Source: Clostridium sp. MB40-C1
GTDB lineage: Bacteria; Bacillota; Clostridia; Clostridiales; Clostridiaceae
Assembly: GCF_030913655.1 (NCBI RefSeq)
Contig: NZ_CP133189.1
Coordinates: 3,186,501-3,250,500, forward strand
DNA: 64,000 nucleotides
Direction: 5' to 3'
Position numbers and translations under genes: made by a program. Every line of letters starts with the position of its first letter. The first letter of the stretch is position 1. Below the pieces are notes generated by a model. It made no database searches. It had not been told where the DNA came from and saw only the letters and a list, made by a program, of their open reading frames with translations. Shown piece after piece: positions 1-64,000 of this stretch.

Positions 1-1317
1 GTTATGAGTAAATTCTTTACTGATTTTACTGAAGTAGAATTAAAAGAATGTATAGATAAGGCCTATGATTCAAAATTTGATACAGAAGAAATAGCTCCAT
101 TAACAAAGGTAAATGATGAATTTTTCTTAGAACTATATCATGGACCAACTCTTGCATTTAAGGATATGGCTCTTTCAATACTGCCATATTTAATGATAAC
201 TTCAGCTAAAAAGCAAAATTTAAATAAAGATGTGGTTATCCTTACTGCTACTTCAGGAGATACTGGGAAAGCAGCATTAGAAGGTTTTACAAATATTGAT
301 GGGGTTAAAATTATAGTATTTTTTCCACAAGAGGGTGTTAGTCAAGTTCAAAAATATCAGATGATAACCCATGAAGGAAATAATACTTATGTAGTAGCAA
401 TAAAGGGAAATTTTGATGATGCTCAAAGTGGAGTTAAAGAGATATTTGCAGATAAAGAATTTAAAGATCTTTTAGAAAAAAATAATTATATATTCTCTTC
501 AGCTAATTCCATAAATATAGGCAGACTAATTCCTCAAATAGTATATTATTTTTATGCTTATATAAGTTTATACAAAAACAATGAGATAAAAGAAAAAGAG
601 AATATAAATGTGGTTGTGCCTACAGGGAATTTCGGAAATATTTTAGCTGCTTATTATGCAAAACAGATGGGACTTCCAATAAATAAGTTTTTATGTGCTT
701 CTAATGATAATAAAGTACTTCATGATTTTATGGAAACTGGAGTATATGATAAAAATAGAAAGTTTTTAACTACCATATCTCCATCGATGGATATTTTAAT
801 TTCAAGTAATTTAGAGAGACTTTTATACTCTTTAAGTAAAGAAAATACTTTAAAAGTAAATAATTTAATGGAAAGATTAAATTGTGAAGGCAAATATAGA
901 ATTGATGAGAATATGAGAAATTCTCTTGAAGATTTTTATGGAAATTATGCTTCAGAAGAAGAAACAAAAGAGGCTATAAAAGAAGTATATAAAAAAAGTA
1001 ATTATCTTATAGATACTCATACTGCTGTTGCTTATGTGGTAAACAAAAAATATAAAGATAAATATGAAGATTCAACAAAAACTATTATTGCATCTACTGC
1101 AAGTCCATATAAATTCACTAATGCAGTTATGAATTCTATACAAAAAAATTGTATCGGTTTAGATGAGTTTGTTTTGCTAGAAGAGATGAGTAAGCTATTA
1201 AATGAAGATGTTCCAAAGAATATAAAGGACTTAAATAAGAGAAAAGTTATTCATACTACAATTTGCGAAAAAAGCGAAATGAGTAATTGTATAAAGAAGT
1301 TCTTGAATATAAAATAA
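1..1317 (+). CDS. thrC: Threonine synthase, 5' end cut by the window edge
   Basis: PLP-dependent enzyme that converts O-phospho-L-homoserine to L-threonine in the cytosol. The block HGPTLAFKDMA near the start carries the expected PLP lysine (K in FKD), and later motifs include TATSGDTGKAA and PTGNFGN, which hold the cofactor phosphate. The frame is open through base 1, and bacterial ThrC has roughly 55-60 more residues before this point, so the ATG at base 4 is an internal methionine and not the start. The C-terminus looks complete and ends at a TAA. A 15-bp hairpin follows at 1374-1416. Upstream neighbours are outside the window, so its operon is unknown. Identification is secure; only the N-terminus is missing. 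Confidence 0.96.
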   Translation, partial: VMSKFFTDFTEVELKECIDKAYDSKFDTEEIAPLTKVNDEFFLELYHGPTLAFKDMALSILPYLMITSAKKQNLNKDVVILTATSGDTGKAALEGFTNIDGVKIIVFFPQEGVSQVQKYQMITHEGNNTYVVAIKGNFDDAQSGVKEIFADKEFKDLLEKNNYIFSSANSINIGRLIPQIVYYFYAYISLYKNNEIKEKENINVVVPTGNFGNILAAYYAKQMGLPINKFLCASNDNKVLHDFMETGVYDKNRKFLTTISPSMDILISSNLERLLYSLSKENTLKVNNLMERLNCEGKYRIDENMRNSLEDFYGNYASEEETKEAIKEVYKKSNYLIDTHTAVAYVVNKKYKDKYEDSTKTIIASTASPYKFTNAVMNSIQKNCIGLDEFVLLEEMSKLLNEDVPKNIKDLNKRKVIHTTICEKSEMSNCIKKFLNIK

Positions 1318-1373
1318 GGCCATGTTTTAAGAAATCGTTGAATTGGGATAACTTCAATTTTATATAAAATATA

Positions 1374-1416
1374 ATGTGTTAGTCAGTATATTAGTTAATA
1401 TTACTGGCTAACACAT
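1374..1416. terminator. Hairpin between convergent thrC and EFR1 genes
   Basis: A 15-bp stem (1374-1388 with 1402-1416, one G-U pair) and a 13-nt loop lies between the convergent genes thrC and the EFR1 gene. The flanks are AT-rich but have no clean T-run on either side, so it may be a weak bidirectional terminator or an mRNA 3'-end stabiliser. Confidence 0.6.
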
Positions 1417-1435
1417 AAAAATATATTTTAATATA

Positions 1436-2221
1436 TTATCTTAAGTTTAGTTCTTTTAAATTATGAGTATATTGATCAGTTTTTTTATTTTTATATATAA
1501 TTGCATTTTCAGGACAAAAATTAATACAGCGGGTACATAGAATACAGTTATTTTTAAAGACTATTTTATCATCTATTAACTGAATATTATGAGTTGGACA
1601 GTGTCTTATACATTGGGTACATTTTGTACAATTAGGGCTTATTGAAAAATTTTTACTTTTATATTTGGTAGATTTACAGAAATAATAACTTACTTTTTCA
1701 CACATAAAGCCTATAATAGGATTTATTTTTTCTATACTATAAATATTATCTAAAAAATCTTGAACCATGAGTCCAGCCTTTTCAAAGCTCCACTTAGAAT
1801 AAATATCATATTTTTCTTCATCTGTAGGATTGAAAAATCCTATTAAATAGTTACTAGGCATCTGAAATGTTTTAGTGATTACAACATGAAGATTCTTTTT
1901 TTTAAGAATTTTATTAAGAGATTTAAAGCTAGTAGCAATGGCAGCACTTCCTGTACAAAACAAAATACATTTTGAGTGACGACTTAATCTAGGTACATTT
2001 TTCTTAATCCAATTAATAAAAAATAATGGAGTATATTCATAATATTTAGGACTTCCAAAAATAAAAAACTCATAACAGTCCCAGTTTATGGGTAAATTAT
2101 TTTCTATTGAATAAAGTGTAATATTATGACCTCTTTTATTAAACTCTTTTTTTATACATTCAGCAATAAATTTACTATTACCAGTTCCACTAAAATAAAT
2201 AAGTAATCCTTCCAACGACAT
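1436..2221 (-). CDS. EFR1-family flavodoxin/ferredoxin fusion protein
   Basis: Soluble electron-transfer protein with two parts. The N-terminal half is flavodoxin-like, with the FMN phosphate-binding motif FSGTGNS at residues 10-16. The C-terminal part carries two 4Fe-4S motifs of the CxxCxxCxxxCP type, at about residues 198-209 and 226-236. This architecture is the EFR1 family common in clostridia; the physiological partner is usually unknown. Length of 261 residues is normal. The ATG is preceded by AAGGATG, a fair ribosome binding site. It stands alone on the minus strand, convergent with thrC. Family assignment is strong; the redox partner cannot be inferred from the neighbours. Confidence 0.9.
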   Translation of the reverse strand: MSLEGLLIYFSGTGNSKFIAECIKKEFNKRGHNITLYSIENNLPINWDCYEFFIFGSPKYYEYTPLFFINWIKKNVPRLSRHSKCILFCTGSAAIATSFKSLNKILKKKNLHVVITKTFQMPSNYLIGFFNPTDEEKYDIYSKWSFEKAGLMVQDFLDNIYSIEKINPIIGFMCEKVSYYFCKSTKYKSKNFSISPNCTKCTQCIRHCPTHNIQLIDDKIVFKNNCILCTRCINFCPENAIIYKNKKTDQYTHNLKELNLR

Positions 2222-2340
2222 TTCATCCTTAAAAAGTGCTATATTTAATGATATTCTTTAAAGTCAATTAAAATTCGAAATCCTATTGTTTAATAGATTA
2301 ATATTTTGTTAATTAGAGAAAATCGATAATTAAAAAAGTA

Positions 2341-2478
2341 TTATTTAGTATGAACTATCTCTTCGACTATGGGGTCTATACCATTTATGTAATCTTTTAT
2401 AATTAATTCAACGATGTGATTTAGCAATGAAAGTATTGGATTTGTATTCAGGATGACTAAAATATTTTGTATAGTAGG
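2341..2478 (-). pseudogene. Possible decayed coding remnant
   Basis: On the minus strand an open stretch of about 45 codons ends at a TAA at 2341-2343. It reads as plausible protein (for example LLNHIVELIIKDY followed by GIDPIVEEI) but has no start codon with a ribosome binding site and is closed upstream by a stop. I do not recognise the family. It may be the C-terminal scrap of a lost gene, or chance in AT-rich DNA. Apart from this and the hairpin at 2535-2609 I see nothing in the 428-base gap 2222-2649. Confidence 0.3.
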
Positions 2479-2534
2479 TTATATTTAATTTAGAAATATT
2501 CAATTATAATAACTTAAAAATAGTTATTATATAT

Positions 2535-2609
2535 AAAAATAATATATTACATAAAAAACCATTCGAATTATTTTGTAACAAGAAAGGTTTTTAGTAATAT
2601 ATTATTTTT
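2535..2609. repeat. Long inverted repeat downstream of the hydroxyacyl-CoA dehydrogenase gene
   Basis: Arms of about 25 bases (2535-2560 and 2586-2609) pair over 16 perfect outer base pairs and 7-8 inner ones, leaving a 25-nt loop that contains the small palindrome ATTCGAAT. It sits just 3' of the minus-strand gene ending at 2650, so it may be its terminator. The length of the arms also suits a small non-autonomous repeat. Confidence 0.6.
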
Positions 2610-2649
2610 GTTTGCTAATATTATTTTATACTTAGAAAATTATATTATT

Positions 2650-3591
2650 TTATTTATTTAGTTTATCCTGTTCTAAGAAGTATAATAAAAGATCCGTTCT
2701 TTTCTTTGTTATGTCATCTATTGCTTCTGGTGACCATTTATAGTTTCCTTTACCACTCTTAGTTCCACAATTTGTAGCATCTACTTTTTCTTTTAAGTAT
2801 TGAGATGCTTCAGTAGAATTACATAAATCTTTAAATAGATAAGTAGAGATATTATAAAATATATCAAGTCCACCAAGGTCTGCACTTCTTAATGGCCCAG
2901 TAACAGGAAGACGACGACCTAATCCGTATTCTACAGCCTTGTCCACTTCTTCTGGATCAGCCCAACCTTGTTCAACTATATATATAGCTTCTCTTAAAAG
3001 AGCTAATTGCAAACGATTACCTATAAAGCCTAAGCATTCTTTATTCATTTTAACAGGTTGTTTATTTATTTGCTTTACCCAAGCCATAGTTCTTTCAACT
3101 GTTTCAGCAGAAGTTTTTTCTCCTGGAACAACTTCAACTAGAGGAATTAATTCAGCAGGGCACCAAAAATGAGCTACAACAACTCTTTCAGGATGTTCAA
3201 GATTTTGAGATATAGCCGATGGACTTAGGCCTGAAGTATTAGTAGCAAGTATAACTTCTGGTGAGCATAATTTATCAAGTTTTCCAAATAAGTCTTGTTT
3301 TATAGGTAGTTTTTCAGCAACACATTCTATTATTATTTCAGCATTTTCAACAACTTTTTCTAAGTTATTTGTTAAGTTTATTTTAGATATTACTTTTTCA
3401 TAGTCTTCTTCAGTTATTTTTCCGTTAGACAGAAGTAGTTTTAAACTCTTTTTTATATTTTCAAAACCATTATTAAGATTTTGTTCTGAAATATCAAACA
3501 TACTTACTTGAAGACCAGCTTCTGCACAAAGTTGTGCAATACCATGTCCCATTGTACCAGCACCGATAATAGCAACTTTTTTTATTTCCAT
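2650..3591 (-). CDS. 3-hydroxyacyl-CoA dehydrogenase, NAD-binding type
   Basis: NAD(P)-dependent oxidation of a 3-hydroxyacyl group to the 3-oxo form, acting on CoA thioesters or a small hydroxy acid. The N-terminus has a Rossmann motif GAGTMG at residues 10-15 and the middle has the catalytic His-Glu region beginning VVAHFWCPAE. The usual clostridial 3-hydroxybutyryl-CoA dehydrogenase has HFMNP at this site, so this is a divergent paralogue and may act on another substrate. I chose the ATG at 3591 (313 residues, near family length) with AGG five bases upstream. An in-frame GTG at 3630 would add 13 hydrophobic residues, but it overlaps the strong AGGGAGG and cannot use it as a ribosome binding site. 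It is divergent from a short-chain fatty-acid transporter, which fits a role in C4 acid metabolism. Confidence 0.85.
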   Translation of the reverse strand: MEIKKVAIIGAGTMGHGIAQLCAEAGLQVSMFDISEQNLNNGFENIKKSLKLLLSNGKITEEDYEKVISKINLTNNLEKVVENAEIIIECVAEKLPIKQDLFGKLDKLCSPEVILATNTSGLSPSAISQNLEHPERVVVAHFWCPAELIPLVEVVPGEKTSAETVERTMAWVKQINKQPVKMNKECLGFIGNRLQLALLREAIYIVEQGWADPEEVDKAVEYGLGRRLPVTGPLRSADLGGLDIFYNISTYLFKDLCNSTEASQYLKEKVDATNCGTKSGKGNYKWSPEAIDDITKKRTDLLLYFLEQDKLNK

Positions 3592-3691
3592 ATCTACCTG
3601 GATTATATAGTAATATAACCCAGAAAACACCTCCCTTGAGTATATTATTAGTTAATTGGATAACAAATAAATAGTTAAATTAAGTAAAATC

Positions 3692-3709
3692 ATACTATAA
3701 TTATAGTAT
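3692..3709. promoter_or_regulatory. Perfect 18-bp palindrome in a divergent promoter region
   Basis: ATACTATAA/TTATAGTAT is a perfect 18-bp palindrome about 100 bases upstream of the dehydrogenase start, in the shared 480-base region 3592-4071. A second, imperfect inverted repeat, CGTATAC-N4-GTATGCG, lies at 3973-3990, closer to the transporter. Either could be an operator. No ORF is visible in the gap. Confidence 0.45.
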
Positions 3710-4071
3710 ATATGTAATTATTAGTAAATATATATCGTTAAAATATTATTGAAAAAATACAAATGGAATTCAAATATATATTTTATACTAAAAGTAATAA
3801 ATTATATATTTTCTAAAAAAAAACATAAAAGTATAGATTTAAAGGGAAATATGATATATAATTATGATATAAAAGGCTTACAAGGAAATATTATGAAGAA
3901 AACTTAATATAAAAATGAATAAATATTCAGAATGTTCTTTAATAAGCTGATAAAAATAAAACAATATTAAAACGTATACATAAGTATGCGTCAATTAAGT
4001 AAATGCATTTATGTTAAATAATTAACCAATGATTATATTATTTTTATAATAAATTAAAAGGAGTTGAAGCT

Positions 4072-5436
4072 ATGTTTAAAAAATTTTCACAGGGTTGTGT
4101 AGCTCTTGTACAAAAGTATTTGCCCGACCCATTTATTTTCGCAATCATATTAACTTTTTTCGTATTTCTAATTGGAATGCCAATAACTCATCAAGGACCA
4201 CTTGGAATGATTCTTGGATGGGGAAAAGGATTTTGGAAGTTATTAGCATTTTCAATGCAAATGGCATTAGTACTTGTTACTGGACATACCTTAGCTAATG
4301 CTCCCTCATTTAAAAGAGGACTTGAAAATTTAGCAAGTAAGCCTAAAAGCCCAGCACAAGCAATTATATTAGTTACTCTTATATCTACTATAGCTTGCTG
4401 GATAAATTGGGGATTTGGACTTGTTATAGGAGCTATTTTTGCAAAAGAAATAGCTAAAAAAGTTAAAGGTGTTGATTATAGGTTATTAATAGCTTCTGCA
4501 TATTCAGGATTCTTAGTATGGCATGCAGGTCTTTCAGGATCTATTCCTCTTACTGTAGCTACAGGAGGAAAAGATGTAGAGGTTGCAACAGCAGGGGTTA
4601 TAAAGACAGCGATACCAACAAGTGAAACTTTATTTTCAAGTTATAATTTAGTAATTGTAATAGCTTTATTAATACTTCTTCCTTTATTAAATAAAGCTAT
4701 GATGCCTAGAGAAGAAGATACTGTAGTTATAGATCCTAAATTACTAGTAGATGAAAATGATTATGGTGAATCAGCTGCAGTAGTAGCTAAAGCAGATATG
4801 ACTCCAGCTGATAAAATTGAAAACAGTAGACTAGTATCAATGCTTACAGGATTAATGGGAATAATTTATATAATTTATTATTTTGCTACAAAAGGATTTG
4901 ATTTAAATCTAGATATAGTTAATTTTATATTCTTGTTTTTAGCAATAATTTTACATGGAACTCCAAAGAGATTTATAAGTGCGATAGGTGAAGCTACTAA
5001 AGGAGCAGCTGGAATTATTCTGCAATTCCCGTTCTATGCTGGAATTATGGGAATGATGGTTTGTAAAGGACCTACTGGCGTTTCACTTGCAGGAGCAATG
5101 TCAACTGGATTTGTTGCAATATCAAATAAAACAACATTTCCGCTATTTACGTTCTTAAGTGCAGGACTTGTTAACTTCTTTGTACCATCAGGTGGTGGAC
5201 AATGGGCTGTTCAAGCTCCTATAATGATGCCGGCAGCACAAGCTCTAGGGGTACCACTAGGAAAAACAGCAATGGCTATTGCTTGGGGAGATGCATGGAC
5301 AAACATGATTCAACCATTCTGGGCATTACCAGCATTAGGTATTGCAGGACTCAATGCAAAAGATATTATGGGATTTTGTTTAGTTGACCTATTATGTTCT
5401 GGAGTTATAATCGCATTAGGATTTGTCTTGATATAA
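4072..5436 (+). CDS. Short-chain fatty acid transporter, AtoE family
   Basis: Integral membrane permease for short-chain fatty acids such as acetoacetate or butyrate. The 454-residue protein has many hydrophobic segments and the AtoE-type motifs WGFGLVIGA, AYSGFLVWHAGLSGSIPL and VNFFVPSGGGQWAVQAP, followed by a conserved WGDAWTNMIQPFWALP block. Length is normal. The ATG follows AAAAGGAG at good spacing. It is transcribed away from a 3-hydroxyacyl-CoA dehydrogenase gene across a 480-base regulatory region, which suggests joint control of C4 acid use. A strong terminator follows. Family is certain; the exact substrate is inferred from the family. Confidence 0.93.
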   Translation: MFKKFSQGCVALVQKYLPDPFIFAIILTFFVFLIGMPITHQGPLGMILGWGKGFWKLLAFSMQMALVLVTGHTLANAPSFKRGLENLASKPKSPAQAIILVTLISTIACWINWGFGLVIGAIFAKEIAKKVKGVDYRLLIASAYSGFLVWHAGLSGSIPLTVATGGKDVEVATAGVIKTAIPTSETLFSSYNLVIVIALLILLPLLNKAMMPREEDTVVIDPKLLVDENDYGESAAVVAKADMTPADKIENSRLVSMLTGLMGIIYIIYYFATKGFDLNLDIVNFIFLFLAIILHGTPKRFISAIGEATKGAAGIILQFPFYAGIMGMMVCKGPTGVSLAGAMSTGFVAISNKTTFPLFTFLSAGLVNFFVPSGGGQWAVQAPIMMPAAQALGVPLGKTAMAIAWGDAWTNMIQPFWALPALGIAGLNAKDIMGFCLVDLLCSGVIIALGFVLI

Positions 5437-5456
5437 AAATATTTAAATAATAAAAG

Positions 5457-5485
5457 AGGATGAAGTTAAAATTCATCCTTTTTTT
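5457..5485 (+). terminator. Rho-independent terminator of the transporter gene
   Basis: An 8-bp perfect stem, AGGATGAA with TTCATCCT, and a 7-nt loop are followed directly by a run of seven T. Confidence 0.92.
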
Positions 5486-5534
5486 AGTCTTGATATATTA
5501 AATTTGTAAATGCTTGCTTTTATTATAATAATTC

Positions 5535-5930
5535 TTAAAATTGATTTACGTCAATGTTATAGTAAACTGATAACTGTACAAGAGCACACCCTTCTATAGC
5601 AACTATTCCATTAGCCTTACAATAATCTAGTATTTCTTCGCTTTCTGCTCCAGGTTGAACCAGTACCTTATCTATATTAAGTTTTTTAGCTTCTTTAAGC
5701 ACTTCTATTCCTAAAGAAGGAGTTATACATAAATCTATTACATCAATTTTGTAAGGTACATCACTTAATGAGTTATACACATTTTCTAATTCGTCTAGTG
5801 GATGTACTCCTGACACATTAAATTTAGCTTTGCCTAGAGATTTTAAAATTTTGTACGCATATTTTGATGTATCAGAAACTTTTCCTACAACAACCCAATT
5901 CTCATAATCAAAAAATTTTCTTATGTTCAC
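5535..5930 (-). CDS. CoA-binding protein (CoA_binding_2, YccU-like)
   Basis: Small Rossmann-fold protein of 131 residues related to the CoA-binding domain of succinyl-CoA synthetase alpha subunits. The opening WVVVGKVSDTSKYAYKI matches the family's nucleotide-binding start, and VLVQPGAESEEIL and GIVAIEGCALVQ match the later conserved blocks; the Cys near the C-terminus is typical. The biological role of stand-alone members is not established. It is monocistronic, with the minus-strand start well spaced from an AAGGAGG motif. The 370-base gap 5931-6300 upstream holds only AT-rich sequence and a very short ORF (6152-6178, 8 codons plus stop) behind an AAGGAG, which I do not claim as a gene. Confidence 0.85.
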   Translation of the reverse strand: MNIRKFFDYENWVVVGKVSDTSKYAYKILKSLGKAKFNVSGVHPLDELENVYNSLSDVPYKIDVIDLCITPSLGIEVLKEAKKLNIDKVLVQPGAESEEILDYCKANGIVAIEGCALVQLSVYYNIDVNQF

Positions 5931-6300
5931 AATAAAGCCTCCTTATAATAAATAACTAGTATTATAAATATGTAATTTTTTTAAAAATAAAAAGTATAAT
6001 TTACAATAATGTTAGTTATAGGTTTATGTGTTAAATTAAAAAGCAACAAAAGAGAATACTAAGCTTATTATATGAATATATAATTTATTATATTATAATA
6101 TATAGTTAAAATATAGAAAAGGTATATTTTTATAAGGAGTTAATTTTAATTATGCAATTCTATGGATATATAACATAAAAATAAATCAACTTTTGTAGGT
6201 ACTGAGAATGTTATATTTATTAGCTTAAAGTTTAAAGGTTAGAAGTTTATTTAAATATATAAAATGATATAATTATTAGTAATATTGGGAGGGATAACAG

Positions 6301-7287
6301 ATGAAGGAAAAGATAATAGAGTTACTAAAACAAAATAAAAATAATTTTATTTCTGGTCAAAAGATAAGTGAAAGTCTTGGAGTTAGTAGGGCTGCCATAT
6401 GGAAATACATAAATTCGATAAAAGAGGATGGATATAAAATAGAATCTGTATCTAGAAAAGGATATAAACTTGTATCTTCACCTGATTTACTTACTTTTGA
6501 AGAAATAAAAGATACTCTTAATACTAAATATATAGGGAGAAATATTGTTTATTTAGAATCTGTTGATTCTACTAATAATGAAGCTAAAAAACTTGCGAAT
6601 AAAGATGTGGTTGAAGGAACAGTTGTTATTGCGGAAGAACAAATTATGGGAAAAGGCAGGTTAGGAAGAAATTTTATATCACCTAAATATAAGGGAATAT
6701 GGATGTCTATTATTTTAACACCAGATATAAATCCTATGAACGTTCCAAAGATTACTCAAGTAGCAGCTGCTTCTGTTATTATGGGACTAAAGAAAAATGG
6801 AATTAAGGCTTTTGTAAAATGGCCTAATGATATAGTTATAAATGGTAAAAAAATATGTGGAATATTAACAGAAATGAGTGGAGAAATAAATAAGGTCAAT
6901 TATGTTATAGTAGGAATAGGTATAAATGTAAATGTAGAAGAAGATGAATTTACTGAAGAAATAAGGGATATAGCTTCTTCTTTGAAAATACAAAGTGGTA
7001 AAACAATAAACAGAAAAGAGGTCGTAAGTAGTGTTTTAAACTATTTTGAGGAATTATATGAAGAGTTTGTTACCAAAGAAAACATAGATACGTCAATTAA
7101 AATTTGCAGAGAAAGTTCAATTTTATTAGGGAAAGAAATTAAGATAATAGAAAGAAATAACAAGTTCCTAGCAAAAGCACTAAACTTGAGTAATGAAGGA
7201 AGATTAATTATTCAGCATAGTGATGGAAAAGTAGAAGAAATAATGTCTGGAGAGGTTTCGGTAAGAGGGATAAATGGATATATTTAA
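6301..7287 (+). CDS. birA: Bifunctional biotin-protein ligase / biotin repressor
   Basis: Activates biotin with ATP and attaches it to the lysine of biotin carboxyl carrier protein; the N-terminal winged helix (residues 1-60) makes the long-form enzyme a biotin-responsive repressor. The ligase motifs are present: GKGRLGR at 117-123 (phosphate loop) and KWPND at 173-177. Length of 328 residues is the usual size. A GGGAGGG ribosome binding site precedes the ATG. Its main client is probably AccB, encoded at 29357-29848 in this window. I could not recognise a BirA operator here. The next gene is a small DUF3006 protein in the same direction. Confidence 0.95.
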   Translation: MKEKIIELLKQNKNNFISGQKISESLGVSRAAIWKYINSIKEDGYKIESVSRKGYKLVSSPDLLTFEEIKDTLNTKYIGRNIVYLESVDSTNNEAKKLANKDVVEGTVVIAEEQIMGKGRLGRNFISPKYKGIWMSIILTPDINPMNVPKITQVAAASVIMGLKKNGIKAFVKWPNDIVINGKKICGILTEMSGEINKVNYVIVGIGINVNVEEDEFTEEIRDIASSLKIQSGKTINRKEVVSSVLNYFEELYEEFVTKENIDTSIKICRESSILLGKEIKIIERNNKFLAKALNLSNEGRLIIQHSDGKVEEIMSGEVSVRGINGYI

Positions 7288-7380
7288 AACATGGAATTAG
7301 GAGTGTATAAGAAAATTTAAGTAAATAAATTTATACTTATCTAAAGAATATATAAGGATTTAACAAAGAGGAGTGATAAT

Positions 7381-7593
7381 TTGTTTGGTGTAATTGATAG
7401 ATTTGAAGGAGATTTTGCTGTGATTGAGTTAGATGATGGAAAGATGATTAATGTGAAAAGAAATATACTTCCTAAAGAAATGAAAGAAGGATATGTACTT
7501 AATATGGATGAACAAATCACTTTTGATTATGAAGAAACTCAAAGAAGAAAAGCGGAAATAGAAAAAATGATGGAAGATCTTTTTGAAAGTTAG
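7381..7593 (+). CDS. DUF3006 domain protein
   Basis: A 70-residue acidic protein starting at TTG, with AGAGGAG at suitable spacing. The start FGVIDRFEGDFAVIELDDG is the DUF3006 signature, a small beta-rich domain of unknown function seen in Firmicutes, often beside secreted hydrolases. Here it follows birA by about 90 bases and may share its transcript. The charged C-terminal helix has no cysteines. Function is unknown. Confidence 0.85.
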   Translation: MFGVIDRFEGDFAVIELDDGKMINVKRNILPKEMKEGYVLNMDEQITFDYEETQRRKAEIEKMMEDLFES

Positions 7594-7603
7594 AAAATAA
7601 TAT

Positions 7604-7645
7604 AGATTAGAGAAAATGTTGCTAGGCAACATTATTCTCTAATCT
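7604..7645. terminator. Bidirectional hairpin between DUF3006 gene and proA
   Basis: A long stem pairs 7604-7622 with 7626-7645 (19 pairs, one bulged T) around a 3-nt loop. It overlaps the last codons and stop of proA on the minus strand, so it can serve both convergent transcripts. No long T-run follows on either strand. Confidence 0.75.
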
Positions 7646-8888
7646 GTCCTTCACCATAAATAATATATTTTGTAGTTGTAAGTTCTTTTAATCCCATAGG
7701 TCCTCTTGCATGAAGTTTTTGAGTGCTTATGCCTATTTCTGCTCCAAAGCCAAATTCGCTTCCATCTGTGAAACGAGTTGAAGCATTGATATATACAGCA
7801 GCAGCATCTACTTCGTTTAAGAATCTTTCAGAATTTTTATAGTCATTAGTAAGTATAGCTTCTGAATGTTTAGTTCCGTATTTATAAATGTGTTCTAAGG
7901 CTTCGTCCATATTGTTTACTATTTTTGTTGATAATATTAGGTCCAGGTATTCTGTAGAAAAATCTTCTTCACTAGCTGGTTTTGCAGAACTAATGATACT
8001 TTGAGTAATAGGACATCCTCTTACTTCTACTCCTAAAGGAATTAGTTTTTCTGCTAGCTTAGGAAGAAATTCTTTTGCTATGTTTTTATGAACAAGGAGA
8101 CTTTCCATCGCATTGCATACAGCAGGTCTTTGAGTTTTAGCATTTATTATAATATCTATAGAATTAGTTATATCAGCAGTTTCATCTACAAATATATGAC
8201 AATTTCCAACGCCTGTTTCTATAACTGGAACAGTAGCATTTTTAACTACAGCATTTATAAGTCCAGCCCCTCCTCTTGGAATAAGGACATCTATATAACC
8301 ATTCAACTTCATCATTGTATTTGCAGCTTCTCTATCTGTTATTTCAATAAGGTTTATAGAACCTACAGGAAGACCTGCTTTTTCACCAGCTTCAGAAATT
8401 ATTTTTGCTACAGCTTTATTAGTGTTTATAGCTTCAGAACCACCTCTTAATATTACTGAATTTCCTGACTTTATACAAAGACCAGCAGCATCAACAGTAA
8501 CATTTGGTCTTGCTTCATATATTATTCCGATAACTCCTAATGGAACTCTAATTTGCCCTATCTTAAGGTTGTTAGGGCGTTTCCACATAGTAAGTACTTC
8601 TCCTATAGGATCATCAAGATAAGATATTTCTCTTAGTCCTTCGGCCATAGAATTTATTCTTTTTTCATCAAGCATAAGTCTATCTAGCATGGCTTTTGAA
8701 AGCCCTTTTTCTTCGCCGTTTTTCATATCAACTATATTAGCTTTTAATATTTCATCAGTATTTTCTATTAGTGCATTTGCCATTGAAATTAAAGCATTGT
8801 TTTTAGTTACAGTATCTATAATGGAGAGTTTTCTTGCAGCTTCTTTTGCTAAAGAGGCTTTTTCAATAACATATTGTTCTTGATTCAT
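7632..8888 (-). CDS. proA: Glutamate-5-semialdehyde dehydrogenase (gamma-glutamyl phosphate reductase)
   Basis: Second step of proline synthesis: NADPH reduction of gamma-glutamyl phosphate to glutamate-5-semialdehyde. The 418-residue length is normal. The aldehyde-dehydrogenase-fold motifs expected for ProA are present, including GVIGIIYEARPNVTVDAAG and RGGSEA in the N-terminal half, the catalytic Cys region QRPAVCNAMES, and FTDGSEFGFGAEIGIST near the end. The ATG is preceded by GAGGAGG. It lies 158 bases downstream of proB in the same direction, so the two are probably one operon, with proC transcribed divergently. Confidence 0.97.
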   Translation of the reverse strand: MNQEQYVIEKASLAKEAARKLSIIDTVTKNNALISMANALIENTDEILKANIVDMKNGEEKGLSKAMLDRLMLDEKRINSMAEGLREISYLDDPIGEVLTMWKRPNNLKIGQIRVPLGVIGIIYEARPNVTVDAAGLCIKSGNSVILRGGSEAINTNKAVAKIISEAGEKAGLPVGSINLIEITDREAANTMMKLNGYIDVLIPRGGAGLINAVVKNATVPVIETGVGNCHIFVDETADITNSIDIIINAKTQRPAVCNAMESLLVHKNIAKEFLPKLAEKLIPLGVEVRGCPITQSIISSAKPASEEDFSTEYLDLILSTKIVNNMDEALEHIYKYGTKHSEAILTNDYKNSERFLNEVDAAAVYINASTRFTDGSEFGFGAEIGISTQKLHARGPMGLKELTTTKYIIYGEGQIRE

Positions 8889-9046
8889 TTTAAATCCTCC
8901 TCTTCATATTTTAGTATATTACCAAATATGCTTACTTTTTACTTATCTTTAAACTTGTACTTTAAATATTTAAAGTTGTGTTTAATAGTATAAATGTATT
9001 AGGTATTTCGGTTTATATTAAATTAATAGTTTTTTATATAGTGAAT

Positions 9047-10174
9047 TTAAAATATAGACATATTGTCAGCGTGAATAATTACATCATAAGTCTTATAGCC
9101 TAATTTGTCTTCTATATCATGAGAATCTAAGCCTTTTATCAATTCGATATCATCAGAATTGTAGTTTGAAATACCATGAGCTATTACTTGGTTACTGGTA
9201 TTTAGTATTGCTACTACATCTCCTTGGTCAAAGCTTCCATTTGCGAATAAAATTCCCTTAGGTAGAAGGCTTTTATGACTTTGTATTAAAGCCTCTTCTG
9301 CACCTTCATCTACTATTATATGTCCATTTGTATTTGCACTAAATGCCATCCAGTGTTTTCTAGCTTGAAGAGGATGAGTTTTCCCTTTAAATAAGGTTCC
9401 AACTTCACTACCATTTAATACTTCATTTAAAATATTAGGAGTGCTTCCATCTACAATAACCATAGATGAGCCTGAGTAAGTAGCTATTTTAGCTGCATTA
9501 ATTTTAGTTATCATTCCACCAGTGCCAAGTTTGCTACCGGCATCTCCTGCACAACCCTCTATTTCCTCAGTTATCTCATCTACACATCTAATAAGTTTTG
9601 CATCTGGATTTGTGTTAGGATTAGAATTATATAATCCATCAATATCAGTGAGAAGTATAAGTAAGTCAGCTTCAGATATACTAGCTACCATAGCTGATAA
9701 AGTATCGTTATCTCCAAATTTTATTTCATCTATAGATATAGCATCATTTTCATTTACTATAGGAATAACTCCTTGTTCTAATAGTGCAAAAAAGGTATTA
9801 CGAGCATTTAAGAACCTAGTTCTATGAGATACATCTTCTCTCGTTAATAGTATCTGAGCAGCTATCTTTCCGTATTCAGAAAAAAGTTTTTCATACATAT
9901 GAAGTAAAATACCTTGGCCTACAGCAGCTGCAGCTTGTTTTTGAGGAATTGTTTTTGGTTTTTCTTTAAGGCCTAGTTTACCAATTCCAGCGCCTATTGC
10001 TCCTGAAGATACTAATATAATTTCTATACCTCTATTATGAATATCCGAAATTTGTCTAACTAATTTTTCGATTCTATTTAAATTTAGCAACCCAGTAGAG
10101 TGAGTTAAAGTAGAAGTGCCTACCTTTATTACTACTCTTTTTACATTTTTTAAATAATCTTCTCTATTATTCAT
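9047..10174 (-). CDS. proB: Glutamate 5-kinase with PUA domain
   Basis: First step of proline synthesis, ATP-dependent phosphorylation of glutamate; usually feedback-inhibited by proline. The amino-acid-kinase core begins with [10 protein letters not shown], with SSGAIGAG and the NENDAIS block downstream; [10 protein letters not shown] is the conserved glycine loop. The C-terminal about 90 residues form the PUA domain, making the full-length type (375 residues). The ATG is chosen from homology. No other in-frame start exists nearer the Shine-Dalgarno sequence, which lies about 25 bases upstream with a small hairpin between (see 10182-10196). Operon with proA; divergent from proC. Confidence 0.97.
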
Positions 10175-10181
10175 TTTAAGC

Positions 10182-10207
10182 GACTGATGTTCAGTCTTTT
10201 GCCTCCT
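10182..10207 (-). promoter_or_regulatory. Hairpin between the Shine-Dalgarno sequence and start codon of proB
   Basis: On the minus strand AAGGAGG (about 10201-10207) is followed by a 6-bp hairpin, GACTGA-ACA-TCAGTC (10182-10196), and then the proB ATG at 10174. The linear spacing of about 25 bases is too long for normal initiation. Folding the hairpin would shorten the effective spacing to about ten bases, so initiation may depend on it. Confidence 0.55.
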
Positions 10208-10397
10208 TCTATATATAAAATATAATAAATTTAATTTTTAAAACAGAGCCTTGTATTTATATATCTATTATAAGGTATAATTAATAAGTAGTTAAGAAAT
10301 TTTGTTAGTTTAGAAATTTTTGCTGGTAATTTAACAAATTATATCATAAAAGTGTTTTAATATTCAATGAATAAGAATAATCAGGGGAGGAATAAAT

Positions 10398-11204
10398 ATG
10401 CAAAGCAAGATAGGTTTTATAGGGTGTGGAAATATGGCAGGTGCTATGATAAGAGGAATAGTTAATTCTAATTTAATTAGTCCTGAATGTATAATAGCGA
10501 GTAATCCAACGAAAGAGAAATTAACAAAGATAAAAGAAGAAACGGATATTATGGTAACACAGGATAACTTAGAAGTTGCCAAGTTTTCAAATATAATAGT
10601 TTTAGCAGTTAAACCTAATAAATATAAGGATGTAATAGAGGAAATAAAAAATAATATAAATGAAGATACCATTATTATAACTATTGCTGCTGGTATAAAC
10701 ATAGCAAAGGCAGAAGAACTATTTGGATGGGATATTAAACTTATTAGGACTATGCCTAATACTCCTGCTTTGGTAGGAGAAGGTATGAGTGCATTATGTA
10801 AAAATGAATATGTTACAGAGGAAGATATGAAAAAGGTAATGAAAATTTTTAAGTGTTTTGGAAAGGTTGAGGTTGTTGAAGAGAAAGATATTGATACTAT
10901 TATAGGTCTTACAGGATCCTCTCCAGCATATGTGTATATGTTTATTGAAGCATTAGCTGATGGAGCAGTGCTAAAAGGGCTGCCAAGACAAAAGGCATAC
11001 AAGTTAGCAGCTCAAGCTGTTTATGGTTCGGCTAAAATGGTTTTAGAAACAGGAAAACATCCGGGTGAACTTAAAGATGATGTGTGTTCACCTGGAGGTA
11101 CAACAATCGAGGCTGTATATTCTCTAGAAAAAAGTGGATTTAGAGCATCAGTTATGGAAGCTATGGATACATGTATTGAAAAAGCAAAGAATATGAATAA
11201 GTAG
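10398..11204 (+). CDS. proC: Pyrroline-5-carboxylate reductase
   Basis: Last step of proline synthesis, NAD(P)H reduction of pyrroline-5-carboxylate. The N-terminal Rossmann motif GFIGCGNMAGAMI is at residues 5-17, and the C-terminal signature DDVCSPGGTTIEAV is intact. Length of 268 residues is normal. The ATG follows GGGGAGG. It is divergent from proB-proA across about 220 bases, which puts all three proline genes in one locus. The next gene downstream is an unrelated acetyltransferase, 93 bases away. Confidence 0.97.
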   Translation: MQSKIGFIGCGNMAGAMIRGIVNSNLISPECIIASNPTKEKLTKIKEETDIMVTQDNLEVAKFSNIIVLAVKPNKYKDVIEEIKNNINEDTIIITIAAGINIAKAEELFGWDIKLIRTMPNTPALVGEGMSALCKNEYVTEEDMKKVMKIFKCFGKVEVVEEKDIDTIIGLTGSSPAYVYMFIEALADGAVLKGLPRQKAYKLAAQAVYGSAKMVLETGKHPGELKDDVCSPGGTTIEAVYSLEKSGFRASVMEAMDTCIEKAKNMNK

Positions 11205-11297
11205 ATAGAGTATATATTTAAACTATAAATTTGATGAATATTGATATTTGTTTTGGAAAAATTTAAGTTGATGTATATTTAAATAATGGAGGAATTG

Positions 11298-11822
11298 ATG
11301 AATATACGTATTGAAAAAATAGAAACTTTAAAAGATGAGTATCTAAGAATAATAACAGATTGGTATAATGATTCTCAAATTAAATATTTTTTAACTCCTA
11401 ATTTTAAAGAAACAGATTTAAGAGAAAGTACATTAGAAGAAGTGAAATTATGGTTATTAAATAATAGAAGTGAAAAAGAAAGGTATTTAGTATTTGATAA
11501 TGAGATTTTAATCGGTGAATTTTCCATTGACTTTAATTTTTTCAATCTATTTATAAAGGATACAAAGTCAGCTTGGATAAGCTTATGTATTGGTAATAAG
11601 TCATACTGGCACAGAGGAATTGGTCAAATAATTATAAATGAATTAGAGAAGATTGTAAAAAATAGTGGTGTCAATCGTATTGAATTGGGTGTATTTGAGT
11701 TTAATTTAAAAGCAAAGGCATTGTATGAGAAAGTAGGATATAAACAGATAGGAATAAATAAAAATCTAACTTATTATAATGGAAAATGGTATGATGATAT
11801 AAGAATGGAAAAATTAATATAA
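11298..11822 (+). CDS. GNAT-family N-acetyltransferase
   Basis: A 174-residue protein of the RimJ/RimL-like GNAT type that transfers acetyl from acetyl-CoA to an amine. The acetyl-CoA loop is SYWHRGIGQIIINEL in the middle, followed by GVNRIELGVFEFNLKAKALYEKVGYK, the typical beta-strand and C-terminal block. I place the start at ATG 11298, five bases after GGAGG (11288-11292). The earlier in-frame ATG at 11286 overlaps that ribosome binding site. The acceptor is unknown. An inverted-repeat element follows. Confidence 0.85.
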   Translation: MNIRIEKIETLKDEYLRIITDWYNDSQIKYFLTPNFKETDLRESTLEEVKLWLLNNRSEKERYLVFDNEILIGEFSIDFNFFNLFIKDTKSAWISLCIGNKSYWHRGIGQIIINELEKIVKNSGVNRIELGVFEFNLKAKALYEKVGYKQIGINKNLTYYNGKWYDDIRMEKLI

Positions 11823-11854
11823 TGATATTTTATTAATGAACATTTACACAAGAT

Positions 11855-11956
11855 AAGGGGCTGTCTCAAAATGAATTTTAGACATAATATAATTGATGTT
11901 TTAATCTAAAATTATTAATTATATTATACTATTTTTATATTTTAAGACAGCCTCTT
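11855..11956. repeat. MITE-like element with IS1182-type ends
   Basis: Terminal inverted repeats of 17 bases (AAGGGGCTGTCTCAAAA at 11855-11871 and its near complement at 11940-11956) enclose about 70 bases that themselves fold (ATAATATAATT with AATTATATTAT). The GGGGCTGTCTCA end resembles terminal repeats of IS1182-type elements. No transposase is present. It could also simply act as a terminator after the acetyltransferase gene. The rest of the gap to 12113 shows nothing else. Confidence 0.6.
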
Positions 11957-12113
11957 AGTATATTTTTATGTTTAAAGTAAAATATAATATTGGGAAAAAA
12001 TGCTTGAGCAGAGAGGTATATGCGAATTATATAAAAAAAAATATAAAAAATATTCGTATTTATTATTGACGAAATAATATACCTTTGATACTATTTAGAA
12101 GGAGGGGATGACT

Positions 12114-13523
12114 TTGAAAAATAATTATGATGTTATTATAATAGGGGCTGGACCAGCTGGTATATTTACAGCTTTAGAGGTCACAAAATTAAGTTCCAAA
12201 CTTAATGTGTTAATAGTAGATAAAGGAAGAAATATTGAAAAGAGAAAGTGTCCCGCAAGAGATACAGGGAAGTGTGTGAATTGCAATCCATGCGGAATAA
12301 CGTTCGGATGGTCAGGAGCAGGGGCTTTTTCAGATGGTAAGCTTTCATTAAGTCCTGAAGTTGGAGGAAGGCTTTTAGAATATCGTTCAGAAGAAGAAGC
12401 TCAAGAATTAATAAATTACTGTGATAAAGTATACTTAAATTTTGGAGCAAATGAAAAAGTACACGGATTAAACAATGAAAAAGTTGATGAAATAAAATAT
12501 GAAGCTAGTAAGCATAATATTAGACTAGTGGAGTGTCCAGTAAGACATCTTGGAACTGAACTTGCTTATGATGTTTTAAAAGGAATGTATCATCATTTAA
12601 TAGACAATACTAATACTGATTTTTGTGAGTTAAGTGAAGCAAAAGAATTAATTATTGAAAATGGAGAAGTTTTAGGAATAAAAATTAGTTCAAAAGATGG
12701 TTGTAAAGAAATAAGAGGTAAGTATGTTGTTGTTGCGCCAGGTCGTGGTGGTGCTGAATGGCTTTCAAATGAAGCTAAAAACCACAATATGAAAACTAAA
12801 AATAATGCTGTAGATATTGGAGTTAGGGTAGAGGTTCCTAATTCTATAATGGATCATTTAACAAAGGATTTATATGAGGCTAAGCTTGTTTATTATTCTG
12901 ATACTTTTGATAATATGGTGAGGACTTTTTGTATGAATCCTGGAGGAGTTGTATCAGAAGAACATTATGATGGTGAAATTGCTGTAGTAAATGGGCATAG
13001 CTATTCACAAGAGGAACTTAGGACAGAAAATACTAACTTTGCTATGTTAGTTTCTACTACATTTACAGAACCATTTAATCAACCTATAGATTATGGAAAG
13101 TATATTGCTCAGCTAGGAAACATGTTAACAGGTGGGCCTATAATGGTGCAAAGATTAGGGGATCTTTTGAGTGGACGTAGAACTGATGAATCTAGACTTA
13201 AAAAATCTACCACAAGACCTACTTTAAAATCTGCAGTTCCTGGTGATTTAAGTTTTGTACTTCCACAAAGACATTTAACATCCATTGTAGAAGCATTGAA
13301 AGCTTTTGATAAAATTGCTCCAGGGCTTTATAGTAAGAATACATTACTTTATGGAGTTGAAGTTAAATTCTATTCAAGTAAGTTTGAAACAAATAAATAC
13401 TTTGAAACTGACATAAAAAACTTATATACAATAGGAGATGGAGCAGGTATCACTAGAGGATTAATGCAGGCTTCGGTTACAGGAGTTATAGTAGCTAGAG
13501 ACATTATAAGTAAAGAAAAATAG
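12114..13523 (+). CDS. Uncharacterised FAD-dependent dehydrogenase (COG2509 type)
   Basis: Soluble flavoprotein of about 469 residues. It begins with the FAD-binding dinucleotide motif VIIIGAGPAGIFTA, and has the COG2509 hallmark segment CPARDTGKCVNCNPC, a four-Cys cluster, followed by GWSGAGAFSDGKLSL. The C-terminus contains a second FAD contact, IGDGAGITRGLMQAS. The substrate of this family is unknown. Start choice: AAGGAGG lies only 2 bases before ATG 12108 but 8 before the in-frame TTG 12114, so the TTG is likelier. It precedes purA by about 150 bases and seems monocistronic. Confidence 0.85.
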   Translation: MKNNYDVIIIGAGPAGIFTALEVTKLSSKLNVLIVDKGRNIEKRKCPARDTGKCVNCNPCGITFGWSGAGAFSDGKLSLSPEVGGRLLEYRSEEEAQELINYCDKVYLNFGANEKVHGLNNEKVDEIKYEASKHNIRLVECPVRHLGTELAYDVLKGMYHHLIDNTNTDFCELSEAKELIIENGEVLGIKISSKDGCKEIRGKYVVVAPGRGGAEWLSNEAKNHNMKTKNNAVDIGVRVEVPNSIMDHLTKDLYEAKLVYYSDTFDNMVRTFCMNPGGVVSEEHYDGEIAVVNGHSYSQEELRTENTNFAMLVSTTFTEPFNQPIDYGKYIAQLGNMLTGGPIMVQRLGDLLSGRRTDESRLKKSTTRPTLKSAVPGDLSFVLPQRHLTSIVEALKAFDKIAPGLYSKNTLLYGVEVKFYSSKFETNKYFETDIKNLYTIGDGAGITRGLMQASVTGVIVARDIISKEK

Positions 13524-13557
13524 TAAAAATTGTAATATTTATTATTTAAAATCAAGG

Positions 13558-13570
13558 CAATCCGAACATT
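13558..13570 (+). promoter_or_regulatory. PurBox-like site upstream of purA
   Basis: CAATCCGAACATT, about 105 bases upstream of the purA start, matches the Gram-positive PurR box (CCGAAC flanked by A/T). I found only this single copy, while functional sites usually come as an inverted pair, so this is tentative. Confidence 0.35.
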
Positions 13571-13621
13571 ATTGAAAAAATGTATTAAAACATTAACTAT
13601 TTAAGTAGAAAAATGACATAA

Positions 13622-14959
<1,338 letters not shown>

Positions 14960-14974
14960 TATAATTAAGAGCTA

Positions 14975-15016
14975 TAAAAGCTGTTGACAATATAAAAGTC
15001 AGCAGCTTTTATTTTT
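14975..15016 (+). terminator. Terminator of purA
   Basis: A 14-bp stem (14975-14988 with 14998-15011, one G-U pair) with a 9-nt loop runs into TTTTATTTTTG. Confidence 0.9.
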
Positions 15017-15062
15017 GTAAATGTAATTTTGTTAATAATAATTACATCTTATATTATCCTTT

Positions 15063-15539
15063 TTAAAGAAAAATATTTTCTTTAAATAACAAATCAGCTT
15101 CAAACTTTTTATCTAGAGCTACTGTTATTTCAGTTTTAAAAGGAATTAATTTTAATATCTTTCCCTTAAGTTGAACAGTATTATTTGATATCCATTTATA
15201 GTTTTTTAATTGTTTCCAATTATAAAAACCTAATTCAGTATAGATTCCTTTTTCTGTTATTTTTGAATAATTGTATGTGAATATTAATAACATAAGAGTA
15301 CCATTTATAATTGCTATAAGGTCTAGAATTATAGGAAACATATATTTATCATCTTGAGTAGTTAAGTAAATGTATATGGTTAATCCTATTAGTAAAACAA
15401 GAGCAAATATAATAAAAAGTGATTTAGATGAAGAAGTATTTAATTTAGTAATAACTTTTCCATGAATATTAGATATATTTAAGTTATTGATACAATTGAA
15501 ACATATAAGAATTATACATATTAGTACTAATATTTTCAT
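15063..15539 (-). CDS. Small membrane protein, possibly DUF5673
   Basis: A 158-residue protein with three hydrophobic segments: residues 1-17, about 42-60 and about 72-92. A soluble C-terminal domain follows, starting at YTELGFYNWKQLKNYKW, where a membrane-proximal beta-rich domain is likely. The layout resembles the DUF5673 family of Firmicutes membrane proteins, but I am not certain of this. No enzymatic motif is visible. It is monocistronic, convergent with purA, and its ATG is preceded by GGGGGATC at acceptable distance. Confidence 0.6.
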   Translation of the reverse strand: MKILVLICIILICFNCINNLNISNIHGKVITKLNTSSSKSLFIIFALVLLIGLTIYIYLTTQDDKYMFPIILDLIAIINGTLMLLIFTYNYSKITEKGIYTELGFYNWKQLKNYKWISNNTVQLKGKILKLIPFKTEITVALDKKFEADLLFKENIFL

Positions 15540-15740
15540 AGTAAAGATCCCCCATAACTGATTACTAGATGTAATATAGTAATTATATACTAAATTTCAT
15601 AAAATTTCACCGTAATAGTAGTATTATTATAAAAAACAGAAGAAAACGTAAATAAATTTCATGTATAAGTTGTATAAAGTGGCACTATTTTGGTATAATT
15701 TTTTTAAAGAAATAAATCTATAATAAAAGAGGTGACTAAA

Positions 15741-15932
15741 ATGGCAATAACAAAGGATATGACTATTGGACAATTAGTTATGAACCATCCTAAAACTCCT
15801 GCAATTCTAATGAACTTTGGTATGATGTGTGTTGGATGTCCTTCAGCACAAGGAGAAACTATTGAAGAAGCAGCAATGGTTCATGGAATGGATATCGAAA
15901 AATTATTAGAAGAATTAAATAAGAATGCTTAA
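15741..15932 (+). CDS. DUF1858 redox-disulfide domain protein
   Basis: A 63-residue protein made up of the DUF1858 domain, a small helical domain often found beside hybrid-cluster and redox proteins. The motif [17 protein letters not shown] holds the two conserved cysteines, CxxC, proposed to form a redox-active disulfide or metal site. Start: ATG 15741, six bases after AGAGGTG. An in-frame GTG at 15732 overlaps that ribosome binding site. A strong terminator follows at once, so it is a single-gene unit. Confidence 0.9.
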
Positions 15933-15939
15933 TATTAAG

Positions 15940-15990
15940 ATTAAAAGCACTTCAGTTTATGTAAATAAATTGGAGTGCTTTTAATTTTTT
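15940..15990 (+). terminator. Terminator after the DUF1858 gene
   Basis: A 12-bp stem (15940-15951 with 15974-15985) is followed by six T. Confidence 0.9.
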
Positions 15991-16071
15991 GTGAATTATA
16001 TCTAGTTTTGTAGATAATAAATGAGAATAGTATATAATCATATTTATAAAGGTTGAATGGGAGGATATTTA

Positions 16072-16821
16072 ATGAGTGGAGTATTAACAGGAAAAGAGTA
16101 TGAGGTACATTTTTATGAGGTCGATTATAAAAAGAAGTTATTAATGACAAGAATCATGGATTATTTTAATGATGTTGCCATATATCAAAGTGAAGAGCTT
16201 GGAATAGGCTTTGATTATATGACTGAAAATAATATAGCTTGGATATTATATAAATGGGATATAAACATTATTAGGTACCCTAAATATGGTGAGAAAGTAA
16301 CGGCTAGAACAATACCAAATGCTTTTAAAAAGTTTTATGGATGTAGAAGATTTGATATCTTAGATAGTAAAGGAGATACATTAGCTTGGGCAAACTCTAT
16401 TTGGCTTCTTGTTGATACTAAGAACAAAAAGCCTATAAAAATACCTAAAGAGCTTAGAGAAGTTTATGGACTAACAGAGGAAGATAACCATATTTTAAAA
16501 ATTGGAAATATAGATAAAATACAGCAAGTACATAATTCAGTTGAATTTAAAGTTAGATATAGTGACATAGATACAAATGGACACGTAAATAATGAGAAGT
16601 ATGCAGCGTGGATAATAGAAAGTGTTCCTGTGGAGACGGTTTTAAATTATACATTAGTAAATATAAAGATAACATATAAAAAAGAAAGTGTGTATGGCGA
16701 AAAAATACAGGTATTAACAGACAAAATTGAAAAGGAAGATTTATTAGTGTTTAATCACAAGATTATGAAGAGTGATGGAGAAGAACTTACATTAGGACAA
16801 ACCATATGGAAAAAGAATTAA
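16072..16821 (+). CDS. Acyl-ACP thioesterase
   Basis: Hydrolyses acyl-ACP to free fatty acid and ACP, setting chain length at the end of type II fatty-acid synthesis. The 249-residue protein is a tandem double hot-dog fold. The first half opens with GKEYEVHFYEVDYKKKLLMTR, and the second half contains RYSDIDTNGHVNNEKYAAWIIE, the conserved NGHVNN active-site block. I place the start at ATG 16072, seven bases after GGGAGG (16059-16064); the ORF's earlier ATG overlaps that site. It is separate from the fab operon at 23.5-33.5 kb but would act on its products. It seems to stand alone. Confidence 0.9.
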   Translation: MSGVLTGKEYEVHFYEVDYKKKLLMTRIMDYFNDVAIYQSEELGIGFDYMTENNIAWILYKWDINIIRYPKYGEKVTARTIPNAFKKFYGCRRFDILDSKGDTLAWANSIWLLVDTKNKKPIKIPKELREVYGLTEEDNHILKIGNIDKIQQVHNSVEFKVRYSDIDTNGHVNNEKYAAWIIESVPVETVLNYTLVNIKITYKKESVYGEKIQVLTDKIEKEDLLVFNHKIMKSDGEELTLGQTIWKKN

Positions 16822-17066
16822 GGAGCTATAGTATTTTGTTATTATATAAACAAAATATGGGTAGGTTTTATGGTTATAACAAAAAATTAAAAAAATATTA
16901 ATTAAAGAGGTACCCTTTTAAAACTAAGGTTAATAGGAATAGAAGAATAAATAGGCATTGAATTCTATTGTATAAATAATTGTATTACATTTAACAATCC
17001 TTCAAAAATATGGGGGGAGTGGTATAATTAAAGTATAAAAAACCTTTTAAAAGGGGGAACCTTATT

Positions 17067-17366
17067 ATGAAAATAACATTAGAAGTACCAGATACAATGT
17101 ATGATTACTGTAAGAGGCAAGCAGGAAAGTATTTTAATTGTAGTGTACAGTCATATTTAAGCTATGTTTTGAAAAAAGAAGAAGACAGAAAACAAAGAAG
17201 AATAGTTCAGGTTTATGATGAGCATGTGTTTGGAAAAATAGATGCTGAATTAGTAAAAAAATTAAAAGAGAAAGATGGTAAGGAATATTGGTTAGTAGAT
17301 ACTGGAATAGGATATACATTAGAAAGATGGATTCCTAAGACAGAGATAGACTATGTATTAAGTTAA
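17067..17366 (+). CDS. Hypothetical protein, possible ribbon-helix-helix-like N-terminus
   Basis: A 99-residue basic protein I do not recognise. The first 35 residues (ITLEVPDTMYDYCKRQAGK and what follows) read like a beta-strand followed by two helices, similar to ribbon-helix-helix DNA-binding proteins. The C-terminal half is unassigned, ending in WIPKTEIDYVL. The ribosome binding site AAAGGGGG is good. It is isolated: 245 bases upstream and 361 downstream hold no recognisable intact gene. There is no antitoxin/toxin partner next to it. Function unknown. Confidence 0.6.
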   Translation: MKITLEVPDTMYDYCKRQAGKYFNCSVQSYLSYVLKKEEDRKQRRIVQVYDEHVFGKIDAELVKKLKEKDGKEYWLVDTGIGYTLERWIPKTEIDYVLS

Positions 17367-17522
17367 TTTAATATATTATAGTATATGTTAAGTCAGTATA
17401 TTAGTTTAATAGTATGAAAGTTTTTTAATAATTAGGGTTCTGTTTAATAAAAGAAGAAGTTTAGGTAATTAACTGTGAAAATATAAGTTTTTTATAGATC
17501 AGGGGTTAGGTTTAATTTTTAA

Positions 17523-17705
17523 GAATTCAAGGAATATAATCTTAAAGGTTATGTTATTGATGTACAAAAACTACTTTCAGATAAAATTTTTATACTAATG
17601 CACTAAGGTACTAATGAAAAAGATGTGGGTAAAATTTTCTCACACAAATCAACTTACATCGGATATTATTCTATAGGATCTAACTTGCTACAATTAGAGG
17701 AATAG
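17523..17705 (+). pseudogene. Decayed gene remnant with an in-frame stop
   Basis: One frame reads 27 codons, a TAA at 17604, then 33 further codons to a TAG at 17703. Both halves look coding (LKGYVIDVQKLLSDKIF, then EKDVGKIFSHKSTYIGYYS). A T-tailed hairpin starts at its end (17704-17736). There is no start codon with a ribosome binding site. The family is not recognised. It is probably the 3' end of a lost gene with its old terminator. Nothing else is visible in the 361-base gap 17367-17727. Confidence 0.45.
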
Positions 17706-17745
17706 AGAATAATGCTTTAAGAGAGCACTATTCTCTATTTTTATT
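17704..17745 (+). terminator. Terminator-like hairpin, plus-strand orientation
   Basis: A 12-bp stem (17704-17715 with 17725-17736, one G-U) is followed by ATTTTTATTTTTT on the plus strand. The only plus-strand coding sequence just upstream is the decayed remnant, suggesting an inherited terminator. It also overlaps the 3' end of the minus-strand flavoprotein gene. Confidence 0.8.
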
Positions 17746-18975
17746 TTTTGAAGCGATAGTTTTTGCAGCTGTAAACCCAGAAGCCCATGCCCATTGAAGA
17801 TTAAATCCACCACAATCACCATCTACGTCAATTATTTCTCCGGCAAAGTAAACATTTTTAAAAATTTTAGATTCTAAAGTATGAGGATCTATTTCTTTTG
17901 TATTTACACCACCAGCAGTTACTTGAGAATTATTAAAACCATTAGTGCCTGTAATTTCAAATTCCCATTCTTTTAGTAATTTTAAAATATTTAATTTTTC
18001 GTTCCAACTTAGTTCCCAACAAGGTTTATGTATATTATCTATACCGCTTTCTTTTAAAAGTACAGGTATTATTTTTTTGTTTATAATCCCTATAAAAGAA
18101 TCATAAACATTTCTATAACCAAATATTCCCCAGTGATTTTCTAAAAAATCTTGTAGTTCTTTTGAAGAAAAATTATTCATCATATCCACCTTAATGGTTG
18201 GCTTTTTCCCTTTGGATAAAGCATGAGAAGCTGTTCTACTTAGTTGCAATATAGGAGGACCAGATATACCATAGTCCGTAAAAAGTATTTCTCCAAAATC
18301 TTCTTTAATAGATTCTCCATCTACTAAGATTTTGGCTTTGCCGTCAAATTTAATACCAGATAATGCTTTTATCTTTTTATAGCCTAATTTCAGCTGTACA
18401 AGGGCAGGAATTGGATTAACAATGCTGTGACCTAGTTTTTTAGCTAAAGTAAATCCAGAGCCATCTGAACCAGTATTAGGAGCAGATTTCCCACCACAAC
18501 AAATTAAAAGTTTTTCACACTCAAATAGTTCACTAGTACTTGTTATAATTTTAAAAGAATTATTCTTATGTTTAATATCTGAAACTTTAGTTTCAATATA
18601 AACTGGAATTTCCTTTTCAGCTAAAGCTTCTCTTAAAATATCTAGTACAGAAGAGGCTTGCAAAGACATAGGATATATTTTGCCTTCATCTAAAGTTACC
18701 AATGGCAAACCAAGCTCATTGAAAAAGGTAAATGTATCATTTATAGAGAAAGAACTTAGCACTGGTTCAAAAAAATCAGTGTTTTCGCTGTGATATCTAT
18801 CTAAGGATATTTTTTTATTAGCGATATTACATCTTCCGTTACCAGTGGTTAATATTTTTTTCCCGATTCTATTATTAGACTCTATTAAAGCCACATCTAT
18901 TCCAAAATTTTTAGCAGTTATTGCAGCAGTAATACCTGAAGCTCCTGCACCTAGTATTATAAGTTCATGTTTCAA
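17728..18975 (-). CDS. HI0933-family flavoprotein (TIGR00275, BaiN/YhiN-like)
   Basis: FAD-dependent oxidoreductase of 415 residues. It begins with the dinucleotide motif LIILGAGASGITAAI (residues 5-19), followed by KKILTTGNGRCNIAN, a hallmark of this family, and ends with YFAGEIIDVDGDCGGFNLQWAWASGF, the second FAD contact. The biochemical role is not established for most members; relatives include a bile-acid-pathway flavoprotein in gut clostridia, but nothing here argues for that role. Monocistronic. The 423-base gap 18976-19398 upstream contains only a 15-bp-period duplication of ATCACATATTAT (19078-19104). Confidence 0.9.
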   Translation of the reverse strand: MKHELIILGAGASGITAAITAKNFGIDVALIESNNRIGKKILTTGNGRCNIANKKISLDRYHSENTDFFEPVLSSFSINDTFTFFNELGLPLVTLDEGKIYPMSLQASSVLDILREALAEKEIPVYIETKVSDIKHKNNSFKIITSTSELFECEKLLICCGGKSAPNTGSDGSGFTLAKKLGHSIVNPIPALVQLKLGYKKIKALSGIKFDGKAKILVDGESIKEDFGEILFTDYGISGPPILQLSRTASHALSKGKKPTIKVDMMNNFSSKELQDFLENHWGIFGYRNVYDSFIGIINKKIIPVLLKESGIDNIHKPCWELSWNEKLNILKLLKEWEFEITGTNGFNNSQVTAGGVNTKEIDPHTLESKIFKNVYFAGEIIDVDGDCGGFNLQWAWASGFTAAKTIASKNKNRE

Positions 18976-19398
18976 ATGTATCTCTCCTTGTTTAAACTAT
19001 TGTATATTTAACTTTCCTAGTATACTGATAAGAGATTGGATAAACTATGTTTGAGATTTTTATACTGAGGAAGTTGAATCACATATTATTGTATCACATA
19101 TTATCGCAGAGTTTTTTATATAATTATAAATAGACAATTTTATTCTAATGGAAAATAATAATGTAAAACTATCAGTTATTTAATGTGAATTAAATGATAA
19201 ATTTAAAAGCAGAATATAATATTGAAAATGTAATAATAACTTGAAAAAGAGTTCACTATTGAAATATACTGAAAATAGGTATATTATGCAGTTAACAGGA
19301 TATTTTTGTTGACTTGTGGATTACATAACTTCAATTGAAAAATACAATAAATAAAGGTAAGGTATATTTCGTCTAAACCTTGAGAGGGGAGAATTTTT

Positions 19399-20211
19399 AT
19401 GTTAACAGTGTATGCGGTATCAGATTCAATAGGAGAAACTGCAGAATTAGTTGCAAGGGCTTCAGCTAATCAATTTAGAGCGGACATACAAGTAAAAAGA
19501 ATACCTTATGTAAAAAGTCCGGAAGATGTTAATGAATTTATAAATAGTATAAAAGAGCCCAAGAACGCTACTGTTATTTCTACAGTGGTTTTAGTAGAAG
19601 TAAGGGAGTTCTTAGTCGAAAGGTGCATAGAAAGAGGAATTAATATAGTAAATATTCTAGGACCTTGCATAAGCACTATATCAAGATTGATAGGCATACA
19701 GCCTCAATATGCTCCGGGAGCAGTATGGGAGATGGATGAGAAGTATTTTAAGAAGATAGAAGCTATGGAGTTTGCAATTCAATATGATGATAGTAAAAAT
19801 ATTAGTGGAATAAAGCATGCAGATGTTGTACTGATAGGACTTTCAAGAACTTCAAAAACTCCTTTATGTATGTATTTAGCTAATAAAGGTATAAAAGCTT
19901 TAAATATTCCTTTATTGCCAGAAATACCTATACCAGAAGATTTATTTGAAATAGATAGAAAAAAGATAGTTGGACTTACTATAGATCCTATACAGCTTAT
20001 GGAAATTAGGAAGCATAGATTAAGTAAAATAAGAACTGCTTATAAGGACATTGAATATGCCAATGTTGAAAGAGTATTCGAAGAAATAGACTTTGCTGAA
20101 AAGCTAATGAGAAGGCTAAGGTGTAAAACTATAGATGTAACAAAAAGAGCTATTGAAGATACAGCTTTAATAATAATGAAACAAATAGGACATAATTTCG
20201 ATTACAAATAG
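19399..20211 (+). CDS. Pyruvate,phosphate dikinase regulatory protein (bifunctional kinase/phosphorylase)
   Basis: DUF299-type protein that phosphorylates (ADP-dependent) and dephosphorylates PPDK or PEP synthase on a threonine to switch it off and on. The P-loop-like motif GLSRTSKT is at residues 147-154 of 270, and the family opening YAVSDSIGETAELVARA is at residues 5-21. Length is normal. The ATG follows GAGGGGAG. No ppdK gene lies in the window. It directly precedes the tRNA operon, which has its own promoter, so they are probably separate transcripts. Confidence 0.93.
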   Translation: MLTVYAVSDSIGETAELVARASANQFRADIQVKRIPYVKSPEDVNEFINSIKEPKNATVISTVVLVEVREFLVERCIERGINIVNILGPCISTISRLIGIQPQYAPGAVWEMDEKYFKKIEAMEFAIQYDDSKNISGIKHADVVLIGLSRTSKTPLCMYLANKGIKALNIPLLPEIPIPEDLFEIDRKKIVGLTIDPIQLMEIRKHRLSKIRTAYKDIEYANVERVFEEIDFAEKLMRRLRCKTIDVTKRAIEDTALIIMKQIGHNFDYK

Positions 20212-20281
20212 CAAAAATAAGCAAAATAATAAGGAAAACATGAAAAAACATAAAAAAAAATAAAAAAATATAGAAAAGATG

Positions 20282-20312
20282 TTGACACTTGATCAAATTT
20301 AAGGTATTATAA
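20282..20312 (+). promoter_or_regulatory. Promoter of the tRNA operon
   Basis: TTGACA at 20282-20287, a 17-bp spacer and TATTAT at 20305-20310 (overlapping TATAAT at 20307-20312) form a near-consensus sigma-A promoter about 60 bases before the first tRNA. A small hairpin (AACTC with GAGTT) sits in the leader. Confidence 0.85.
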
Positions 20313-20371
20313 TCTTCGTCGGGTAACGAACTCCACGAATGAGTTTGAAGCCTGAAATGAAAGATAAGTAT

Positions 20372-20446
20372 GGCTCCTTGGTCAAGCGGTCAAGACACCA
20401 CCCTTTCACGGTGGTAACAGGGGTTCGATTCCCCTAGGAGTCACCA
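20372..20446 (+). tRNA. tRNA-Glu (TTC), copy 1
   Basis: Full cloverleaf with acceptor GGCTCCT/AGGAGTC, anticodon TTC in CCCTTTCACGG, T-loop GTTCGATTC and an encoded CCA. First gene of the duplicated block. Confidence 0.97.
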
Positions 20447-20452
20447 TTTTGT

Positions 20453-20528
20453 GGGCGCATAGCTCAGCTGGGAGAGCATCTGCCTTACAAGCAGGGGGTC
20501 ACAGGTTCGAGCCCTGTTGTGCCCACCA
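20453..20528 (+). tRNA. tRNA-Val (TAC), copy 1
   Basis: Acceptor GGGCGCA/TGTGCCC, D-loop AGCTCAGCTGGGAGAGC, anticodon TAC in GCCTTACAAGC, T-loop GTTCGAGCC and encoded CCA. Six bases after tRNA-Glu. Confidence 0.97.
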
Positions 20529-20534
20529 CAATTT

Positions 20535-20611
20535 GGCCTAGTGGCTCAGTTGGTTAGAGTACCGGCCTGTCACGCCGGGGGTCGAGGGTTCGAGTCCCTT
20601 CTAGGTCGCCA
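20535..20611 (+). tRNA. tRNA-Asp (GTC), copy 1
   Basis: Acceptor GGCCTAG/CTAGGTC, anticodon GTC in GCCTGTCACGC, T-loop GTTCGAGTC, discriminator G and encoded CCA. Confidence 0.97.
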
Positions 20612-20614
20612 AAT

Positions 20615-20690
<76 letters not shown>

Positions 20691-20713
20691 ATTTTAAAAT
20701 TGATATATTATTT

Positions 20714-20788
20714 GGCTCCTTGGTCAAGCGGTCAAGACACCACCCTTTCACGGTGGTAACAGGGGTTCGATTCCCCTAGGAGTCACCA
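20714..20788 (+). tRNA. tRNA-Glu (TTC), copy 2
   Basis: Identical in sequence to the tRNA-Glu 342 bases upstream. Confidence 0.97.
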
Positions 20789-20794
20789 TTTTGT

Positions 20795-20870
20795 GGGCGC
20801 ATAGCTCAGCTGGGAGAGCATCTGCCTTACAAGCAGGGGGTCACAGGTTCGAGCCCTGTTGTGCCCACCA
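20795..20870 (+). tRNA. tRNA-Val (TAC), copy 2
   Basis: Identical to the first tRNA-Val, 342 bases upstream. Confidence 0.97.
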
Positions 20871-20876
20871 CAATTT

Positions 20877-20953
20877 GGCCTAGTGGCTCAGTTGGTTAGA
20901 GTACCGGCCTGTCACGCCGGGGGTCGAGGGTTCGAGTCCCTTCTAGGTCGCCA
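20877..20953 (+). tRNA. tRNA-Asp (GTC), copy 2
   Basis: Identical to the first tRNA-Asp, 342 bases upstream. Confidence 0.97.
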
Positions 20954-20956
20954 CAC

Positions 20957-21032
<76 letters not shown>

Positions 21033-21062
21033 AAAACCTTAAGCAAAAGCTTAAGGTTTTTT
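21033..21062 (+). terminator. Terminator of the tRNA operon
   Basis: A 12-bp perfect stem (AAAACCTTAAGC with its complement), an AAAA loop, and a run of T. Confidence 0.95.
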
Positions 21063-21112
21063 ATTGTATAAAATCTAACTATGGTTAAATTCAAACATAA
21101 TATAGTTAATTT

Positions 21113-21162
21113 AAAAAAGAGGTTGTTTCAAAAGCTTAACTTTTAAAACAACCTCTTTTTTA
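21113..21162. terminator. Terminator-like hairpin between the tRNA operon and dnaC
   Basis: A 15-16-bp stem, AAAAAAGAGGTTGTTT with its complement, is closed by a loop that itself contains AAAAGCTTAA. The A-tract and T-tract on the two flanks allow it to terminate in both directions, most obviously the minus-strand dnaD-dnaC transcript. Confidence 0.8.
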
Positions 21163-21205
21163 AGTATGATTTGATATTGGGTATAGTGGATATTCAAGAA
21201 AATTT

Positions 21206-22192
21206 TTAGAGACTCTTCATTCTATGAAGATTTACTTTAACCCGAATATCTTCACCATAGAATTTACACAAAGTAAAATTCCCAAAAAGCCTCGATGTGA
21301 TTCTTTCTGAATAAGTTTTAGAGAGTTCTTCTATATTATAGTTTGTTGATACAATCATATTCTTACTTTTTAATAGTTTAGCATTTAAAAGATTAAATAA
21401 TTCTGTTTTAGAAAAATTATTTATTTGCTCTGTACCCAAATCATCAATAATCAAAAGGTCACAATTAGTAATTAAATCCTCTAACTCTGCATTATTGTTC
21501 AAACGAATTTCTCTTAAATTTTTAATAAGTTCCTCAGCTGTTTTGTATATTACTAAATATCCTCTATCTAACAGTTCTTTCGCAATGCAGTTAGTTAAGA
21601 ATGTTTTTCCAGTTCCAGAGTTACCATAAAAAAGTAGATTATCATTTGTATTTGGAAAGGTCTCAATAAAGTACATTGAAGTTTTAACTATTTCTTCAAT
21701 GTTTTTTCTTGGACTTTTTAAACCATCATGAGTTCTATTTGAGGAATAGCAATTGTACTTAAAGTTATTAAAATTATTATTCTTTAACATTTCGCTTAAC
21801 TCGGAGTCTTTATAATAAAGGCTTACAAGCTTTTGTCTGTAACAATCACATTTCCTAGCTCCTATAAAACCTGTGTCCTTACATTTTTTACATCTATAAT
21901 GAAGGTTTAAATATTCCATATCATAACCGTTAGATACTAATGTTTCAGATTTTTGAATTCTTAAATCTGTGATTTGTTCTCTTAGTTTTTTTAAATGATC
22001 TTCCCTATTTTTAATGTCTTTAAAAGAGCTTATAGATAATTCAATACAGAGTTTATTAATTTTCTTATCTAACTCTGATATTATAGGAAGTTTTTTGTTT
22101 AGATCTTCCTTTCTTTTTTTTAGTTCATTTTCTTCATAAGTTCGGATATCATCATACATTTTTAATATTTCAGATTGGTAACCTTTAATCAT
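21206..22192 (-). CDS. DnaC/DnaI-type helicase loader ATPase
   Basis: AAA+ ATPase of the DnaC/IstB group, thought to load the replicative helicase at origins or stalled forks. The charged N-terminal coiled coil (residues 15-85) is followed by a Cys cluster, CKKCKDTGF...CDC (C101, C104, C115, C117), a probable zinc site. Then come Walker A GNSGTGKT (190-197) and Walker B LLIIDDLG near 245. Length of 328 residues is typical. Its start overlaps the end of the DnaD-domain gene by 8 bases, so the two are translationally coupled, as expected for a primosome pair. Confidence 0.9.
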   Translation of the reverse strand: MIKGYQSEILKMYDDIRTYEENELKKRKEDLNKKLPIISELDKKINKLCIELSISSFKDIKNREDHLKKLREQITDLRIQKSETLVSNGYDMEYLNLHYRCKKCKDTGFIGARKCDCYRQKLVSLYYKDSELSEMLKNNNFNNFKYNCYSSNRTHDGLKSPRKNIEEIVKTSMYFIETFPNTNDNLLFYGNSGTGKTFLTNCIAKELLDRGYLVIYKTAEELIKNLREIRLNNNAELEDLITNCDLLIIDDLGTEQINNFSKTELFNLLNAKLLKSKNMIVSTNYNIEELSKTYSERITSRLFGNFTLCKFYGEDIRVKVNLHRMKSL

Positions 22193-23174
22193 TATTATCC
22201 CATCCTAATAGTTTTTTTTCTAATTCATCGTAGTCATAAGATCGCTGTTCATAATTATTAAAAGAATCATTTCGTGTATTATTGTAATAATTCTTTTTTT
22301 TGTAGCCTGATCTTAGTGTATCCTTTTTCTCTATATCTTCTAGAGTTTTTATATTTGCTTTAAACCAATTATTTAAGATAGCATCTATATATTTAAAATC
22401 TGCTTTATTTATTCTCTCAAAGCAGATGTCGCAAGCTCTGTAAATTACATCTAGAGGAAATTTGTACACATTAATCCACTTTTCAAGAATTTGTTCTTGA
22501 GGCTTCATTACTTCATTACCTTGAACACCTAGGTATTTGAGTATTTTTTTTATATTTAGCCACTTATCTTCATGTTTTTTAATGAAATTTTGTGCATCAT
22601 CAATAGTTCTTATTTTTGCATCGTGCCAAGTAATGGCTATTTTTTCTATATATCTGTAATCAGTTTTACCTTTAGATATGCTGTATTGAATTAAAAGAAG
22701 TATAATTTCAGGAGTATAGTTGAAATCTTTTTGCCAGCTTAAGTACATAGACATTTCTTTAGAAGATAAGGGTCTTCCAAGAAGTTTTTCTATATCATGC
22801 ATCATATCTTTTATAGAGCTGTCTTCTAATTCAGATGTAATACTTAAGTTATCTACAGGTATCTCTTTATTAGATAATTTAATTAAATTTAGAAATTCTA
22901 TAGAGTAATTTCCCATAGAATCTATTTGAGTAATATTTATTATGCCTTCTTTATTCCAGTAATCCCAAGCTATTAAAATTTCTTCTTCACTTAAATTTAG
23001 CATAGATGAAATACTTTCGGAATTTATTCCTAGTTCACCAGAAATACAGTATCTAAGACCTAGAAGATATACTTTTATGTAGGTACCTTCAGCTTTAGGC
23101 ATGTATTTATCTATAAATATATTACTAACTGGTGTATAATCTAAATCCTTATGTTTAAACATGAATGTAGTCAT
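22185..23174 (-). CDS. DnaD-domain replication initiation protein
   Basis: Primosomal protein that remodels DNA and recruits the helicase loader. Length is 329 residues. The first 90 residues form a DnaD/DnaB2-type winged-helix start (HKDLDYTPVSNIFIDKYM). DnaD/DnaB2 repeats follow in the middle and C-terminal half, around LGRPLSSKEMSMYLSW and MKPQEQILEKWINVYKFPLDVIYRAC. I chose ATG 23174 behind AAAGGTGA; the upstream in-frame GTG at 23198 is further from any ribosome binding site. It overlaps the DnaC-like gene by 8 bases and is divergent from the fatty-acid operon. Confidence 0.88.
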   Translation of the reverse strand: MTTFMFKHKDLDYTPVSNIFIDKYMPKAEGTYIKVYLLGLRYCISGELGINSESISSMLNLSEEEILIAWDYWNKEGIINITQIDSMGNYSIEFLNLIKLSNKEIPVDNLSITSELEDSSIKDMMHDIEKLLGRPLSSKEMSMYLSWQKDFNYTPEIILLLIQYSISKGKTDYRYIEKIAITWHDAKIRTIDDAQNFIKKHEDKWLNIKKILKYLGVQGNEVMKPQEQILEKWINVYKFPLDVIYRACDICFERINKADFKYIDAILNNWFKANIKTLEDIEKKDTLRSGYKKKNYYNNTRNDSFNNYEQRSYDYDELEKKLLGWDNND

Positions 23175-23409
23175 GCAATCTTCACCTTTCTTTACCACTA
23201 TATATTGTATCTCTAATATTTAATTATAACAAAATATAGTAATATCCTCAAATCATAATTTTTAAAAGTAATTACTAACTAGGTTCTAATAAAGGATTAT
23301 TTTAATTTTTATATAATAAAAGTATTTAAGTTAAAGTTAAAAATAAGAATCTAATGTATTATTTAATAATTATTATATACAATAATTATTAATAATTAAA
23401 CTTAAAAAG

Positions 23410-23467
23410 TTGACAGCATAATATTTTTAATATATACTTTGACTATCAAAATATTTGATTATCGAAA
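23410..23467 (+). promoter_or_regulatory. Promoter of the fatty-acid operon with two FabT-like operators
   Basis: TTGACA (23410-23415), 17 bp, TATACT (23433-23438) is a consensus-like promoter. Immediately downstream lie TTTGACTATCAAA (23438-23450) and TTTGATTATCGAAA (23454-23467). Both match the streptococcal FabT site, TTTGATTATCAAA, within one or two bases, and their centres are 16 bp apart. Placement over and after the -10 fits repression by blocking RNA polymerase. The first gene downstream is a MarR-family FabT candidate, so this looks autoregulated. Confidence 0.85.
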
Positions 23468-23514
23468 AATATAAAAATTGGTTTTTAATATTAAGAAAAT
23501 GGTGATATATAGAT

Positions 23515-23979
23515 ATGGAAAATAAGTCTATAAAGGCAGTAGTAAATGAACTATTAGTGGATATTTTTAATGATATATTAACAATTGAGCAAACTGCTCT
23601 TAAATCAGGAAAATTAAATGATTTATCAGTTACAGAAGTGCATACTATAGCAGAAATAGGTATGTACGAGCCTAGAACTATGTCAGAAGTTGCTGCTGAC
23701 TTAGGAATTACTGTAGGAACTCTTACAGCATCTATAAATAACTTAGTTAAAAAAGGTTATGTAGAAAGAAAAAGAGATGATAAAGATAGAAGAGTTGTAA
23801 AAATTACTTTAACACGTAGAGGGAAGCTTGCTTATAGAGTACATGAAAAATTTCACATTGACATGGTTAACGAGAGTATTAAGGGGTTAACAGAAGATGA
23901 TGAAAAGTTATTAGTTTGTGCATTAGGAAAGCTCAATGAATTTTTTAAGGATAAATATCACATAACTAATAAAAAATAA
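23515..23979 (+). CDS. fabT: MarR-family regulator of fatty-acid synthesis (FabT-type)
   Basis: A 154-residue MarR winged-helix protein, with the recognition region MSEVAADLGITVGTLTASINNLVKKGYVERKRDDKDRR in the centre (residues about 56-95). It is the first gene of the type II fatty-acid operon, 21 bases before fabH, exactly as in streptococci, where FabT represses the operon with acyl-ACP as corepressor. Two FabT-like operators overlap its promoter. Clostridial operons can carry this arrangement in place of the FapR system. The role is inferred from synteny and operator match. Confidence 0.85.
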   Translation: MENKSIKAVVNELLVDIFNDILTIEQTALKSGKLNDLSVTEVHTIAEIGMYEPRTMSEVAADLGITVGTLTASINNLVKKGYVERKRDDKDRRVVKITLTRRGKLAYRVHEKFHIDMVNESIKGLTEDDEKLLVCALGKLNEFFKDKYHITNKK

Positions 23980-24000
23980 ACAAGGAAAAGGTAAATAAAT

Positions 24001-24978
24001 ATGTATGAGGTTAAAATTATTGGAACGGGGAGTTATGCACCATCTAATATAGTTACAAATGATGATATATCAAAGTTTGTAGATACAAATAATAGTTGGA
24101 TAGTAGAAAGAACAGGAATAAAGGAAAGAAGAATTTCTAAAGATGAAAATACTTCTGTTCTTGCAACTAAAGCAGCGAAAGTAGCTTTAAAAAGCTCAAA
24201 AATAGCACCAGAAGAAATAGATTTAATTATAGTAGCAACGGGAAGTCCAGATTATTTTATTCCGTCTACAGCTTGTATTGTACAAAAGGAGCTTGAGGCA
24301 TTCAATGCGACTTGTTTAGATATATCTGCAGCTTGTACAGGGTTTATATATGGAATTAATATTGCATCTCAATTTATTAGAACAGGTCAATCAAAAACAG
24401 CACTAGTTATAGGAGCAGAAGTATTGTCTAAAATAATTGATTGGGAAGATAGGGGAACTTGCATATTATTTGGAGATGGGGCAGGGGCAGCTGTTCTTAA
24501 AAGAAGTAATGAAAAAGGTATTATATCAATTTATACAGGTGCAGATGGTAGAGGTGGAGAGTTTTTAGAGTGCCCTGCTGTACCATTAAATAATTTGTTT
24601 ACTGAAACAAAAGTAGAAAATAAAAATATAGTAACTATGAATGGAAGAGAAATTTTTAAGTTTGCTGTAAAGATAATAAAAGAATGTGTAGATAAGGTAT
24701 TAGAAGACTCAGGATATAGTTTAGAAGATATAAAATATATAGTTCCTCATCAAGCTAATACACGAATTATAGAAGCTGCAGCTAAAAGACTAAAAACAGA
24801 TGAAGATAAATTTTATTTAAATTTAGATCGTTATGGAAATACATCAGGAGCAACTATAGCCATTGCTTTAGATGAAATGGTTCAAAAAGGGCTTCTTAAT
24901 AAAGGAGATAAGATTATTCTTGTAGGCTTTGGAGGAGGACTTACCTTTGGTGCAGAGCTTATCGAGTGGAGTATTTAA
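24001..24978 (+). CDS. fabH: Beta-ketoacyl-ACP synthase III
   Basis: Condenses acetyl-CoA or another short acyl-CoA with malonyl-ACP to start fatty-acid synthesis. The Cys-His-Asn triad is visible: C112 in ISAACTGF, His in VPHQANTR near residue 248, and Asn in GNTSGATIA near 280. Length of 325 residues is normal. Second gene of the operon. Confidence 0.97.
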   Translation: MYEVKIIGTGSYAPSNIVTNDDISKFVDTNNSWIVERTGIKERRISKDENTSVLATKAAKVALKSSKIAPEEIDLIIVATGSPDYFIPSTACIVQKELEAFNATCLDISAACTGFIYGINIASQFIRTGQSKTALVIGAEVLSKIIDWEDRGTCILFGDGAGAAVLKRSNEKGIISIYTGADGRGGEFLECPAVPLNNLFTETKVENKNIVTMNGREIFKFAVKIIKECVDKVLEDSGYSLEDIKYIVPHQANTRIIEAAAKRLKTDEDKFYLNLDRYGNTSGATIAIALDEMVQKGLLNKGDKIILVGFGGGLTFGAELIEWSI

Positions 24979-25022
24979 TTATAAATTAAAATAAATGATT
25001 ACAAGTTTAGGAGGATTTTATT

Positions 25023-25253
25023 ATGACATTTGAAAGAGTTAGAAAGGTTGTTGCTGAGCATTTATCTATGAATGAAAGTGAAATATTATTAGGTTCAAAT
25101 TTTTCTGATGATTTAGGAATAGATTCATTAGATATTTTTGAAATAGTAATGGAGCTTGAAGAAGAATTTGATATGGAAATTCCTACTGAAGATCTTGAAG
25201 ACATGAAAAAAATTGAAGATTTAGTATCTTATATTAACTCAAAATCTAAATAA
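25023..25253 (+). CDS. acpP: Acyl carrier protein
   Basis: A 76-residue acidic helical carrier for growing acyl chains. The phosphopantetheine site is Ser35 in LGIDSLDIFE. The ribosome binding site is AGGAGG. A weak hairpin with a T-rich tail follows at 25278-25299, which may raise acpP mRNA relative to the downstream genes. Confidence 0.98.
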   Translation: MTFERVRKVVAEHLSMNESEILLGSNFSDDLGIDSLDIFEIVMELEEEFDMEIPTEDLEDMKKIEDLVSYINSKSK

Positions 25254-25277
25254 TTTTGTAAAAAAAGATTAATAATG

Positions 25278-25307
25278 GACTGCTTACATGTCAGCAGTCT
25301 TATTTTA
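25278..25307 (+). terminator. Probable partial terminator after acpP
   Basis: A 7-bp stem (GACTGCT with AGCAGTC) and 8-nt loop are followed by TTATTTTAT. It is too weak for full termination and lies inside the operon, so partial attenuation is more likely. Confidence 0.6.
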
Positions 25308-25330
25308 TAGGAATTATAGGAGAGAATAAC

Positions 25331-26263
25331 ATGGCTAATTATGATTTATTTAAAAAATTAGGAATAAAATATCCAATAATTCAAGGGGCAATGGCTTGGA
25401 TAGCTGACAGCTCATTAGCGGCTGCTGTATCAAATGCAGGAGGACTTGGGATTATTGCAGGAGGAAATGCTCCTGTAGAGTATGTAAGACAAGAAATTAG
25501 AAAAGCTAAGGAACTTACAGATAAGCCTTTTGGCGTAAATATAATGCTATTAAGCGAAAATGCTGAAGAAATTGCTAAACTTGTATGTGAAGAAGGAGTA
25601 AAAGTTGTAACTACTGGTGCAGGCAGCCCAGGAAAGTACATGGATATGTGGAAGTCTCATGGTATAAGTGTAATTCCTGTAGTAGCATCTGTAGCTCTAG
25701 CAAGAAGAATGGAGAAAAACGGAGCTGATGCTGTTATTGCAGAAGGATGCGAAGCAGGAGGACATATTGGAGAACTAACAACTATGACACTAGTTCCACA
25801 AGTTGTTGATGCAGTAAACATACCTGTTATAGCAGCTGGAGGAATTGGAGATGGACGTGGAATAGCAGCAGCATTCATGTTAGGAGCAAGTGGAGTTCAA
25901 GTTGGAACAAGATTTTTAGTTGCTCATGAATGTATTATTCATCCAAATTATAAAAGTAAAATTATAAAAGCTAAAGATATAGATACAATAGTTACAGGAA
26001 GGCCAACAGGGCATCCTGTTAGAGTTTTAAGAAATAAATTAGCTAGAAAGTTTAAAGAACTGGAAAAAGACGCATCATATATTGAGGAGTTTGAAAGATT
26101 AGGAAGTGGAGCTCTTGCAAAAGCAGTTAGAGACGGAGATACAGAGATGGGTTCTGTTATGGCAGGACAAATAGCTGGAATGATAAATAAAGAGCAGAGC
26201 TGTAATGAAATAATACAGGAAATGTTTAATGAAGCTAAAAAGCTAGGAGGTTATCATGAGTAA
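25331..26263 (+). CDS. fabK: Enoyl-ACP reductase II, FMN-dependent
   Basis: Last reductive step of each elongation cycle; the triclosan-resistant alternative to FabI. Nitronate-monooxygenase-like TIM barrel of 310 residues. It begins YPIIQGAMAWIAD, with the FMN-binding stretches AGGLGIIAGGNAP and IPVIAAGGIGDGRGIAAA. It overlaps fabD by 8 bases. No fabI is seen in the window. Confidence 0.96.
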   Translation: MANYDLFKKLGIKYPIIQGAMAWIADSSLAAAVSNAGGLGIIAGGNAPVEYVRQEIRKAKELTDKPFGVNIMLLSENAEEIAKLVCEEGVKVVTTGAGSPGKYMDMWKSHGISVIPVVASVALARRMEKNGADAVIAEGCEAGGHIGELTTMTLVPQVVDAVNIPVIAAGGIGDGRGIAAAFMLGASGVQVGTRFLVAHECIIHPNYKSKIIKAKDIDTIVTGRPTGHPVRVLRNKLARKFKELEKDASYIEEFERLGSGALAKAVRDGDTEMGSVMAGQIAGMINKEQSCNEIIQEMFNEAKKLGGYHE

Positions 26264-27197
26264 AATAGCATTTTTGTTTTCAGGTCAAGGCGCTCAATAT
26301 GTGGGAATGGGAAAAGAACTTTATGATAACTTTCAAGAGTGCAGAGAGATCTATAAAAAAGCAGATGAAGCTTTAGGATTTTCAATAAGTAATTTATGTT
26401 TTGAAGGGAAAAAAGAGGACTTAAATAAAACTGAAAATACTCAACCTGCTATTGTTACTACAAGCATAGCAGCGTTAAAGGCCTTGGAAAGATCTGGAGT
26501 TAAAGCTGATGTTACAGCAGGGCTCAGTCTTGGAGAATATTCGGCTTTAGTTTATAGTGGGGTTTTAGATTTTAAAGAAGCTGTAAAGGTTGTTAAAAAG
26601 AGAGGAAAATACATGCAAGAAGCTGTACCAGAAGGAATTGGTACTATGGCTGCAATTTTAGGCCTTGATAATGATAAAGTTAAGGAAGCTTGTGAATTTG
26701 CAAGTAGTGAAGGAATTGTAGAAGTAGCAAATTACAATTGCCCTGGACAAATAGTTATTGCCGGGGAAATAAAAGCTGTTGAAGTTGCTTCTGAAAAGGC
26801 AAAAGAGCTTGGTGCTAAAAGAGTTATGATGCTTTCAGTAAGTGCACCTTTTCATACTAGAATGCTTCAAAGTGCGGGTATTAAGCTTTATGAAGAATTA
26901 AAAAATATAGAGCTTAAAGACATGAAAGTTCCCGTTTTAACTAATGTTACTGGCAATTATATTGAAGATATAAAAAATATAAAAGAAATTTTGAAAAATC
27001 AGGTTATGAGTTCTGTTAGGTGGGAAGATATTATAAAAAATATGCTTAATGATGGAGTAGATACATTTATAGAGATAGGGCCAGGAAAAGCTCTTAGTGG
27101 ATTTGTGAAAAAGATAGATAGAACAGTTAAGATACTTAATGTGGAAGATGTTAAATCATTAGAAAAGACGGTAGAAGCTTTAAAAGGAGGAATTTAA
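26256..27197 (+). CDS. fabD: Malonyl-CoA:ACP transacylase
   Basis: Transfers malonyl from CoA to ACP. The nucleophile is S91 in GLSLGEYSAL, and the N-terminal FSGQGAQYVGMG and the later APFHTRML (His) blocks are intact. The 313-residue length is usual. Translationally coupled to fabK by an 8-base overlap. Confidence 0.97.
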   Translation: MSKIAFLFSGQGAQYVGMGKELYDNFQECREIYKKADEALGFSISNLCFEGKKEDLNKTENTQPAIVTTSIAALKALERSGVKADVTAGLSLGEYSALVYSGVLDFKEAVKVVKKRGKYMQEAVPEGIGTMAAILGLDNDKVKEACEFASSEGIVEVANYNCPGQIVIAGEIKAVEVASEKAKELGAKRVMMLSVSAPFHTRMLQSAGIKLYEELKNIELKDMKVPVLTNVTGNYIEDIKNIKEILKNQVMSSVRWEDIIKNMLNDGVDTFIEIGPGKALSGFVKKIDRTVKILNVEDVKSLEKTVEALKGGI

Positions 27198-27200
27198 GTT

Positions 27201-27953
27201 ATGGATAATAAAGTGCTTGCAGGTAAAAATGCAGTTGTTACGGGTGCTAGCAGAGGAATAGGAAAAGCTATTGCTATAAAATTAGCGGAGATGGGAGCTA
27301 ATGTAGTTTTAAATTATAGAAGTAGTGAAGCTTCAGTGGCAGAAGTTGCAAAAGCAATAGAAGAAAAAGGTGTTAAAGCAGTAGTTGTTCAAGGTGATGT
27401 AAGTAAGTTTCAAGATGCTAAAAAAATAATTGATACAGCTGTTGAAATATTAGGAAATGTTGACATTCTAGTAAATAACGCTGGAATAACTAAAGACGGA
27501 TTAATTATGAGAATGAAAGAAGAAGATTTTGATAGAGTTATAGAGGTTAATTTAAAAGGTGTATTTAACTGTACTAGACATGTTGTACCACTAATGACTA
27601 AGCAAAGAAGTGGAAGAATAATTAATATATCTTCTTTTGTAGGTCTTGTAGGAAATGCTGGTCAAACAAATTATGCAGCAGCAAAAGCTGGAATTCTTGG
27701 ATTTACAAAATCTTTAGCAAGAGAAATTGCTTCAAGAGGAATAACTGCAAATGCTATTGCACCAGGATTTATAGAAAGTGATATGACAGATGTTGTGCCA
27801 GAAAAAATAAAAGAAATGGTAAAGAATAATATACCGTTAAAAGAATTTGGTAAACCAGAAGATATAGCAGAAGCAGTAGGATTTTTAGCATCACCAGGAG
27901 CAAGATATATGACAGGGCAAGTTCTTAGTGTTGATGGTGGAATGTATATGTAG
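27201..27953 (+). CDS. fabG: 3-oxoacyl-ACP reductase
   Basis: NADPH-dependent short-chain dehydrogenase that reduces 3-oxoacyl-ACP. TGASRGIG at 14-21, NNAG at 92-95, Ser144, Tyr158 and Lys162 form the cofactor site and catalytic set. The ribosome binding site AAAAGGAGG overlaps the end of fabD. A CTAG-rich intergenic repeat separates it from fabF. Confidence 0.97.
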   Translation: MDNKVLAGKNAVVTGASRGIGKAIAIKLAEMGANVVLNYRSSEASVAEVAKAIEEKGVKAVVVQGDVSKFQDAKKIIDTAVEILGNVDILVNNAGITKDGLIMRMKEEDFDRVIEVNLKGVFNCTRHVVPLMTKQRSGRIINISSFVGLVGNAGQTNYAAAKAGILGFTKSLAREIASRGITANAIAPGFIESDMTDVVPEKIKEMVKNNIPLKEFGKPEDIAEAVGFLASPGARYMTGQVLSVDGGMYM

Positions 27954-27963
27954 TAATTAGTTA

Positions 27964-28037
27964 ACAGTAACCAGTTGGAAGATACCAGTGACTAGTGACC
28001 AGATAGAAGTTGATTTGAATTTCTGGTTACTGGTATT
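27964..28037. repeat. CTAG/CCAG-rich intergenic inverted repeat
   Basis: Between fabG and fabF, copies of a short unit (AGTAACCAGT, ACCAGTGACTAGTGACCAG, CTGGTTACTGGT) form an imperfect inverted repeat. Similar CTAG-rich segments occur at 33553-33586, 33692-33720 and 37557-37675, always between genes. Confidence 0.55.
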
Positions 28038-28110
28038 TGTCTGTACTTTTACTAGCTTAAAGGAGTAAATTAGGAATTAAAATAAACGGATTGAAGAGGA
28101 GTGAATTAAG

Positions 28111-29352
28111 GTGAAAAATAGAGTTGTAATTACAGGAATAGGGGCAGTTACTCCTATAGGAAATAATGTTAGCACTTTTTGGAATAATATAAAAGAAGGT
28201 GTATGTGGAGTAAATGAGATAACAGCTTTTGATACAGCAGATTACAAAGTTAAATTAGCTGCAGAAGTTAAAGATTTTAAAGCTGAAGATCATATGGATA
28301 AAAGAGACGCTAGAAGAATGGATAGATTTTGTCAATTCGCTATAGCAGCAGCTGATGAGGCTGTAAAATGCTCTACGCTTAATCTTAATGAAATTGACTC
28401 AGAAAGATTTGGTGTAATAGTTGGTTCAGGAATTGGAGGAATAATTACTATAGAAGAACAGCATAAAAAACTTTTAGAGAAGGGACCGAAGAGAGTATCT
28501 CCTTTCTTCATACCTATGATAATAAGTAATATGGCAGCTGGAAATATTGCAATTAAATATGGTGCTAAAGGAATATGTACTACGATAGTAACAGCTTGTG
28601 CTACAGGCACACATGCCATTGGGGAAGCCTTCCACAATATTAGAAATGGATTATCTGACATTATTATAGCTGGAGGTGCTGAAGCATCAATTACTCCTCT
28701 AGCAGTAGCTGGGTTTGAATCTCTTACAGCATTAAGTACAAGTACGGATTTGAACAGAGCGTCTATACCTTTTGATAAAGAGCGTGATGGATTTGTTATG
28801 GGGGAGGGAGCAGGAATATTAGTATTAGAGTCTCTCGAACATGCATTAAAAAGAGGAGCAAAGATATATGGAGAAGTTGTTGGTTATGGAGCAACTTGTG
28901 ATGCTCACCATATGACAGCGCCAGCACCAGGTGGAGAAGGTGGAGCAAGAGCTATAAAGATTGCTATCTCTGATGCTGGAATTAAATCAGAGGATTTGTC
29001 TTATATTAATGCTCACGGAACAAGTACTCCATATAATGACAAATTTGAAACAGAAGCAATAAAGAGTGTACTTGGTGAAAAAGCTTATAACATACCAGTA
29101 AGTTCAACGAAATCCATGACAGGACATTTACTTGGAGCAGCAGGAGCTATAGAGGCAGTTATTTGCACTAAAGCCCTAGAAGAAGGGTTTGTACCACCAA
29201 CTATAGGACTTAATGTAAAAGATGAGGAATGTGATTTAGATTATGTTCCAAACAAAGGAAGAAAGCAAGAGTTAGAATATGCTCTTTCTAATTCTCTAGG
29301 ATTTGGTGGACATAATGCGTCAATAATAATAAAGAAATGGAATGAGAGGTAG
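28111..29352 (+). CDS. fabF: Beta-ketoacyl-ACP synthase II
   Basis: Elongating condensing enzyme. Cys163 in VTACATGTH, the first His in [11 protein letters not shown] and the second in [10 protein letters not shown] form the Cys-His-His triad. The GTG start lies behind GAGGAG. Length of 413 residues is normal. Four bases separate its stop from the accB start. Confidence 0.97.
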
Positions 29353-29356
29353 GATT

Positions 29357-29848
29357 ATGGATTATAGAGATATTAAAGATATAATAAAATTAATGAGTGA
29401 ATCTAGACTTACTTCTTTAGAAATAGAGACTGAAGAAATCAGTATAAAAATGAAAAAAACACTGGAAAATGAAGGTGTACCAGTAATAAAAGAAAATCAA
29501 AACGATATAAACAAAAATGAAATTATGCAAGAAATAAGTTTAGAAAATTCAAATTTAGCTATAGAAAAGCAAGAAGAGTCTTTACCACAAAGTATAATTA
29601 GTGATAATATTATAACTATAAAATCTCCTATTGTAGGAACTTATTATAGCTCACCAGCTCCAGGTGAAGAGAACTTTGTAAAAGAGGGTAGCAAGGTTCA
29701 AAAAGGTGAAACTCTTTGTATAATAGAAGCTATGAAACTTATGAATGAAATAGAAGCAGAAGATGATTATGAAATTGTACAAATATTAGTAAAAAATGAA
29801 GATATGGTTGAATATGGTCAGCCAATATTCAATGTAAAAAAGATTTAG
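29357..29848 (+). CDS. accB: Biotin carboxyl carrier protein of acetyl-CoA carboxylase
   Basis: Carries carboxybiotin between AccC and AccDA. The biotinyl lysine is K127 in EAMKLMNE, in the C-terminal lipoyl-like domain; the N-terminal 40 residues and a Gln/Glu/Asn-rich linker precede it. The ATG at 29357 lies behind AGAGG inside the end of fabF; an earlier in-frame ATG at 29342 is less well placed. It is a substrate of the BirA encoded at 6301. Confidence 0.95.
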
Positions 29849-29862
29849 AGGAGAGAAAACTT

Positions 29863-30291
29863 ATGTCATTAAGTATAAAAGAAATACAAGAGATTTTACC
29901 ACATAGATATCCTTTTTTACTGGTAGATAAAATAGAGGAAATAGAAGAAGGTCAAAGGGCTGTTGGATATAAAAATGTAACTATGAATGAATATTTTTTT
30001 CAAGGACATTTTCCACAAGAGCCAGTTATGCCAGGAGTGTTAATTGTAGAGGCGCTTGCTCAAGTAGGTGCTGTAGCTCTTTTAAGTAAAGAAGAATTTA
30101 AAGGAAAGATAGCTTATTTTGGGGGCATAAACAAAGCTAAATTCAGAAGAAAAGTCATTCCAGGAGATGTTCTTAAATTAGAGATAGAAATAATTAAGAT
30201 GAAGGGTCCTGCTGGAATAGGAAAAGGTATAGCTACAGTTAACGGAGAAAAAGCTTGTGAAGCTGAATTAATGTTTGCAATAGGTAAGTAA
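29863..30291 (+). CDS. fabZ: 3-hydroxyacyl-ACP dehydratase
   Basis: Hot-dog-fold dehydratase producing trans-2-enoyl-ACP. His49 in [12 protein letters not shown] and Glu63 in VEALAQ are the catalytic pair. Length of 142 residues is typical. No FabA/FabM isomerase gene accompanies it in this operon, so unsaturated fatty-acid formation is not explained here. Confidence 0.97.
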
Positions 30292-30336
30292 TGAAAGGAA
30301 TTTCAGTGCACTGAAATTTTAGGGGTAGGTGGAAAA

Positions 30337-31686
30337 ATGTTTAATAAAATTTTGATAGCCAATCGTGGCGAAATTGCTGTTAGGGTAATTAGAGCTTGCA
30401 GGGAAATGGGAATAGAAACTGTAGCAGTATATTCTGAAGTAGATAGAAATGCTCTCCATGTTCAAATGGCAGATGAAGCAGTTTGTATAGGACCTGGTAA
30501 AGCACAGGACAGTTATCTTAACATGCAGAATATAATAAGTGCGACTGTATTAACTGGAGCACAAGCTATTCACCCAGGGTTTGGTTTTTTATCTGAAAAC
30601 AGCAAATTTGCTCAAATGTGTAAAGAATGTAATATAACTTTCATAGGGCCAGATGCTGAAACTATAGACAGTATGGGTAATAAGTCAAAAGCTAGGGAAA
30701 TAATGATAAAGTCAGGAGTTCCTGTAATTCCTGGAACAGAGGGAAGCATAGAAACTGTAGAAGATGCTTTAAAAGAAGCAGACAGAATTGGATATCCTGT
30801 TATGGTAAAGGCTTCAGCTGGAGGCGGTGGAAGAGGCATAAGAATTGTAAGAGCTAAGGAAGAATTAAAAAAGGCTTTTGAAACAGCTAAGTCAGAAGCA
30901 AAAGTAGCCTTTGGTGACGATACAATGTATATTGAAAAGTTTATTGAAAAACCTCGTCATATAGAGTTTCAAATTTTAGCAGATAATTATGGAAATGTTA
31001 TTCATCTATGTGAAAGGGATTGCTCTATACAAAGAAGAAATCAGAAGGTTTTAGAGGAAGCTCCTAGTCCTGTTATGTCACATCAACTTAGAAAAAAGAT
31101 GGGTGAAGTTGCGGTTAAAGCAGCAAAATCCGTTAATTATAAGAGTGTAGGAACAATAGAATTTTTGGTAGATAAGGATTTTAATTTTTATTTCATGGAA
31201 ATGAATACAAGAATACAAGTAGAACATCCAATCACAGAAATGATAACAAGAGTAGATTTAGTGAAAGAGCAGATAAGAATTTCCGCAGGAGAAAAGCTTG
31301 AATTTTCGCAAGAAGATATAGATGTTAAGGGACATTCTATAGAATGCAGAATTAATGCAGAAAATCCTAAAAAAGGGTTTAGACCTTCACCAGGAACTAT
31401 AACTTTAGAACATTTACCAGGGGGAAGTGGAGTTAGAATAGACAGTTCTATATACCAAGGGTATACTATACCTCCTACTTATGATTCTATGGTTGCTAAG
31501 TTAATAGTGCATGGCACAGATAGAAAAGAAGCTATAAGCAAGATGAAGAGAGCACTTGAAGAATTTCTTGTAGATGGAATAGATACAAATATAGAATTCC
31601 AGTTAAACATACTATACAATGAGAGTTTTCAAAAAGGAGATTATGATACTGGATTTATCCAAAGCAACCAAGATACGTTGTTTTAA
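30337..31686 (+). CDS. accC: Biotin carboxylase subunit of acetyl-CoA carboxylase
   Basis: ATP-dependent carboxylation of biotin on AccB. ATP-grasp enzyme of 449 residues, with the glycine-rich loop [14 protein letters not shown], catalytic [14 protein letters not shown] near residues 287-300 and the N-terminal [13 protein letters not shown]. Confidence 0.97.
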
Positions 31687-31700
31687 GGTAGGTGAACATC

Positions 31701-32567
31701 ATGTTTAAATTTAGACCAGTTTTTAAAAAGAGAAAATATATAACTTTAAAAAATACTATGGATAAAGTTGAGGATAAAAAGGAAGTAGTGCCCAACATTC
31801 CTGGTGGTATGTGGATTAAGTGTGATACCTGTGGAAATATAATGTATAAAAAAGATTTTGAGGATAATGCTAAAGTTTGTACATCTTGTGGTAAGTACTA
31901 TAGAATGAGTGCTAAAGAAAGAATTGAATTAGTTATAGATACAGGAACTTTTAGAGAGATAGATAGAGATTTAAAAACTGTAAATCCATTAGATTTTCCA
32001 CAATATGAAGATAAAGTTAAAAAGTCAAAAGAGCAAACAGGGTTAGAGGAAGGCTTTGTAGTTGGATATGGTAAGATATATGGAAAAGATGTTGTAATAG
32101 GAGTTATGGACAGCAATTTTATGATGGGAAGTATGGGATCTGTAGTTGGTGAAAAAATAACAAGAGCTATAGAAAAAGCTACAGAAGAAAGGCTTCCAAT
32201 AATTATTTTTACTGCTTCAGGTGGGGCTAGAATGCAAGAAGGAATGTACTCACTTATGCAAATGGCAAAAACAAGTGCGGCGGTAGGAAGGCATAGTCAG
32301 GCAGGGCTTCTATACATACCTATACTTACTGATCCTACAACAGGAGGGGTTACAGCTAGTTTTGCTATGCTTGGAGATATAATATTATCAGAACCTGGAA
32401 CAATAATTGGGTTCGCTGGAAGAAGGGTTATAGAGCAAACTATAAGACAAAAACTTCCTGATGATTTTCAGAAGGCAGAGTTTTTATTAGAGCATGGATT
32501 TTTAGATAAGATAGTTGAGAGAAAACAGATTAAAAAGACCTTATATAAAATTGTCGATATGCACTAG
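31701..32567 (+). CDS. accD: Acetyl-CoA carboxylase carboxyltransferase subunit beta
   Basis: Half of the carboxyltransferase that makes malonyl-CoA. The N-terminal zinc ribbon has C41, C44, C60 and C63, followed by the crotonase-like domain ([12 protein letters not shown] and AGRRVIEQT). I chose ATG 31701, behind AGGTGA; the GTG at 31692 is part of that ribosome binding site. Length is 288 residues. Confidence 0.96.
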
Positions 32568-32586
32568 GAAGAGGTGGTGTTAGGTT

Positions 32587-33531
32587 ATGCTAGAGTGTGA
32601 GAAAAAAATTAAAGAGCTTGCTAAAAAAATAGAGGAGTTAGTTAAGTTTTCTAAAGAAAAAAATGTGGATTTATCTTCTGAAATTAATAAATTAGAGAAT
32701 GAACTTCAGGAACTTAAAAACGAAGCTTATAAAAATCTAACTCCTTTAGATAAATTAACATTGGCTAGAGTTTTAGAACGTCCAACCTCTCTTGATTATA
32801 TACAAGGAATTTTTGATTCATTTATAGAACTTCATGGAGATAGGTATTACAAAGATGATCCTGCAATTATAGGGGGACTTGCAAAGTTAAATGGAATGCC
32901 TGTTACAGTTATAGGGCAGCAAAAAGGAAGAAATGTTAAAGAAAATATTAAAAGAAATTTTGGAATGCCAAATCCAGAAGGGTATAGAAAAGCATTAAGG
33001 TTAATGAAGCAAGCTGAAAAATTTAAAAGACCAGTAATTTGTTTTATAGATACACCAGGAGCTTTCCCAGGTATGGGTGCAGAAGAAAGAGGGCAAGGAG
33101 AAGCTATTGCAAAGAATTTAATGGATATGGCTAGCTTAAAAACCCCAATAATTTCTATAGTTATAGGTGAAGGGGGAAGTGGAGGAGCCTTAGCTTTGTC
33201 TTTAGGTGATGAGATATGGATGCTAGAGCATTCAGTATATTCAGTTCTTTCACCAGAAGGATTTGCAAGCATTCTTTGGAAGGATGCTTCAAGAGTAAAA
33301 GAGGCAGCATCTATTATGAAAATTACAGCCCAAGATTTAAAAGAGTATGGAATTATAGATAAAATAATAGAAGAACCTCAAGGTGGAGCTCATAAAAATC
33401 CTAATGAAATAATTTCAACAGTAAAAGAGTATTTACTTAGAGTACCATTTAAAGAAAGACTAGGAAATGTTGAAGAAATTTTAAATAAAAGGTATGATAA
33501 ATTTAGAAATATAGGAGGATTTTTAGAATAA
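32587..33531 (+). CDS. accA: Acetyl-CoA carboxylase carboxyltransferase subunit alpha
   Basis: Partner of AccD. A coiled-coil N-terminus (residues 1-50) leads into the crotonase-like domain, with [21 protein letters not shown] and [15 protein letters not shown]. Length of 314 residues is normal. It is the last gene of the twelve-gene fatty-acid operon, closed by the hairpin at 33640-33679. Confidence 0.97.
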
Positions 33532-33639
33532 AATTGCGTTGATGAAATTTTATTCTAGGTACTAGGCTAAAGGCACTATGTACTAGATAATGTTGATTTT
33601 CTTCCTAATGTCATAAAATCTTTCAATTAAGAAAAAGAA

Positions 33640-33679
33640 AAGGACTATAATAAAAAATCAATTTTTTATTATAGTCCTT
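33640..33679. terminator. Strong bidirectional terminator after accA
   Basis: A perfect 18-bp stem (33640-33657 with 33662-33679) and a 4-nt TCAA loop is T-rich on both outgoing strands. It lies between the convergent accA and antiporter genes and is flanked by CTAG-rich repeats (33553-33586 and 33692-33720). Confidence 0.93.
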
Positions 33680-33742
33680 GTTTGTGTTTTAAACCTAGTA
33701 CTTAGTATATGTCCCCTAGAAAAATGTTGCATTGCAATATTT

Positions 33743-34942
33743 TTAAGCAGCAGCATCTGTACTAGAGAATCTTTGGCTGTAAACAAATTTTAATAGTATA
33801 GGTGTTATAAGTGTAGTTATAATAACAACTGATATAACGGGGGCAAAGAATTGCTTGTTTAGAATTCCAATAGCAGCTCCTTTGTTTGCAACAATTAATG
33901 CTACTTCACCTCTTGAAATCATCCCAACACCAATTTGTAAACAATTATTTTTATCATAGCCACATATTTTAGCACCTAAACCGCAACCTATAACTTTAGT
34001 TAAAATAGCTACAAGTGTTAGTATTAAAGTAAATATTAACATAGAACTATTATCAGTGGTTAATGTCATATTTATTCCTATACTTGCGAAAAAGATTGGA
34101 GATAGTAAAAGGAAAGAAACATTTTCAATCTTCTTTTTAACATAATTTGAGTACATTGTATTAGAAATTACTACTCCAGCAATGTAAGCACCAGTAATAT
34201 CAGCTACACCAAAATATTCTTCTGCAATAAAAGCCATAATTAAACAAAAAGAAAAGGCAAATAAAGCAATTCTACGTTTTAAACCAATACGATCACTTAT
34301 AAGAGAGAAAAGTTTTCTGAATAAGAGACCTATAAGCGTAGCAACTAAGAAAAAAGCTGCTATTTTTAATAACACAATGCTTATATTGACAGATGAATCT
34401 GTAGTACTTGTTATTAGAGTTAGAAGTATTATACCTAAAATATCATCTATAATTGCAGCACCTAGTATTGCAAAGCCTGAGCTAGTTTTTAATTTCCCAA
34501 GCTCTTGAAGAGTTTCTACAGTAATACTTACAGAGGTAGCTGTTAGAATGACTCCTATAAATATATTTTGTAGTAAATCTTTACTAGGTAAATTGAACAA
34601 AATTTTTCCGTCATTGAAGAAACTCGCAGCTATAAAACCACCTAATAGGGGAACAATAACTCCTATAAGGGCAATAACAAAAGATGCTTTTCCACATTTT
34701 TTTAGTTCTTTAAAATCTGTTTCTAAACCAGCTTGAAACATTAATACAATAACACCAAGTTCAGCCATTTTAGATATAAAATCTGTTTCGTGAACAATAC
34801 CTAAAAATGATGGCCCTAGAATAATACCAGCTAATAATGCACCAACCACTTGAGGCATCTTAATTCTTCTAGTAAATAATCCTAAAATTTTAGTGCTTAA
34901 TAGAATTATAGCTAGGTCTAACAAAAAATGAATAGATAACAT
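33743..34942 (-). CDS. Cation:proton antiporter, CPA2 (Kef/NapA-like) family
   Basis: Membrane exchanger of about 399 residues with 11-12 hydrophobic segments. It has the family stretches RIKMPQVVGALLAGIILGP near the N-terminus and AAIIDDILGIILL in the middle, the latter with the paired acidic residues (DD) that bind the ion. No C-terminal RCK/TrkA_N domain is present, so it is the short type. Ion specificity (Na+ or K+) cannot be told. I chose ATG 34942 behind AGGGGGAA; the longer ORF start at 35017 would add 25 residues before the first membrane helix. It is convergent with accA. Confidence 0.88.
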   Translation of the reverse strand: MLSIHFLLDLAIILLSTKILGLFTRRIKMPQVVGALLAGIILGPSFLGIVHETDFISKMAELGVIVLMFQAGLETDFKELKKCGKASFVIALIGVIVPLLGGFIAASFFNDGKILFNLPSKDLLQNIFIGVILTATSVSITVETLQELGKLKTSSGFAILGAAIIDDILGIILLTLITSTTDSSVNISIVLLKIAAFFLVATLIGLLFRKLFSLISDRIGLKRRIALFAFSFCLIMAFIAEEYFGVADITGAYIAGVVISNTMYSNYVKKKIENVSFLLLSPIFFASIGINMTLTTDNSSMLIFTLILTLVAILTKVIGCGLGAKICGYDKNNCLQIGVGMISRGEVALIVANKGAAIGILNKQFFAPVISVVIITTLITPILLKFVYSQRFSSTDAAA

Positions 34943-35171
34943 GATGGAATTCCCCCTGTAAATAGTAATAAAGGATATATTAAAATCATCTAAAAATAAT
35001 AAATATTCTGAAATCAAAATAATTATAGCACTTACACAGGAAAAGTAAACAATAAAAGTAAAAATATAGATAAAGAGTAAAGAGGAATAAATATAAAAAT
35101 ATGTTGAATAAATATAAGAATAGATGTATAATAATACAAAGAAATAAATTCGGATTTAGGGGGAAATATGT

Positions 35172-36023
35172 ATGATTAAGAATAAGAAATTTAAAGCCAT
35201 AATATTTTCAATGATATTATGTTTAGCTGCTGGTTTTACAGGATGCGGCAAAAAAGCTGAGGCTCCTTCAGCAGACAATAAACAAAAAGTAGAGAATAAA
35301 TCAGAAGGTGGAGAAGTTGATAGAATAAAAAAATCTGGTAAATTAGTTCTTGGAACTTGTGCAGATTATCCACCATATGAATTCCATAAGAAAGTAAATG
35401 GAAAAGATGAAATTATTGGTTTTGACATTGAAATAGCTAAAGAGATAGCTAAAGATCTTGGCGTTAAATTAGAAATAAAAGATATGGGATTTGATGGACT
35501 TATACCATCACTTCAAACAGGTAAAGTGGATCTTTTAATATCTGGAATGACACCAGATGAAAAAAGAAAGAAGGAAGTTGACTTTACAAAATTATATTAT
35601 AAAGCAGAACAAGCTATAATGATTAGAACTGCAGATAAAGATAAATTTAAGAGTTTAGATGATTTTACAGGTAAGAAAATAGGAGCTCAAAAGGCATCAA
35701 TTCAAGATGAAATTGCAAAAAAACAAATTAAAAATGCTAGTATAGTTTCATTAAGTAAGGTTACAGATTTAACATTATCTCTTAAAACTAAGAGATGTGA
35801 TGCAATAGTTGTAGAAGGACCTGTTGCAAAATCTTATGCAGCTAAAAATTCTGATATAATGGTAGCGAATGTTAAAGTGGATAATATAGGAGAAGGTGCA
35901 GCAATAGCTGTTAAAAAAGGAAGTAATGATTTAGTAGAACTTATGAATAAAACTATAGACAAATTAACTTCTGAGGGTAAAATAGATGCTTTTGTTATAA
36001 AAGCAAATGAAATGGTTGAATAA
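35172..36023 (+). CDS. Polar amino acid ABC transporter, substrate-binding lipoprotein
   Basis: Extracellular solute receptor anchored by lipid. Signal peptide with lipobox FTGC (Cys near residue 25), a short Lys/Ala/Ser linker, then the bacterial SBP_3 domain with LVLGTCADYPPYEF, IGFDIEIAKEIAKDLGV and GKVDLLISGMTPDEKR. The ligand is probably a polar or basic amino acid; the exact one is not readable. It is separated from the permease gene by a 15-bp hairpin that may let it be made in excess. Confidence 0.92.
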   Translation: MIKNKKFKAIIFSMILCLAAGFTGCGKKAEAPSADNKQKVENKSEGGEVDRIKKSGKLVLGTCADYPPYEFHKKVNGKDEIIGFDIEIAKEIAKDLGVKLEIKDMGFDGLIPSLQTGKVDLLISGMTPDEKRKKEVDFTKLYYKAEQAIMIRTADKDKFKSLDDFTGKKIGAQKASIQDEIAKKQIKNASIVSLSKVTDLTLSLKTKRCDAIVVEGPVAKSYAAKNSDIMVANVKVDNIGEGAAIAVKKGSNDLVELMNKTIDKLTSEGKIDAFVIKANEMVE

Positions 36024-36082
36024 ATTGCTTGAATATAAATTTTAATAATTATTTAAAAAAGAATTTTTGTTTAAGACATATG

Positions 36083-36117
36083 ACAAAAGATAATGACGAA
36101 ATGTCATTATCTTTTGT
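36083..36117 (+). terminator. Intra-operon hairpin between binding protein and permease genes
   Basis: A perfect 15-bp stem (36083-36097 with 36103-36117) and a 5-nt GAAAT loop, without a T-run. It probably acts as an mRNA stabiliser or partial attenuator that raises binding-protein expression over the permease and ATPase. Confidence 0.7.
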
Positions 36118-36159
36118 TGAGTTAAATAAATTATAGTTATAAAATAGGAGGAATATTTA

Positions 36160-36840
36160 GTGGATTTTTCATATTTATTAGAATATAATAGCTTCTTTTT
36201 TAAGGGCGCAGCTATTACTATATTTTTATCATTTTTCACAGTAATTTTTGGAGCTTTATTTGGAACAGGTTTTGCTTTAATGAAGCTTTCAAAAAATAAA
36301 ATTTTAAAAGGAATTTCTTCTGTATTTATAGAAATAGTTAGAGGTACTCCTTTATTAGTACAGTTATATATTCTTTTTTATGGTCTTCCTTTAATGGGAA
36401 TAAATTTACCAGAAATAAATGCTTTTGGAACAAATTTTACTGATTTTATAGCAGGTATTTTAGCTTTAACGATAAATAGTACTGCATATGTAGCAGAAAT
36501 TATTAGGGGTGGTATACAATCTATAGATAAAGGACAAATGGAGGCAGCTAGATCATTAGGTATGGGACATAAAATGGCTATGAGCCACATTGTTATTCCT
36601 CAAGCAGTAAAAAATATTTTACCTGCACTAGGTAATGAATTTATAACTGTAATTAAAGAATCAGCAATAGTTTCTGTAATCGGAATTCATGAAATAATGT
36701 TTAATGCTCAGTTAGTAACAGGAGTAACATTTAAGCCAATAAGTCCATATATTTTTGCTGCTTTAATATACTTTGTTTTAACATTCGGACTATCAAAATT
36801 AATAGGCAAATTTGAAAGGAAGATGAAGATTAGTGATTAA
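36160..36840 (+). CDS. Polar amino acid ABC transporter, permease
   Basis: Inner-membrane channel subunit of the HisMQ/GlnP type, 226 residues with about five hydrophobic helices. [22 protein letters not shown] is the EAA loop that docks the ATPase, and [18 protein letters not shown] is the usual N-terminal block. The GTG start follows AGGAGG. It overlaps the ATPase gene by 8 bases. Confidence 0.95.
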
Positions 36841-37555
36841 GGTAAATAAATTGCATAAAAAATTTAAAGATATACATGTTTTAAAGGGAATAGATGCTCA
36901 TATAAAAAAAGGTGAAGTTGTAGTTGTTATTGGGCCATCAGGTTCAGGTAAAAGTACCTTCTTAAGATGTTTAAACCTTTTAGAAGAGCCAACAGAGGGT
37001 GAAATAATTTTTGAAGGACAATCAATAACGGATAAAGGAGTAAATATTAATAAGCTAAGAGAAAAGATGGGGATGGTATTCCAACAATTCAACCTTTTTC
37101 CTCACTTAAGTGTTTTAAGTAACATTACTATAGCTCCTATGAAGGTTAAGAATATGTCAAAGGAAGAGGCAGAAAAGAAAGCGTTAGAATTATTAGATAG
37201 AGTAGGACTTAAGGACAAGGCAAATGTATATCCTAAACAGCTTTCAGGTGGTCAAAAGCAAAGAATAGCAATAGCAAGAGCATTAGCGATGTCACCGGAT
37301 GTTATGCTTTTTGATGAACCAACTTCAGCGTTAGATCCTGAAATGGTTGGAGAAGTTTTAGAAGTTATGAAAGAACTTGCAAAAGAAGGAATGACAATGG
37401 TAGTAGTAACTCATGAAATGGGATTTGCAAGAGAAGTTGCTGATAGAGTATTCTTTATGGATGGAGGAGTTATTTCAGAGGAAGGTACTCCACAAGAAAT
37501 ATTTAGCAATCCGAAAAATGATAGAACTAAAGACTTCTTAAGTAAAGTACTTTAG
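36833..37555 (+). CDS. Polar amino acid ABC transporter, ATP-binding protein
   Basis: Cytosolic ATPase of the GlnQ type, 240 residues. Walker [10 protein letters not shown] (residues 34-42), Q-loop [13 protein letters not shown], signature LSGGQKQR, Walker [14 protein letters not shown] and the H-loop VVTHEM are all intact. The GTG start lies within the end of the permease gene, so translation is coupled. The CTAG-rich segment and a terminator follow. Confidence 0.96.
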
Positions 37556-37556
37556 A

Positions 37557-37675
37557 TAGTAATCAGTAACTAGATACTAGGTATAAAAGATAATTGCTAG
37601 TTGCTAATAGTTAAAAGAGCAATAAAAGCTTTTATATAAATTAATTAGAGATTAGTGATTAGAAGCTAGGTAGAG
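37557..37675. repeat. CTAG-rich degenerate repeat
   Basis: After the ABC operon, short units such as CAGTAACTAGATACTAGG, TTGCTAGTTGCTAATAG and AGATTAGTGATTAGAAGCTAGG recur with no ORF. It belongs with the segments at 27964 and 33553. The rest of the 339-base gap 37556-37894 holds only the terminator at 37707-37735. Confidence 0.5.
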
Positions 37676-37706
37676 TATAAGTTTTAATTATAAGTTAATA
37701 ATTGAG

Positions 37707-37735
37707 GAGGTTTTTCTTAGGAAAGGCCTCTTTTT
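37707..37735 (+). terminator. Terminator of the amino-acid ABC operon
   Basis: A 10-bp stem (37707-37716 with 37721-37730, two G-U pairs), a 4-nt TTAG loop and five T. Confidence 0.85.
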
Positions 37736-37894
37736 AGTTTATATTTTGGATTACATGGGTTAAATAAAAGGCAAGGAAAATCATAATAGAAAATAAAATT
37801 TAATTTTTGTGTTTTAAGAGGTTGTCCGTTGGCATAAAATAGAGGAATAGAATATATTTATATACTAGATATTAATATTAATTAAGGGACGCCT

Positions 37895-38518
37895 ATGTTA
37901 GAGAATGGTATTGAAAGAGATTTAATGAGTGATTCCAACTTAAACTATGATAGAAAAGCAGCTAAAGAATATGCTGAAAATTATGGATTAACACCTAATA
38001 GAAAAGAGTACCCTTATTTTAAAGATAATGATTGTGCTAATTTTGTATCTCAGGTTTTAAGGGCAGGAGGAATGGATGAGGAAGGAACAGAATGGGATAA
38101 ATTTGAATCGTGGTTTTGTAATACTACTGATGAGAAAGATCTTACTAAAATAGCATTAACATGGAGAAGTGCACGTTATTTTAGAAGGCATTGGAGTAAT
38201 GAGAATGGTATTGGTAGAAATAGAGCTTTTGCAACAGCGACAATAACAGTACAACAGGCATTGGATAATTTTAACAGAATCTATTTTTTGTTAAAAGAAG
38301 GAGATGTAATACAATATGGAGAGCCTACTAATAATAATTTGCCATATCATACTCAGGTAATACATGATAAAGGTTTTAATTGGAAAATAAAAGGATATGA
38401 TCTCTTTATGGCACAACATACTAAAAATAGTATATATGTATCTTTATACAATTATCTTACTAGATTAGAGAATAAAAATGAAAGATTTGTTTATATTTAT
38501 AAAATTAAAAATGATTAA
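37895..38518 (+). CDS. Amidase_6-domain protein (putative cell-wall amidase)
   Basis: A 207-residue protein matching the Amidase_6 (CHAP/NlpC-like) domain. It starts YDRKAAKEYAENYG, has the catalytic Cys in NDCANFVSQVLRAGG (C near residue 48) and the His in YHTQVI around residue 150. Relatives act on peptidoglycan or spore material, but this one has no signal peptide, so it would act inside the cell or be released at lysis of a mother cell. The start is uncertain: ATG 37895 has a poor ribosome binding site and ATG 37925 has a weak GAAAGAGA. It is flanked by a repeat element downstream. Confidence 0.78.
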   Translation: MLENGIERDLMSDSNLNYDRKAAKEYAENYGLTPNRKEYPYFKDNDCANFVSQVLRAGGMDEEGTEWDKFESWFCNTTDEKDLTKIALTWRSARYFRRHWSNENGIGRNRAFATATITVQQALDNFNRIYFLLKEGDVIQYGEPTNNNLPYHTQVIHDKGFNWKIKGYDLFMAQHTKNSIYVSLYNYLTRLENKNERFVYIYKIKND

Positions 38519-38525
38519 AAAAATT

Positions 38526-38627
38526 AAGGGGCTGTCGCATTAAGAAATTTACATACAATATACTGTTTTGAGAGCTTAAATTCAACACAATATATTGTAG
38601 GATTTATTATTAATGCAACAGCCCCTT
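38526..38627. repeat. MITE-like element with IS1182-type ends
   Basis: Inverted ends of 18 bases match at 17 positions (AAGGGGCTGTCGCATTAA at 38526-38543, complement at 38610-38627) around about 66 bases with an inner inverted repeat (TACAATATA, TATATTGTA). Its length of 102 bases equals the element at 11855-11956, and the ends begin alike. It may double as a terminator for the amidase gene. Confidence 0.65.
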
Positions 38628-38705
38628 GAAAATTTAAGTTTTTAAAAATAATGTTATAATTAATTGAAACTATAATTTAAATTTAAAAAGTTAAGGATTG
38701 ATAAT

Positions 38706-41075
38706 ATGAAGAATATTATAAAAATATCAGTTAGAGGCTTAGTGGAATTTGTTTTGCGCTCAGGAGATTTAATAAGCGCTTTCGTAGGAAGCAGCAGAAA
38801 TACAGATGCTATAAAAGCACATCAAAAGATACAAAAGGCTGCACCAAAAGAATATACATCTGAAGTAACTCTTTCTTATGTAGTTGAAAAAGAAGATGTG
38901 AATTTAGAAATAAGTGGGCGGGCAGATGGAATAATTGAATATGAAGATAATATAATAATAGATGAAATAAAAACTACAACAACTCCGTTAGAATTTGTAG
39001 AAGAAGATTATAATGAACTCCATTGGGCTCAAGCTAAATGTTATGCATACATTTATTCTGAGAAAAATAAAATTAATAATATAGAGGTTCAGCTAACCTA
39101 TTATCAACTGGACACAAAAGAGATAAAAAGGTTTTTAAAAGGCTACACTTTTCACGAATTAGAAACTTTTTTTTATGATTTAGTAGCAAAATATTTACAT
39201 TGGGCTAGAATACTAAAGAATAATTATGAAAAAAGAGATGAATCAATAAAAAAACTAACGTTTCCTTTTCAAGAATATAGGGAAGGACAGAGAAAGTTAG
39301 CAGTTTCAGTTTATAAAACTATTGAAGAAGGAAAAGTTATATTTGCACAAGCTCCTACAGGAATAGGTAAAACAGCTGCCACTTTATTTCCGAGCATAAA
39401 GGCAATAGGAGAAGGGCATACATCAAAAATATTTTATTTAACAGCAAAAACAATAACAAGAACAGCTGCAGAAAAAGCGTTAAATAGTATGCGAGATAAA
39501 GGACTTAAGATAAAAAGTGTTACTCTTACAGCTAAGGATAAAATATGTTTTAAGTCAGAAGCAGTATGTGATCCGGAAAAGTGTGAATATGCAAAAGGTC
39601 ATTTCGATAGAATAAATAAGGCTGTAGAAGATATTTTTAAAGAAGATAATTTTTCAAGAACATTGATTGAAAAATATGCTAAAAAGCATATGGTATGCCC
39701 ATTCGAATTCTCTTTAGATTTATCTAATTATGCTGATTGTGTTATATGTGATTATAACTATGCTTTTGACCCAAGGGTATACCTAAAAAGGTTTTTTGGA
39801 GATGTTAGTACAGATTCCGTTTTTTTAATAGATGAAGCACATAATCTTGTAGATAGAGCAAGAGAAATGTTTTCTTCAGAACTTAGTAAAAAAGAAATAT
39901 TGGATTTAAAAAAGATATCTAAAGGAGCAGCTATAGAGGTTTCAAAGAAGCTGAATAAAATTAATTCTGCTATGGTTGCTTTTAGAAAAAAATGTGAAGA
40001 AAATAATAATTATCATATACAAAGTGAAGCACCAGAAGATATAGTTAATTTACTTAGGGAGTTTACATATTGTGCTGAAAAATGGCTTTTAGAAAATAAA
40101 AAAAATGAGAGTGAATTAAAAGATAAACTTTTAGAACTTTATTTTAAATCATTAGGATTTATACGTACTTATGAAGAGTATGATGAAAGGTATATAACTT
40201 ATTCTGAAAATATTTATAAAGATACAAAGCTTAAATTATTTTGTTTAGACCCATCCTATCTTTTAAGAGAAGCTATGAAGAGAGGAAAATCCACTGTGTT
40301 ATTTTCTGCCACTCTTATGCCTATGAATTATTTTATAGATATATTAGGTGGAGATGAAATGTCATACAGGCTTAGACTTAAAGCCCCTTTTAAAAAAGAA
40401 AATTTATGTTTATTAGTTGATAATAAAATATCGACTAAATACAATAATAGAGAATTTACCTATGACAGAATAGTGGTAGATATTGAGCATATTATAAAAG
40501 GTAGAAAGGGAAATTATATTGTGTATTTTCCATCATATAAATATATGAATGAAATTTATGTTAGGTTATGTGATAAAAATCCTGAAATTAATACAATATG
40601 TCAGACAATAGGTATGAGTGAAGAAGAAAGAGAAGATTTTTTAAATGCTTTTTCACAAGAAAGCAAAGATGGATTATTGGGATTTGCAGTTATGGGAGGA
40701 ATATTTTCAGAAGGAATTGATTTGACAGGAGATAGATTAATAGGAACTATAATTGTAGGGGTAGGACTTCCTCAGATATGTTTAGAGAGAAATATTATAA
40801 GCGATTATTTTAAAACTAAGAACGGTAGAGGATTTGAATATGCTTATATGTATCCTGGAATGAATAAAGTAATGCAAGCATCAGGGAGAGTTATACGAAC
40901 AGAAGAAGATCGAGGAGTAGTATTACTTATAGATGAAAGGTTTTCTTATCCAAATTATAAGGAGTTATTTCCACCAGAGTGGAGACATGCAGTTATTTGT
41001 AAAAACCAAAATCATCTTGAAGAAAGTATAAGAGACTTTTGGAAAGATGATATATGTCATGTGCTAGATATATAA
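38706..41075 (+). CDS. PD-(D/E)XK nuclease-like domain fused to an XPD/DinG-type helicase
   Basis: A 789-residue DNA repair-type protein. The N-terminal about 170 residues look like a RecB/Cas4-like nuclease domain: GRADG (71-75) followed by IDEIKT (85-90), the D...E-x-K signature. The remainder is a superfamily 2 helicase with Walker A APTGIGKT (216-223), DEAH (376-379) and four cysteines between them (C281, C288, C293, C331), as in the iron-sulfur domain of XPD and DinG. Motifs V and VI are near the end (FSEGIDLTGDRLIG and QASGRVIRTEEDRG). It unwinds DNA, and perhaps cuts it, in repair. The next gene downstream is LexA-controlled, but this gene has no LexA box that I can see. Start ATG is plausible without a strong ribosome binding site. 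Confidence 0.85.
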   Translation: MKNIIKISVRGLVEFVLRSGDLISAFVGSSRNTDAIKAHQKIQKAAPKEYTSEVTLSYVVEKEDVNLEISGRADGIIEYEDNIIIDEIKTTTTPLEFVEEDYNELHWAQAKCYAYIYSEKNKINNIEVQLTYYQLDTKEIKRFLKGYTFHELETFFYDLVAKYLHWARILKNNYEKRDESIKKLTFPFQEYREGQRKLAVSVYKTIEEGKVIFAQAPTGIGKTAATLFPSIKAIGEGHTSKIFYLTAKTITRTAAEKALNSMRDKGLKIKSVTLTAKDKICFKSEAVCDPEKCEYAKGHFDRINKAVEDIFKEDNFSRTLIEKYAKKHMVCPFEFSLDLSNYADCVICDYNYAFDPRVYLKRFFGDVSTDSVFLIDEAHNLVDRAREMFSSELSKKEILDLKKISKGAAIEVSKKLNKINSAMVAFRKKCEENNNYHIQSEAPEDIVNLLREFTYCAEKWLLENKKNESELKDKLLELYFKSLGFIRTYEEYDERYITYSENIYKDTKLKLFCLDPSYLLREAMKRGKSTVLFSATLMPMNYFIDILGGDEMSYRLRLKAPFKKENLCLLVDNKISTKYNNREFTYDRIVVDIEHIIKGRKGNYIVYFPSYKYMNEIYVRLCDKNPEINTICQTIGMSEEEREDFLNAFSQESKDGLLGFAVMGGIFSEGIDLTGDRLIGTIIVGVGLPQICLERNIISDYFKTKNGRGFEYAYMYPGMNKVMQASGRVIRTEEDRGVVLLIDERFSYPNYKELFPPEWRHAVICKNQNHLEESIRDFWKDDICHVLDI

Positions 41076-41084
41076 AAAATATAG

Positions 41085-41113
41085 TTGACATACGAACTTT
41101 TGTTCGATATACT
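41085..41113 (+). promoter_or_regulatory. Promoter with embedded LexA (SOS) box
   Basis: TTGACA (41085-41090), a 17-bp spacer and TATACT (41108-41113) form an almost ideal sigma-A promoter. The spacer contains CGAACTTTTGTTCG (41093-41106), a perfect match to the Gram-positive LexA/DinR box CGAAC-N4-GTTCG. A bound LexA would block RNA polymerase, so the next gene should be damage-inducible. Confidence 0.9.
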
Positions 41114-41147
41114 TAGCTTAGTAATATTTAAGAGCGGAGGGTTTTAT

Positions 41148-41429
41148 ATGCAAGATGGCGGTAACTTTTTTGTAAGAGTTAACTATTCCATAGAAAGAGA
41201 CAACTCCAGGGAAAACAATAGAAGAGCTTACATAAGGAATGTAACAGATATAAACGATGGAAGATATTTAATTGGAGGAGGATTTTTTACAAAAGATAGA
41301 GGTTCATTTGTTTTTAAAGCTAAGACTTTAAAAGAGGCAAATGAGATAGCTAAAAATAATATTTTTATCAAAAATAAGTATTGTAAATATGAATTAATAA
41401 TTTTAGATAATAGAGTACCATTGTCTTAA
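41148..41429 (+). CDS. Small YciI-like protein under LexA control
   Basis: A 93-residue protein of unknown function. The stretch RYLIGGGFFTKDRGSFVF, then AKTLKEANEIAKNN and KYELIILDNR, follows the strand-helix-strand order of the YciI (YCII) ferredoxin-like fold, though the usual active-site His-Asp is not evident. The ATG at 41148 follows GGAGG at 7 bases; the longer frame from 41085 overlaps the promoter and is not translated. The promoter carries a perfect LexA box. It lies between a DNA helicase gene and cinA, with its own terminator, so it forms a one-gene SOS unit. Role in the damage response is inferred from the operator only. Confidence 0.82.
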   Translation: MQDGGNFFVRVNYSIERDNSRENNRRAYIRNVTDINDGRYLIGGGFFTKDRGSFVFKAKTLKEANEIAKNNIFIKNKYCKYELIILDNRVPLS

Positions 41430-41507
41430 TATAAGTATTTTTATTAACTTAAATAAATGGTAATATTAGATATGGTATACATTGGATAAAATTTAAGAAA
41501 TATTTAA

Positions 41508-41541
41508 GGCAGTAGATGTATCAAATCTATTGTCTTTTTTT
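41508..41541 (+). terminator. Terminator of the SOS gene
   Basis: A 9-10-bp stem (41508-41517 with 41525-41534, G-U pairs) and a 7-nt loop run into seven T. Confidence 0.88.
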
Positions 41542-41699
41542 GATATAATAAAGTAAGATCATAACACTAGAGTATACTAATATTCTAAATAAATAGGATT
41601 TTTGGCTTGAATGGAGTTAAAAATTTATATAAAAACTAGAAACCATTATCTATAGTTGAAAGACAATGGATAAAAAATTTCTTGAAAGAGGGTCTAAAA

Positions 41700-42935
41700 A
41701 TGAAGGTAGAGATATTGGCTGTTGGTACAGAGTTATTATTAGGAAATATAGTTAATACAAATGCTCAATATATAGCAACTCGATTAGCAGACTTAGGAAT
41801 AGATGTATATCATCAAGTGGTAGTAGGAGATAATAGTGAAAGGTTGTTAAAAGCTTACGAACAAGCTTTTGAAAGGGCTGATTTAGTAATAACAACAGGA
41901 GGACTTGGACCTACAAAAGATGATATTACAAAAGAAGTAGCCTTCGATTATTTTGGGAAAACTGCAATTTTACATGAAGATATTTTAAAAACAATAGAAG
42001 AATATTTTAAAAAGATTAATAAAGATATGGTTGAAAGTAATAAAAAGCAAGCATATTTTCCAGAGGATGCTATTATATTGCATAATAAAGTAGGGACAGC
42101 ACCTGGATGTATTATAGAAAGTAATAATAAGATTTTAGCAGTACTTCCAGGACCACCTAAAGAAATGAAACCTATGTTTGAAGATTATTTAGTTCCATAT
42201 TTAATGAAATATCAAGAAGGAGTATTGGCTTCAAAGGTTTTAAGGGTTATAGGTGTAGGAGAAAGCGCTACAGCAGAAATTATAGAAGATATTATAGATA
42301 AGGGTAAAAATCCTACAGTGGCAACTTATGCAAAAGATAATGAGGTTACTATAAGGATAACATCAAAAGCAAAAACTGAAGGTGATGCTTTCGAACTTAT
42401 TAAACCTGTAGAAGAAGAAATAAAAAAGAGATTGGGTATGGCAGTTTATGCAGAAGGAGATTCTTCGCTTGAAGATATTGTTGGTAGGATTCTTATAGAA
42501 AATAATCTTACAATAGCAACTGCTGAGTCATGTACTGGAGGACTTTTAGCAAGTAAACTAATAAATTATCCTGGAATTTCAGCTGTATTTAAAGAAGGTG
42601 CTATTACGTACTCTAATGATTCAAAAATAAAGAGATTAAAAGTAAAAAAAGAAACGTTAGAAAAATTTGGAGCAGTAAGTAGCCAAGTAGCTGCAGAAAT
42701 GGCAGAAGGAATTGCAAAGGTTACTAATTCTAATATTGGGATATCTACTACAGGGTTAGCTGGTCCTTCTGGAGGTAGCCTTGAAAAGCCTGTAGGTCTT
42801 GTATATATAGGGTTATATATAAAGGGAGAAGTTAAAACTAAGGAACTTCATTTAACTGGGGACAGACAGAGGATAAGAAATACAGCAGTAATTAGAGCAA
42901 TAGACTGGCTTAGAATTGAACTTTTAAGAAAATAA
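41700..42935 (+). CDS. cinA: CinA, competence/damage-inducible protein A (NMN amidohydrolase type)
   Basis: A two-domain protein of 411 residues. The N-terminal MoCF-like domain has VEILAVGTELLLGNIVNTNA and GGLGPTKDDITK. The C-terminal CinA domain has AESCTGGLLASKL, with its catalytic Ser, and GLAGPSGG. The family includes pyridine-nucleotide salvage enzymes that deamidate NMN or hydrolyse ADP-ribose. I chose ATG 41700 behind AGAGGG; a TTG at 41682 is part of that region. In many Firmicutes cinA precedes recA, but here recA does not follow. Confidence 0.94.
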   Translation: MKVEILAVGTELLLGNIVNTNAQYIATRLADLGIDVYHQVVVGDNSERLLKAYEQAFERADLVITTGGLGPTKDDITKEVAFDYFGKTAILHEDILKTIEEYFKKINKDMVESNKKQAYFPEDAIILHNKVGTAPGCIIESNNKILAVLPGPPKEMKPMFEDYLVPYLMKYQEGVLASKVLRVIGVGESATAEIIEDIIDKGKNPTVATYAKDNEVTIRITSKAKTEGDAFELIKPVEEEIKKRLGMAVYAEGDSSLEDIVGRILIENNLTIATAESCTGGLLASKLINYPGISAVFKEGAITYSNDSKIKRLKVKKETLEKFGAVSSQVAAEMAEGIAKVTNSNIGISTTGLAGPSGGSLEKPVGLVYIGLYIKGEVKTKELHLTGDRQRIRNTAVIRAIDWLRIELLRK

Positions 42936-43048
42936 TGAATAAGTATAAAAAGCTACATATATACTTGTAGTATATCGTGGAATTGGAAAATACTTTAAAT
43001 GTGCTAGATGAGATTTTAGACTAAATTAGATAGAAGGAGATTTAAAAA

Positions 43049-43921
43049 ATGGATACTGTTATTATTATAGATTCGAGTTGTGATTTACCATTAGAGTTTA
43101 TAGAAGAAAATAAAATACCATTCTTAGGGCTAATATGCCATTTAGATGGAGAAGATTATGTAGATGATTTTGGTAAAACATTAACTTATGAGAAGTTTTA
43201 TAGTAAGATTAGACAGGGTTCTATGCCCACGACTTCTCAAATAAATGTGTATAGATTTCATGAAATGTTTAAGAAGTATGTACAAGAAGGTAAATCGATA
43301 ATCTATTTAGCTATGTCTTCACAAATGAGTGGATGTTATAGTAGTGCAGTTATTGCAAAACAACAGGTAGAGGAAGAAATAGAAGGTGTGGATATAAGTG
43401 TAATAGATACTAAATCGGCATGTATTGGAGAAGGCATTATTGTTTATTATGCTTATGAAATGTTAAAAAATGGATCATCAAAAGAAGAAATTGTGAAGTG
43501 GATTGAAGAGAATAAATTAAAAGTACATCATTGGTTTATAGTAGAAGATCTTATACACTTAAAAAAAGGGGGAAGGCTTTCTGCCACTAAAGCTAATATA
43601 GGTACTTTACTTCAAATTAAGCCTACTATATATATTGATAAAGAAGGAAACCTTCAAAATATAAATAATGTACGAGGAAGAAAGAAAGCAATAAAAGCTT
43701 TATTAGATAGAATGGAAGAGAATATAGTTATAGATGAAAATACTGTTATAGGTATAAGTCATGGAGATTGTATTGAAGATGCTTTAAGTTTAAGGGATGT
43801 AATTGTTGAAAAGTATAAAATCAAGAAAGTAATAATAAACCATGTAGGCCCCGTTATTGCTTCTCACACAGGAGCAGGAATGCTTTCAATATGCTTTATT
43901 GGTAAAGACAGAGTTATTTAA
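43049..43921 (+). CDS. DegV-family fatty acid-binding protein
   Basis: A 290-residue two-domain protein; relatives (FakB) present bound fatty acids to the kinase FakA. It starts VIIIDSSCDLP, and the loops PTTSQINVYRF and SSQMSGCYSSA match the fatty-acid carboxylate-binding residues. Whether it works with a FakA here is unknown, because no fakA is in the window. A clear ribosome binding site AGAAGGAG precedes the ATG. A terminator follows. Confidence 0.9.
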   Translation: MDTVIIIDSSCDLPLEFIEENKIPFLGLICHLDGEDYVDDFGKTLTYEKFYSKIRQGSMPTTSQINVYRFHEMFKKYVQEGKSIIYLAMSSQMSGCYSSAVIAKQQVEEEIEGVDISVIDTKSACIGEGIIVYYAYEMLKNGSSKEEIVKWIEENKLKVHHWFIVEDLIHLKKGGRLSATKANIGTLLQIKPTIYIDKEGNLQNINNVRGRKKAIKALLDRMEENIVIDENTVIGISHGDCIEDALSLRDVIVEKYKIKKVIINHVGPVIASHTGAGMLSICFIGKDRVI

Positions 43922-43955
43922 AATATCAATAAGTTTATAATAACATAGGTTGAAG

Positions 43956-43995
43956 AAAATCTAGTGAAAGGAAAAATTTTCGCTAGATTTTTTTG
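43956..43995 (+). terminator. Terminator of the degV gene
   Basis: A 14-bp stem (43956-43969 with 43977-43991, G-U pair) is followed by a T-run. The arm AAAATCTAGTG recurs in the hairpin at 44719-44759. Confidence 0.88.
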
Positions 43996-44036
43996 TGCAA
44001 AAATATTTGAGTTTAAAAGAAAAACTTTATAATTTA

Positions 44037-44280
44037 TTGACAAGTTTATAATATAGTGATATTATATTTTTGTACTCGAATGAAAAACACATGTATTTTA
44101 TACAAAGACGTGAATGGAATAACGAGTGGGGGGCTTATATATAGAATGGGTTTATTACCTAAGGTAGTTACAGATATTGTTTTTGGTATTATAGTTGGGG
44201 CATTATCAAAATCAATGGGGCTTATTTTGTATCACATTAAGAGGATTTATAGTTTTTCGTACGATAGGGCATATTTATAA
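44037..44280 (+). other. Promoter-driven short transcript, possible small membrane peptide
   Basis: TTGACA (44037-44042), 17 bp and TATTAT (44060-44065) make a good promoter. The frame downstream contains ATG 44080 and ATG 44146. The second would give a 44-residue peptide with one hydrophobic stretch (VVTDIVFGIIVGALSKSMGLILY), behind a GGGGGG rather far upstream. The GTG that opens the longest frame lies before the expected transcription start, so it is not used. It may be a small protein, a type I toxin-like gene or a non-coding RNA; I cannot decide. Confidence 0.35.
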
Positions 44281-44359
44281 TGGTTGATACTATATCTAAG
44301 AAATGTAAGTAAAAAAGAAAGTTAAATTTACTGAATTAAAATTAGAATAGTTTCTAACT

Positions 44360-44409
44360 ATATAACAAACACACATAAATAATTTATTATTTATGTGTGT
44401 TTGTTATAT
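44360..44409. terminator. Perfect 23-bp hairpin between converging short genes
   Basis: Stem arms 44360-44382 and 44387-44409 pair without mismatch around a 4-nt loop. It overlaps the stop codon of the minus-strand small membrane-peptide gene. It lies between two converging promoters, so it may terminate both or stabilise 3' ends. No long T-run follows. Confidence 0.8.
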
Positions 44410-44520
44410 TATTGTAGAGAAGTCTTTATATGAAACTACGGTCATAAGAATGAGTAAGATTATCATGATGATTTTTATCAAGTTAAGCTTATTATTTAAA
44501 GTTTTTATATTTAGTGGCAA
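44404..44520 (-). CDS. Small membrane peptide, 38 residues
   Basis: Minus-strand frame from TTG 44520 to TAA 44404. AGAGGGTGAT lies 6 bases before the TTG, a strong ribosome binding site. The peptide has a basic N-terminal half (KTLNNKLNLIK), one membrane-spanning stretch (IIMIILLILMTVV) and a short polar tail. A -10-like TATAAA lies at 44558-44563. Upstream of that is the motif ACTATTTTGT (44586-44595), shared with the promoter of the SGNH/MBOAT operon. The 23-bp hairpin overlaps its end. The size and layout recall type I toxins or small regulatory membrane proteins, but I do not recognise a family. Confidence 0.6.
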   Translation of the reverse strand: MPLNIKTLNNKLNLIKIIMIILLILMTVVSYKDFSTII

Positions 44521-44557
44521 TTCAGTATCACCCTCTTATAAGTATTTATATTATCAT

Positions 44558-44600
44558 TTTATATCATAAATAAAAACTCATTGTGACAAAATAGTTACAA
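44558..44600 (-). promoter_or_regulatory. Promoter region of the 38-residue peptide gene
   Basis: On the minus strand ACTATTTTGT (44586-44595) is followed after 22 bases by TATAAA (44558-44563). The same 10-mer with 24 bases to TATAAT occurs at 52244-52283. The surroundings read TNACAAAATAGTNA on the other strand. Confidence 0.45.
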
Positions 44601-44718
44601 TATTGTGAAAATTTAGTTTAAGTTAAAAGAATTTTATAGTTTTATCCGGAAATGGGAATTCTACGTAGATACTAGAAGTATTACTTAGAGCAATTATGTA
44701 CTATTTAGAACAGGATAT

Positions 44719-44759
44719 AATAAAATCTAGTGAAATTCATATTTCCACTAGATTTTATT
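44719..44759. terminator. Terminator-like hairpin downstream of the subtilase gene
   Basis: An 18-bp stem with one bulge (44719-44736 with 44741-44759) lies in the gap between the small peptide gene and the subtilase gene. Its arm AAAATCTAGTG repeats that of the degV terminator. The remainder of 44521-44822 shows only the promoter just described. Confidence 0.75.
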
Positions 44760-44822
44760 TGGCTTTGAATAGCTGATAACTATACGTTCATTAATAATAT
44801 CAAGTAATTATCTTTTAATGTG

Positions 44823-46022
44823 CTAAGGCATGATTTTACTAAGATTTATCATTCCTGAGCCTTGAAGAGATTTTGGGAAATTAAGCATGTTAGACGATAG
44901 TTTTATAAGAGAGCATATATCTTTGAATGTTAAACCTGGGTTGTTTTCATACAATAAAGCACATACTCCACTTATATATGCAGCGGCGATAGAGGTACCA
45001 GTATATACTGTATAGGGTTGTTCAAGTGGCTGAGGATAGAGTTTTTTACCATTTCTTTCGGAAATATAATGTATGTTTGAATTTAATGAGCATATGTTTA
45101 CACAAGCAGCAGATAAATCTGGTTTTTCAAATTTATTATTTGGACATGAAGAGGAACCTATATAAGGTGTTTTATGTGAGGTTGTATCAATACCTCCAAT
45201 AGTTAAGCAATCTTTAAGTAAAGCTATACCTCGCATTGAATACTCCAAGTTAGTATTATGACCACTTGGAACAACAATAACAATATTTTTTTCTACAGCC
45301 ATATGAAATAGTTTAGCAAAAAGAGACAGTATAAATTCATCATATTCTATGATTTCAAAGGGAAGACAGATTATTTTAATGTTATATTTTTCGCTATTAT
45401 TTATTAAAATATCAATTGCTTCTAAAATTTGAGATATATATCCTCTACCTAGTTTGTTAAATGCTTTGATCATATAAATATTACTTTTTTCGGCTATACC
45501 TTTATACATTCCTTTTGAACTGTAACCACTAGAGGATAATATTCCACTTATAAATGTACCATGACCATTATCGTCGTAAGGATAATTAATATTGTTTATA
45601 AGATCAGTAAATTCTAGAATTTTATTATTAGGTTTTTTTAAATCAGGGTGAGGATATACTCCACTGTCTACTAGACCAATACAAATTCCTTTTCCTGTTA
45701 GATTATATTTGCTTTCAAAAGATATTCCATTAGCAGATAGTATGCTACTTCCACATAGAAGAGCATAATTATCAAAAGTTATATAGTCTATTTCAGGATA
45801 TTCCGTCAATTTTTCAATTGTTTTTGAAGAAAGAAGGCAGGAAATACAACCTATAGAAGCTGTAGAAGAAATGATTTCATTGTTATACTTTCTAATTATA
45901 TTTTGTATTTTGGGGTAAAGAGTAAGGCTTTTACAGTGAATAATAACCCTATATTTTTTATATACGTTGTTTTTCATGGCATTTCTTAAGTTAGAATCTA
46001 TTTTATTTTTTATATAAAACAT
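44823..46022 (-). CDS. Subtilisin-like serine protease (S8) without signal peptide
   Basis: A 399-residue S8 peptidase. The triad is D119 (LVDSGVYPHPDL), H154 (DDNGHGTFISG) and S344 (YTGTSIAAAY). The oxyanion-hole Asn is probably N256, in an unusual SGHN instead of the common AGN. Residues 20-85 look like an inhibitor I9-type prodomain (YRVIIHC, IDYITFD). There is no signal peptide or membrane helix, so it should be an intracellular protease or be exported by another route. Start ATG 46022 follows AGGAGG; the longer frame start at 46073 adds an unsupported hydrophobic stretch. The neighbours suggest no specific substrate. Confidence 0.87.
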   Translation of the reverse strand: MFYIKNKIDSNLRNAMKNNVYKKYRVIIHCKSLTLYPKIQNIIRKYNNEIISSTASIGCISCLLSSKTIEKLTEYPEIDYITFDNYALLCGSSILSANGISFESKYNLTGKGICIGLVDSGVYPHPDLKKPNNKILEFTDLINNINYPYDDNGHGTFISGILSSSGYSSKGMYKGIAEKSNIYMIKAFNKLGRGYISQILEAIDILINNSEKYNIKIICLPFEIIEYDEFILSLFAKLFHMAVEKNIVIVVPSGHNTNLEYSMRGIALLKDCLTIGGIDTTSHKTPYIGSSSCPNNKFEKPDLSAACVNICSLNSNIHYISERNGKKLYPQPLEQPYTVYTGTSIAAAYISGVCALLYENNPGLTFKDICSLIKLSSNMLNFPKSLQGSGMINLSKIMP

Positions 46023-46133
46023 AGAAAGCCTCCTATTGGAATAATCTATTATATAATATAGTATTATTATCAAGTAAATGTTAATAGAAAAATTATGATT
46101 ATATTATAATTAGAAGAAACAGGGATGATTATT

Positions 46134-46322
46134 ATGAGTAAAAAATTAATTTAGAAATATTTTCAGCATCTATAAATAGATATGAAAAAAAACTTAAAAT
46201 ATTAATAAATATATTTAGAAGAGTTTCCGACACAAAAAATATATTTTGCTAAAAATATATTAAAAAATCCATCAGAAATAAAAAATATAGAAAAAGAACC
46301 AGCAGAATTAAGCAGGTTCTTT
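46134..46322 (+). pseudogene. Frameshifted small gene remnant
   Basis: ATG 46134 begins MSKK and then meets a stop, but the next frame continues with INLEIFSASINRYEKKLKI and the following one with KIYFAKNILKNPSEIKNIEK. Joining them needs two frameshifts and would give about 60 lysine-rich residues ending at a T-tailed hairpin (46293-46328). A GGATGATT precedes the ATG. I do not recognise the family. Confidence 0.4.
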
Positions 46323-46328
46323 ATTTTT
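46293..46328 (+). terminator. Terminator-like hairpin, plus-strand orientation
   Basis: An 8-bp stem, AAAGAACC with GGTTCTTT, is followed by ATTTTTT. It matches the decayed plus-strand gene and overlaps the 3' end of the DUF606 gene. Confidence 0.75.
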
Positions 46329-46752
46329 TCCATTTAAAGACTACAATACCGACTAGCATTATTGCTACACCTAATATTTCCTTAAATCCAAAGTCAACTT
46401 TTTTACTTCCAAATAACCCAAAGGCATCAATTAATCCAGCGGATAAAAGTTGAGATATTAATATAATAGATATAGCATATGTAGTTCCTAATTTTGATAT
46501 ACCACACATTACAGTAAAAATAATTACTACTCCTAGAGGACCTCCAAGAAGATATAGTTTATTTGCAGAACTTAAATTTTTAAAATTTCCATTACCAGCA
46601 AAAAATAAAGTAATTAAAGTTAAAGCAAAACCTATTCCTTGAACTAATACATTTGTTTCCCAAAGTCCAATTTTTTCTCCAAGTTTACTATTGAAGACTC
46701 CCTGAAGACTCATAGAAATCCCAGAAATTATAGAACAAATTAATCCCATCAT
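46321..46752 (-). CDS. DUF606 (YdcZ-like) membrane protein of the DMT superfamily
   Basis: A 143-residue protein with four to five hydrophobic helices, resembling half of a drug/metabolite transporter. The start GLICSIISGISMSLQGVFNSKLGEK and GGPLGVVIIF are typical of DUF606. Such proteins probably work as dimers. Substrate unknown. It is a lone gene on the minus strand, with a T-tailed hairpin at its 3' end. Confidence 0.85.
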   Translation of the reverse strand: MMGLICSIISGISMSLQGVFNSKLGEKIGLWETNVLVQGIGFALTLITLFFAGNGNFKNLSSANKLYLLGGPLGVVIIFTVMCGISKLGTTYAISIILISQLLSAGLIDAFGLFGSKKVDFGFKEILGVAIMLVGIVVFKWKK

Positions 46753-46837
46753 AAAATCACCTTCCCAAAATATCTTACCCTTAAATAAAGATAAATATTA
46801 TGTTAAAAGGTGAGTGTATTAATAAAAAGTTTGTATA

Positions 46838-47323
46838 TTAATAACCTGTGTCTTGTCTTTTATGATTTAAATTGTTTTTTTTGTAGTATGCAGTTTCTAT
46901 TTCATCTGACGAAAAATTTAAAGTTCTACCTAAAGATAAAAAGTCTTCAAATAAAGTTTTGTAATTATCTTTGCTAGTACAGACAACAAAGTCATTAATA
47001 TCTATGTATATGTTTAAGAATGCTTCAGTTAAGTCGTGGTGCTCATGTCTAATAATAAGTTCTAAGTTTTCATAATTTTTTTCGAGTCCCAAACTTAAAA
47101 TAAAATGTAGACAATCTACATATTCTTCTAAAATGACGTCTTTTTCAGAAGGACCTTTATTGCTCCAAAATTTGAAGCAGCGAGTCTCATTGGCGAGTTC
47201 ACTAACTTCTACTTGAAGTGCTAAAACTTTTTTGGAAAATAAAGACTTATTTTGCAAGTTCTTTTCTGTGTTTATTCTTTGATCTAGATTGCGTTGAAGT
47301 TCAAACAATTTATTAAAATTCAT
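46838..47323 (-). CDS. Dimeric (all-alpha) dUTP diphosphatase
   Basis: Hydrolyses dUTP to dUMP, keeping uracil out of DNA. The 161-residue all-helical MazG-related protein has the metal-binding motifs EVSELANE (residues about 39-46) and EEYVDCLHF (about 65-73), plus the downstream TRCFKFW. This dUTPase_2 type replaces the trimeric enzyme in clostridia and some phages. It is a single gene, with AAGGCGG upstream of the ATG. Confidence 0.88.
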   Translation of the reverse strand: MNFNKLFELQRNLDQRINTEKNLQNKSLFSKKVLALQVEVSELANETRCFKFWSNKGPSEKDVILEEYVDCLHFILSLGLEKNYENLELIIRHEHHDLTEAFLNIYIDINDFVVCTSKDNYKTLFEDFLSLGRTLNFSSDEIETAYYKKNNLNHKRQDTGY

Positions 47324-47484
47324 TTTAATGATTCCGCCTTTCTAAAAATCAAGTATGAGAATAATATACATATTATATATATATTCTATATTATTTTCAG
47401 AAATATTAAAAGATTAACAAATCGTTTACATTTAAATTTTATAAAAATAAATCAGTATCAATACATGAAACTGATTTATAAAAG

Positions 47485-48030
47485 CTAATATTCTCTTAAA
47501 GGATAGGATTTAATTAATACTTCTTTACGATTATTAATAGGTTTCCATAATTCTAATCTATTTACTTTGGCAAAGTCATAATTAAGATCTAATTGTTTGT
47601 TATTTAAAGCGATAGCAGATTCATCGCTAAACTGCTTTCGGATATTATAATTAGAATTAGCTAAAGAAATAGAAAAGTTTGTTTCGTAGTCGGGTTTTAC
47701 ATTAAATCCACTTAAAGACAATGTTTCTGTTACTTTTCTTGCAATTCTTATCATATATCCTTTTTTTTCTACCCTCAAGCCTATATTTTTTCCGAAATTA
47801 TCTAAGCTTATATTAGGACTAAACTGCACTTTAAAGTTTTTATAAGGGTGTAAAGTATCCAAAATAACCTTATCATATTTGTCCATATCAGGATCTATTA
47901 CTGTTTGTATAGGTATATGAAATTTGTGATTAGTTCGGTAAAGTTTATATTTTCTACATACTTGTTGTTGTGTAGTTTGAAGAAAGGCATTAGATTTATC
48001 ATCAAATAATGCTACTAAATAATATTTCAT
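47485..48030 (-). CDS. Hypothetical protein, possible degenerate 2H phosphoesterase fold
   Basis: A 181-residue soluble protein. The opening YYLVALFDDKS and the block HKFHIPIQTV look like the first half of a 2H (LigT-like) phosphoesterase, with an H-x-P/T type motif. In the expected second motif (NFSISLANSNYN) the His is replaced by Asn, so if related it has probably lost that activity. The assignment is weak. ATG with GGAGG at normal spacing; single gene. Confidence 0.5.
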   Translation of the reverse strand: MKYYLVALFDDKSNAFLQTTQQQVCRKYKLYRTNHKFHIPIQTVIDPDMDKYDKVILDTLHPYKNFKVQFSPNISLDNFGKNIGLRVEKKGYMIRIARKVTETLSLSGFNVKPDYETNFSISLANSNYNIRKQFSDESAIALNNKQLDLNYDFAKVNRLELWKPINNRKEVLIKSYPLREY

Positions 48031-48216
48031 GCTAATCCTCCGAAATACTGACTTTTAGTGATATTATATCATATTTATAGTAATTGTACATTTTTAAACA
48101 TACCTTTATAGAAATAATGCCCTAATTTAATAAATATAAGATTGTATAAAATTCTGTCCAAAACTAATAATAATTATGAAGTTAATTATGAAGTTAATAT
48201 TGAGGAGGAAAAATAT

Positions 48217-48375
48217 ATGAAGCATAACGATAGTATACACTGTACAGTGGATGAATGTAGATTTCACTCTAATGCAGATGATTATTGTACTTTAGAAGAA
48301 ATAGAAGTTGTAAAGCACGAACCTAAAGCAAAGACAGTAGAATGTACTGATTGTGGAAGTTTTGAGGAAAAATAA
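48217..48375 (+). CDS. DUF1540 cysteine-rich small protein
   Basis: A 52-residue protein with the DUF1540 pattern: CTVDECRFH, then a Cys in DYCTL, then ECTDCGSF. The conserved Cys and His suggest a metal site. Function unknown; common in spore-forming Firmicutes. The ATG at 48217 follows GAGGAGG; a longer frame upstream contains a 12-base direct repeat (AATTATGAAGTT twice) and is not coding. Confidence 0.88.
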   Translation: MKHNDSIHCTVDECRFHSNADDYCTLEEIEVVKHEPKAKTVECTDCGSFEEK

Positions 48376-48397
48376 TAAAAAATAAGTCATAAAGAGA

Positions 48398-48450
48398 AGT
48401 GTACTCCAAATATTAGATTTATATCTAACACTTGGGGTGCATTTCATTTT
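48398..48450 (+). terminator. Terminator after the DUF1540 gene
   Basis: A 12-bp outer stem (48398-48409 with 48432-48443, three G-U pairs) plus an inner TTAGAT/ATCTAA stem, followed by TCATTTTAT. The rest of the 323-base gap 48376-48698 has only a probable -10 (TATAAT near 48616) for murA. Confidence 0.75.
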
Positions 48451-48698
48451 ATAGGCTTATTTTTTTTATTTAGTATATAAATCCAAACACCCCATATATA
48501 TAAGCTTTATATTTCAATAAATTTATTTTAAAATATTCAAGAATGTAAATATAAAATTTTCTTAAAAAAGTACAATAAATATATAAAAATAAGTATTAAA
48601 ATTTTTAAGTATTGTGTTATAATTAAGGTTGTTGTAATGAGCAGAAAAATAGAGATTAATATAATATAGAAAAAATAATAGTAAGGATGGATAATAGT

Positions 48699-49955
48699 AT
48701 GGAGAAACTCGTTATTGAAGGTGGATATCCTCTATATGGCGATATTGAAGTAAGCGGAGCTAAAAATGCAGCTGTAGCTATTTTACCTGCCGCTATAATG
48801 GCATGCAAGGGTGTGTGTGCTATAGATAATATTCCAGATATAAATGATACAAAGTGTATTTTAAGTATTATTGAAAGTTTAGGTTCAAAAGTAAGCAAAA
48901 AAAATAATTCGGTTATAATAGATAGTACTTGTATGACTAGTGTTGATGCAAATACAGAAGAAGTTAGAAAAATGAGAGCTTCTTATTACCTTATAGGAGC
49001 ACTTCTTGGAAGATTCAAGAAAGCTAGGGTAGAAATGCCAGGAGGATGTGCTATAGGGGTAAGACCTATTGACCAACACATAAAGGGATTTGAAGCATTA
49101 GGAGCAAAAGTTAAAATAGAACATGGTGCTGTAGTTGCAGAAGCAGAGGAATTAATAGGAACCAATATATATTTTGATGTAGTTAGTGTTGGGGCAACTA
49201 TAAATGTGATGCTTGCAGCTGTTTTTGCAGAAGGAAAAACAATACTTGAAAATTCTGCTAAAGAGCCTCATATTGTAGATGTAGCTAACTTTTTAAACAG
49301 TATGGGCGCGGACATTAAGGGAGCAGGTACTGACGTAATAAAAATCAACGGAATAAAAGAATTAAAAGGATGTAATTATAGTGTAATACCTGATCAGATA
49401 GAAGCAGGGACATACATGATGGCAGCAGCAGCTTGTGGAGGAAAAGTTAATATTAACAATGTTATTCCTAAGCACTTAGAAGCTATTTCAGCAAAGCTTA
49501 TAGAGATGGGAGTTCATGTAACAGAGAATGAAGATAGTATAACTATTGAAAGTTCTAGAGATCTAAAAGGAGTAAATGTAAAGACTCTTCCTTATCCAGG
49601 TTTCCCAACAGACATTCAACAACCTATGACAACTCTTTTAAGTATTGCCAAAGGAAGAAGTATAGTTAATGAAAGTATATGGGAAAGTAGATTCAAACAT
49701 GTTGATGAATTAAAGAAAATGGGTGCCAAAGTAAGTGTTGAAAATAACATAGCTATAATAGAAGGTGTTAGCAAACTTTCTGGAGCGAAGGTTACTGCAA
49801 CAGATTTAAGAGCAGGAGCAGCTATGGTTATAGCAGGGTTAATTGCTAATGGTAAAACAGAAATATCAAAGGTTGAACATATAGATAGAGGTTATCCACA
49901 TATAGAACAAAAGTTAAACAGAGTAGGAGCAAAAATTACTAGAATAAATAAGTAG
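48699..49955 (+). CDS. murA: UDP-N-acetylglucosamine 1-carboxyvinyltransferase
   Basis: First committed step of peptidoglycan synthesis; target of fosfomycin. The active-site Cys is C117 in [14 protein letters not shown], so a Cys-to-Asp resistant form is excluded. [12 protein letters not shown] and FPTDIQQPM are other family blocks. With ATG 48699 the protein is 418 residues, the usual length; the ATG at 48687 lies too close to AAGGA. Followed 54 bases later by the MBL-fold gene, probably one transcript. Confidence 0.96.
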
Positions 49956-50009
49956 TAATAGGTAGTTCCTTTAAACTTTGCAAAACTATTAAGAATGGAG
50001 AATATTGAA

Positions 50010-50795
50010 ATGATATTTTGTCCTTTGTATAGTGGAAGCAGCGGAAATAGCATATTTGTTTCTGGGGGAGGAAGCAGTATTTTAATTGATGCGGGTCTTC
50101 CAGGAAAAAGCATTGAAAAAGCTTTGAAAGATATAGGAAAAGAACCTTCAAAGATAGATGCCATTTTTGTTACTCATGAGCATATAGACCATGTAAAAGG
50201 TGTAGGTGTAATGTCAAGAAGATATAATATACCTATATATGCAAATGAACTAACTTGGCGAGGCATGGAAAAAAATATTGGTAAGATTAAGGATGAAAAT
50301 ATAAAAATTATAAATAAGGATTATGTTAGTTTAAAAGATATGCAGATATCTTGTTTTAAAATACCTCATGATGCTGCTGACCCAATGGGATATACAGTAA
50401 CTGAGAACAACAAAAAAGTAAGTGTAGCTACTGACTTAGGATATTTTTCAGAAGAAGTAGAAGGTGCAGTAAAAAATTCAGATGTTGTTTTATTAGAAAG
50501 TAACCATGATGTTGAGATGTTAAAGTTTGGACCATACCCATATCCCTTAAAAAGAAGAATTTTAAGTGATATAGGTCATTTGTCAAATGAGTGTTGTGGA
50601 AAAGCTATATTAGAAATAATAAAACAGAATACTAAACAAATTATACTAGGTCATCTAAGTAAAACTAATAATTATCCAGACCTTGCTTATGAAACCGTTG
50701 CTAGTATATTACGGGAAAATGGAGTAAAAGTAGGTAAAGATATAAGTATACATATGGCAAATAGAGACATGCCTAGTAATTATATTGAATTTTAA
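50010..50795 (+). CDS. MBL-fold metallohydrolase, WalJ/YycJ-like
   Basis: A 261-residue metallo-beta-lactamase fold protein. It begins FCPLYSGSSGNSIFV, typical of YycJ, and has the metal ligands in VTHEHIDHVKG, with further ligands in ATDLG and LGHLSKTN. Relatives are 5'-exonucleases linked to the WalRK system and mismatch repair. ATG 50010 follows GGAG; the upstream ATG at 49995 overlaps it. walR/walK are not adjacent here; it follows murA. Confidence 0.88.
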   Translation: MIFCPLYSGSSGNSIFVSGGGSSILIDAGLPGKSIEKALKDIGKEPSKIDAIFVTHEHIDHVKGVGVMSRRYNIPIYANELTWRGMEKNIGKIKDENIKIINKDYVSLKDMQISCFKIPHDAADPMGYTVTENNKKVSVATDLGYFSEEVEGAVKNSDVVLLESNHDVEMLKFGPYPYPLKRRILSDIGHLSNECCGKAILEIIKQNTKQIILGHLSKTNNYPDLAYETVASILRENGVKVGKDISIHMANRDMPSNYIEF

Positions 50796-50897
50796 TTTAA
50801 TATAAAATTAAAATATGTGACATTGAAAAAATACAGAATGTCTATTATAATGTTATGAGATTATATTATAATATAATTTATAGAAGGAGAATGAAAG

Positions 50898-51401
50898 ATG
50901 AGTTTGTATAAAGAGTGGACAGATATGGTAATTGATTATGTTAAACATAAAGGTGAAGCGGCATTTTGGAAAGAATATGGGGAAATGGAAAAAAATATAT
51001 ATAGTATAATTTTAGCTAATCATAACGAGGTTTTTAAAGGAAAAATAGAAGATCTAGCAGAACAATTTGATACCCCTATTAACTTTTTTATGGGATTCTT
51101 AGATGGAATTAATGATAGCCTTGTAAACCCATATGATATAGAAAATCTTGAAGCTGATTCAGAAATTGAATTAAACTTAAACTTAGAAACTCTATATTTC
51201 AACATGTTAGATGCAAAAGCTGATTATTTATATAGCTTGTCTCAATGGGATGGTATATTCTCACCTGAAAAAAGAAAAGAAATAACAAAGGAATGGAGAA
51301 ATTCTAAGACTATAGTTAGAGAAGATAAAGTAGGAAGAAATGACGCATGTCCATGCGGTAGCGGTAAGAAATACAAAAAGTGCTGCGGTAAAAATGCATA
51401 A
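50898..51401 (+). CDS. SEC-C motif protein
   Basis: A 167-residue protein. The first 130 residues are an acidic helical domain found in clostridial homologues. The last 22 form the SEC-C zinc motif, [20 protein letters not shown], the same zinc-binding tail as in SecA. Relatives may bind ribosomes or the Sec machinery through this tail. AAGGAG lies 8 bases before the ATG. A terminator follows at 51452. Confidence 0.88.
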
Positions 51402-51451
51402 TTTTATAATTTAATGATACTTATCTAAAGTTAAAATTTATAATAAATTAA

Positions 51452-51484
51452 TAAACCTTACATAAAATATGTAAGGTTTATTTA
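51452..51484 (+). terminator. Terminator after the SEC-C gene
   Basis: A 12-bp perfect stem, TAAACCTTACAT with its complement (51452-51463, 51469-51480), runs into TTTAT. Confidence 0.85.
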
Positions 51485-51658
51485 TCATGTAGTTATATTT
51501 AAGTTTATTATAGAGTTTTAATAATTTGTGGATAAATGTTAAGGTCATATGTTAATAACTTTCAGATGAAATAAAAATTCTATCTGAAACCAAGAAACCT
51601 GTCTATTAAAATAAGGTTATATAAAATAGTAAGCTTATAACAAAAGAATGGAGATATT

Positions 51659-52111
51659 ATGAATATAACAATAATGTGTGTTGGAAAGTTAAAAGAAAAA
51701 TACTTAAAAAAATCAGTAGAAGAGTACACTAAAAAGATAAGAAAATTTGCTAATATAAATATAATAGAGCTTGAAGACGAAAAAACACCAGATAGTGCTT
51801 CTTATAAAGAAGAGATTCTGATAAAGGAAAAAGAGGGAAGTAACATTTTAAGGTATATTAAAGATGATATGTATGTTATAGCTATGGACTTAAATGGAAA
51901 GAGGATAGCTTCAGAAGAGTTTGGCAAAGTTATAAATAATCTAAAGATTAGAGGAATTAATGAGGTTGTGTTCATAATAGGGGGATCTTTAGGATTATCA
52001 AAGCAAGTTATAAGTAGAGCGGATTATAAAGTATGCTTTTCTAAAATGACTTTTCCTCATCAGCTTTTTAGGGTAATGCTTTTAGAACAAATTTATAGAA
52101 GTTTGTTCTAA
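51659..52111 (+). CDS. rlmH: RlmH-type rRNA methyltransferase lacking the C-terminal tail (RlmH1)
   Basis: SPOUT methyltransferase that methylates N3 of pseudouridine 1915 (helix 69) of 23S rRNA. Residues 1-147 match RlmH closely, including the SAM-binding knot FIIGGSLGLS (105-114) and FSKMTFPHQ (127-135). The usual protein is 159 residues and ends YRAFRI-x-RGEPYHK; this one stops at residue 150, after EQIYRSLF. None of the three frames after the stop encodes the missing tail, so this is a real truncation, not a simple frameshift. A terminator follows directly. A divergent paralogue that does have the tail lies at 56497. The enzyme identity is sure; activity alone is doubtful because the tail supplies catalytic contacts. 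Confidence 0.92.
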   Translation: MNITIMCVGKLKEKYLKKSVEEYTKKIRKFANINIIELEDEKTPDSASYKEEILIKEKEGSNILRYIKDDMYVIAMDLNGKRIASEEFGKVINNLKIRGINEVVFIIGGSLGLSKQVISRADYKVCFSKMTFPHQLFRVMLLEQIYRSLF

Positions 52112-52163
52112 AGTGAATTCATAATAATTAGTTAAATAGTGTTTTAATCAAACTAATTTATGA

Positions 52164-52206
52164 TAAGAAATTAATAACACACTCTTATAATTTCTTATTA
52201 TTTTTT
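52164..52206 (+). terminator. Terminator of rlmH1
   Basis: A 10-bp stem (52164-52173 with 52188-52197) is followed by TTATTTTTT. Confidence 0.85.
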
Positions 52207-52207
52207 A

Positions 52208-52283
52208 AATAACAAAACTGTTACTATTTTGTTATTCTTATTCACTATTTTGTAACCATTTTTAAAACCGAGTGTACTATAAT
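52208..52283 (+). promoter_or_regulatory. Promoter region of the O-acetylation operon with two ACTATTTTGT sites
   Basis: ACTATTTTGT occurs at 52223-52232 and 52244-52253, 21 bp (two helical turns) apart; the second is 24 bases before TATAAT (52278-52283). The first site sits inside a hairpin (52208-52217 with 52227-52236). The same 10-mer lies at a similar distance from the -10 of the small peptide gene at 44404. It may be a regulator site or an unusual -35 element. Confidence 0.5.
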
Positions 52284-52351
52284 TTTCATGGCGTGAGAAG
52301 ATTTTATAATAATTTAAAAATTTTGAAACAATTATAATGGTGGGGAAGAGT

Positions 52352-53215
52352 ATGCTTAATAAAAAAACAATAAGAATAAGAGTTAAGAACAATAAGAAAA
52401 AAAAGATAATAAAAATTAACACTAAGAGATTTTTTAAATCAATAATTATATGTATCCTAGTTGTATCTTCTACGGCTATTACAGTAAAAAAATGTATTAT
52501 AAACAAACTTTTTTCAAACGATATGGTTCAAGCTTATGATGTTTCTAACAATAAGGATGTGAAAAAAAGTTTACAAAATAAGGATATAGATAATAAATCT
52601 AGTAATATGGGTTCAATAAGTAAAAAAAGTTTAGAGGGTAAAGAAAGTGGGGAAAAATTATATAGTAACAATAGTTCAAACAATAAGAAAGATATTTTAA
52701 AGGACGCTATATTTTTTGGCGATTCTATTACAGAGAGCTTATCATTTTATGAATTATTAGATGAATCTCAAGTTGTTGGAATAAAGGGTCTTAATGTATT
52801 TAAAGCTGAAAAGCAAATAGACAAGCTAGTACAGTCAAATCCCAAAAAACTTTTTATATTACTAGGAAGCAACGATGTTGAGTCAGGAATGGATAGTAAA
52901 CAATTTGCACAAAACTATAAGAAATTAATGGAAACAATAAAGTTTAAAATGCCTGATTGCAAAGTTTATATTCAATCTATTTTACCAGTTACAGAAAAAG
53001 TTAAGCAGAAGCAACCTAATTTCTCTGATTTGCGCATAAATGAATTTAATGATGTTTTAAAAAAGATTGCAAAAGATAAAAATTTGGAATTTATAAATTT
53101 ATTACCAGTATTAGAAGGAAAGTCTAGTTTATATGAACCAGATGGGATACATTTTAAAACTGGGTTCTATGATTTGTGGATAGATTATTTAAAAAATAAT
53201 TTATCTTTAAATTAA
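52352..53215 (+). CDS. SGNH/GDSL-type hydrolase, membrane-anchored
   Basis: Surface esterase/acyltransferase-type enzyme of 287 residues. A very basic N-terminus is followed by one membrane helix (about 27-45) and a Ser/Asn/Lys-rich linker. The SGNH blocks are present: FGDSITES (nucleophile Ser near residue 126), LLGSND and DGIHF near the C-terminus. The neighbours are an MBOAT acyltransferase and a DHHW protein, so it most likely works on O-acetyl groups of a cell-surface polymer. I chose ATG 52352, behind GGTGGGG. Confidence 0.85.
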   Translation: MLNKKTIRIRVKNNKKKKIIKINTKRFFKSIIICILVVSSTAITVKKCIINKLFSNDMVQAYDVSNNKDVKKSLQNKDIDNKSSNMGSISKKSLEGKESGEKLYSNNSSNNKKDILKDAIFFGDSITESLSFYELLDESQVVGIKGLNVFKAEKQIDKLVQSNPKKLFILLGSNDVESGMDSKQFAQNYKKLMETIKFKMPDCKVYIQSILPVTEKVKQKQPNFSDLRINEFNDVLKKIAKDKNLEFINLLPVLEGKSSLYEPDGIHFKTGFYDLWIDYLKNNLSLN

Positions 53216-53237
53216 ACATATAAAAGGAGAAAAAACT

Positions 53238-53735
53238 ATGCTGAACGCAATGAAAAAGATCAACAAAAAATTAATTATTATTACTGGAGTATTTGTTTTT
53301 ACAGTGGCAGCTTTTGCAGGATGTTCATCTTCAAAATCATCTTCTAAAAGTCCAGAAGTAAGTAAAATTGTAGAAGAAATGAAGGGATCAATTGATGAAT
53401 CTAATATGAAGAAGGTAGGTGAGGACAAACTTAAAAAGCTATACAAAATTAATCCAGATGAACTAGAAGAGTTTGTTGTGTATGCACCTGCTACAAATCT
53501 TAAAGCTAATGAGTTAGCAGTATTAAAAGTTAAGGATGCAAGTAAGGTGGAGAGCATTAAAGATCAAATATCAAAAAGAGTAGAGAAACAAGCATCTAGT
53601 TTTAAGGATTACCTTCCTGATGAATATTATTTAATAGAAAAACATGTATTAAAAACTCAGGGTAATTACATTCTTTTATCTATATCAAAAGATTCAGACA
53701 AAATAGAATCTGTATTCAATAAAGCTTTTAAATAG
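53238..53735 (+). CDS. DUF4358 lipoprotein
   Basis: A 165-residue lipoprotein. Signal peptide with lipobox AFAGC (Cys near 29), a Ser/Lys-rich linker, then the DUF4358 domain (EEFVVYAPATNLKANELAVLKVKD). DUF4358 proteins often accompany MBOAT/DHHW genes in clostridia; their role is unknown. It starts at ATG 53238 behind AAGGAGA, 22 bases after the SGNH gene, so it is in the same operon. Confidence 0.85.
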   Translation: MLNAMKKINKKLIIITGVFVFTVAAFAGCSSSKSSSKSPEVSKIVEEMKGSIDESNMKKVGEDKLKKLYKINPDELEEFVVYAPATNLKANELAVLKVKDASKVESIKDQISKRVEKQASSFKDYLPDEYYLIEKHVLKTQGNYILLSISKDSDKIESVFNKAFK

Positions 53736-53771
53736 GCATAAATAAATTGATTCCTTTGGGGGTGGACTAAA

Positions 53772-55178
53772 TTGGTTTTCAGTAGCTTGATATTTATCTT
53801 TTTATTTTTGCCTATAACTATTGCTATATACTACATAGCACCTAAATTTCTTAGAAATTTTATTTTATTTTTGGCAAGTCTTGTTTTTTATGCTTGGGGA
53901 GAGCCGGTATATATTTTAATAATGTTGTTTTCAACAGTTTTTGATTATATAAATGCACTACTTATTGATAAATATAGACATAAAAAATTAATTCCTAAAT
54001 TAGTTTTTATAAATTCGGTAGTTGTAAATTTAGGAATACTTAGCTTTTTCAAATATTATAATTTTTTCATTGGAAATGTTAATGATTTGTTTGGATTAAG
54101 TATTGCCTCTCAAAAACTTCCGTTACCTGTGGGCATATCTTTTTATACATTTCAAACAATGTCTTATGTAATTGATGTTTATCGAAATAAAGTAGAGGTG
54201 CAAAGAAATATTATATCCTTTGGAACATATGTAACTATGTTTCCTCAGCTTGTTGCAGGTCCTATAGTTAAATATGGAGATATTTCTAAACAAATTAATA
54301 GTAGGAGAGAAAGCTTTGATAAGTTTGGAGAAGGAGCAGAACTATTTATAATAGGACTTTCTAAGAAAGTAATTCTTGCTAATAATATAGGCATACTTTG
54401 GGATAGTGTTAAGGCTACTCCAATAAGTCAGCTTTCCGTGCTTTCAGCTTGGCTTGGAGTAATTGCCTTTACATTTCAAATTTATTTTGATTTTAGTGGA
54501 TATTCAGATATGGCTTTAGGTCTTGGTAAGATGTTTGGATTTGATCTTATGATAAATTTTAATTATCCATATATATCAAAAAGTGTAACAGAATTTTGGC
54601 GTAGATGGCATATTTCATTAGGATCATGGTTTAGAGAATATGTTTATATTCCTCTTGGAGGAAATAAGAATGGAAGTTTAAAGCAGTATAGAAATTTATT
54701 TATAGTATGGTTGCTTACGGGGTTGTGGCATGGAGCAAACTGGAATTTTATATTTTGGGGACTATACTTCGGAGTTTTAGTAACTATAGAAAAGATATTT
54801 CTTTTAAGATGGCTCAATAAAATTCCTAAACTTGCAAGCAGAATATATACTATGATTATAGTTATTGTGGGATGGGCTATTTTTGATATTGAAAATATAA
54901 CACAATGTGGAAAATTCATTAAAACTATGTTTGGATTTAATGGTAATGTACTATTGGATAAGAAATCTCTATATTATTTGTCTAGTAATATTATTCTATT
55001 TATAATTCTAATAATTTGTTCTACCCCTATTCCTAAAAGAATTATAAATAGTATGAAAAAAAGGTTTAAAATTACTGGGACTATATCAGTTTCTATGATA
55101 AATATTTTACTAGTATTTACTGCTACCGCTTATTTAGTTAATGAGAGTTATAATCCTTTTCTATATTTTAGATTCTGA
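53772..55178 (+). CDS. MBOAT-family O-acyltransferase (AlgI/DltB-like)
   Basis: A 468-residue membrane protein with about ten hydrophobic helices that moves an acyl group across the membrane for O-acetylation of a surface glycan. LPVGISFYTFQTMSYVIDVYR and the catalytic His in LTGLWHGANWNFIFWG identify the AlgI branch. The TTG start lies behind GGGGGTGG. The polymer acetylated cannot be told: no alginate or teichoic-acid genes are in the window. Third gene of the operon. Confidence 0.93.
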   Translation: MVFSSLIFIFLFLPITIAIYYIAPKFLRNFILFLASLVFYAWGEPVYILIMLFSTVFDYINALLIDKYRHKKLIPKLVFINSVVVNLGILSFFKYYNFFIGNVNDLFGLSIASQKLPLPVGISFYTFQTMSYVIDVYRNKVEVQRNIISFGTYVTMFPQLVAGPIVKYGDISKQINSRRESFDKFGEGAELFIIGLSKKVILANNIGILWDSVKATPISQLSVLSAWLGVIAFTFQIYFDFSGYSDMALGLGKMFGFDLMINFNYPYISKSVTEFWRRWHISLGSWFREYVYIPLGGNKNGSLKQYRNLFIVWLLTGLWHGANWNFIFWGLYFGVLVTIEKIFLLRWLNKIPKLASRIYTMIIVIVGWAIFDIENITQCGKFIKTMFGFNGNVLLDKKSLYYLSSNIILFIILIICSTPIPKRIINSMKKRFKITGTISVSMINILLVFTATAYLVNESYNPFLYFRF

Positions 55179-55216
55179 TATTATGATGTATAGGGCATTT
55201 GAAAGAGGTGTTGTTC

Positions 55217-56392
55217 TTGGAGAAACGTAATAATTTATGCAGGTGGATAGTAGGAATATTTTTGATACTTTATATATTTGGTATGTTATTATTTAATATA
55301 TTGAATCCAAGCAAAGAGTTTTCAGAATCTGAAAATAGGAAACTTGAGCAGAAACCACAATTTTCTTTAAATAGTTTGTTGGAGGGAAAATTTACTAAAA
55401 ACTATGAAAAGTATATATCGGATCAATTTTTTTTAAGGGATTTTTGGATAGGGGTAAAATCAAGTGGAGAAAGACTTATGGGAAAAAAAGAGAACAATGG
55501 AGTATATTTAGGAAAAGATGGTTATTTATTTCAAAAGTTTAATAAACCTGAAAAAAACAAAATTCAAGATATAATAGAAGCTATTAATTCATTTTCCTCT
55601 TTAAATACTGAAGTAAATAAATATCTTATGGTTGTTCCTAATTCAACAAAGGTTCTAGAAGAAAAGCTTCCTTCTTTTGCATGTGATGAAGATCAAATTA
55701 TGTATATTAATAAGTTAAAAAAATATATAAAAAAAGATGTGAAGTTTGTAGATGTATATAATGAACTACTATCTAAAAAAGATGAATACATATTTTATAA
55801 AACGGACCATCATTGGACAACTAAAGGGGCATATTATGCTTATAAGAAATTAATCAAAGATATGGGGTTCATTCCTCATAAAGAAGAGTATTTTAATGTT
55901 AAGAATGTTACTAATAGTTTTTATGGTTCTCTATATTCTAAAAGTGGATTTAGAAATATAGAACCGGATAGTATACAAATTTATACACCTAAAATCAATG
56001 AAAATTCTAAGGTTTGGTATTATGATAAGATGAGAGATGGGAACAAAGACAAAACAGTGGACAAGAGTAAAGAGTATGATACCATTTATAAAATCGAGAA
56101 TATAAATAAAAAGGATAAGTACACTATATTTTTTAATGGAAATCATTCTTTAGTAAAGATAAACAGCGATACAAAAACTAATAAAAAATTATTAGTGGTA
56201 AAGGATTCTTACGCTAATTGTTTAATTCCATTTTTAACAGGACATTATGATGAAATATATGTAGTAGATCTTAGATATTATAGTGAAAATTTACAAAAAC
56301 TAATAAAATCTAATAGGATAAATGATGTTCTAATACTTTATAATGCAAAGTCTTTTTTTGAAGATGATTCAATTAATAATATTTGTGAATAA
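55217..56392 (+). CDS. DHHW-family protein (AlgJ/AlgX-like)
   Basis: A signal-anchored SGNH-like protein thought to take the acyl group from the MBOAT protein and place it on the glycan. One N-terminal membrane helix (about residues 9-27), then the domain with the signature TDHHWTTKGAYYAYK. The frame opens with a TTG at 55199, but AGAGGTG is better placed for the in-frame TTG at 55217 (391 residues). Fourth gene of the operon; no terminator is obvious before rlmH2, 104 bases downstream. Confidence 0.85.
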   Translation: MEKRNNLCRWIVGIFLILYIFGMLLFNILNPSKEFSESENRKLEQKPQFSLNSLLEGKFTKNYEKYISDQFFLRDFWIGVKSSGERLMGKKENNGVYLGKDGYLFQKFNKPEKNKIQDIIEAINSFSSLNTEVNKYLMVVPNSTKVLEEKLPSFACDEDQIMYINKLKKYIKKDVKFVDVYNELLSKKDEYIFYKTDHHWTTKGAYYAYKKLIKDMGFIPHKEEYFNVKNVTNSFYGSLYSKSGFRNIEPDSIQIYTPKINENSKVWYYDKMRDGNKDKTVDKSKEYDTIYKIENINKKDKYTIFFNGNHSLVKINSDTKTNKKLLVVKDSYANCLIPFLTGHYDEIYVVDLRYYSENLQKLIKSNRINDVLILYNAKSFFEDDSINNICE

Positions 56393-56496
56393 ATAGTGTT
56401 ATAGAGTTACTTAGCTTAAGTTTATTGAGAATTGAAGTATTAGTAGTGATAGATATGGAATAAATTTTGAATTTAATAAGTTTTAAAGGTGAAGAG

Positions 56497-56916
56497 ATGA
56501 ATATTAATATAATAAATACTGAAAAGATTACAGAAAAATTTGCAAAAGAAGCAGTACAAGAATATACAAAAAGGTTATCTAGGTATTGTAAGTTAAAGTA
56601 TCTAGAAGTTAAAAATGAAAATCAACTTTTAAAAGAAATAGGGGATAGAACATATCTTATTTTGCTAAATTATAAAGGAGAAAATATATCCTCAGAAGAA
56701 TTTGCAAACAAAATTAATGACCTTGGGATAAAGGGAAGTAGTAATATAACAATACTAATTTGCAATACAGATTTACCACAAGAAGTTGCTGAAAAAGTTA
56801 GTTTTCATATGAGTATATCTCAAATGGAAATGGATATAAATGTATTAGGCATGGCTTTATATGAACAAATTTATAGAGCATATAGGATTATGAATGGTGA
56901 ACCGTACCATAAGTAA
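56497..56916 (+). CDS. Divergent RlmH paralogue lacking the SAM-knot motifs (RlmH2)
   Basis: A 139-residue protein clearly related to RlmH at both ends: EAVQEYTKRLSRYCKLKYLEVKN near the start, and at the end LYEQIYRAYRIMNGEPYHK, the C-terminal tail that is absent from RlmH1. Its middle is degenerate: GGS-x-GL of the knot is ICNTDLP (88-94) and FSKMTFPHQ is ISQMEMDIN (107-115), and about 15 residues of the central region are missing. It cannot be expected to bind SAM in the normal way. The reading frame is intact, with AAAGGTGA before ATG 56497, which argues for a maintained function, perhaps with RlmH1. Confidence 0.85.
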   Translation: MNINIINTEKITEKFAKEAVQEYTKRLSRYCKLKYLEVKNENQLLKEIGDRTYLILLNYKGENISSEEFANKINDLGIKGSSNITILICNTDLPQEVAEKVSFHMSISQMEMDINVLGMALYEQIYRAYRIMNGEPYHK

Positions 56917-57014
56917 ATGCAAAAAATAGCTTTAGACATTGATATAACTTATAATAGTATATATCTGAAAAATATATATGTATAAGTTTTGTGATTTATC
57001 TTGGAGGTATATCA

Positions 57015-57833
57015 ATGTTTAAAATTGGTGAGTTTTCAAAGTTAACTCAAGTGTCTATTAGAATGTTAAGATATTATGATGAGATTGGATTATTAAAACC
57101 TGCAAAGGTTGATTTATTTACAGGATATAGAATGTATTCTGCAGAGCAGATACCAATACTCCAAAAAATTATTTTATTAAGAGATACTAAATTTACTACA
57201 TTAGAAATAAAAGATATAATACAAAGATGTAATGAGACAGACATATTAGATGAATTAGAAAAAAAGAAAATTCAAATTAATAAAGAAATATCTATGGAAC
57301 GACAAAGAATTAAGAAGATAGATATTGCAATAAAAGAAATTGAAGCAAAAAAGTTTAAGATACATTGCAATATAAATTTTAAAAAGGTAGAGAAGATGTT
57401 GATATTATCCACAAGAGATATAATGCCATCATATTTTGATGAAGGAATTCTATGGAATAGATTAAGTAACTTTATTAATAAAGAAAATATCCCTATAAAG
57501 CAAGATATGTACAATAATATTGCTATTTATCATGATATAGACCATAAGGATGAGAATGTAGATATTGAAGTAGGTATGCTTGTAAATAAGGTTGGGGAAA
57601 ACAAGCCTGGATTTATATACAGAGAAATTGAGGCTGTTGAAAAAATGGCTTATGCAATGGTATATGGACCATATATTAATTTGGGAAAGGCATATGAGAA
57701 ACTTGCATATTGGCTTGAAAGTAATAATGAATATATGTCGGATAAACCCTCTAGGCAGATATGTCATATAGGAGTTGAAGATTCTGATGATCCAAAAGAA
57801 TATCTTACTGAAATACAGATTCCATTAAAATAA
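57015..57833 (+). CDS. MerR-family regulator with GyrI-like effector domain
   Basis: A 272-residue regulator. The N-terminal MerR winged helix (FKIGEFSKLTQVSIRMLRYYDEIGLL, residues 2-27) is followed by a coiled coil (about 75-118) and a C-terminal effector-binding (AraC-E/GyrI-like) domain, as in multidrug sensors such as BmrR. GGAGG precedes ATG 57015. The next gene, trmO, is 68 bases away across a 10-bp hairpin (57841-57863); no efflux pump is adjacent, so the target is unknown. Confidence 0.9.
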   Translation: MFKIGEFSKLTQVSIRMLRYYDEIGLLKPAKVDLFTGYRMYSAEQIPILQKIILLRDTKFTTLEIKDIIQRCNETDILDELEKKKIQINKEISMERQRIKKIDIAIKEIEAKKFKIHCNINFKKVEKMLILSTRDIMPSYFDEGILWNRLSNFINKENIPIKQDMYNNIAIYHDIDHKDENVDIEVGMLVNKVGENKPGFIYREIEAVEKMAYAMVYGPYINLGKAYEKLAYWLESNNEYMSDKPSRQICHIGVEDSDDPKEYLTEIQIPLK

Positions 57834-57901
57834 TTATATTGACTCTCACATTATGTGAGGGTCTATTATCTATTTATAAGATAAATAAGGAGGTAATAAT
57901 T

Positions 57902-58369
57902 ATGGAATTAAAAGAAATTGGTAAGATTAAAGTTGAAGGAGAAAATATGTTTCTTCAAATTAATAAAGAGTATGTAAAAGGATTGCAAGGGCTAGAATCA
58001 TTTAGTCATATTGATGTATTATGGTGGTTTGATAAATGTGATAATAGTAAGAGTAGAAATGTTTTAGAGGTAAATAAGCCTTATAAAAGTTCACCTGAAA
58101 TATTAGGAGTTTTTTCTACTAGATCACCTGAGAGACCAAATCCAATAGCTTTTTCTGTTACTCAAGTAACACATATTGATTATGAAAAAGGAATAATTTA
58201 TATTACTTATATTGATGCAATGAATGATAGCAGTATTTTAGATTTGAAACCTTATACTCCAAGTTTGGATAGGGTAGAAAAGCCTAGTGTTCCAAAATGG
58301 TGTAGCCATTGGCCAGTATGTTGTGAAGAATCTGGAGATTTTGACTGGGAAAATGAGTTTTTATTTTAA
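57902..58369 (+). CDS. tRNA (t6A37 N6)-methyltransferase family protein (TrmO/TsaA-like)
   Basis: A 155-residue protein of the UPF0066 family; TrmO methylates N6 of t6A in some tRNA-Thr. The block FSTRSPERPNPIAFSVTQV (residues about 73-91) and DGSxILDLKPYTP-like DSSILDLKPYTPSLD are diagnostic. ATG 57902 follows AAGGAGG. The protein ends soon after this domain, as the short form does. Two tRNA-Thr(TGT) genes occur in this window, but no functional link is implied. Confidence 0.85.
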   Translation: MELKEIGKIKVEGENMFLQINKEYVKGLQGLESFSHIDVLWWFDKCDNSKSRNVLEVNKPYKSSPEILGVFSTRSPERPNPIAFSVTQVTHIDYEKGIIYITYIDAMNDSSILDLKPYTPSLDRVEKPSVPKWCSHWPVCCEESGDFDWENEFLF

Positions 58370-58736
58370 TGTTTGAATTAACTCATCAAGTAATAAAGAG
58401 AAATTATAATTAAAAATGTATTAGAGAAGGAACATGAATGAATAGAGCAGATAAATAAATTATTAAATAGGAAGAAATATTTTCAGTAATCGTTGTTAAT
58501 GTAATTGACAATTATACTAAAATTAATGTATATTATAGGAGATAGATTTCAAAAAAAAGAGAGGTATTTTTGTGAGTGTCTAGTATCTAAAATAGTTAAG
58601 TTAATATTAATTCCTAAAAATAGGGTAATTATACCTTTTATTTGTCATGGGATTAATTTGTACTATTAAAGATACAAGTCCACGAATTTACTTTGAAAAG
58701 GTAATATAAAAATACCTTTATTAATTGTTGAATTTT
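58370..58736 (+). other. Gene-free stretch with a promoter-like site
   Basis: TTGACA lies at 58505-58510, with AT-rich -10-like sequence (TATATT at 58529). No ORF of useful length follows, and a small hairpin (AAAGGTA with TACCTTT) sits near 58698-58720. Transcription from here would end at the terminator at 58737, giving a non-coding RNA of about 220 bases. This is tentative. Confidence 0.25.
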
Positions 58737-58766
58737 AAGCTGTGGAAGTATCCACAGCTTTTTTAT
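58737..58766 (+). terminator. Strong terminator before the mutS2-like gene
   Basis: A 10-bp perfect stem, AAGCTGTGGA with its complement, an AGTA tetraloop and a T-run. It lies about 370 bases after trmO, far from any annotated stop. Confidence 0.92.
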
Positions 58767-58840
58767 TATACAAAAAATAGAAATCTATCACGATTTCGTT
58801 GACTTGTAGTGTAATAAAAAAACAAGAAAGGATTATTAAT

Positions 58841-60727
58841 ATGAATAATTTAACATTAGAAAAATTACATTACTATGAGTTAAAAGAAATAATAAAAGGA
58901 TATTGCATTAGCGGATTAGGGAAAATCTTAATTGATAAATTAGAGCCAAGTAGTAATATAAAAACTGTAAATCAAAGATTAAATGAAACATCAGAAGGAA
59001 GAGCATTAATAGATGCTTCTTACAATATGCCATTAAAAGGTGTTTTCAATATATTACCTCTTATTGATAAGATTGAAAAAGGAACTTCTTTAGAACCGAC
59101 TGATTTAGTTATAATATCAAATTTTTTAAGAGGGTGTAGGAAAGTCAAGTTATTTATAAAAGATAAAGAAAGATATGCACCTACATTAAGTTCTTATGGA
59201 GAAAATATTTCTGATTTAAGCTATATTGAAGATGAAATAGATGTTTCTATTAGAGGAAGTGTAGTTGATTCAAATGCTAGTAAGGAACTGAAAAAGATAA
59301 GAAAACATATTGATATATGTGAAAGCAAAATAAAAGATAAATTAAATAAGTTTCTTAAAAATAGTCAAAATAAAGAATATATTCAAGAATTCTTTATTAG
59401 TCAGCGAAATGGAAAATATACTATTCCTATCAAGGCAGCATATAAAAATCAAGTTGAAGGAACAATTATTGAAACATCTTCAAAAGGAACAACTGTTTTT
59501 ATGGAGCCAAATAGTGTATCAAAGTATACAAGTGAATTAAATGTATTAAAAGCAGAAGAAGCTATTGAAGAATACAAGATATTAGCTATTTTAACAGATA
59601 TGATTTTTGAAAGAATAAAAGAGTTAAAGATGAATGTTGATGTTATATCAGAATATGATATGATCTTAGCAAAAGCTAAATATAGTAAAGAAATAGATGG
59701 AATTAAGCCTAAGTTAAATGATTATGGATATATTAAGATAGTTAAAGGGAAATATCCTTTAATTAAGAATAGCGTACCTTTAGATTTTGAAATTGGTGAA
59801 AATTATAGAGGGGTAATAATTACAGGACCAAATGCAGGTGGAAAAACTATAGTGTTAAAGTCAATTGGTTTGTTAACATTAGCAACACAATCTGGATTTC
59901 ATATTGCAGCTGGTAAAGGCACAGAGATTTCAATATTTAAAAATATATTTGTTGATATAGGAGATAATCAAAGTGTTGAAAATTCTTTAAGTACATTTTC
60001 ATCACATGTAAAAAATCTAGCTGAAATAATAAGAAAAAGCACAAAGTCAACATTATTGTTATTTGATGAAATTGGTAGTGGAACAGAACCTAATGAAGGA
60101 TCAGCTTTAGCTATTGCAATACTAGAAGAGTTATATCACAAAGGATGTATAACTATAGCAACTACTCATTATGGAGAAATAAAAAATTTTTCCCAAGAAC
60201 ATCCTGATTTTGAAAGTGCAGCTATGGAGTTTCAAAAAGAAACTCTTGAACCACTATATAGGCTTAGTATAGGAAAAGTAGGAGAAAGTAACGCTTTATA
60301 TATTTCTAAAAAGATGGGTTTAAGTAACTCAATTATAAATAAAGCAAGAGAATATATAGATACTAAAAGCTATAATTATAATTTAATAAAAGACAGCAAG
60401 ATTGTAAAAAATAAAGATGTACAACTAAGTGAAGATTTATATGAATATTGTGTAGGGGATAAAGTTATTCTTCTAGAAAATAATGAGTCAGCTATTGTAT
60501 ACAAGGGAATAGATAAATTAAATAATGTTACTATACTATACGATAAAGAATTTGTTGAAGTTAACTATAAGAGAATAAAATTATCATTAAAAGCAAGTGA
60601 ACTTTATCCAGAGGGTTATGATTTAAATCAATTGTTTATAAGCTATAAGGAAAGAAAGTTAGAAAGAGATATTGAAAGAGGATCTAAAAAAGCTCTGAAA
60701 AAAATAAGAAAAGAAAGATTAAAATAA
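58841..60727 (+). CDS. MutS2-type ATPase lacking the Smr domain
   Basis: A 628-residue protein of the MutS2 branch: lever/clamp helices, then the ABC ATPase with Walker A GPNAGGKT (329-336), Walker B LLLFDEIGSGTEP near 410 and the TTHYGEIKNF switch. True MutS2 is about 780-790 residues and ends with a KOW-like linker and an Smr endonuclease domain. Here the C-terminus stops after a VGDKVILLENNESAIVY (KOW-like) segment and a lysine-rich helix, with no Smr. So it is a shortened paralogue; MutS2 itself acts in ribosome rescue or recombination. ATG 58841 follows AGAAAGGA; the longer frame from 58799 is unsupported. Confidence 0.88.
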   Translation: MNNLTLEKLHYYELKEIIKGYCISGLGKILIDKLEPSSNIKTVNQRLNETSEGRALIDASYNMPLKGVFNILPLIDKIEKGTSLEPTDLVIISNFLRGCRKVKLFIKDKERYAPTLSSYGENISDLSYIEDEIDVSIRGSVVDSNASKELKKIRKHIDICESKIKDKLNKFLKNSQNKEYIQEFFISQRNGKYTIPIKAAYKNQVEGTIIETSSKGTTVFMEPNSVSKYTSELNVLKAEEAIEEYKILAILTDMIFERIKELKMNVDVISEYDMILAKAKYSKEIDGIKPKLNDYGYIKIVKGKYPLIKNSVPLDFEIGENYRGVIITGPNAGGKTIVLKSIGLLTLATQSGFHIAAGKGTEISIFKNIFVDIGDNQSVENSLSTFSSHVKNLAEIIRKSTKSTLLLFDEIGSGTEPNEGSALAIAILEELYHKGCITIATTHYGEIKNFSQEHPDFESAAMEFQKETLEPLYRLSIGKVGESNALYISKKMGLSNSIINKAREYIDTKSYNYNLIKDSKIVKNKDVQLSEDLYEYCVGDKVILLENNESAIVYKGIDKLNNVTILYDKEFVEVNYKRIKLSLKASELYPEGYDLNQLFISYKERKLERDIERGSKKALKKIRKERLK

Positions 60728-60754
60728 TTTAATAAAATTTTTATTAAAGTAAGT

Positions 60755-60815
60755 ATTCACTTCTTTATGTTGATATGTTTTATATCGAAATATAAAGAAG
60801 TGAATTTTATTTTTT
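60755..60815 (+). terminator. Terminator of the mutS2-like gene
   Basis: A 14-bp stem (60755-60768 with 60792-60805) and 23-nt loop is followed by TTTATTTTTT. Confidence 0.88.
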
Positions 60816-60989
60816 AGTTTATAAAGTATAAGCAAATTTAATAGTTATAAAATATCCAGTTCACTTATATGATAAGATGAAAATATATTAAAAATTTTTG
60901 TTCGGAAACAATATGGAAACAACTTCATTAAATTTGGTAAAATCACTATGATAATATTTAGATATACTAAATATAAGGAGTGACAATTT

Positions 60990-62042
60990 ATGAAAAGAAA
61001 AGCTATAATTTCATTAATGTTAATATTAACGAGTATGGTAGCTATTTCAGGATGTGGAAGCGAACAAAAAAGGAGTGTATTAACAAATGACGTAAAACAA
61101 GAGGCAGCAATGCAGGAAAATGAAACAAAAAAATTTATTAAAGATGGGACTAATCTTTTAAATGCTGGAAAATATGATGATGCTAAAAGTGCTTTTGAGA
61201 AAGCAATCTCAATGGACAAAGCTAATAAGGGGGCGTATATAGAAATAAAAAACAAATATATGGAAAAACAAAGACTAGATGATGCTTATTATATTATAAA
61301 ATTAGCTATAAGTAATAATGTTGATACTGAAAATATGAAGAATTTATTGAATGAGATTAAATCGAAATTTGAAGTTGCTAAAATAGATGTGACGGTATAT
61401 CAAAATGACAAATATAATTTACCAACTAAAGTTAAAGCAAAAATAAACAATGAAGAAAAAGAAGTTGATGTTGTTTGGAATAATATAAATGTAGATACAA
61501 GTAAATTAGGAACTACAAAGTATAAAGGAAAGATAGAGAAGTATGATAGAAGTGTCGAATTAAATCTTAAAGTAAAAAAAATTGAAGAAGTAAAAAAAAT
61601 TGAAAAAGTAAAAAAAATAGGTGGGATAAGTAAAGCATATGAAAATAATGGAAAAAGGTATTTAAAATTTGATGAAGTAGAATTTTTTTTGAATAAAGAT
61701 GTTAATGATACAACAGCAGAAAAAGAAGCTAGAAAAGATGGATATAGCGAACATGGCCCCTATAACGGAGATAATCCATTTGATTCTAATGGAAGAGTAT
61801 ATGATGACCATTATATCAGAAATAAAGATAAGAGTTTAAAAACTTATGAAGTCTCACCAAATGTTCAAATATCTGTTTGTGGTTATACACTTAAATTGGA
61901 TACTGTAGATCAACAAAAAATAAGCTATGAAAAATTTAAAACTTTGAATATGGATGACATGTATAGATATAAAGGTATTTTATGTCATATATATTTAGAG
62001 AATAATGTAGTAGTAAAGATAGAACAACAATATATTCCTTAA
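60990..62042 (+). CDS. Lipoprotein with TPR-like segment and hexapeptide repeat
   Basis: A 350-residue exported lipoprotein. Lipobox AISGC near residue 22; then a TPR-like helical segment (GTNLLNAGKYDDAKSAFEKA, about 52-71). A bacterial Ig-like stretch follows (PTKVKAKINNEEKEVDVVW), then a Lys-rich linker built from a hexapeptide (E-x-V-K-K-I) repeated about three times, encoded by 18-bp tandem repeats at 61568-61622. The C-terminal about 130 residues are unassigned. It precedes a two-component system by 57 bases and may be its cell-envelope partner or target. Function unknown. Confidence 0.75.
   Translation: MKRKAIISLMLILTSMVAISGCGSEQKRSVLTNDVKQEAAMQENETKKFIKDGTNLLNAGKYDDAKSAFEKAISMDKANKGAYIEIKNKYMEKQRLDDAYYIIKLAISNNVDTENMKNLLNEIKSKFEVAKIDVTVYQNDKYNLPTKVKAKINNEEKEVDVVWNNINVDTSKLGTTKYKGKIEKYDRSVELNLKVKKIEEVKKIEKVKKIGGISKAYENNGKRYLKFDEVEFFLNKDVNDTTAEKEARKDGYSEHGPYNGDNPFDSNGRVYDDHYIRNKDKSLKTYEVSPNVQISVCGYTLKLDTVDQQKISYEKFKTLNMDDMYRYKGILCHIYLENNVVVKIEQQYIP
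61568..61622 (+). repeat. 18-bp tandem repeat with A-tracts inside the lipoprotein gene
   Basis: Three near-copies of an 18-base unit containing GTAAAAAAAATTGAA run from about 61568 to 61622 and encode the E-x-V-K-K-I linker. Unit loss or gain would stay in frame; slips in the eight-A tracts would not. Confidence 0.8.
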
Positions 62043-62098
62043 AAAATTATATAATATTAACTTCATTTGTATAGATGTTAATGGGAGGGGGAATTACA

Positions 62099-62782
62099 AT
62101 GGAGTTAAAAGTCTTAGTAGTTGAGGATGAAATATCTATAAATGATATTTTAGTAACTGCTTTAAGGGCAGATGGATATACAGTTAAAGGTGTGTTTTTA
62201 GCAAAGGACGCTAAAGATGCTTTAAACTTTTTTAATCCAGATATAGTATTACTAGATATAAACTTACCAGATGAAGATGGGTTTGAATTATGTAGGTATA
62301 TAAACCGAAAATGCACTATTCCCATAATTATGTTAACTGCACGTAATGATATTGTAGATAAGGTTTTAGGATTAGAATTAGGAGCGGATGATTATATTAC
62401 TAAACCATTTCATATAAAAGAGGTATTAACTAGAGTAAAGGTTGCAATGAGAAGAGTTAATAAATATAAAGAGCAGCCAGATGAAGCATTTATAGATGTA
62501 AATAAATCTGTTAAAGTGAATCTAGAAGGTAGGATTGTATTTAAAGACGGTGAAGAAATCAAATTGAAGCCTAAAGAGTATGAGCTATTAGAGTTTTTTA
62601 CTAAAAATAGAAATAGAGTTTTTTCAAGAGAAGAGCTTTTAGATAAAGTTTGGGATTTTGATTATGATGGAGAGATTAGAACGGTTGATGTACATGTTAG
62701 AAGATTAAGAAGCAAGCTTGATAAAAAAGATGGAACATCTATTATAGAGACTGTTTTTGGAGTAGGATATGTAATGAGGTAA
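62099..62782 (+). CDS. OmpR-family response regulator
   Basis: A 227-residue regulator. The receiver domain has the acidic pocket VVEDE (8-12), the phospho-acceptor D53 in VLLDINLP, and the TKPF lysine near 104. The C-terminal winged helix carries the trans-activation loop and HVRRLRSKL near the end. ATG 62099 follows GGGAGGGGG; the earlier ATG in the frame precedes that ribosome binding site. It is followed 5 bases later by its kinase. Confidence 0.95.
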   Translation: MELKVLVVEDEISINDILVTALRADGYTVKGVFLAKDAKDALNFFNPDIVLLDINLPDEDGFELCRYINRKCTIPIIMLTARNDIVDKVLGLELGADDYITKPFHIKEVLTRVKVAMRRVNKYKEQPDEAFIDVNKSVKVNLEGRIVFKDGEEIKLKPKEYELLEFFTKNRNRVFSREELLDKVWDFDYDGEIRTVDVHVRRLRSKLDKKDGTSIIETVFGVGYVMR

Positions 62783-62787
62783 TTTGT

Positions 62788-64000
62788 ATGAAAATAAGAT
62801 ATAAATTTATAATTGGATTAACATTTATACTAATAGTTTCGGTGCTAATAATGAATGTTGCAATAACAAAGGTCTTAAATTCAAATATGGAAAAGGCTAT
62901 AAATAGTTCTCTAAAACAAGTAATGAATAGTACACATGAATATATAAAATATAAACTTGTAACTAATAGTTCTAAAGATAACCAGGAAGCATTAGTTGAA
63001 GAGGGGAATTATATTGTCAAGTATATATCCTTAAATTATGAATCTAAATGTGATATAAACGATATAAATGATAAATTTATAGAAGGCAATGTTGATAAAG
63101 AGTTTAAAAGCATAATAAAGGATAGTAACAAAATGGCTATTCAAGGTAAAGCAATTGTAGATTTAAAATATAAAAATAATGGAGTAAATGCAATATTAAC
63201 TTATCCTATATATATTGATAGTAAATACGTAGGAATTATAAATATAGTAAAGAATTACGATTCGGAATATATGACTTATAAAAAAACTATGAATATTATA
63301 AATGGGATAGAAGTTGGAATATTTATAGCCATATTTATATTTTCATTTTTGATGACAACTAGAGTTACTAATCCTATTAGTAAATTAACGGAAGCAATAA
63401 AGAAGCTAGGAAATGGTGATTATGATATTTCAATTGATGAACATGGGAAAGATGAAGTGGCAATATTAGCGAGAGAATTTATATCTATGAGAGATAAAAT
63501 AAAAGAGCAAATAGAAACTATTGAGGCGGAGAAAGATAAAGTATATAAATTAGAAAAGGGAAGAAGAGAATTTTTTAATAGTGTAACACATGAATTGAAA
63601 ACACCATTAACAGCTATATCGGGATATGCTGAATTACTACTTACAGGAATGGTTGAAGATAAAGAATTTGATAAGAGGGCTATTGAAAGAATCTATTCGG
63701 AAAGCGATAGACTTCATAAGTTAGTATTAGAGCTTATAGATGTGTCTAAGGGAATATATGTTGTAAAAAAGGAATTTAAAGAAGTTAACATGAAAAAACT
63801 TATTACTCAAAGTTGTAATGATATGAATATAAAGGCTAATAAATATTCATTAAAAATAGTGCAAAATATAAGTGAGGGAATAGTTAGAGCGGAAGAGGAT
63901 AAAATTAGACAAGTAATGATTAATATAATTGACAATGCAATAAAGTATTCATATGGAGGAAGTGAAATATACGTTAATTCTTATGTTAAGGATGATAAAT
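62788..64000 (+). CDS. Sensor histidine kinase, 3' end cut by the window edge
   Basis: Membrane sensor partner of the OmpR-type regulator 5 bases upstream. From ATG 62788 the frame is open to base 64000 (404 codons). Helix 1 is at residues 8-27, an extracellular sensor region of about 140 residues follows, and helix 2 is at about 174-190. A HAMP domain (TNPISKLTEAI...) and a linker coiled coil lead to the H-box SVTHELKTPLTAISG with H268, and the N-box VMINIIDNAIKYS lies near the cut. The G-boxes are beyond the window. The signal sensed is unknown; the adjacent lipoprotein is a candidate input. Confidence 0.93.
   Translation, partial: MKIRYKFIIGLTFILIVSVLIMNVAITKVLNSNMEKAINSSLKQVMNSTHEYIKYKLVTNSSKDNQEALVEEGNYIVKYISLNYESKCDINDINDKFIEGNVDKEFKSIIKDSNKMAIQGKAIVDLKYKNNGVNAILTYPIYIDSKYVGIINIVKNYDSEYMTYKKTMNIINGIEVGIFIAIFIFSFLMTTRVTNPISKLTEAIKKLGNGDYDISIDEHGKDEVAILAREFISMRDKIKEQIETIEAEKDKVYKLEKGRREFFNSVTHELKTPLTAISGYAELLLTGMVEDKEFDKRAIERIYSESDRLHKLVLELIDVSKGIYVVKKEFKEVNMKKLITQSCNDMNIKANKYSLKIVQNISEGIVRAEEDKIRQVMINIIDNAIKYSYGGSEIYVNSYVKDDK

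Follow-up and report, generated by a model that had tools for sequence, protein, structure and literature searches.

RlmH (YbeA, OrfX; PF02590, TIGR00246), the enzyme of m3Psi1915 in 23S rRNA, is known as a homodimer whose chains each carry both halves of the active site. In the two genes analyzed here, each chain carries one half: RlmH1 shares the SAM pocket and the genomic place of rlmH, RlmH2 shares the catalytic tail and the RNA-facing charges, and the fold is the same. Two SPOUT proteins of Trypanosoma brucei, mt-LAF5 and mt-LAF6, which belong to a different SPOUT branch from RlmH, show some likeness to this pair. They form a heterodimer on the large subunit of the mitoribosome (PMC8316566, PMC12123411), but act in a eukaryotic mitochondrion, at the A-loop/H92 and not at helix 69, and are not RlmH. 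For yeast Ymr310c and Ygr283c, of the COG2106 family and not RlmH, it was put forward in 2007 that they might pair as SPOUT proteins, one of the two subunits being inactive (PMC1829167); as presented there it is a suggestion only, sharing with our pair the idea of an active SPOUT protein and a diverged paralogue. METTL3-METTL14 and DNMT3-DNMT3L (PMC10908127), as well as AdoMetDC-prozyme, are alike in that an active enzyme needs, or is regulated by, a paralogue without a catalytic site, while their folds are unrelated to RlmH. Beyond acting as a scaffold or activator, RlmH2 would carry essential catalytic residues. As far as the searched open-licence papers go, RlmH1 and RlmH2 would be an undescribed bacterial SPOUT heterodimer.

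The two genes lie in a 64,000-nucleotide stretch of Clostridium sp. MB40-C1 DNA, hereafter the window (Table 1). Both proteins matched PF02590 above the cut-off, RlmH1 with 170.6 bits and RlmH2 with 106.6 bits. Against NCBIfam, RlmH1 scored 213.4 bits with NF000985 (cut-off 172) and 142.5 bits with TIGR00246 (cut-off 149.7), and RlmH2 fell below both cut-offs (116.4 and 71.6 bits, respectively). RlmH1 occupies the ancestral place of rlmH, where the gene order matches that of G001 and G002; the genes upstream of it are presumably a walJ-like and a SEC-C gene. The original prediction described RlmH1 as having the SAM knot and lacking the catalytic tail, which was borne out by the motifs and by reading the three forward frames below the gene, none of which encodes a GEPYHK tail as far as 52210-52212. 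Its description of RlmH2, with a tail and degenerate knot motifs, agreed with the ORF translation, to which we add that about 16 residues (B. subtilis 43-58) are missing.

Table 1. Features of the RlmH1-RlmH2 locus, in window coordinates.
Feature	Position	Strand	Basis or remark
RlmH1, predicted SAM-binding subunit, 150 aa	51659..52111	+	PF02590 match, ORF reading
RlmH1 glycine motif GGSLG of bight 2 (103GGPEG107 in E. coli), retained	51980..51994	+	alignment
RlmH1 bight 3 FSKMTFPHQ, including the E. coli H129 position, retained	52037..52063	+	alignment
RlmH1 shortened C-terminus EQIYRSLF-stop	52085..52111	+	without Tyr152/His153/Arg154 equivalents; same truncation in G003
SGNH/GDSL hydrolase	52337-53215	+	ORF and profile scan
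DUF4358 protein	53238-53735	+	ORF and profile scan
MBOAT	53772-55178	+	ORF and profile scan
DHHW/AlgX-like	55199-56392	+	ORF and profile scan
RlmH2, predicted to donate the tail, 139 aa, without SAM knot motifs and lacking residues 43-58	56497..56916	+	
RlmH2 Lys25-Arg26, equivalent to E. coli R25/R26, the charges that face the RNA in the monomer giving the tail	56569..56574	+	alignment
RlmH2 degenerate bight 2, ICNTDLP	56758..56778	+	alignment
RlmH2 degenerate bight 3, ISQMEMDIN	56815..56841	+	hydrophobic residues align with E. coli L122, L125, L127
RlmH2 catalytic end EQIYRAYRIMNGEPYHK (E138, R142, Y152, H153, R154 equivalents)	56863..56913	+	alignment

When aligned, the residues of RlmH1 and RlmH2 divided as the asymmetric active site published for E. 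coli RlmH predicts, giving two paralogous chains with complementary active-site residues. The SAM pocket was retained in all 32 RlmH1 sequences compared, none of which has His at position 158 or the Tyr-His-Arg/Lys C-terminal tail of RlmH. In RlmH2, S110, G112 and H134 were kept in none of 32 sequences and the GGxxG/PH SAM bights are absent; what RlmH2 keeps is precisely the set of tail-side catalytic residues, including Tyr, His and Lys, and the Lys25-Arg26 positions are basic in 32/32. The division of roles is incomplete on one side, since position 138 is still Glu in 24 and position 142 basic in 18 of the 32 RlmH1 sequences. The interface position I74 is hydrophobic in only six of the 32 RlmH2 sequences. 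Single-chain AF2 models predicted an RlmH-type SPOUT fold for both proteins, although they lean to that fold because the input alignments were mostly of full-length RlmH.

RlmH1 and RlmH2 very probably constitute one heterodimeric 23S rRNA m3Psi1915 methyltransferase, whose dimer, catalysis and target we infer from the sequences. RlmH1 would give the SAM pocket with its knot and the charges on the SAM side, and RlmH2, a relative now without SAM-binding motifs, would dock through the same kind of interface and give Glu138, Arg142, Lys25/Arg26 and the C-terminal tail (Tyr, His, Lys). A single active site would then work in place of two. The functional part of the original prediction, an obligate heterodimer with one composite active site, agrees with the gene count, the co-occurrence, the residue split and the pair in G003. 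That the heterodimer is real and has changed its target, methylating another nucleotide or needing a further partner, seems improbable. The long RlmH2 branches in the trees and the loss of residues 43-58, beside the positions of K42/R43, would fit a changed target, whereas the catalytic end and charges of the R25/R26/R154 type persist, and the conserved 23S target sequence is unaltered in nine places of the Clostridium sp. MB40-C1 genome.

In the closed 3.89 Mb genome, just two PF02590 matches lay above the cut-off, RlmH1 and RlmH2; one more lay below it (17.3 bits, E 0.009, profile positions 65-129, in a 247-aa frame). The original prediction had named a third, full-length rlmH and a sequencing error removing the RlmH1 tail as points that would speak against it. 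The genome was searched for such a gene and none was found, and a sequencing error is ruled out because G003 carries the same pair, its RlmH1 ending in EQIYRNLL-stop.

The split is not local and recurs in scattered relatives. As the original prediction expected, a tail-less RlmH1 was present in 31 of the 32 genomes with RlmH2 and a full-length RlmH in none, a count that leaves out G044, G064, G067, G198 and G199 (Clostridiaceae, rlmH off the contig end) and the frameshifted G013; this is more than chance would give, though, since the genomes are related, it rests on several events and not on 31. The last search added six new RlmH2 genomes, selected for matches of about 395-405 nt in length and then verified with PF02590 and by locus reading, and all six had a tail-less RlmH1; in one RlmH2 search, the best 30 loci were read. 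One half-gene without the other, which if frequent would argue against pairing, was seen only in two incomplete assemblies: G195 (82% complete, 560 contigs), where no RlmH2 was found beside a tail-less RlmH1, and G369 (92% complete, 220 contigs, at a contig edge), where RlmH2 was found and RlmH1 was not. G042, G067 and G198 have tail fragments on further contigs, which bear knot motifs and are ordinary rlmH. In G170, the contig ends within the RlmH2 gene, ahead of its tail; this gene was missed by the PF02590 search and found by locus reading, so a very divergent or cut RlmH2 can escape detection.

These counts bear on the idea that RlmH1 is an inactive relic and that RlmH2 binds ribosomes in some new, non-catalytic role, in an organism without m3Psi1915. 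RlmH1 and RlmH2 are each without residues shown to be essential or needed for SAM, and of 206 Clostridiaceae genomes, 9 gave no rlmH above the cut-off, several of the 9 being incomplete. Nevertheless, one would not expect a relic to retain its SAM pocket throughout with a dN/dS of 0.145, nor a new-role protein to keep catalytic tail residues, nor the two halves to co-occur so regularly, and we consider this reading quite improbable.

Another view is that RlmH1 homodimers still methylate through a different general base, with RlmH2 merely a regulator or decoy; the E. coli RlmH paper leaves the general base open and mentions orthologues ending at H153. However, the E. coli RlmH variants Y152F, H153F and R154A were all inactive, and RlmH1 has drifted at K25, R26, Y146 and R147, positions expected to be kept in a self-sufficient enzyme. 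Furthermore, RlmH1-like tail loss without RlmH2 occurred only in G195 among the genomes read, in tail readings that leave out 22 single-match Clostridiaceae genomes. Self-sufficient RlmH1 homodimers are highly improbable.

Both genes are intact, and their dN/dS values indicated purifying selection, less low for G170/G172 (0.50 for RlmH1 and 0.29 for RlmH2). In the later tree, with six more pairs added, all 32 RlmH2 sequences formed one clade (SH-aLRT 99.8), and this clade spans many families; in the earlier tree, 23 of 26 did so, with G170-G172 outside. A single clade of tail-less RlmH1 was rejected (AU p = 0.000645). Parsimony gave 6, 7 and 10 changes to tail loss in RlmH1 on the tree without RlmH2, the earlier tree and the 32-RlmH2 tree, respectively, while the starred branches force only at least three events; all trees were quick ones on 131-147 columns. 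Considering that RlmH2 is one shared clade and that RlmH1 tails were lost several times, the original prediction of a duplication within this lineage, each copy keeping half, is not supported. RlmH2 behaves as an old, probably mobile partner, and resident RlmH lost the tail repeatedly. Ordinary duplication followed by decay or sequencing error, of which decayed second rlmH copies in G077 and G196 and frameshifted single copies in G013 and G335 are examples, is scarcely credible for this pair and already contradicted by relatives, given the same truncated ends in G003, the purifying selection on both genes and the single RlmH2 clade over many families.

The 3' end of rlmH/orfX is the attB of SCCmec and similar elements. 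G140 has its rlmH broken within the tail codons, next to a large serine recombinase (706 aa, Resolvase and Recombinase, 88 bp past the truncated rlmH); the target gene and tail codons are those used by SCCmec-like elements. Repeats in G131 and G143 suggest that with SCC-like elements the tail stays in cis, whereas at the junctions of G140 and G285 the host enzyme is tail-less and a separate RlmH2 bears a tail. G285, from another family and the sole member of its genus in the collection, has the same junction as G140; its RlmH2 DNA is 86% identical, the homology extending through the tail codons up to the stop. A sister relationship of the two RlmH1 proteins was not rejected (AU p 0.189), with RlmH1 synonymous sites saturated. 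In the genus group of G140 (13 genomes), the tails of all ten relatives compared were intact, and in blastn of the G140 locus against relatives, rlmH and the upstream DNA matched but the stretch past RlmH2 did not. Proteins from a further 39 kb past RlmH2, compared with stretches of seven relatives, gave transporter-like matches and one clear match: G140 127928-128443 is 85% identical to G143 106671-107183. Both genomes have this gene downstream of rlmH, which would fit partial synteny of the flank.

The patterns searched for across 111.5-169.4 kb of G140 revealed no displaced host tail. RlmH2 was also sought outside chromosomes. By tblastn, all its matches in plasmids (21 records) and in phages (23 unannotated records) were below 60% identity, with at most 37.2% among the 15 listed in each case; the annotated plasmid matches among those listed were named rlmH. 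Of three loci in IMG/VR, one read as an ordinary rlmH and two as tail fragments of rlmH, lying 0.5 and 6.6 kb from a serine recombinase; a search of IMG/VR for the G140 left-end motif, by its first 20 bases, found no match.

Based on G140 and G285, the split appears to begin with mobile DNA cutting rlmH. A likely origin is that a mobile element integrated at the tail codons of rlmH and truncated the host enzyme, and that an element-borne RlmH2 restored the tail in trans. In a fuller reading, to which we give slightly less than even odds, RlmH2 is a former mobile-element gene: integration would truncate the host enzyme just before the essential tyrosine, and RlmH2, without its own SAM site, would supply the lost tail, possibly captured at the far junction from the tail codons displaced from the host. 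A homodimeric housekeeping enzyme would in this way become, by a single recombination, a heterodimer dependent on the element; the recombinase would then be lost, and the window pair would represent a fixed, late stage.

Within the window, none of the four ORFs scanned in 52112-56496 (SGNH, DUF4358, MBOAT, DHHW) is a recombinase, and the G140 recombinase had no tblastn match. The G140 left-end motif was not found in 51-58 kb, the best site having 11 mismatches of 26. The intervening block 52337..56392 is kept in G003 and had no match in 19 kb around rlmH of G001 and G002; it is possible cargo.

A standing structural question is that the RlmH homodimer has two SAM sites and apparently uses one. 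If the heterodimer is true, a lineage separating both roles would be a natural experiment indicating that one SAM site suffices, and the pair would assign residues to roles without mutagenesis. The junctions of G140 and G285 point to a way in which the split may start, with an element breaking the host enzyme and a partner subunit rescuing it.

The original prediction of two complementary rlmH genes in the window, one keeping the SAM knot (RlmH1) and one bearing the tail (RlmH2), was borne out by their reading frames. No tail follows RlmH1 in any of the forward frames read as far as 52210-52212, and RlmH2 has a deletion of ~16 residues. The genome is a single closed contig of 3,893,327 bases, and when it was searched with PF02590 for a third rlmH, none was found; only RlmH1 and RlmH2 were above the cut-off, while the third match, below it at 17.3 bits, lay within a 247-aa frame.

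Positions of the rlmH genes, tail-codon repeats and intervening stretch discussed in the text
Feature	Locus	Position	Description
RlmH1	window	51659-52111	150 aa, C-terminal EQIYRSLF
RlmH2	window	56497-56916	139 aa; perfect tail, degenerate knot motifs
Repeated tail codons	L257 (G131)	near 9254 and 14545	
Repeated tail codons	L261 (G143)	near 9101 and 4636	
Stretch after RlmH2	C. brassicae L041	8420-15585	~7 kb between RlmH2 and MerR gene, vs window 56917-56990
Two full-length rlmH	G157:C19	4184-4657 and 14174-14647	10 kb apart in one genome

In the genus group (n = 8 genomes), the same pair was present in G003, and six genomes had a single full-length rlmH. Among 206 Clostridiaceae genomes, RlmH2 was found in 18 (G000, G003, G090, G119, G121, G140, G170, G171, G172, G185-G189, G192-G194 and G205), all of which carried a tail-less RlmH1; G195, which is 82% complete, has RlmH1 without RlmH2, and 9 of the 206 gave no PF02590 match above the cut-off. 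The 150 matches listed in this search, from 149 genomes as counted by hand, all extend to profile position 154, and RlmH2 is absent from the PF02590 matches of those genomes, four of which (G042, G077, G157 and G196) have a second rlmH copy or fragment. This tail reading covers the matches listed, and 22 further single-match genomes lie outside it. From a class-wide set of 391 genomes, 19 of them of the same family, we read the best 30 loci, which added RlmH2 in eight genomes and tail-less RlmH1 in seven of these; in the other, G369, RlmH1 was looked for and not found. A phylum-wide set (398 genomes) added six RlmH2 genomes, each with a tail-less RlmH1, and the four full-length relatives examined alongside keep intact tails. 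In total, tail-less RlmH1 accompanied RlmH2 in 31/32 genomes and full-length RlmH in 0/32. By comparison across genomes, the complementary split is very well supported. The two genes lie within 500 bp of each other in 18/31 pairs, convergent or in tandem; 7/31 pairs are 4 to 118 kb apart, and 6/31 are split over different contigs. Separately, the only rlmH of G504 (L222) is broken off after ~residue 118, and RlmH2 was not found there. Because bight 3 is also missing, this is ordinary rlmH loss, unlike RlmH1.

According to Koh et al. (2017, PMC5430550), one monomer of E. coli RlmH provides the SAM pocket as well as K11, K42 and R43, while the other supplies R25, R26, R142, R154 and the tail; E138, Y152, H153 and R154 are essential, and one SAM site is filled (5.6 uM) with the second still empty below 500 uM. 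We compared 32 RlmH1 (31 paired and that of G195) with 32 RlmH2. The SAM-side residues G108, S110, G112 and H134 are each present in 32/32 RlmH1, compared with 15/32, 0/32, 0/32 and 0/32 RlmH2, respectively, and the K42 position is basic in 22/32 RlmH1 and 2/32 RlmH2. Conversely, 32/32 RlmH2 have a basic residue at each of positions 25, 26 and 147 (R142 in E. coli), compared with 15/32, 16/32 and 18/32 RlmH1, respectively; E143 (E138) is kept in 31/32 RlmH2 and 24/32 RlmH1, and the tail Tyr/His/Lys in 31/32 RlmH2, the exception being G170, whose contig stops before the tail. Across 42 core positions at which full-length RlmH is conserved, retention in RlmH1 is anticorrelated with that in RlmH2 (Spearman -0.72, p 7e-8, with positions and sequences not independent). 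Four of five pocket or interface positions stay hydrophobic in all RlmH2, a pattern that fits an RlmH2 that would still dock and no longer bind SAM; the fifth, I74, is not kept, being hydrophobic in 6/32. A heterodimer with its target would be the simplest account of the complementary split.

Using Nei-Gojobori counts from our own script, dN/dS values of RlmH1 and RlmH2 were 0.145 and 0.091 for G000/G003 and 0.074 and 0.076 for G193/G194; RlmH1 of G192/G195 gave 0.222, G170/G172 were higher (0.50 and 0.29), and the G187/G188 comparison was saturated. In the small genomes (1.5-1.7 Mb) G170, G171 and G172 (L145, L146 and L144), the two genes are fast-evolving and overlap or abut, and RlmH1 is also shortened at residues 43-58. 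AlphaFold2 gave a confident RlmH fold for each protein; since these are single-chain models from alignments of mostly full-length RlmH, they say nothing on the dimer.

Because all 32 RlmH2 form a single clade (SH-aLRT 99.8) and a single clade of tail-less RlmH1 was rejected, RlmH2 most likely arose once and the tail was lost several times. A previous tree, with 26 RlmH2, had placed three long-branched sequences outside that clade. RlmH1 of G140 falls amid five full-length proteins from the genus group to which G140 belongs (SH-aLRT 97). The closest branch to the G140 RlmH2 is its sister in G285, a genome of another family (SH-aLRT 99). The RlmH2 genes of G140 and G285 share 85.9% identity across 412 bases, whereas blastn aligned just 58 bases of their RlmH1 genes, at the junction. 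Together, these placements and identities point to horizontal spread of RlmH2. In G090 (L127), the RlmH1 stop codon is directly followed by a recognisable tail-codon remnant, with a convergent RlmH2 adjoining, apparently a recent step in the loss of the tail.

From the junctions, we infer a mobile-element origin of the split. The G140 rlmH frame ends after GEP and other sequence replaces the tail codons, its first 40 bases recurring in G285 at the same codon with 2 mismatches. In G140, a 706-aa large serine recombinase begins 88 bp further on, followed by genes resembling, by reading, a type I restriction system and by a phage-integrase-family protein, and RlmH2 is ~13 kb away. The G140 recombinase had no match at the G285 locus, where other genes, partly masked, lie between RlmH1 and RlmH2, and the junction motif occurs in 1/13 genomes of the G140 genus group. 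In G131 and G143, the tail codons occur again, together with the DNA downstream of them, 4.5-5.3 kb past an intact rlmH. Such repeats are what elements sharing this site and retaining the tail in cis would leave, and they probably mark SCC-like elements that sit at rlmH in a clostridial genus. Two IMG/VR viral contigs (L282 and L283) each contain an rlmH 3'-end fragment near a serine recombinase, at distances of 6.6 and 0.5 kb, which suggests phages integrating at rlmH and carrying a replacement 3' end. A serine recombinase gene also stands convergent with an intact rlmH, ~0.5 kb off, in G005 (L009/L279) and G077 (L123); G077 has a decayed second rlmH ~35 kb away.

In the window, the MerR gene directly follows RlmH2; the ~7 kb at this place in C. 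brassicae contain, by reading, a PTS-type regulator, a glycosidase and PTS genes. The block between RlmH1 and RlmH2 is common to the window and G003, was not found in 19 kb around rlmH of G001 or G002, relatives with the same gene order, and no recombinase was found within it in the window. RlmH1 of the window occupies the ancestral place, and we interpret the window as a late stage at which a putative element-derived split would have become fixed.
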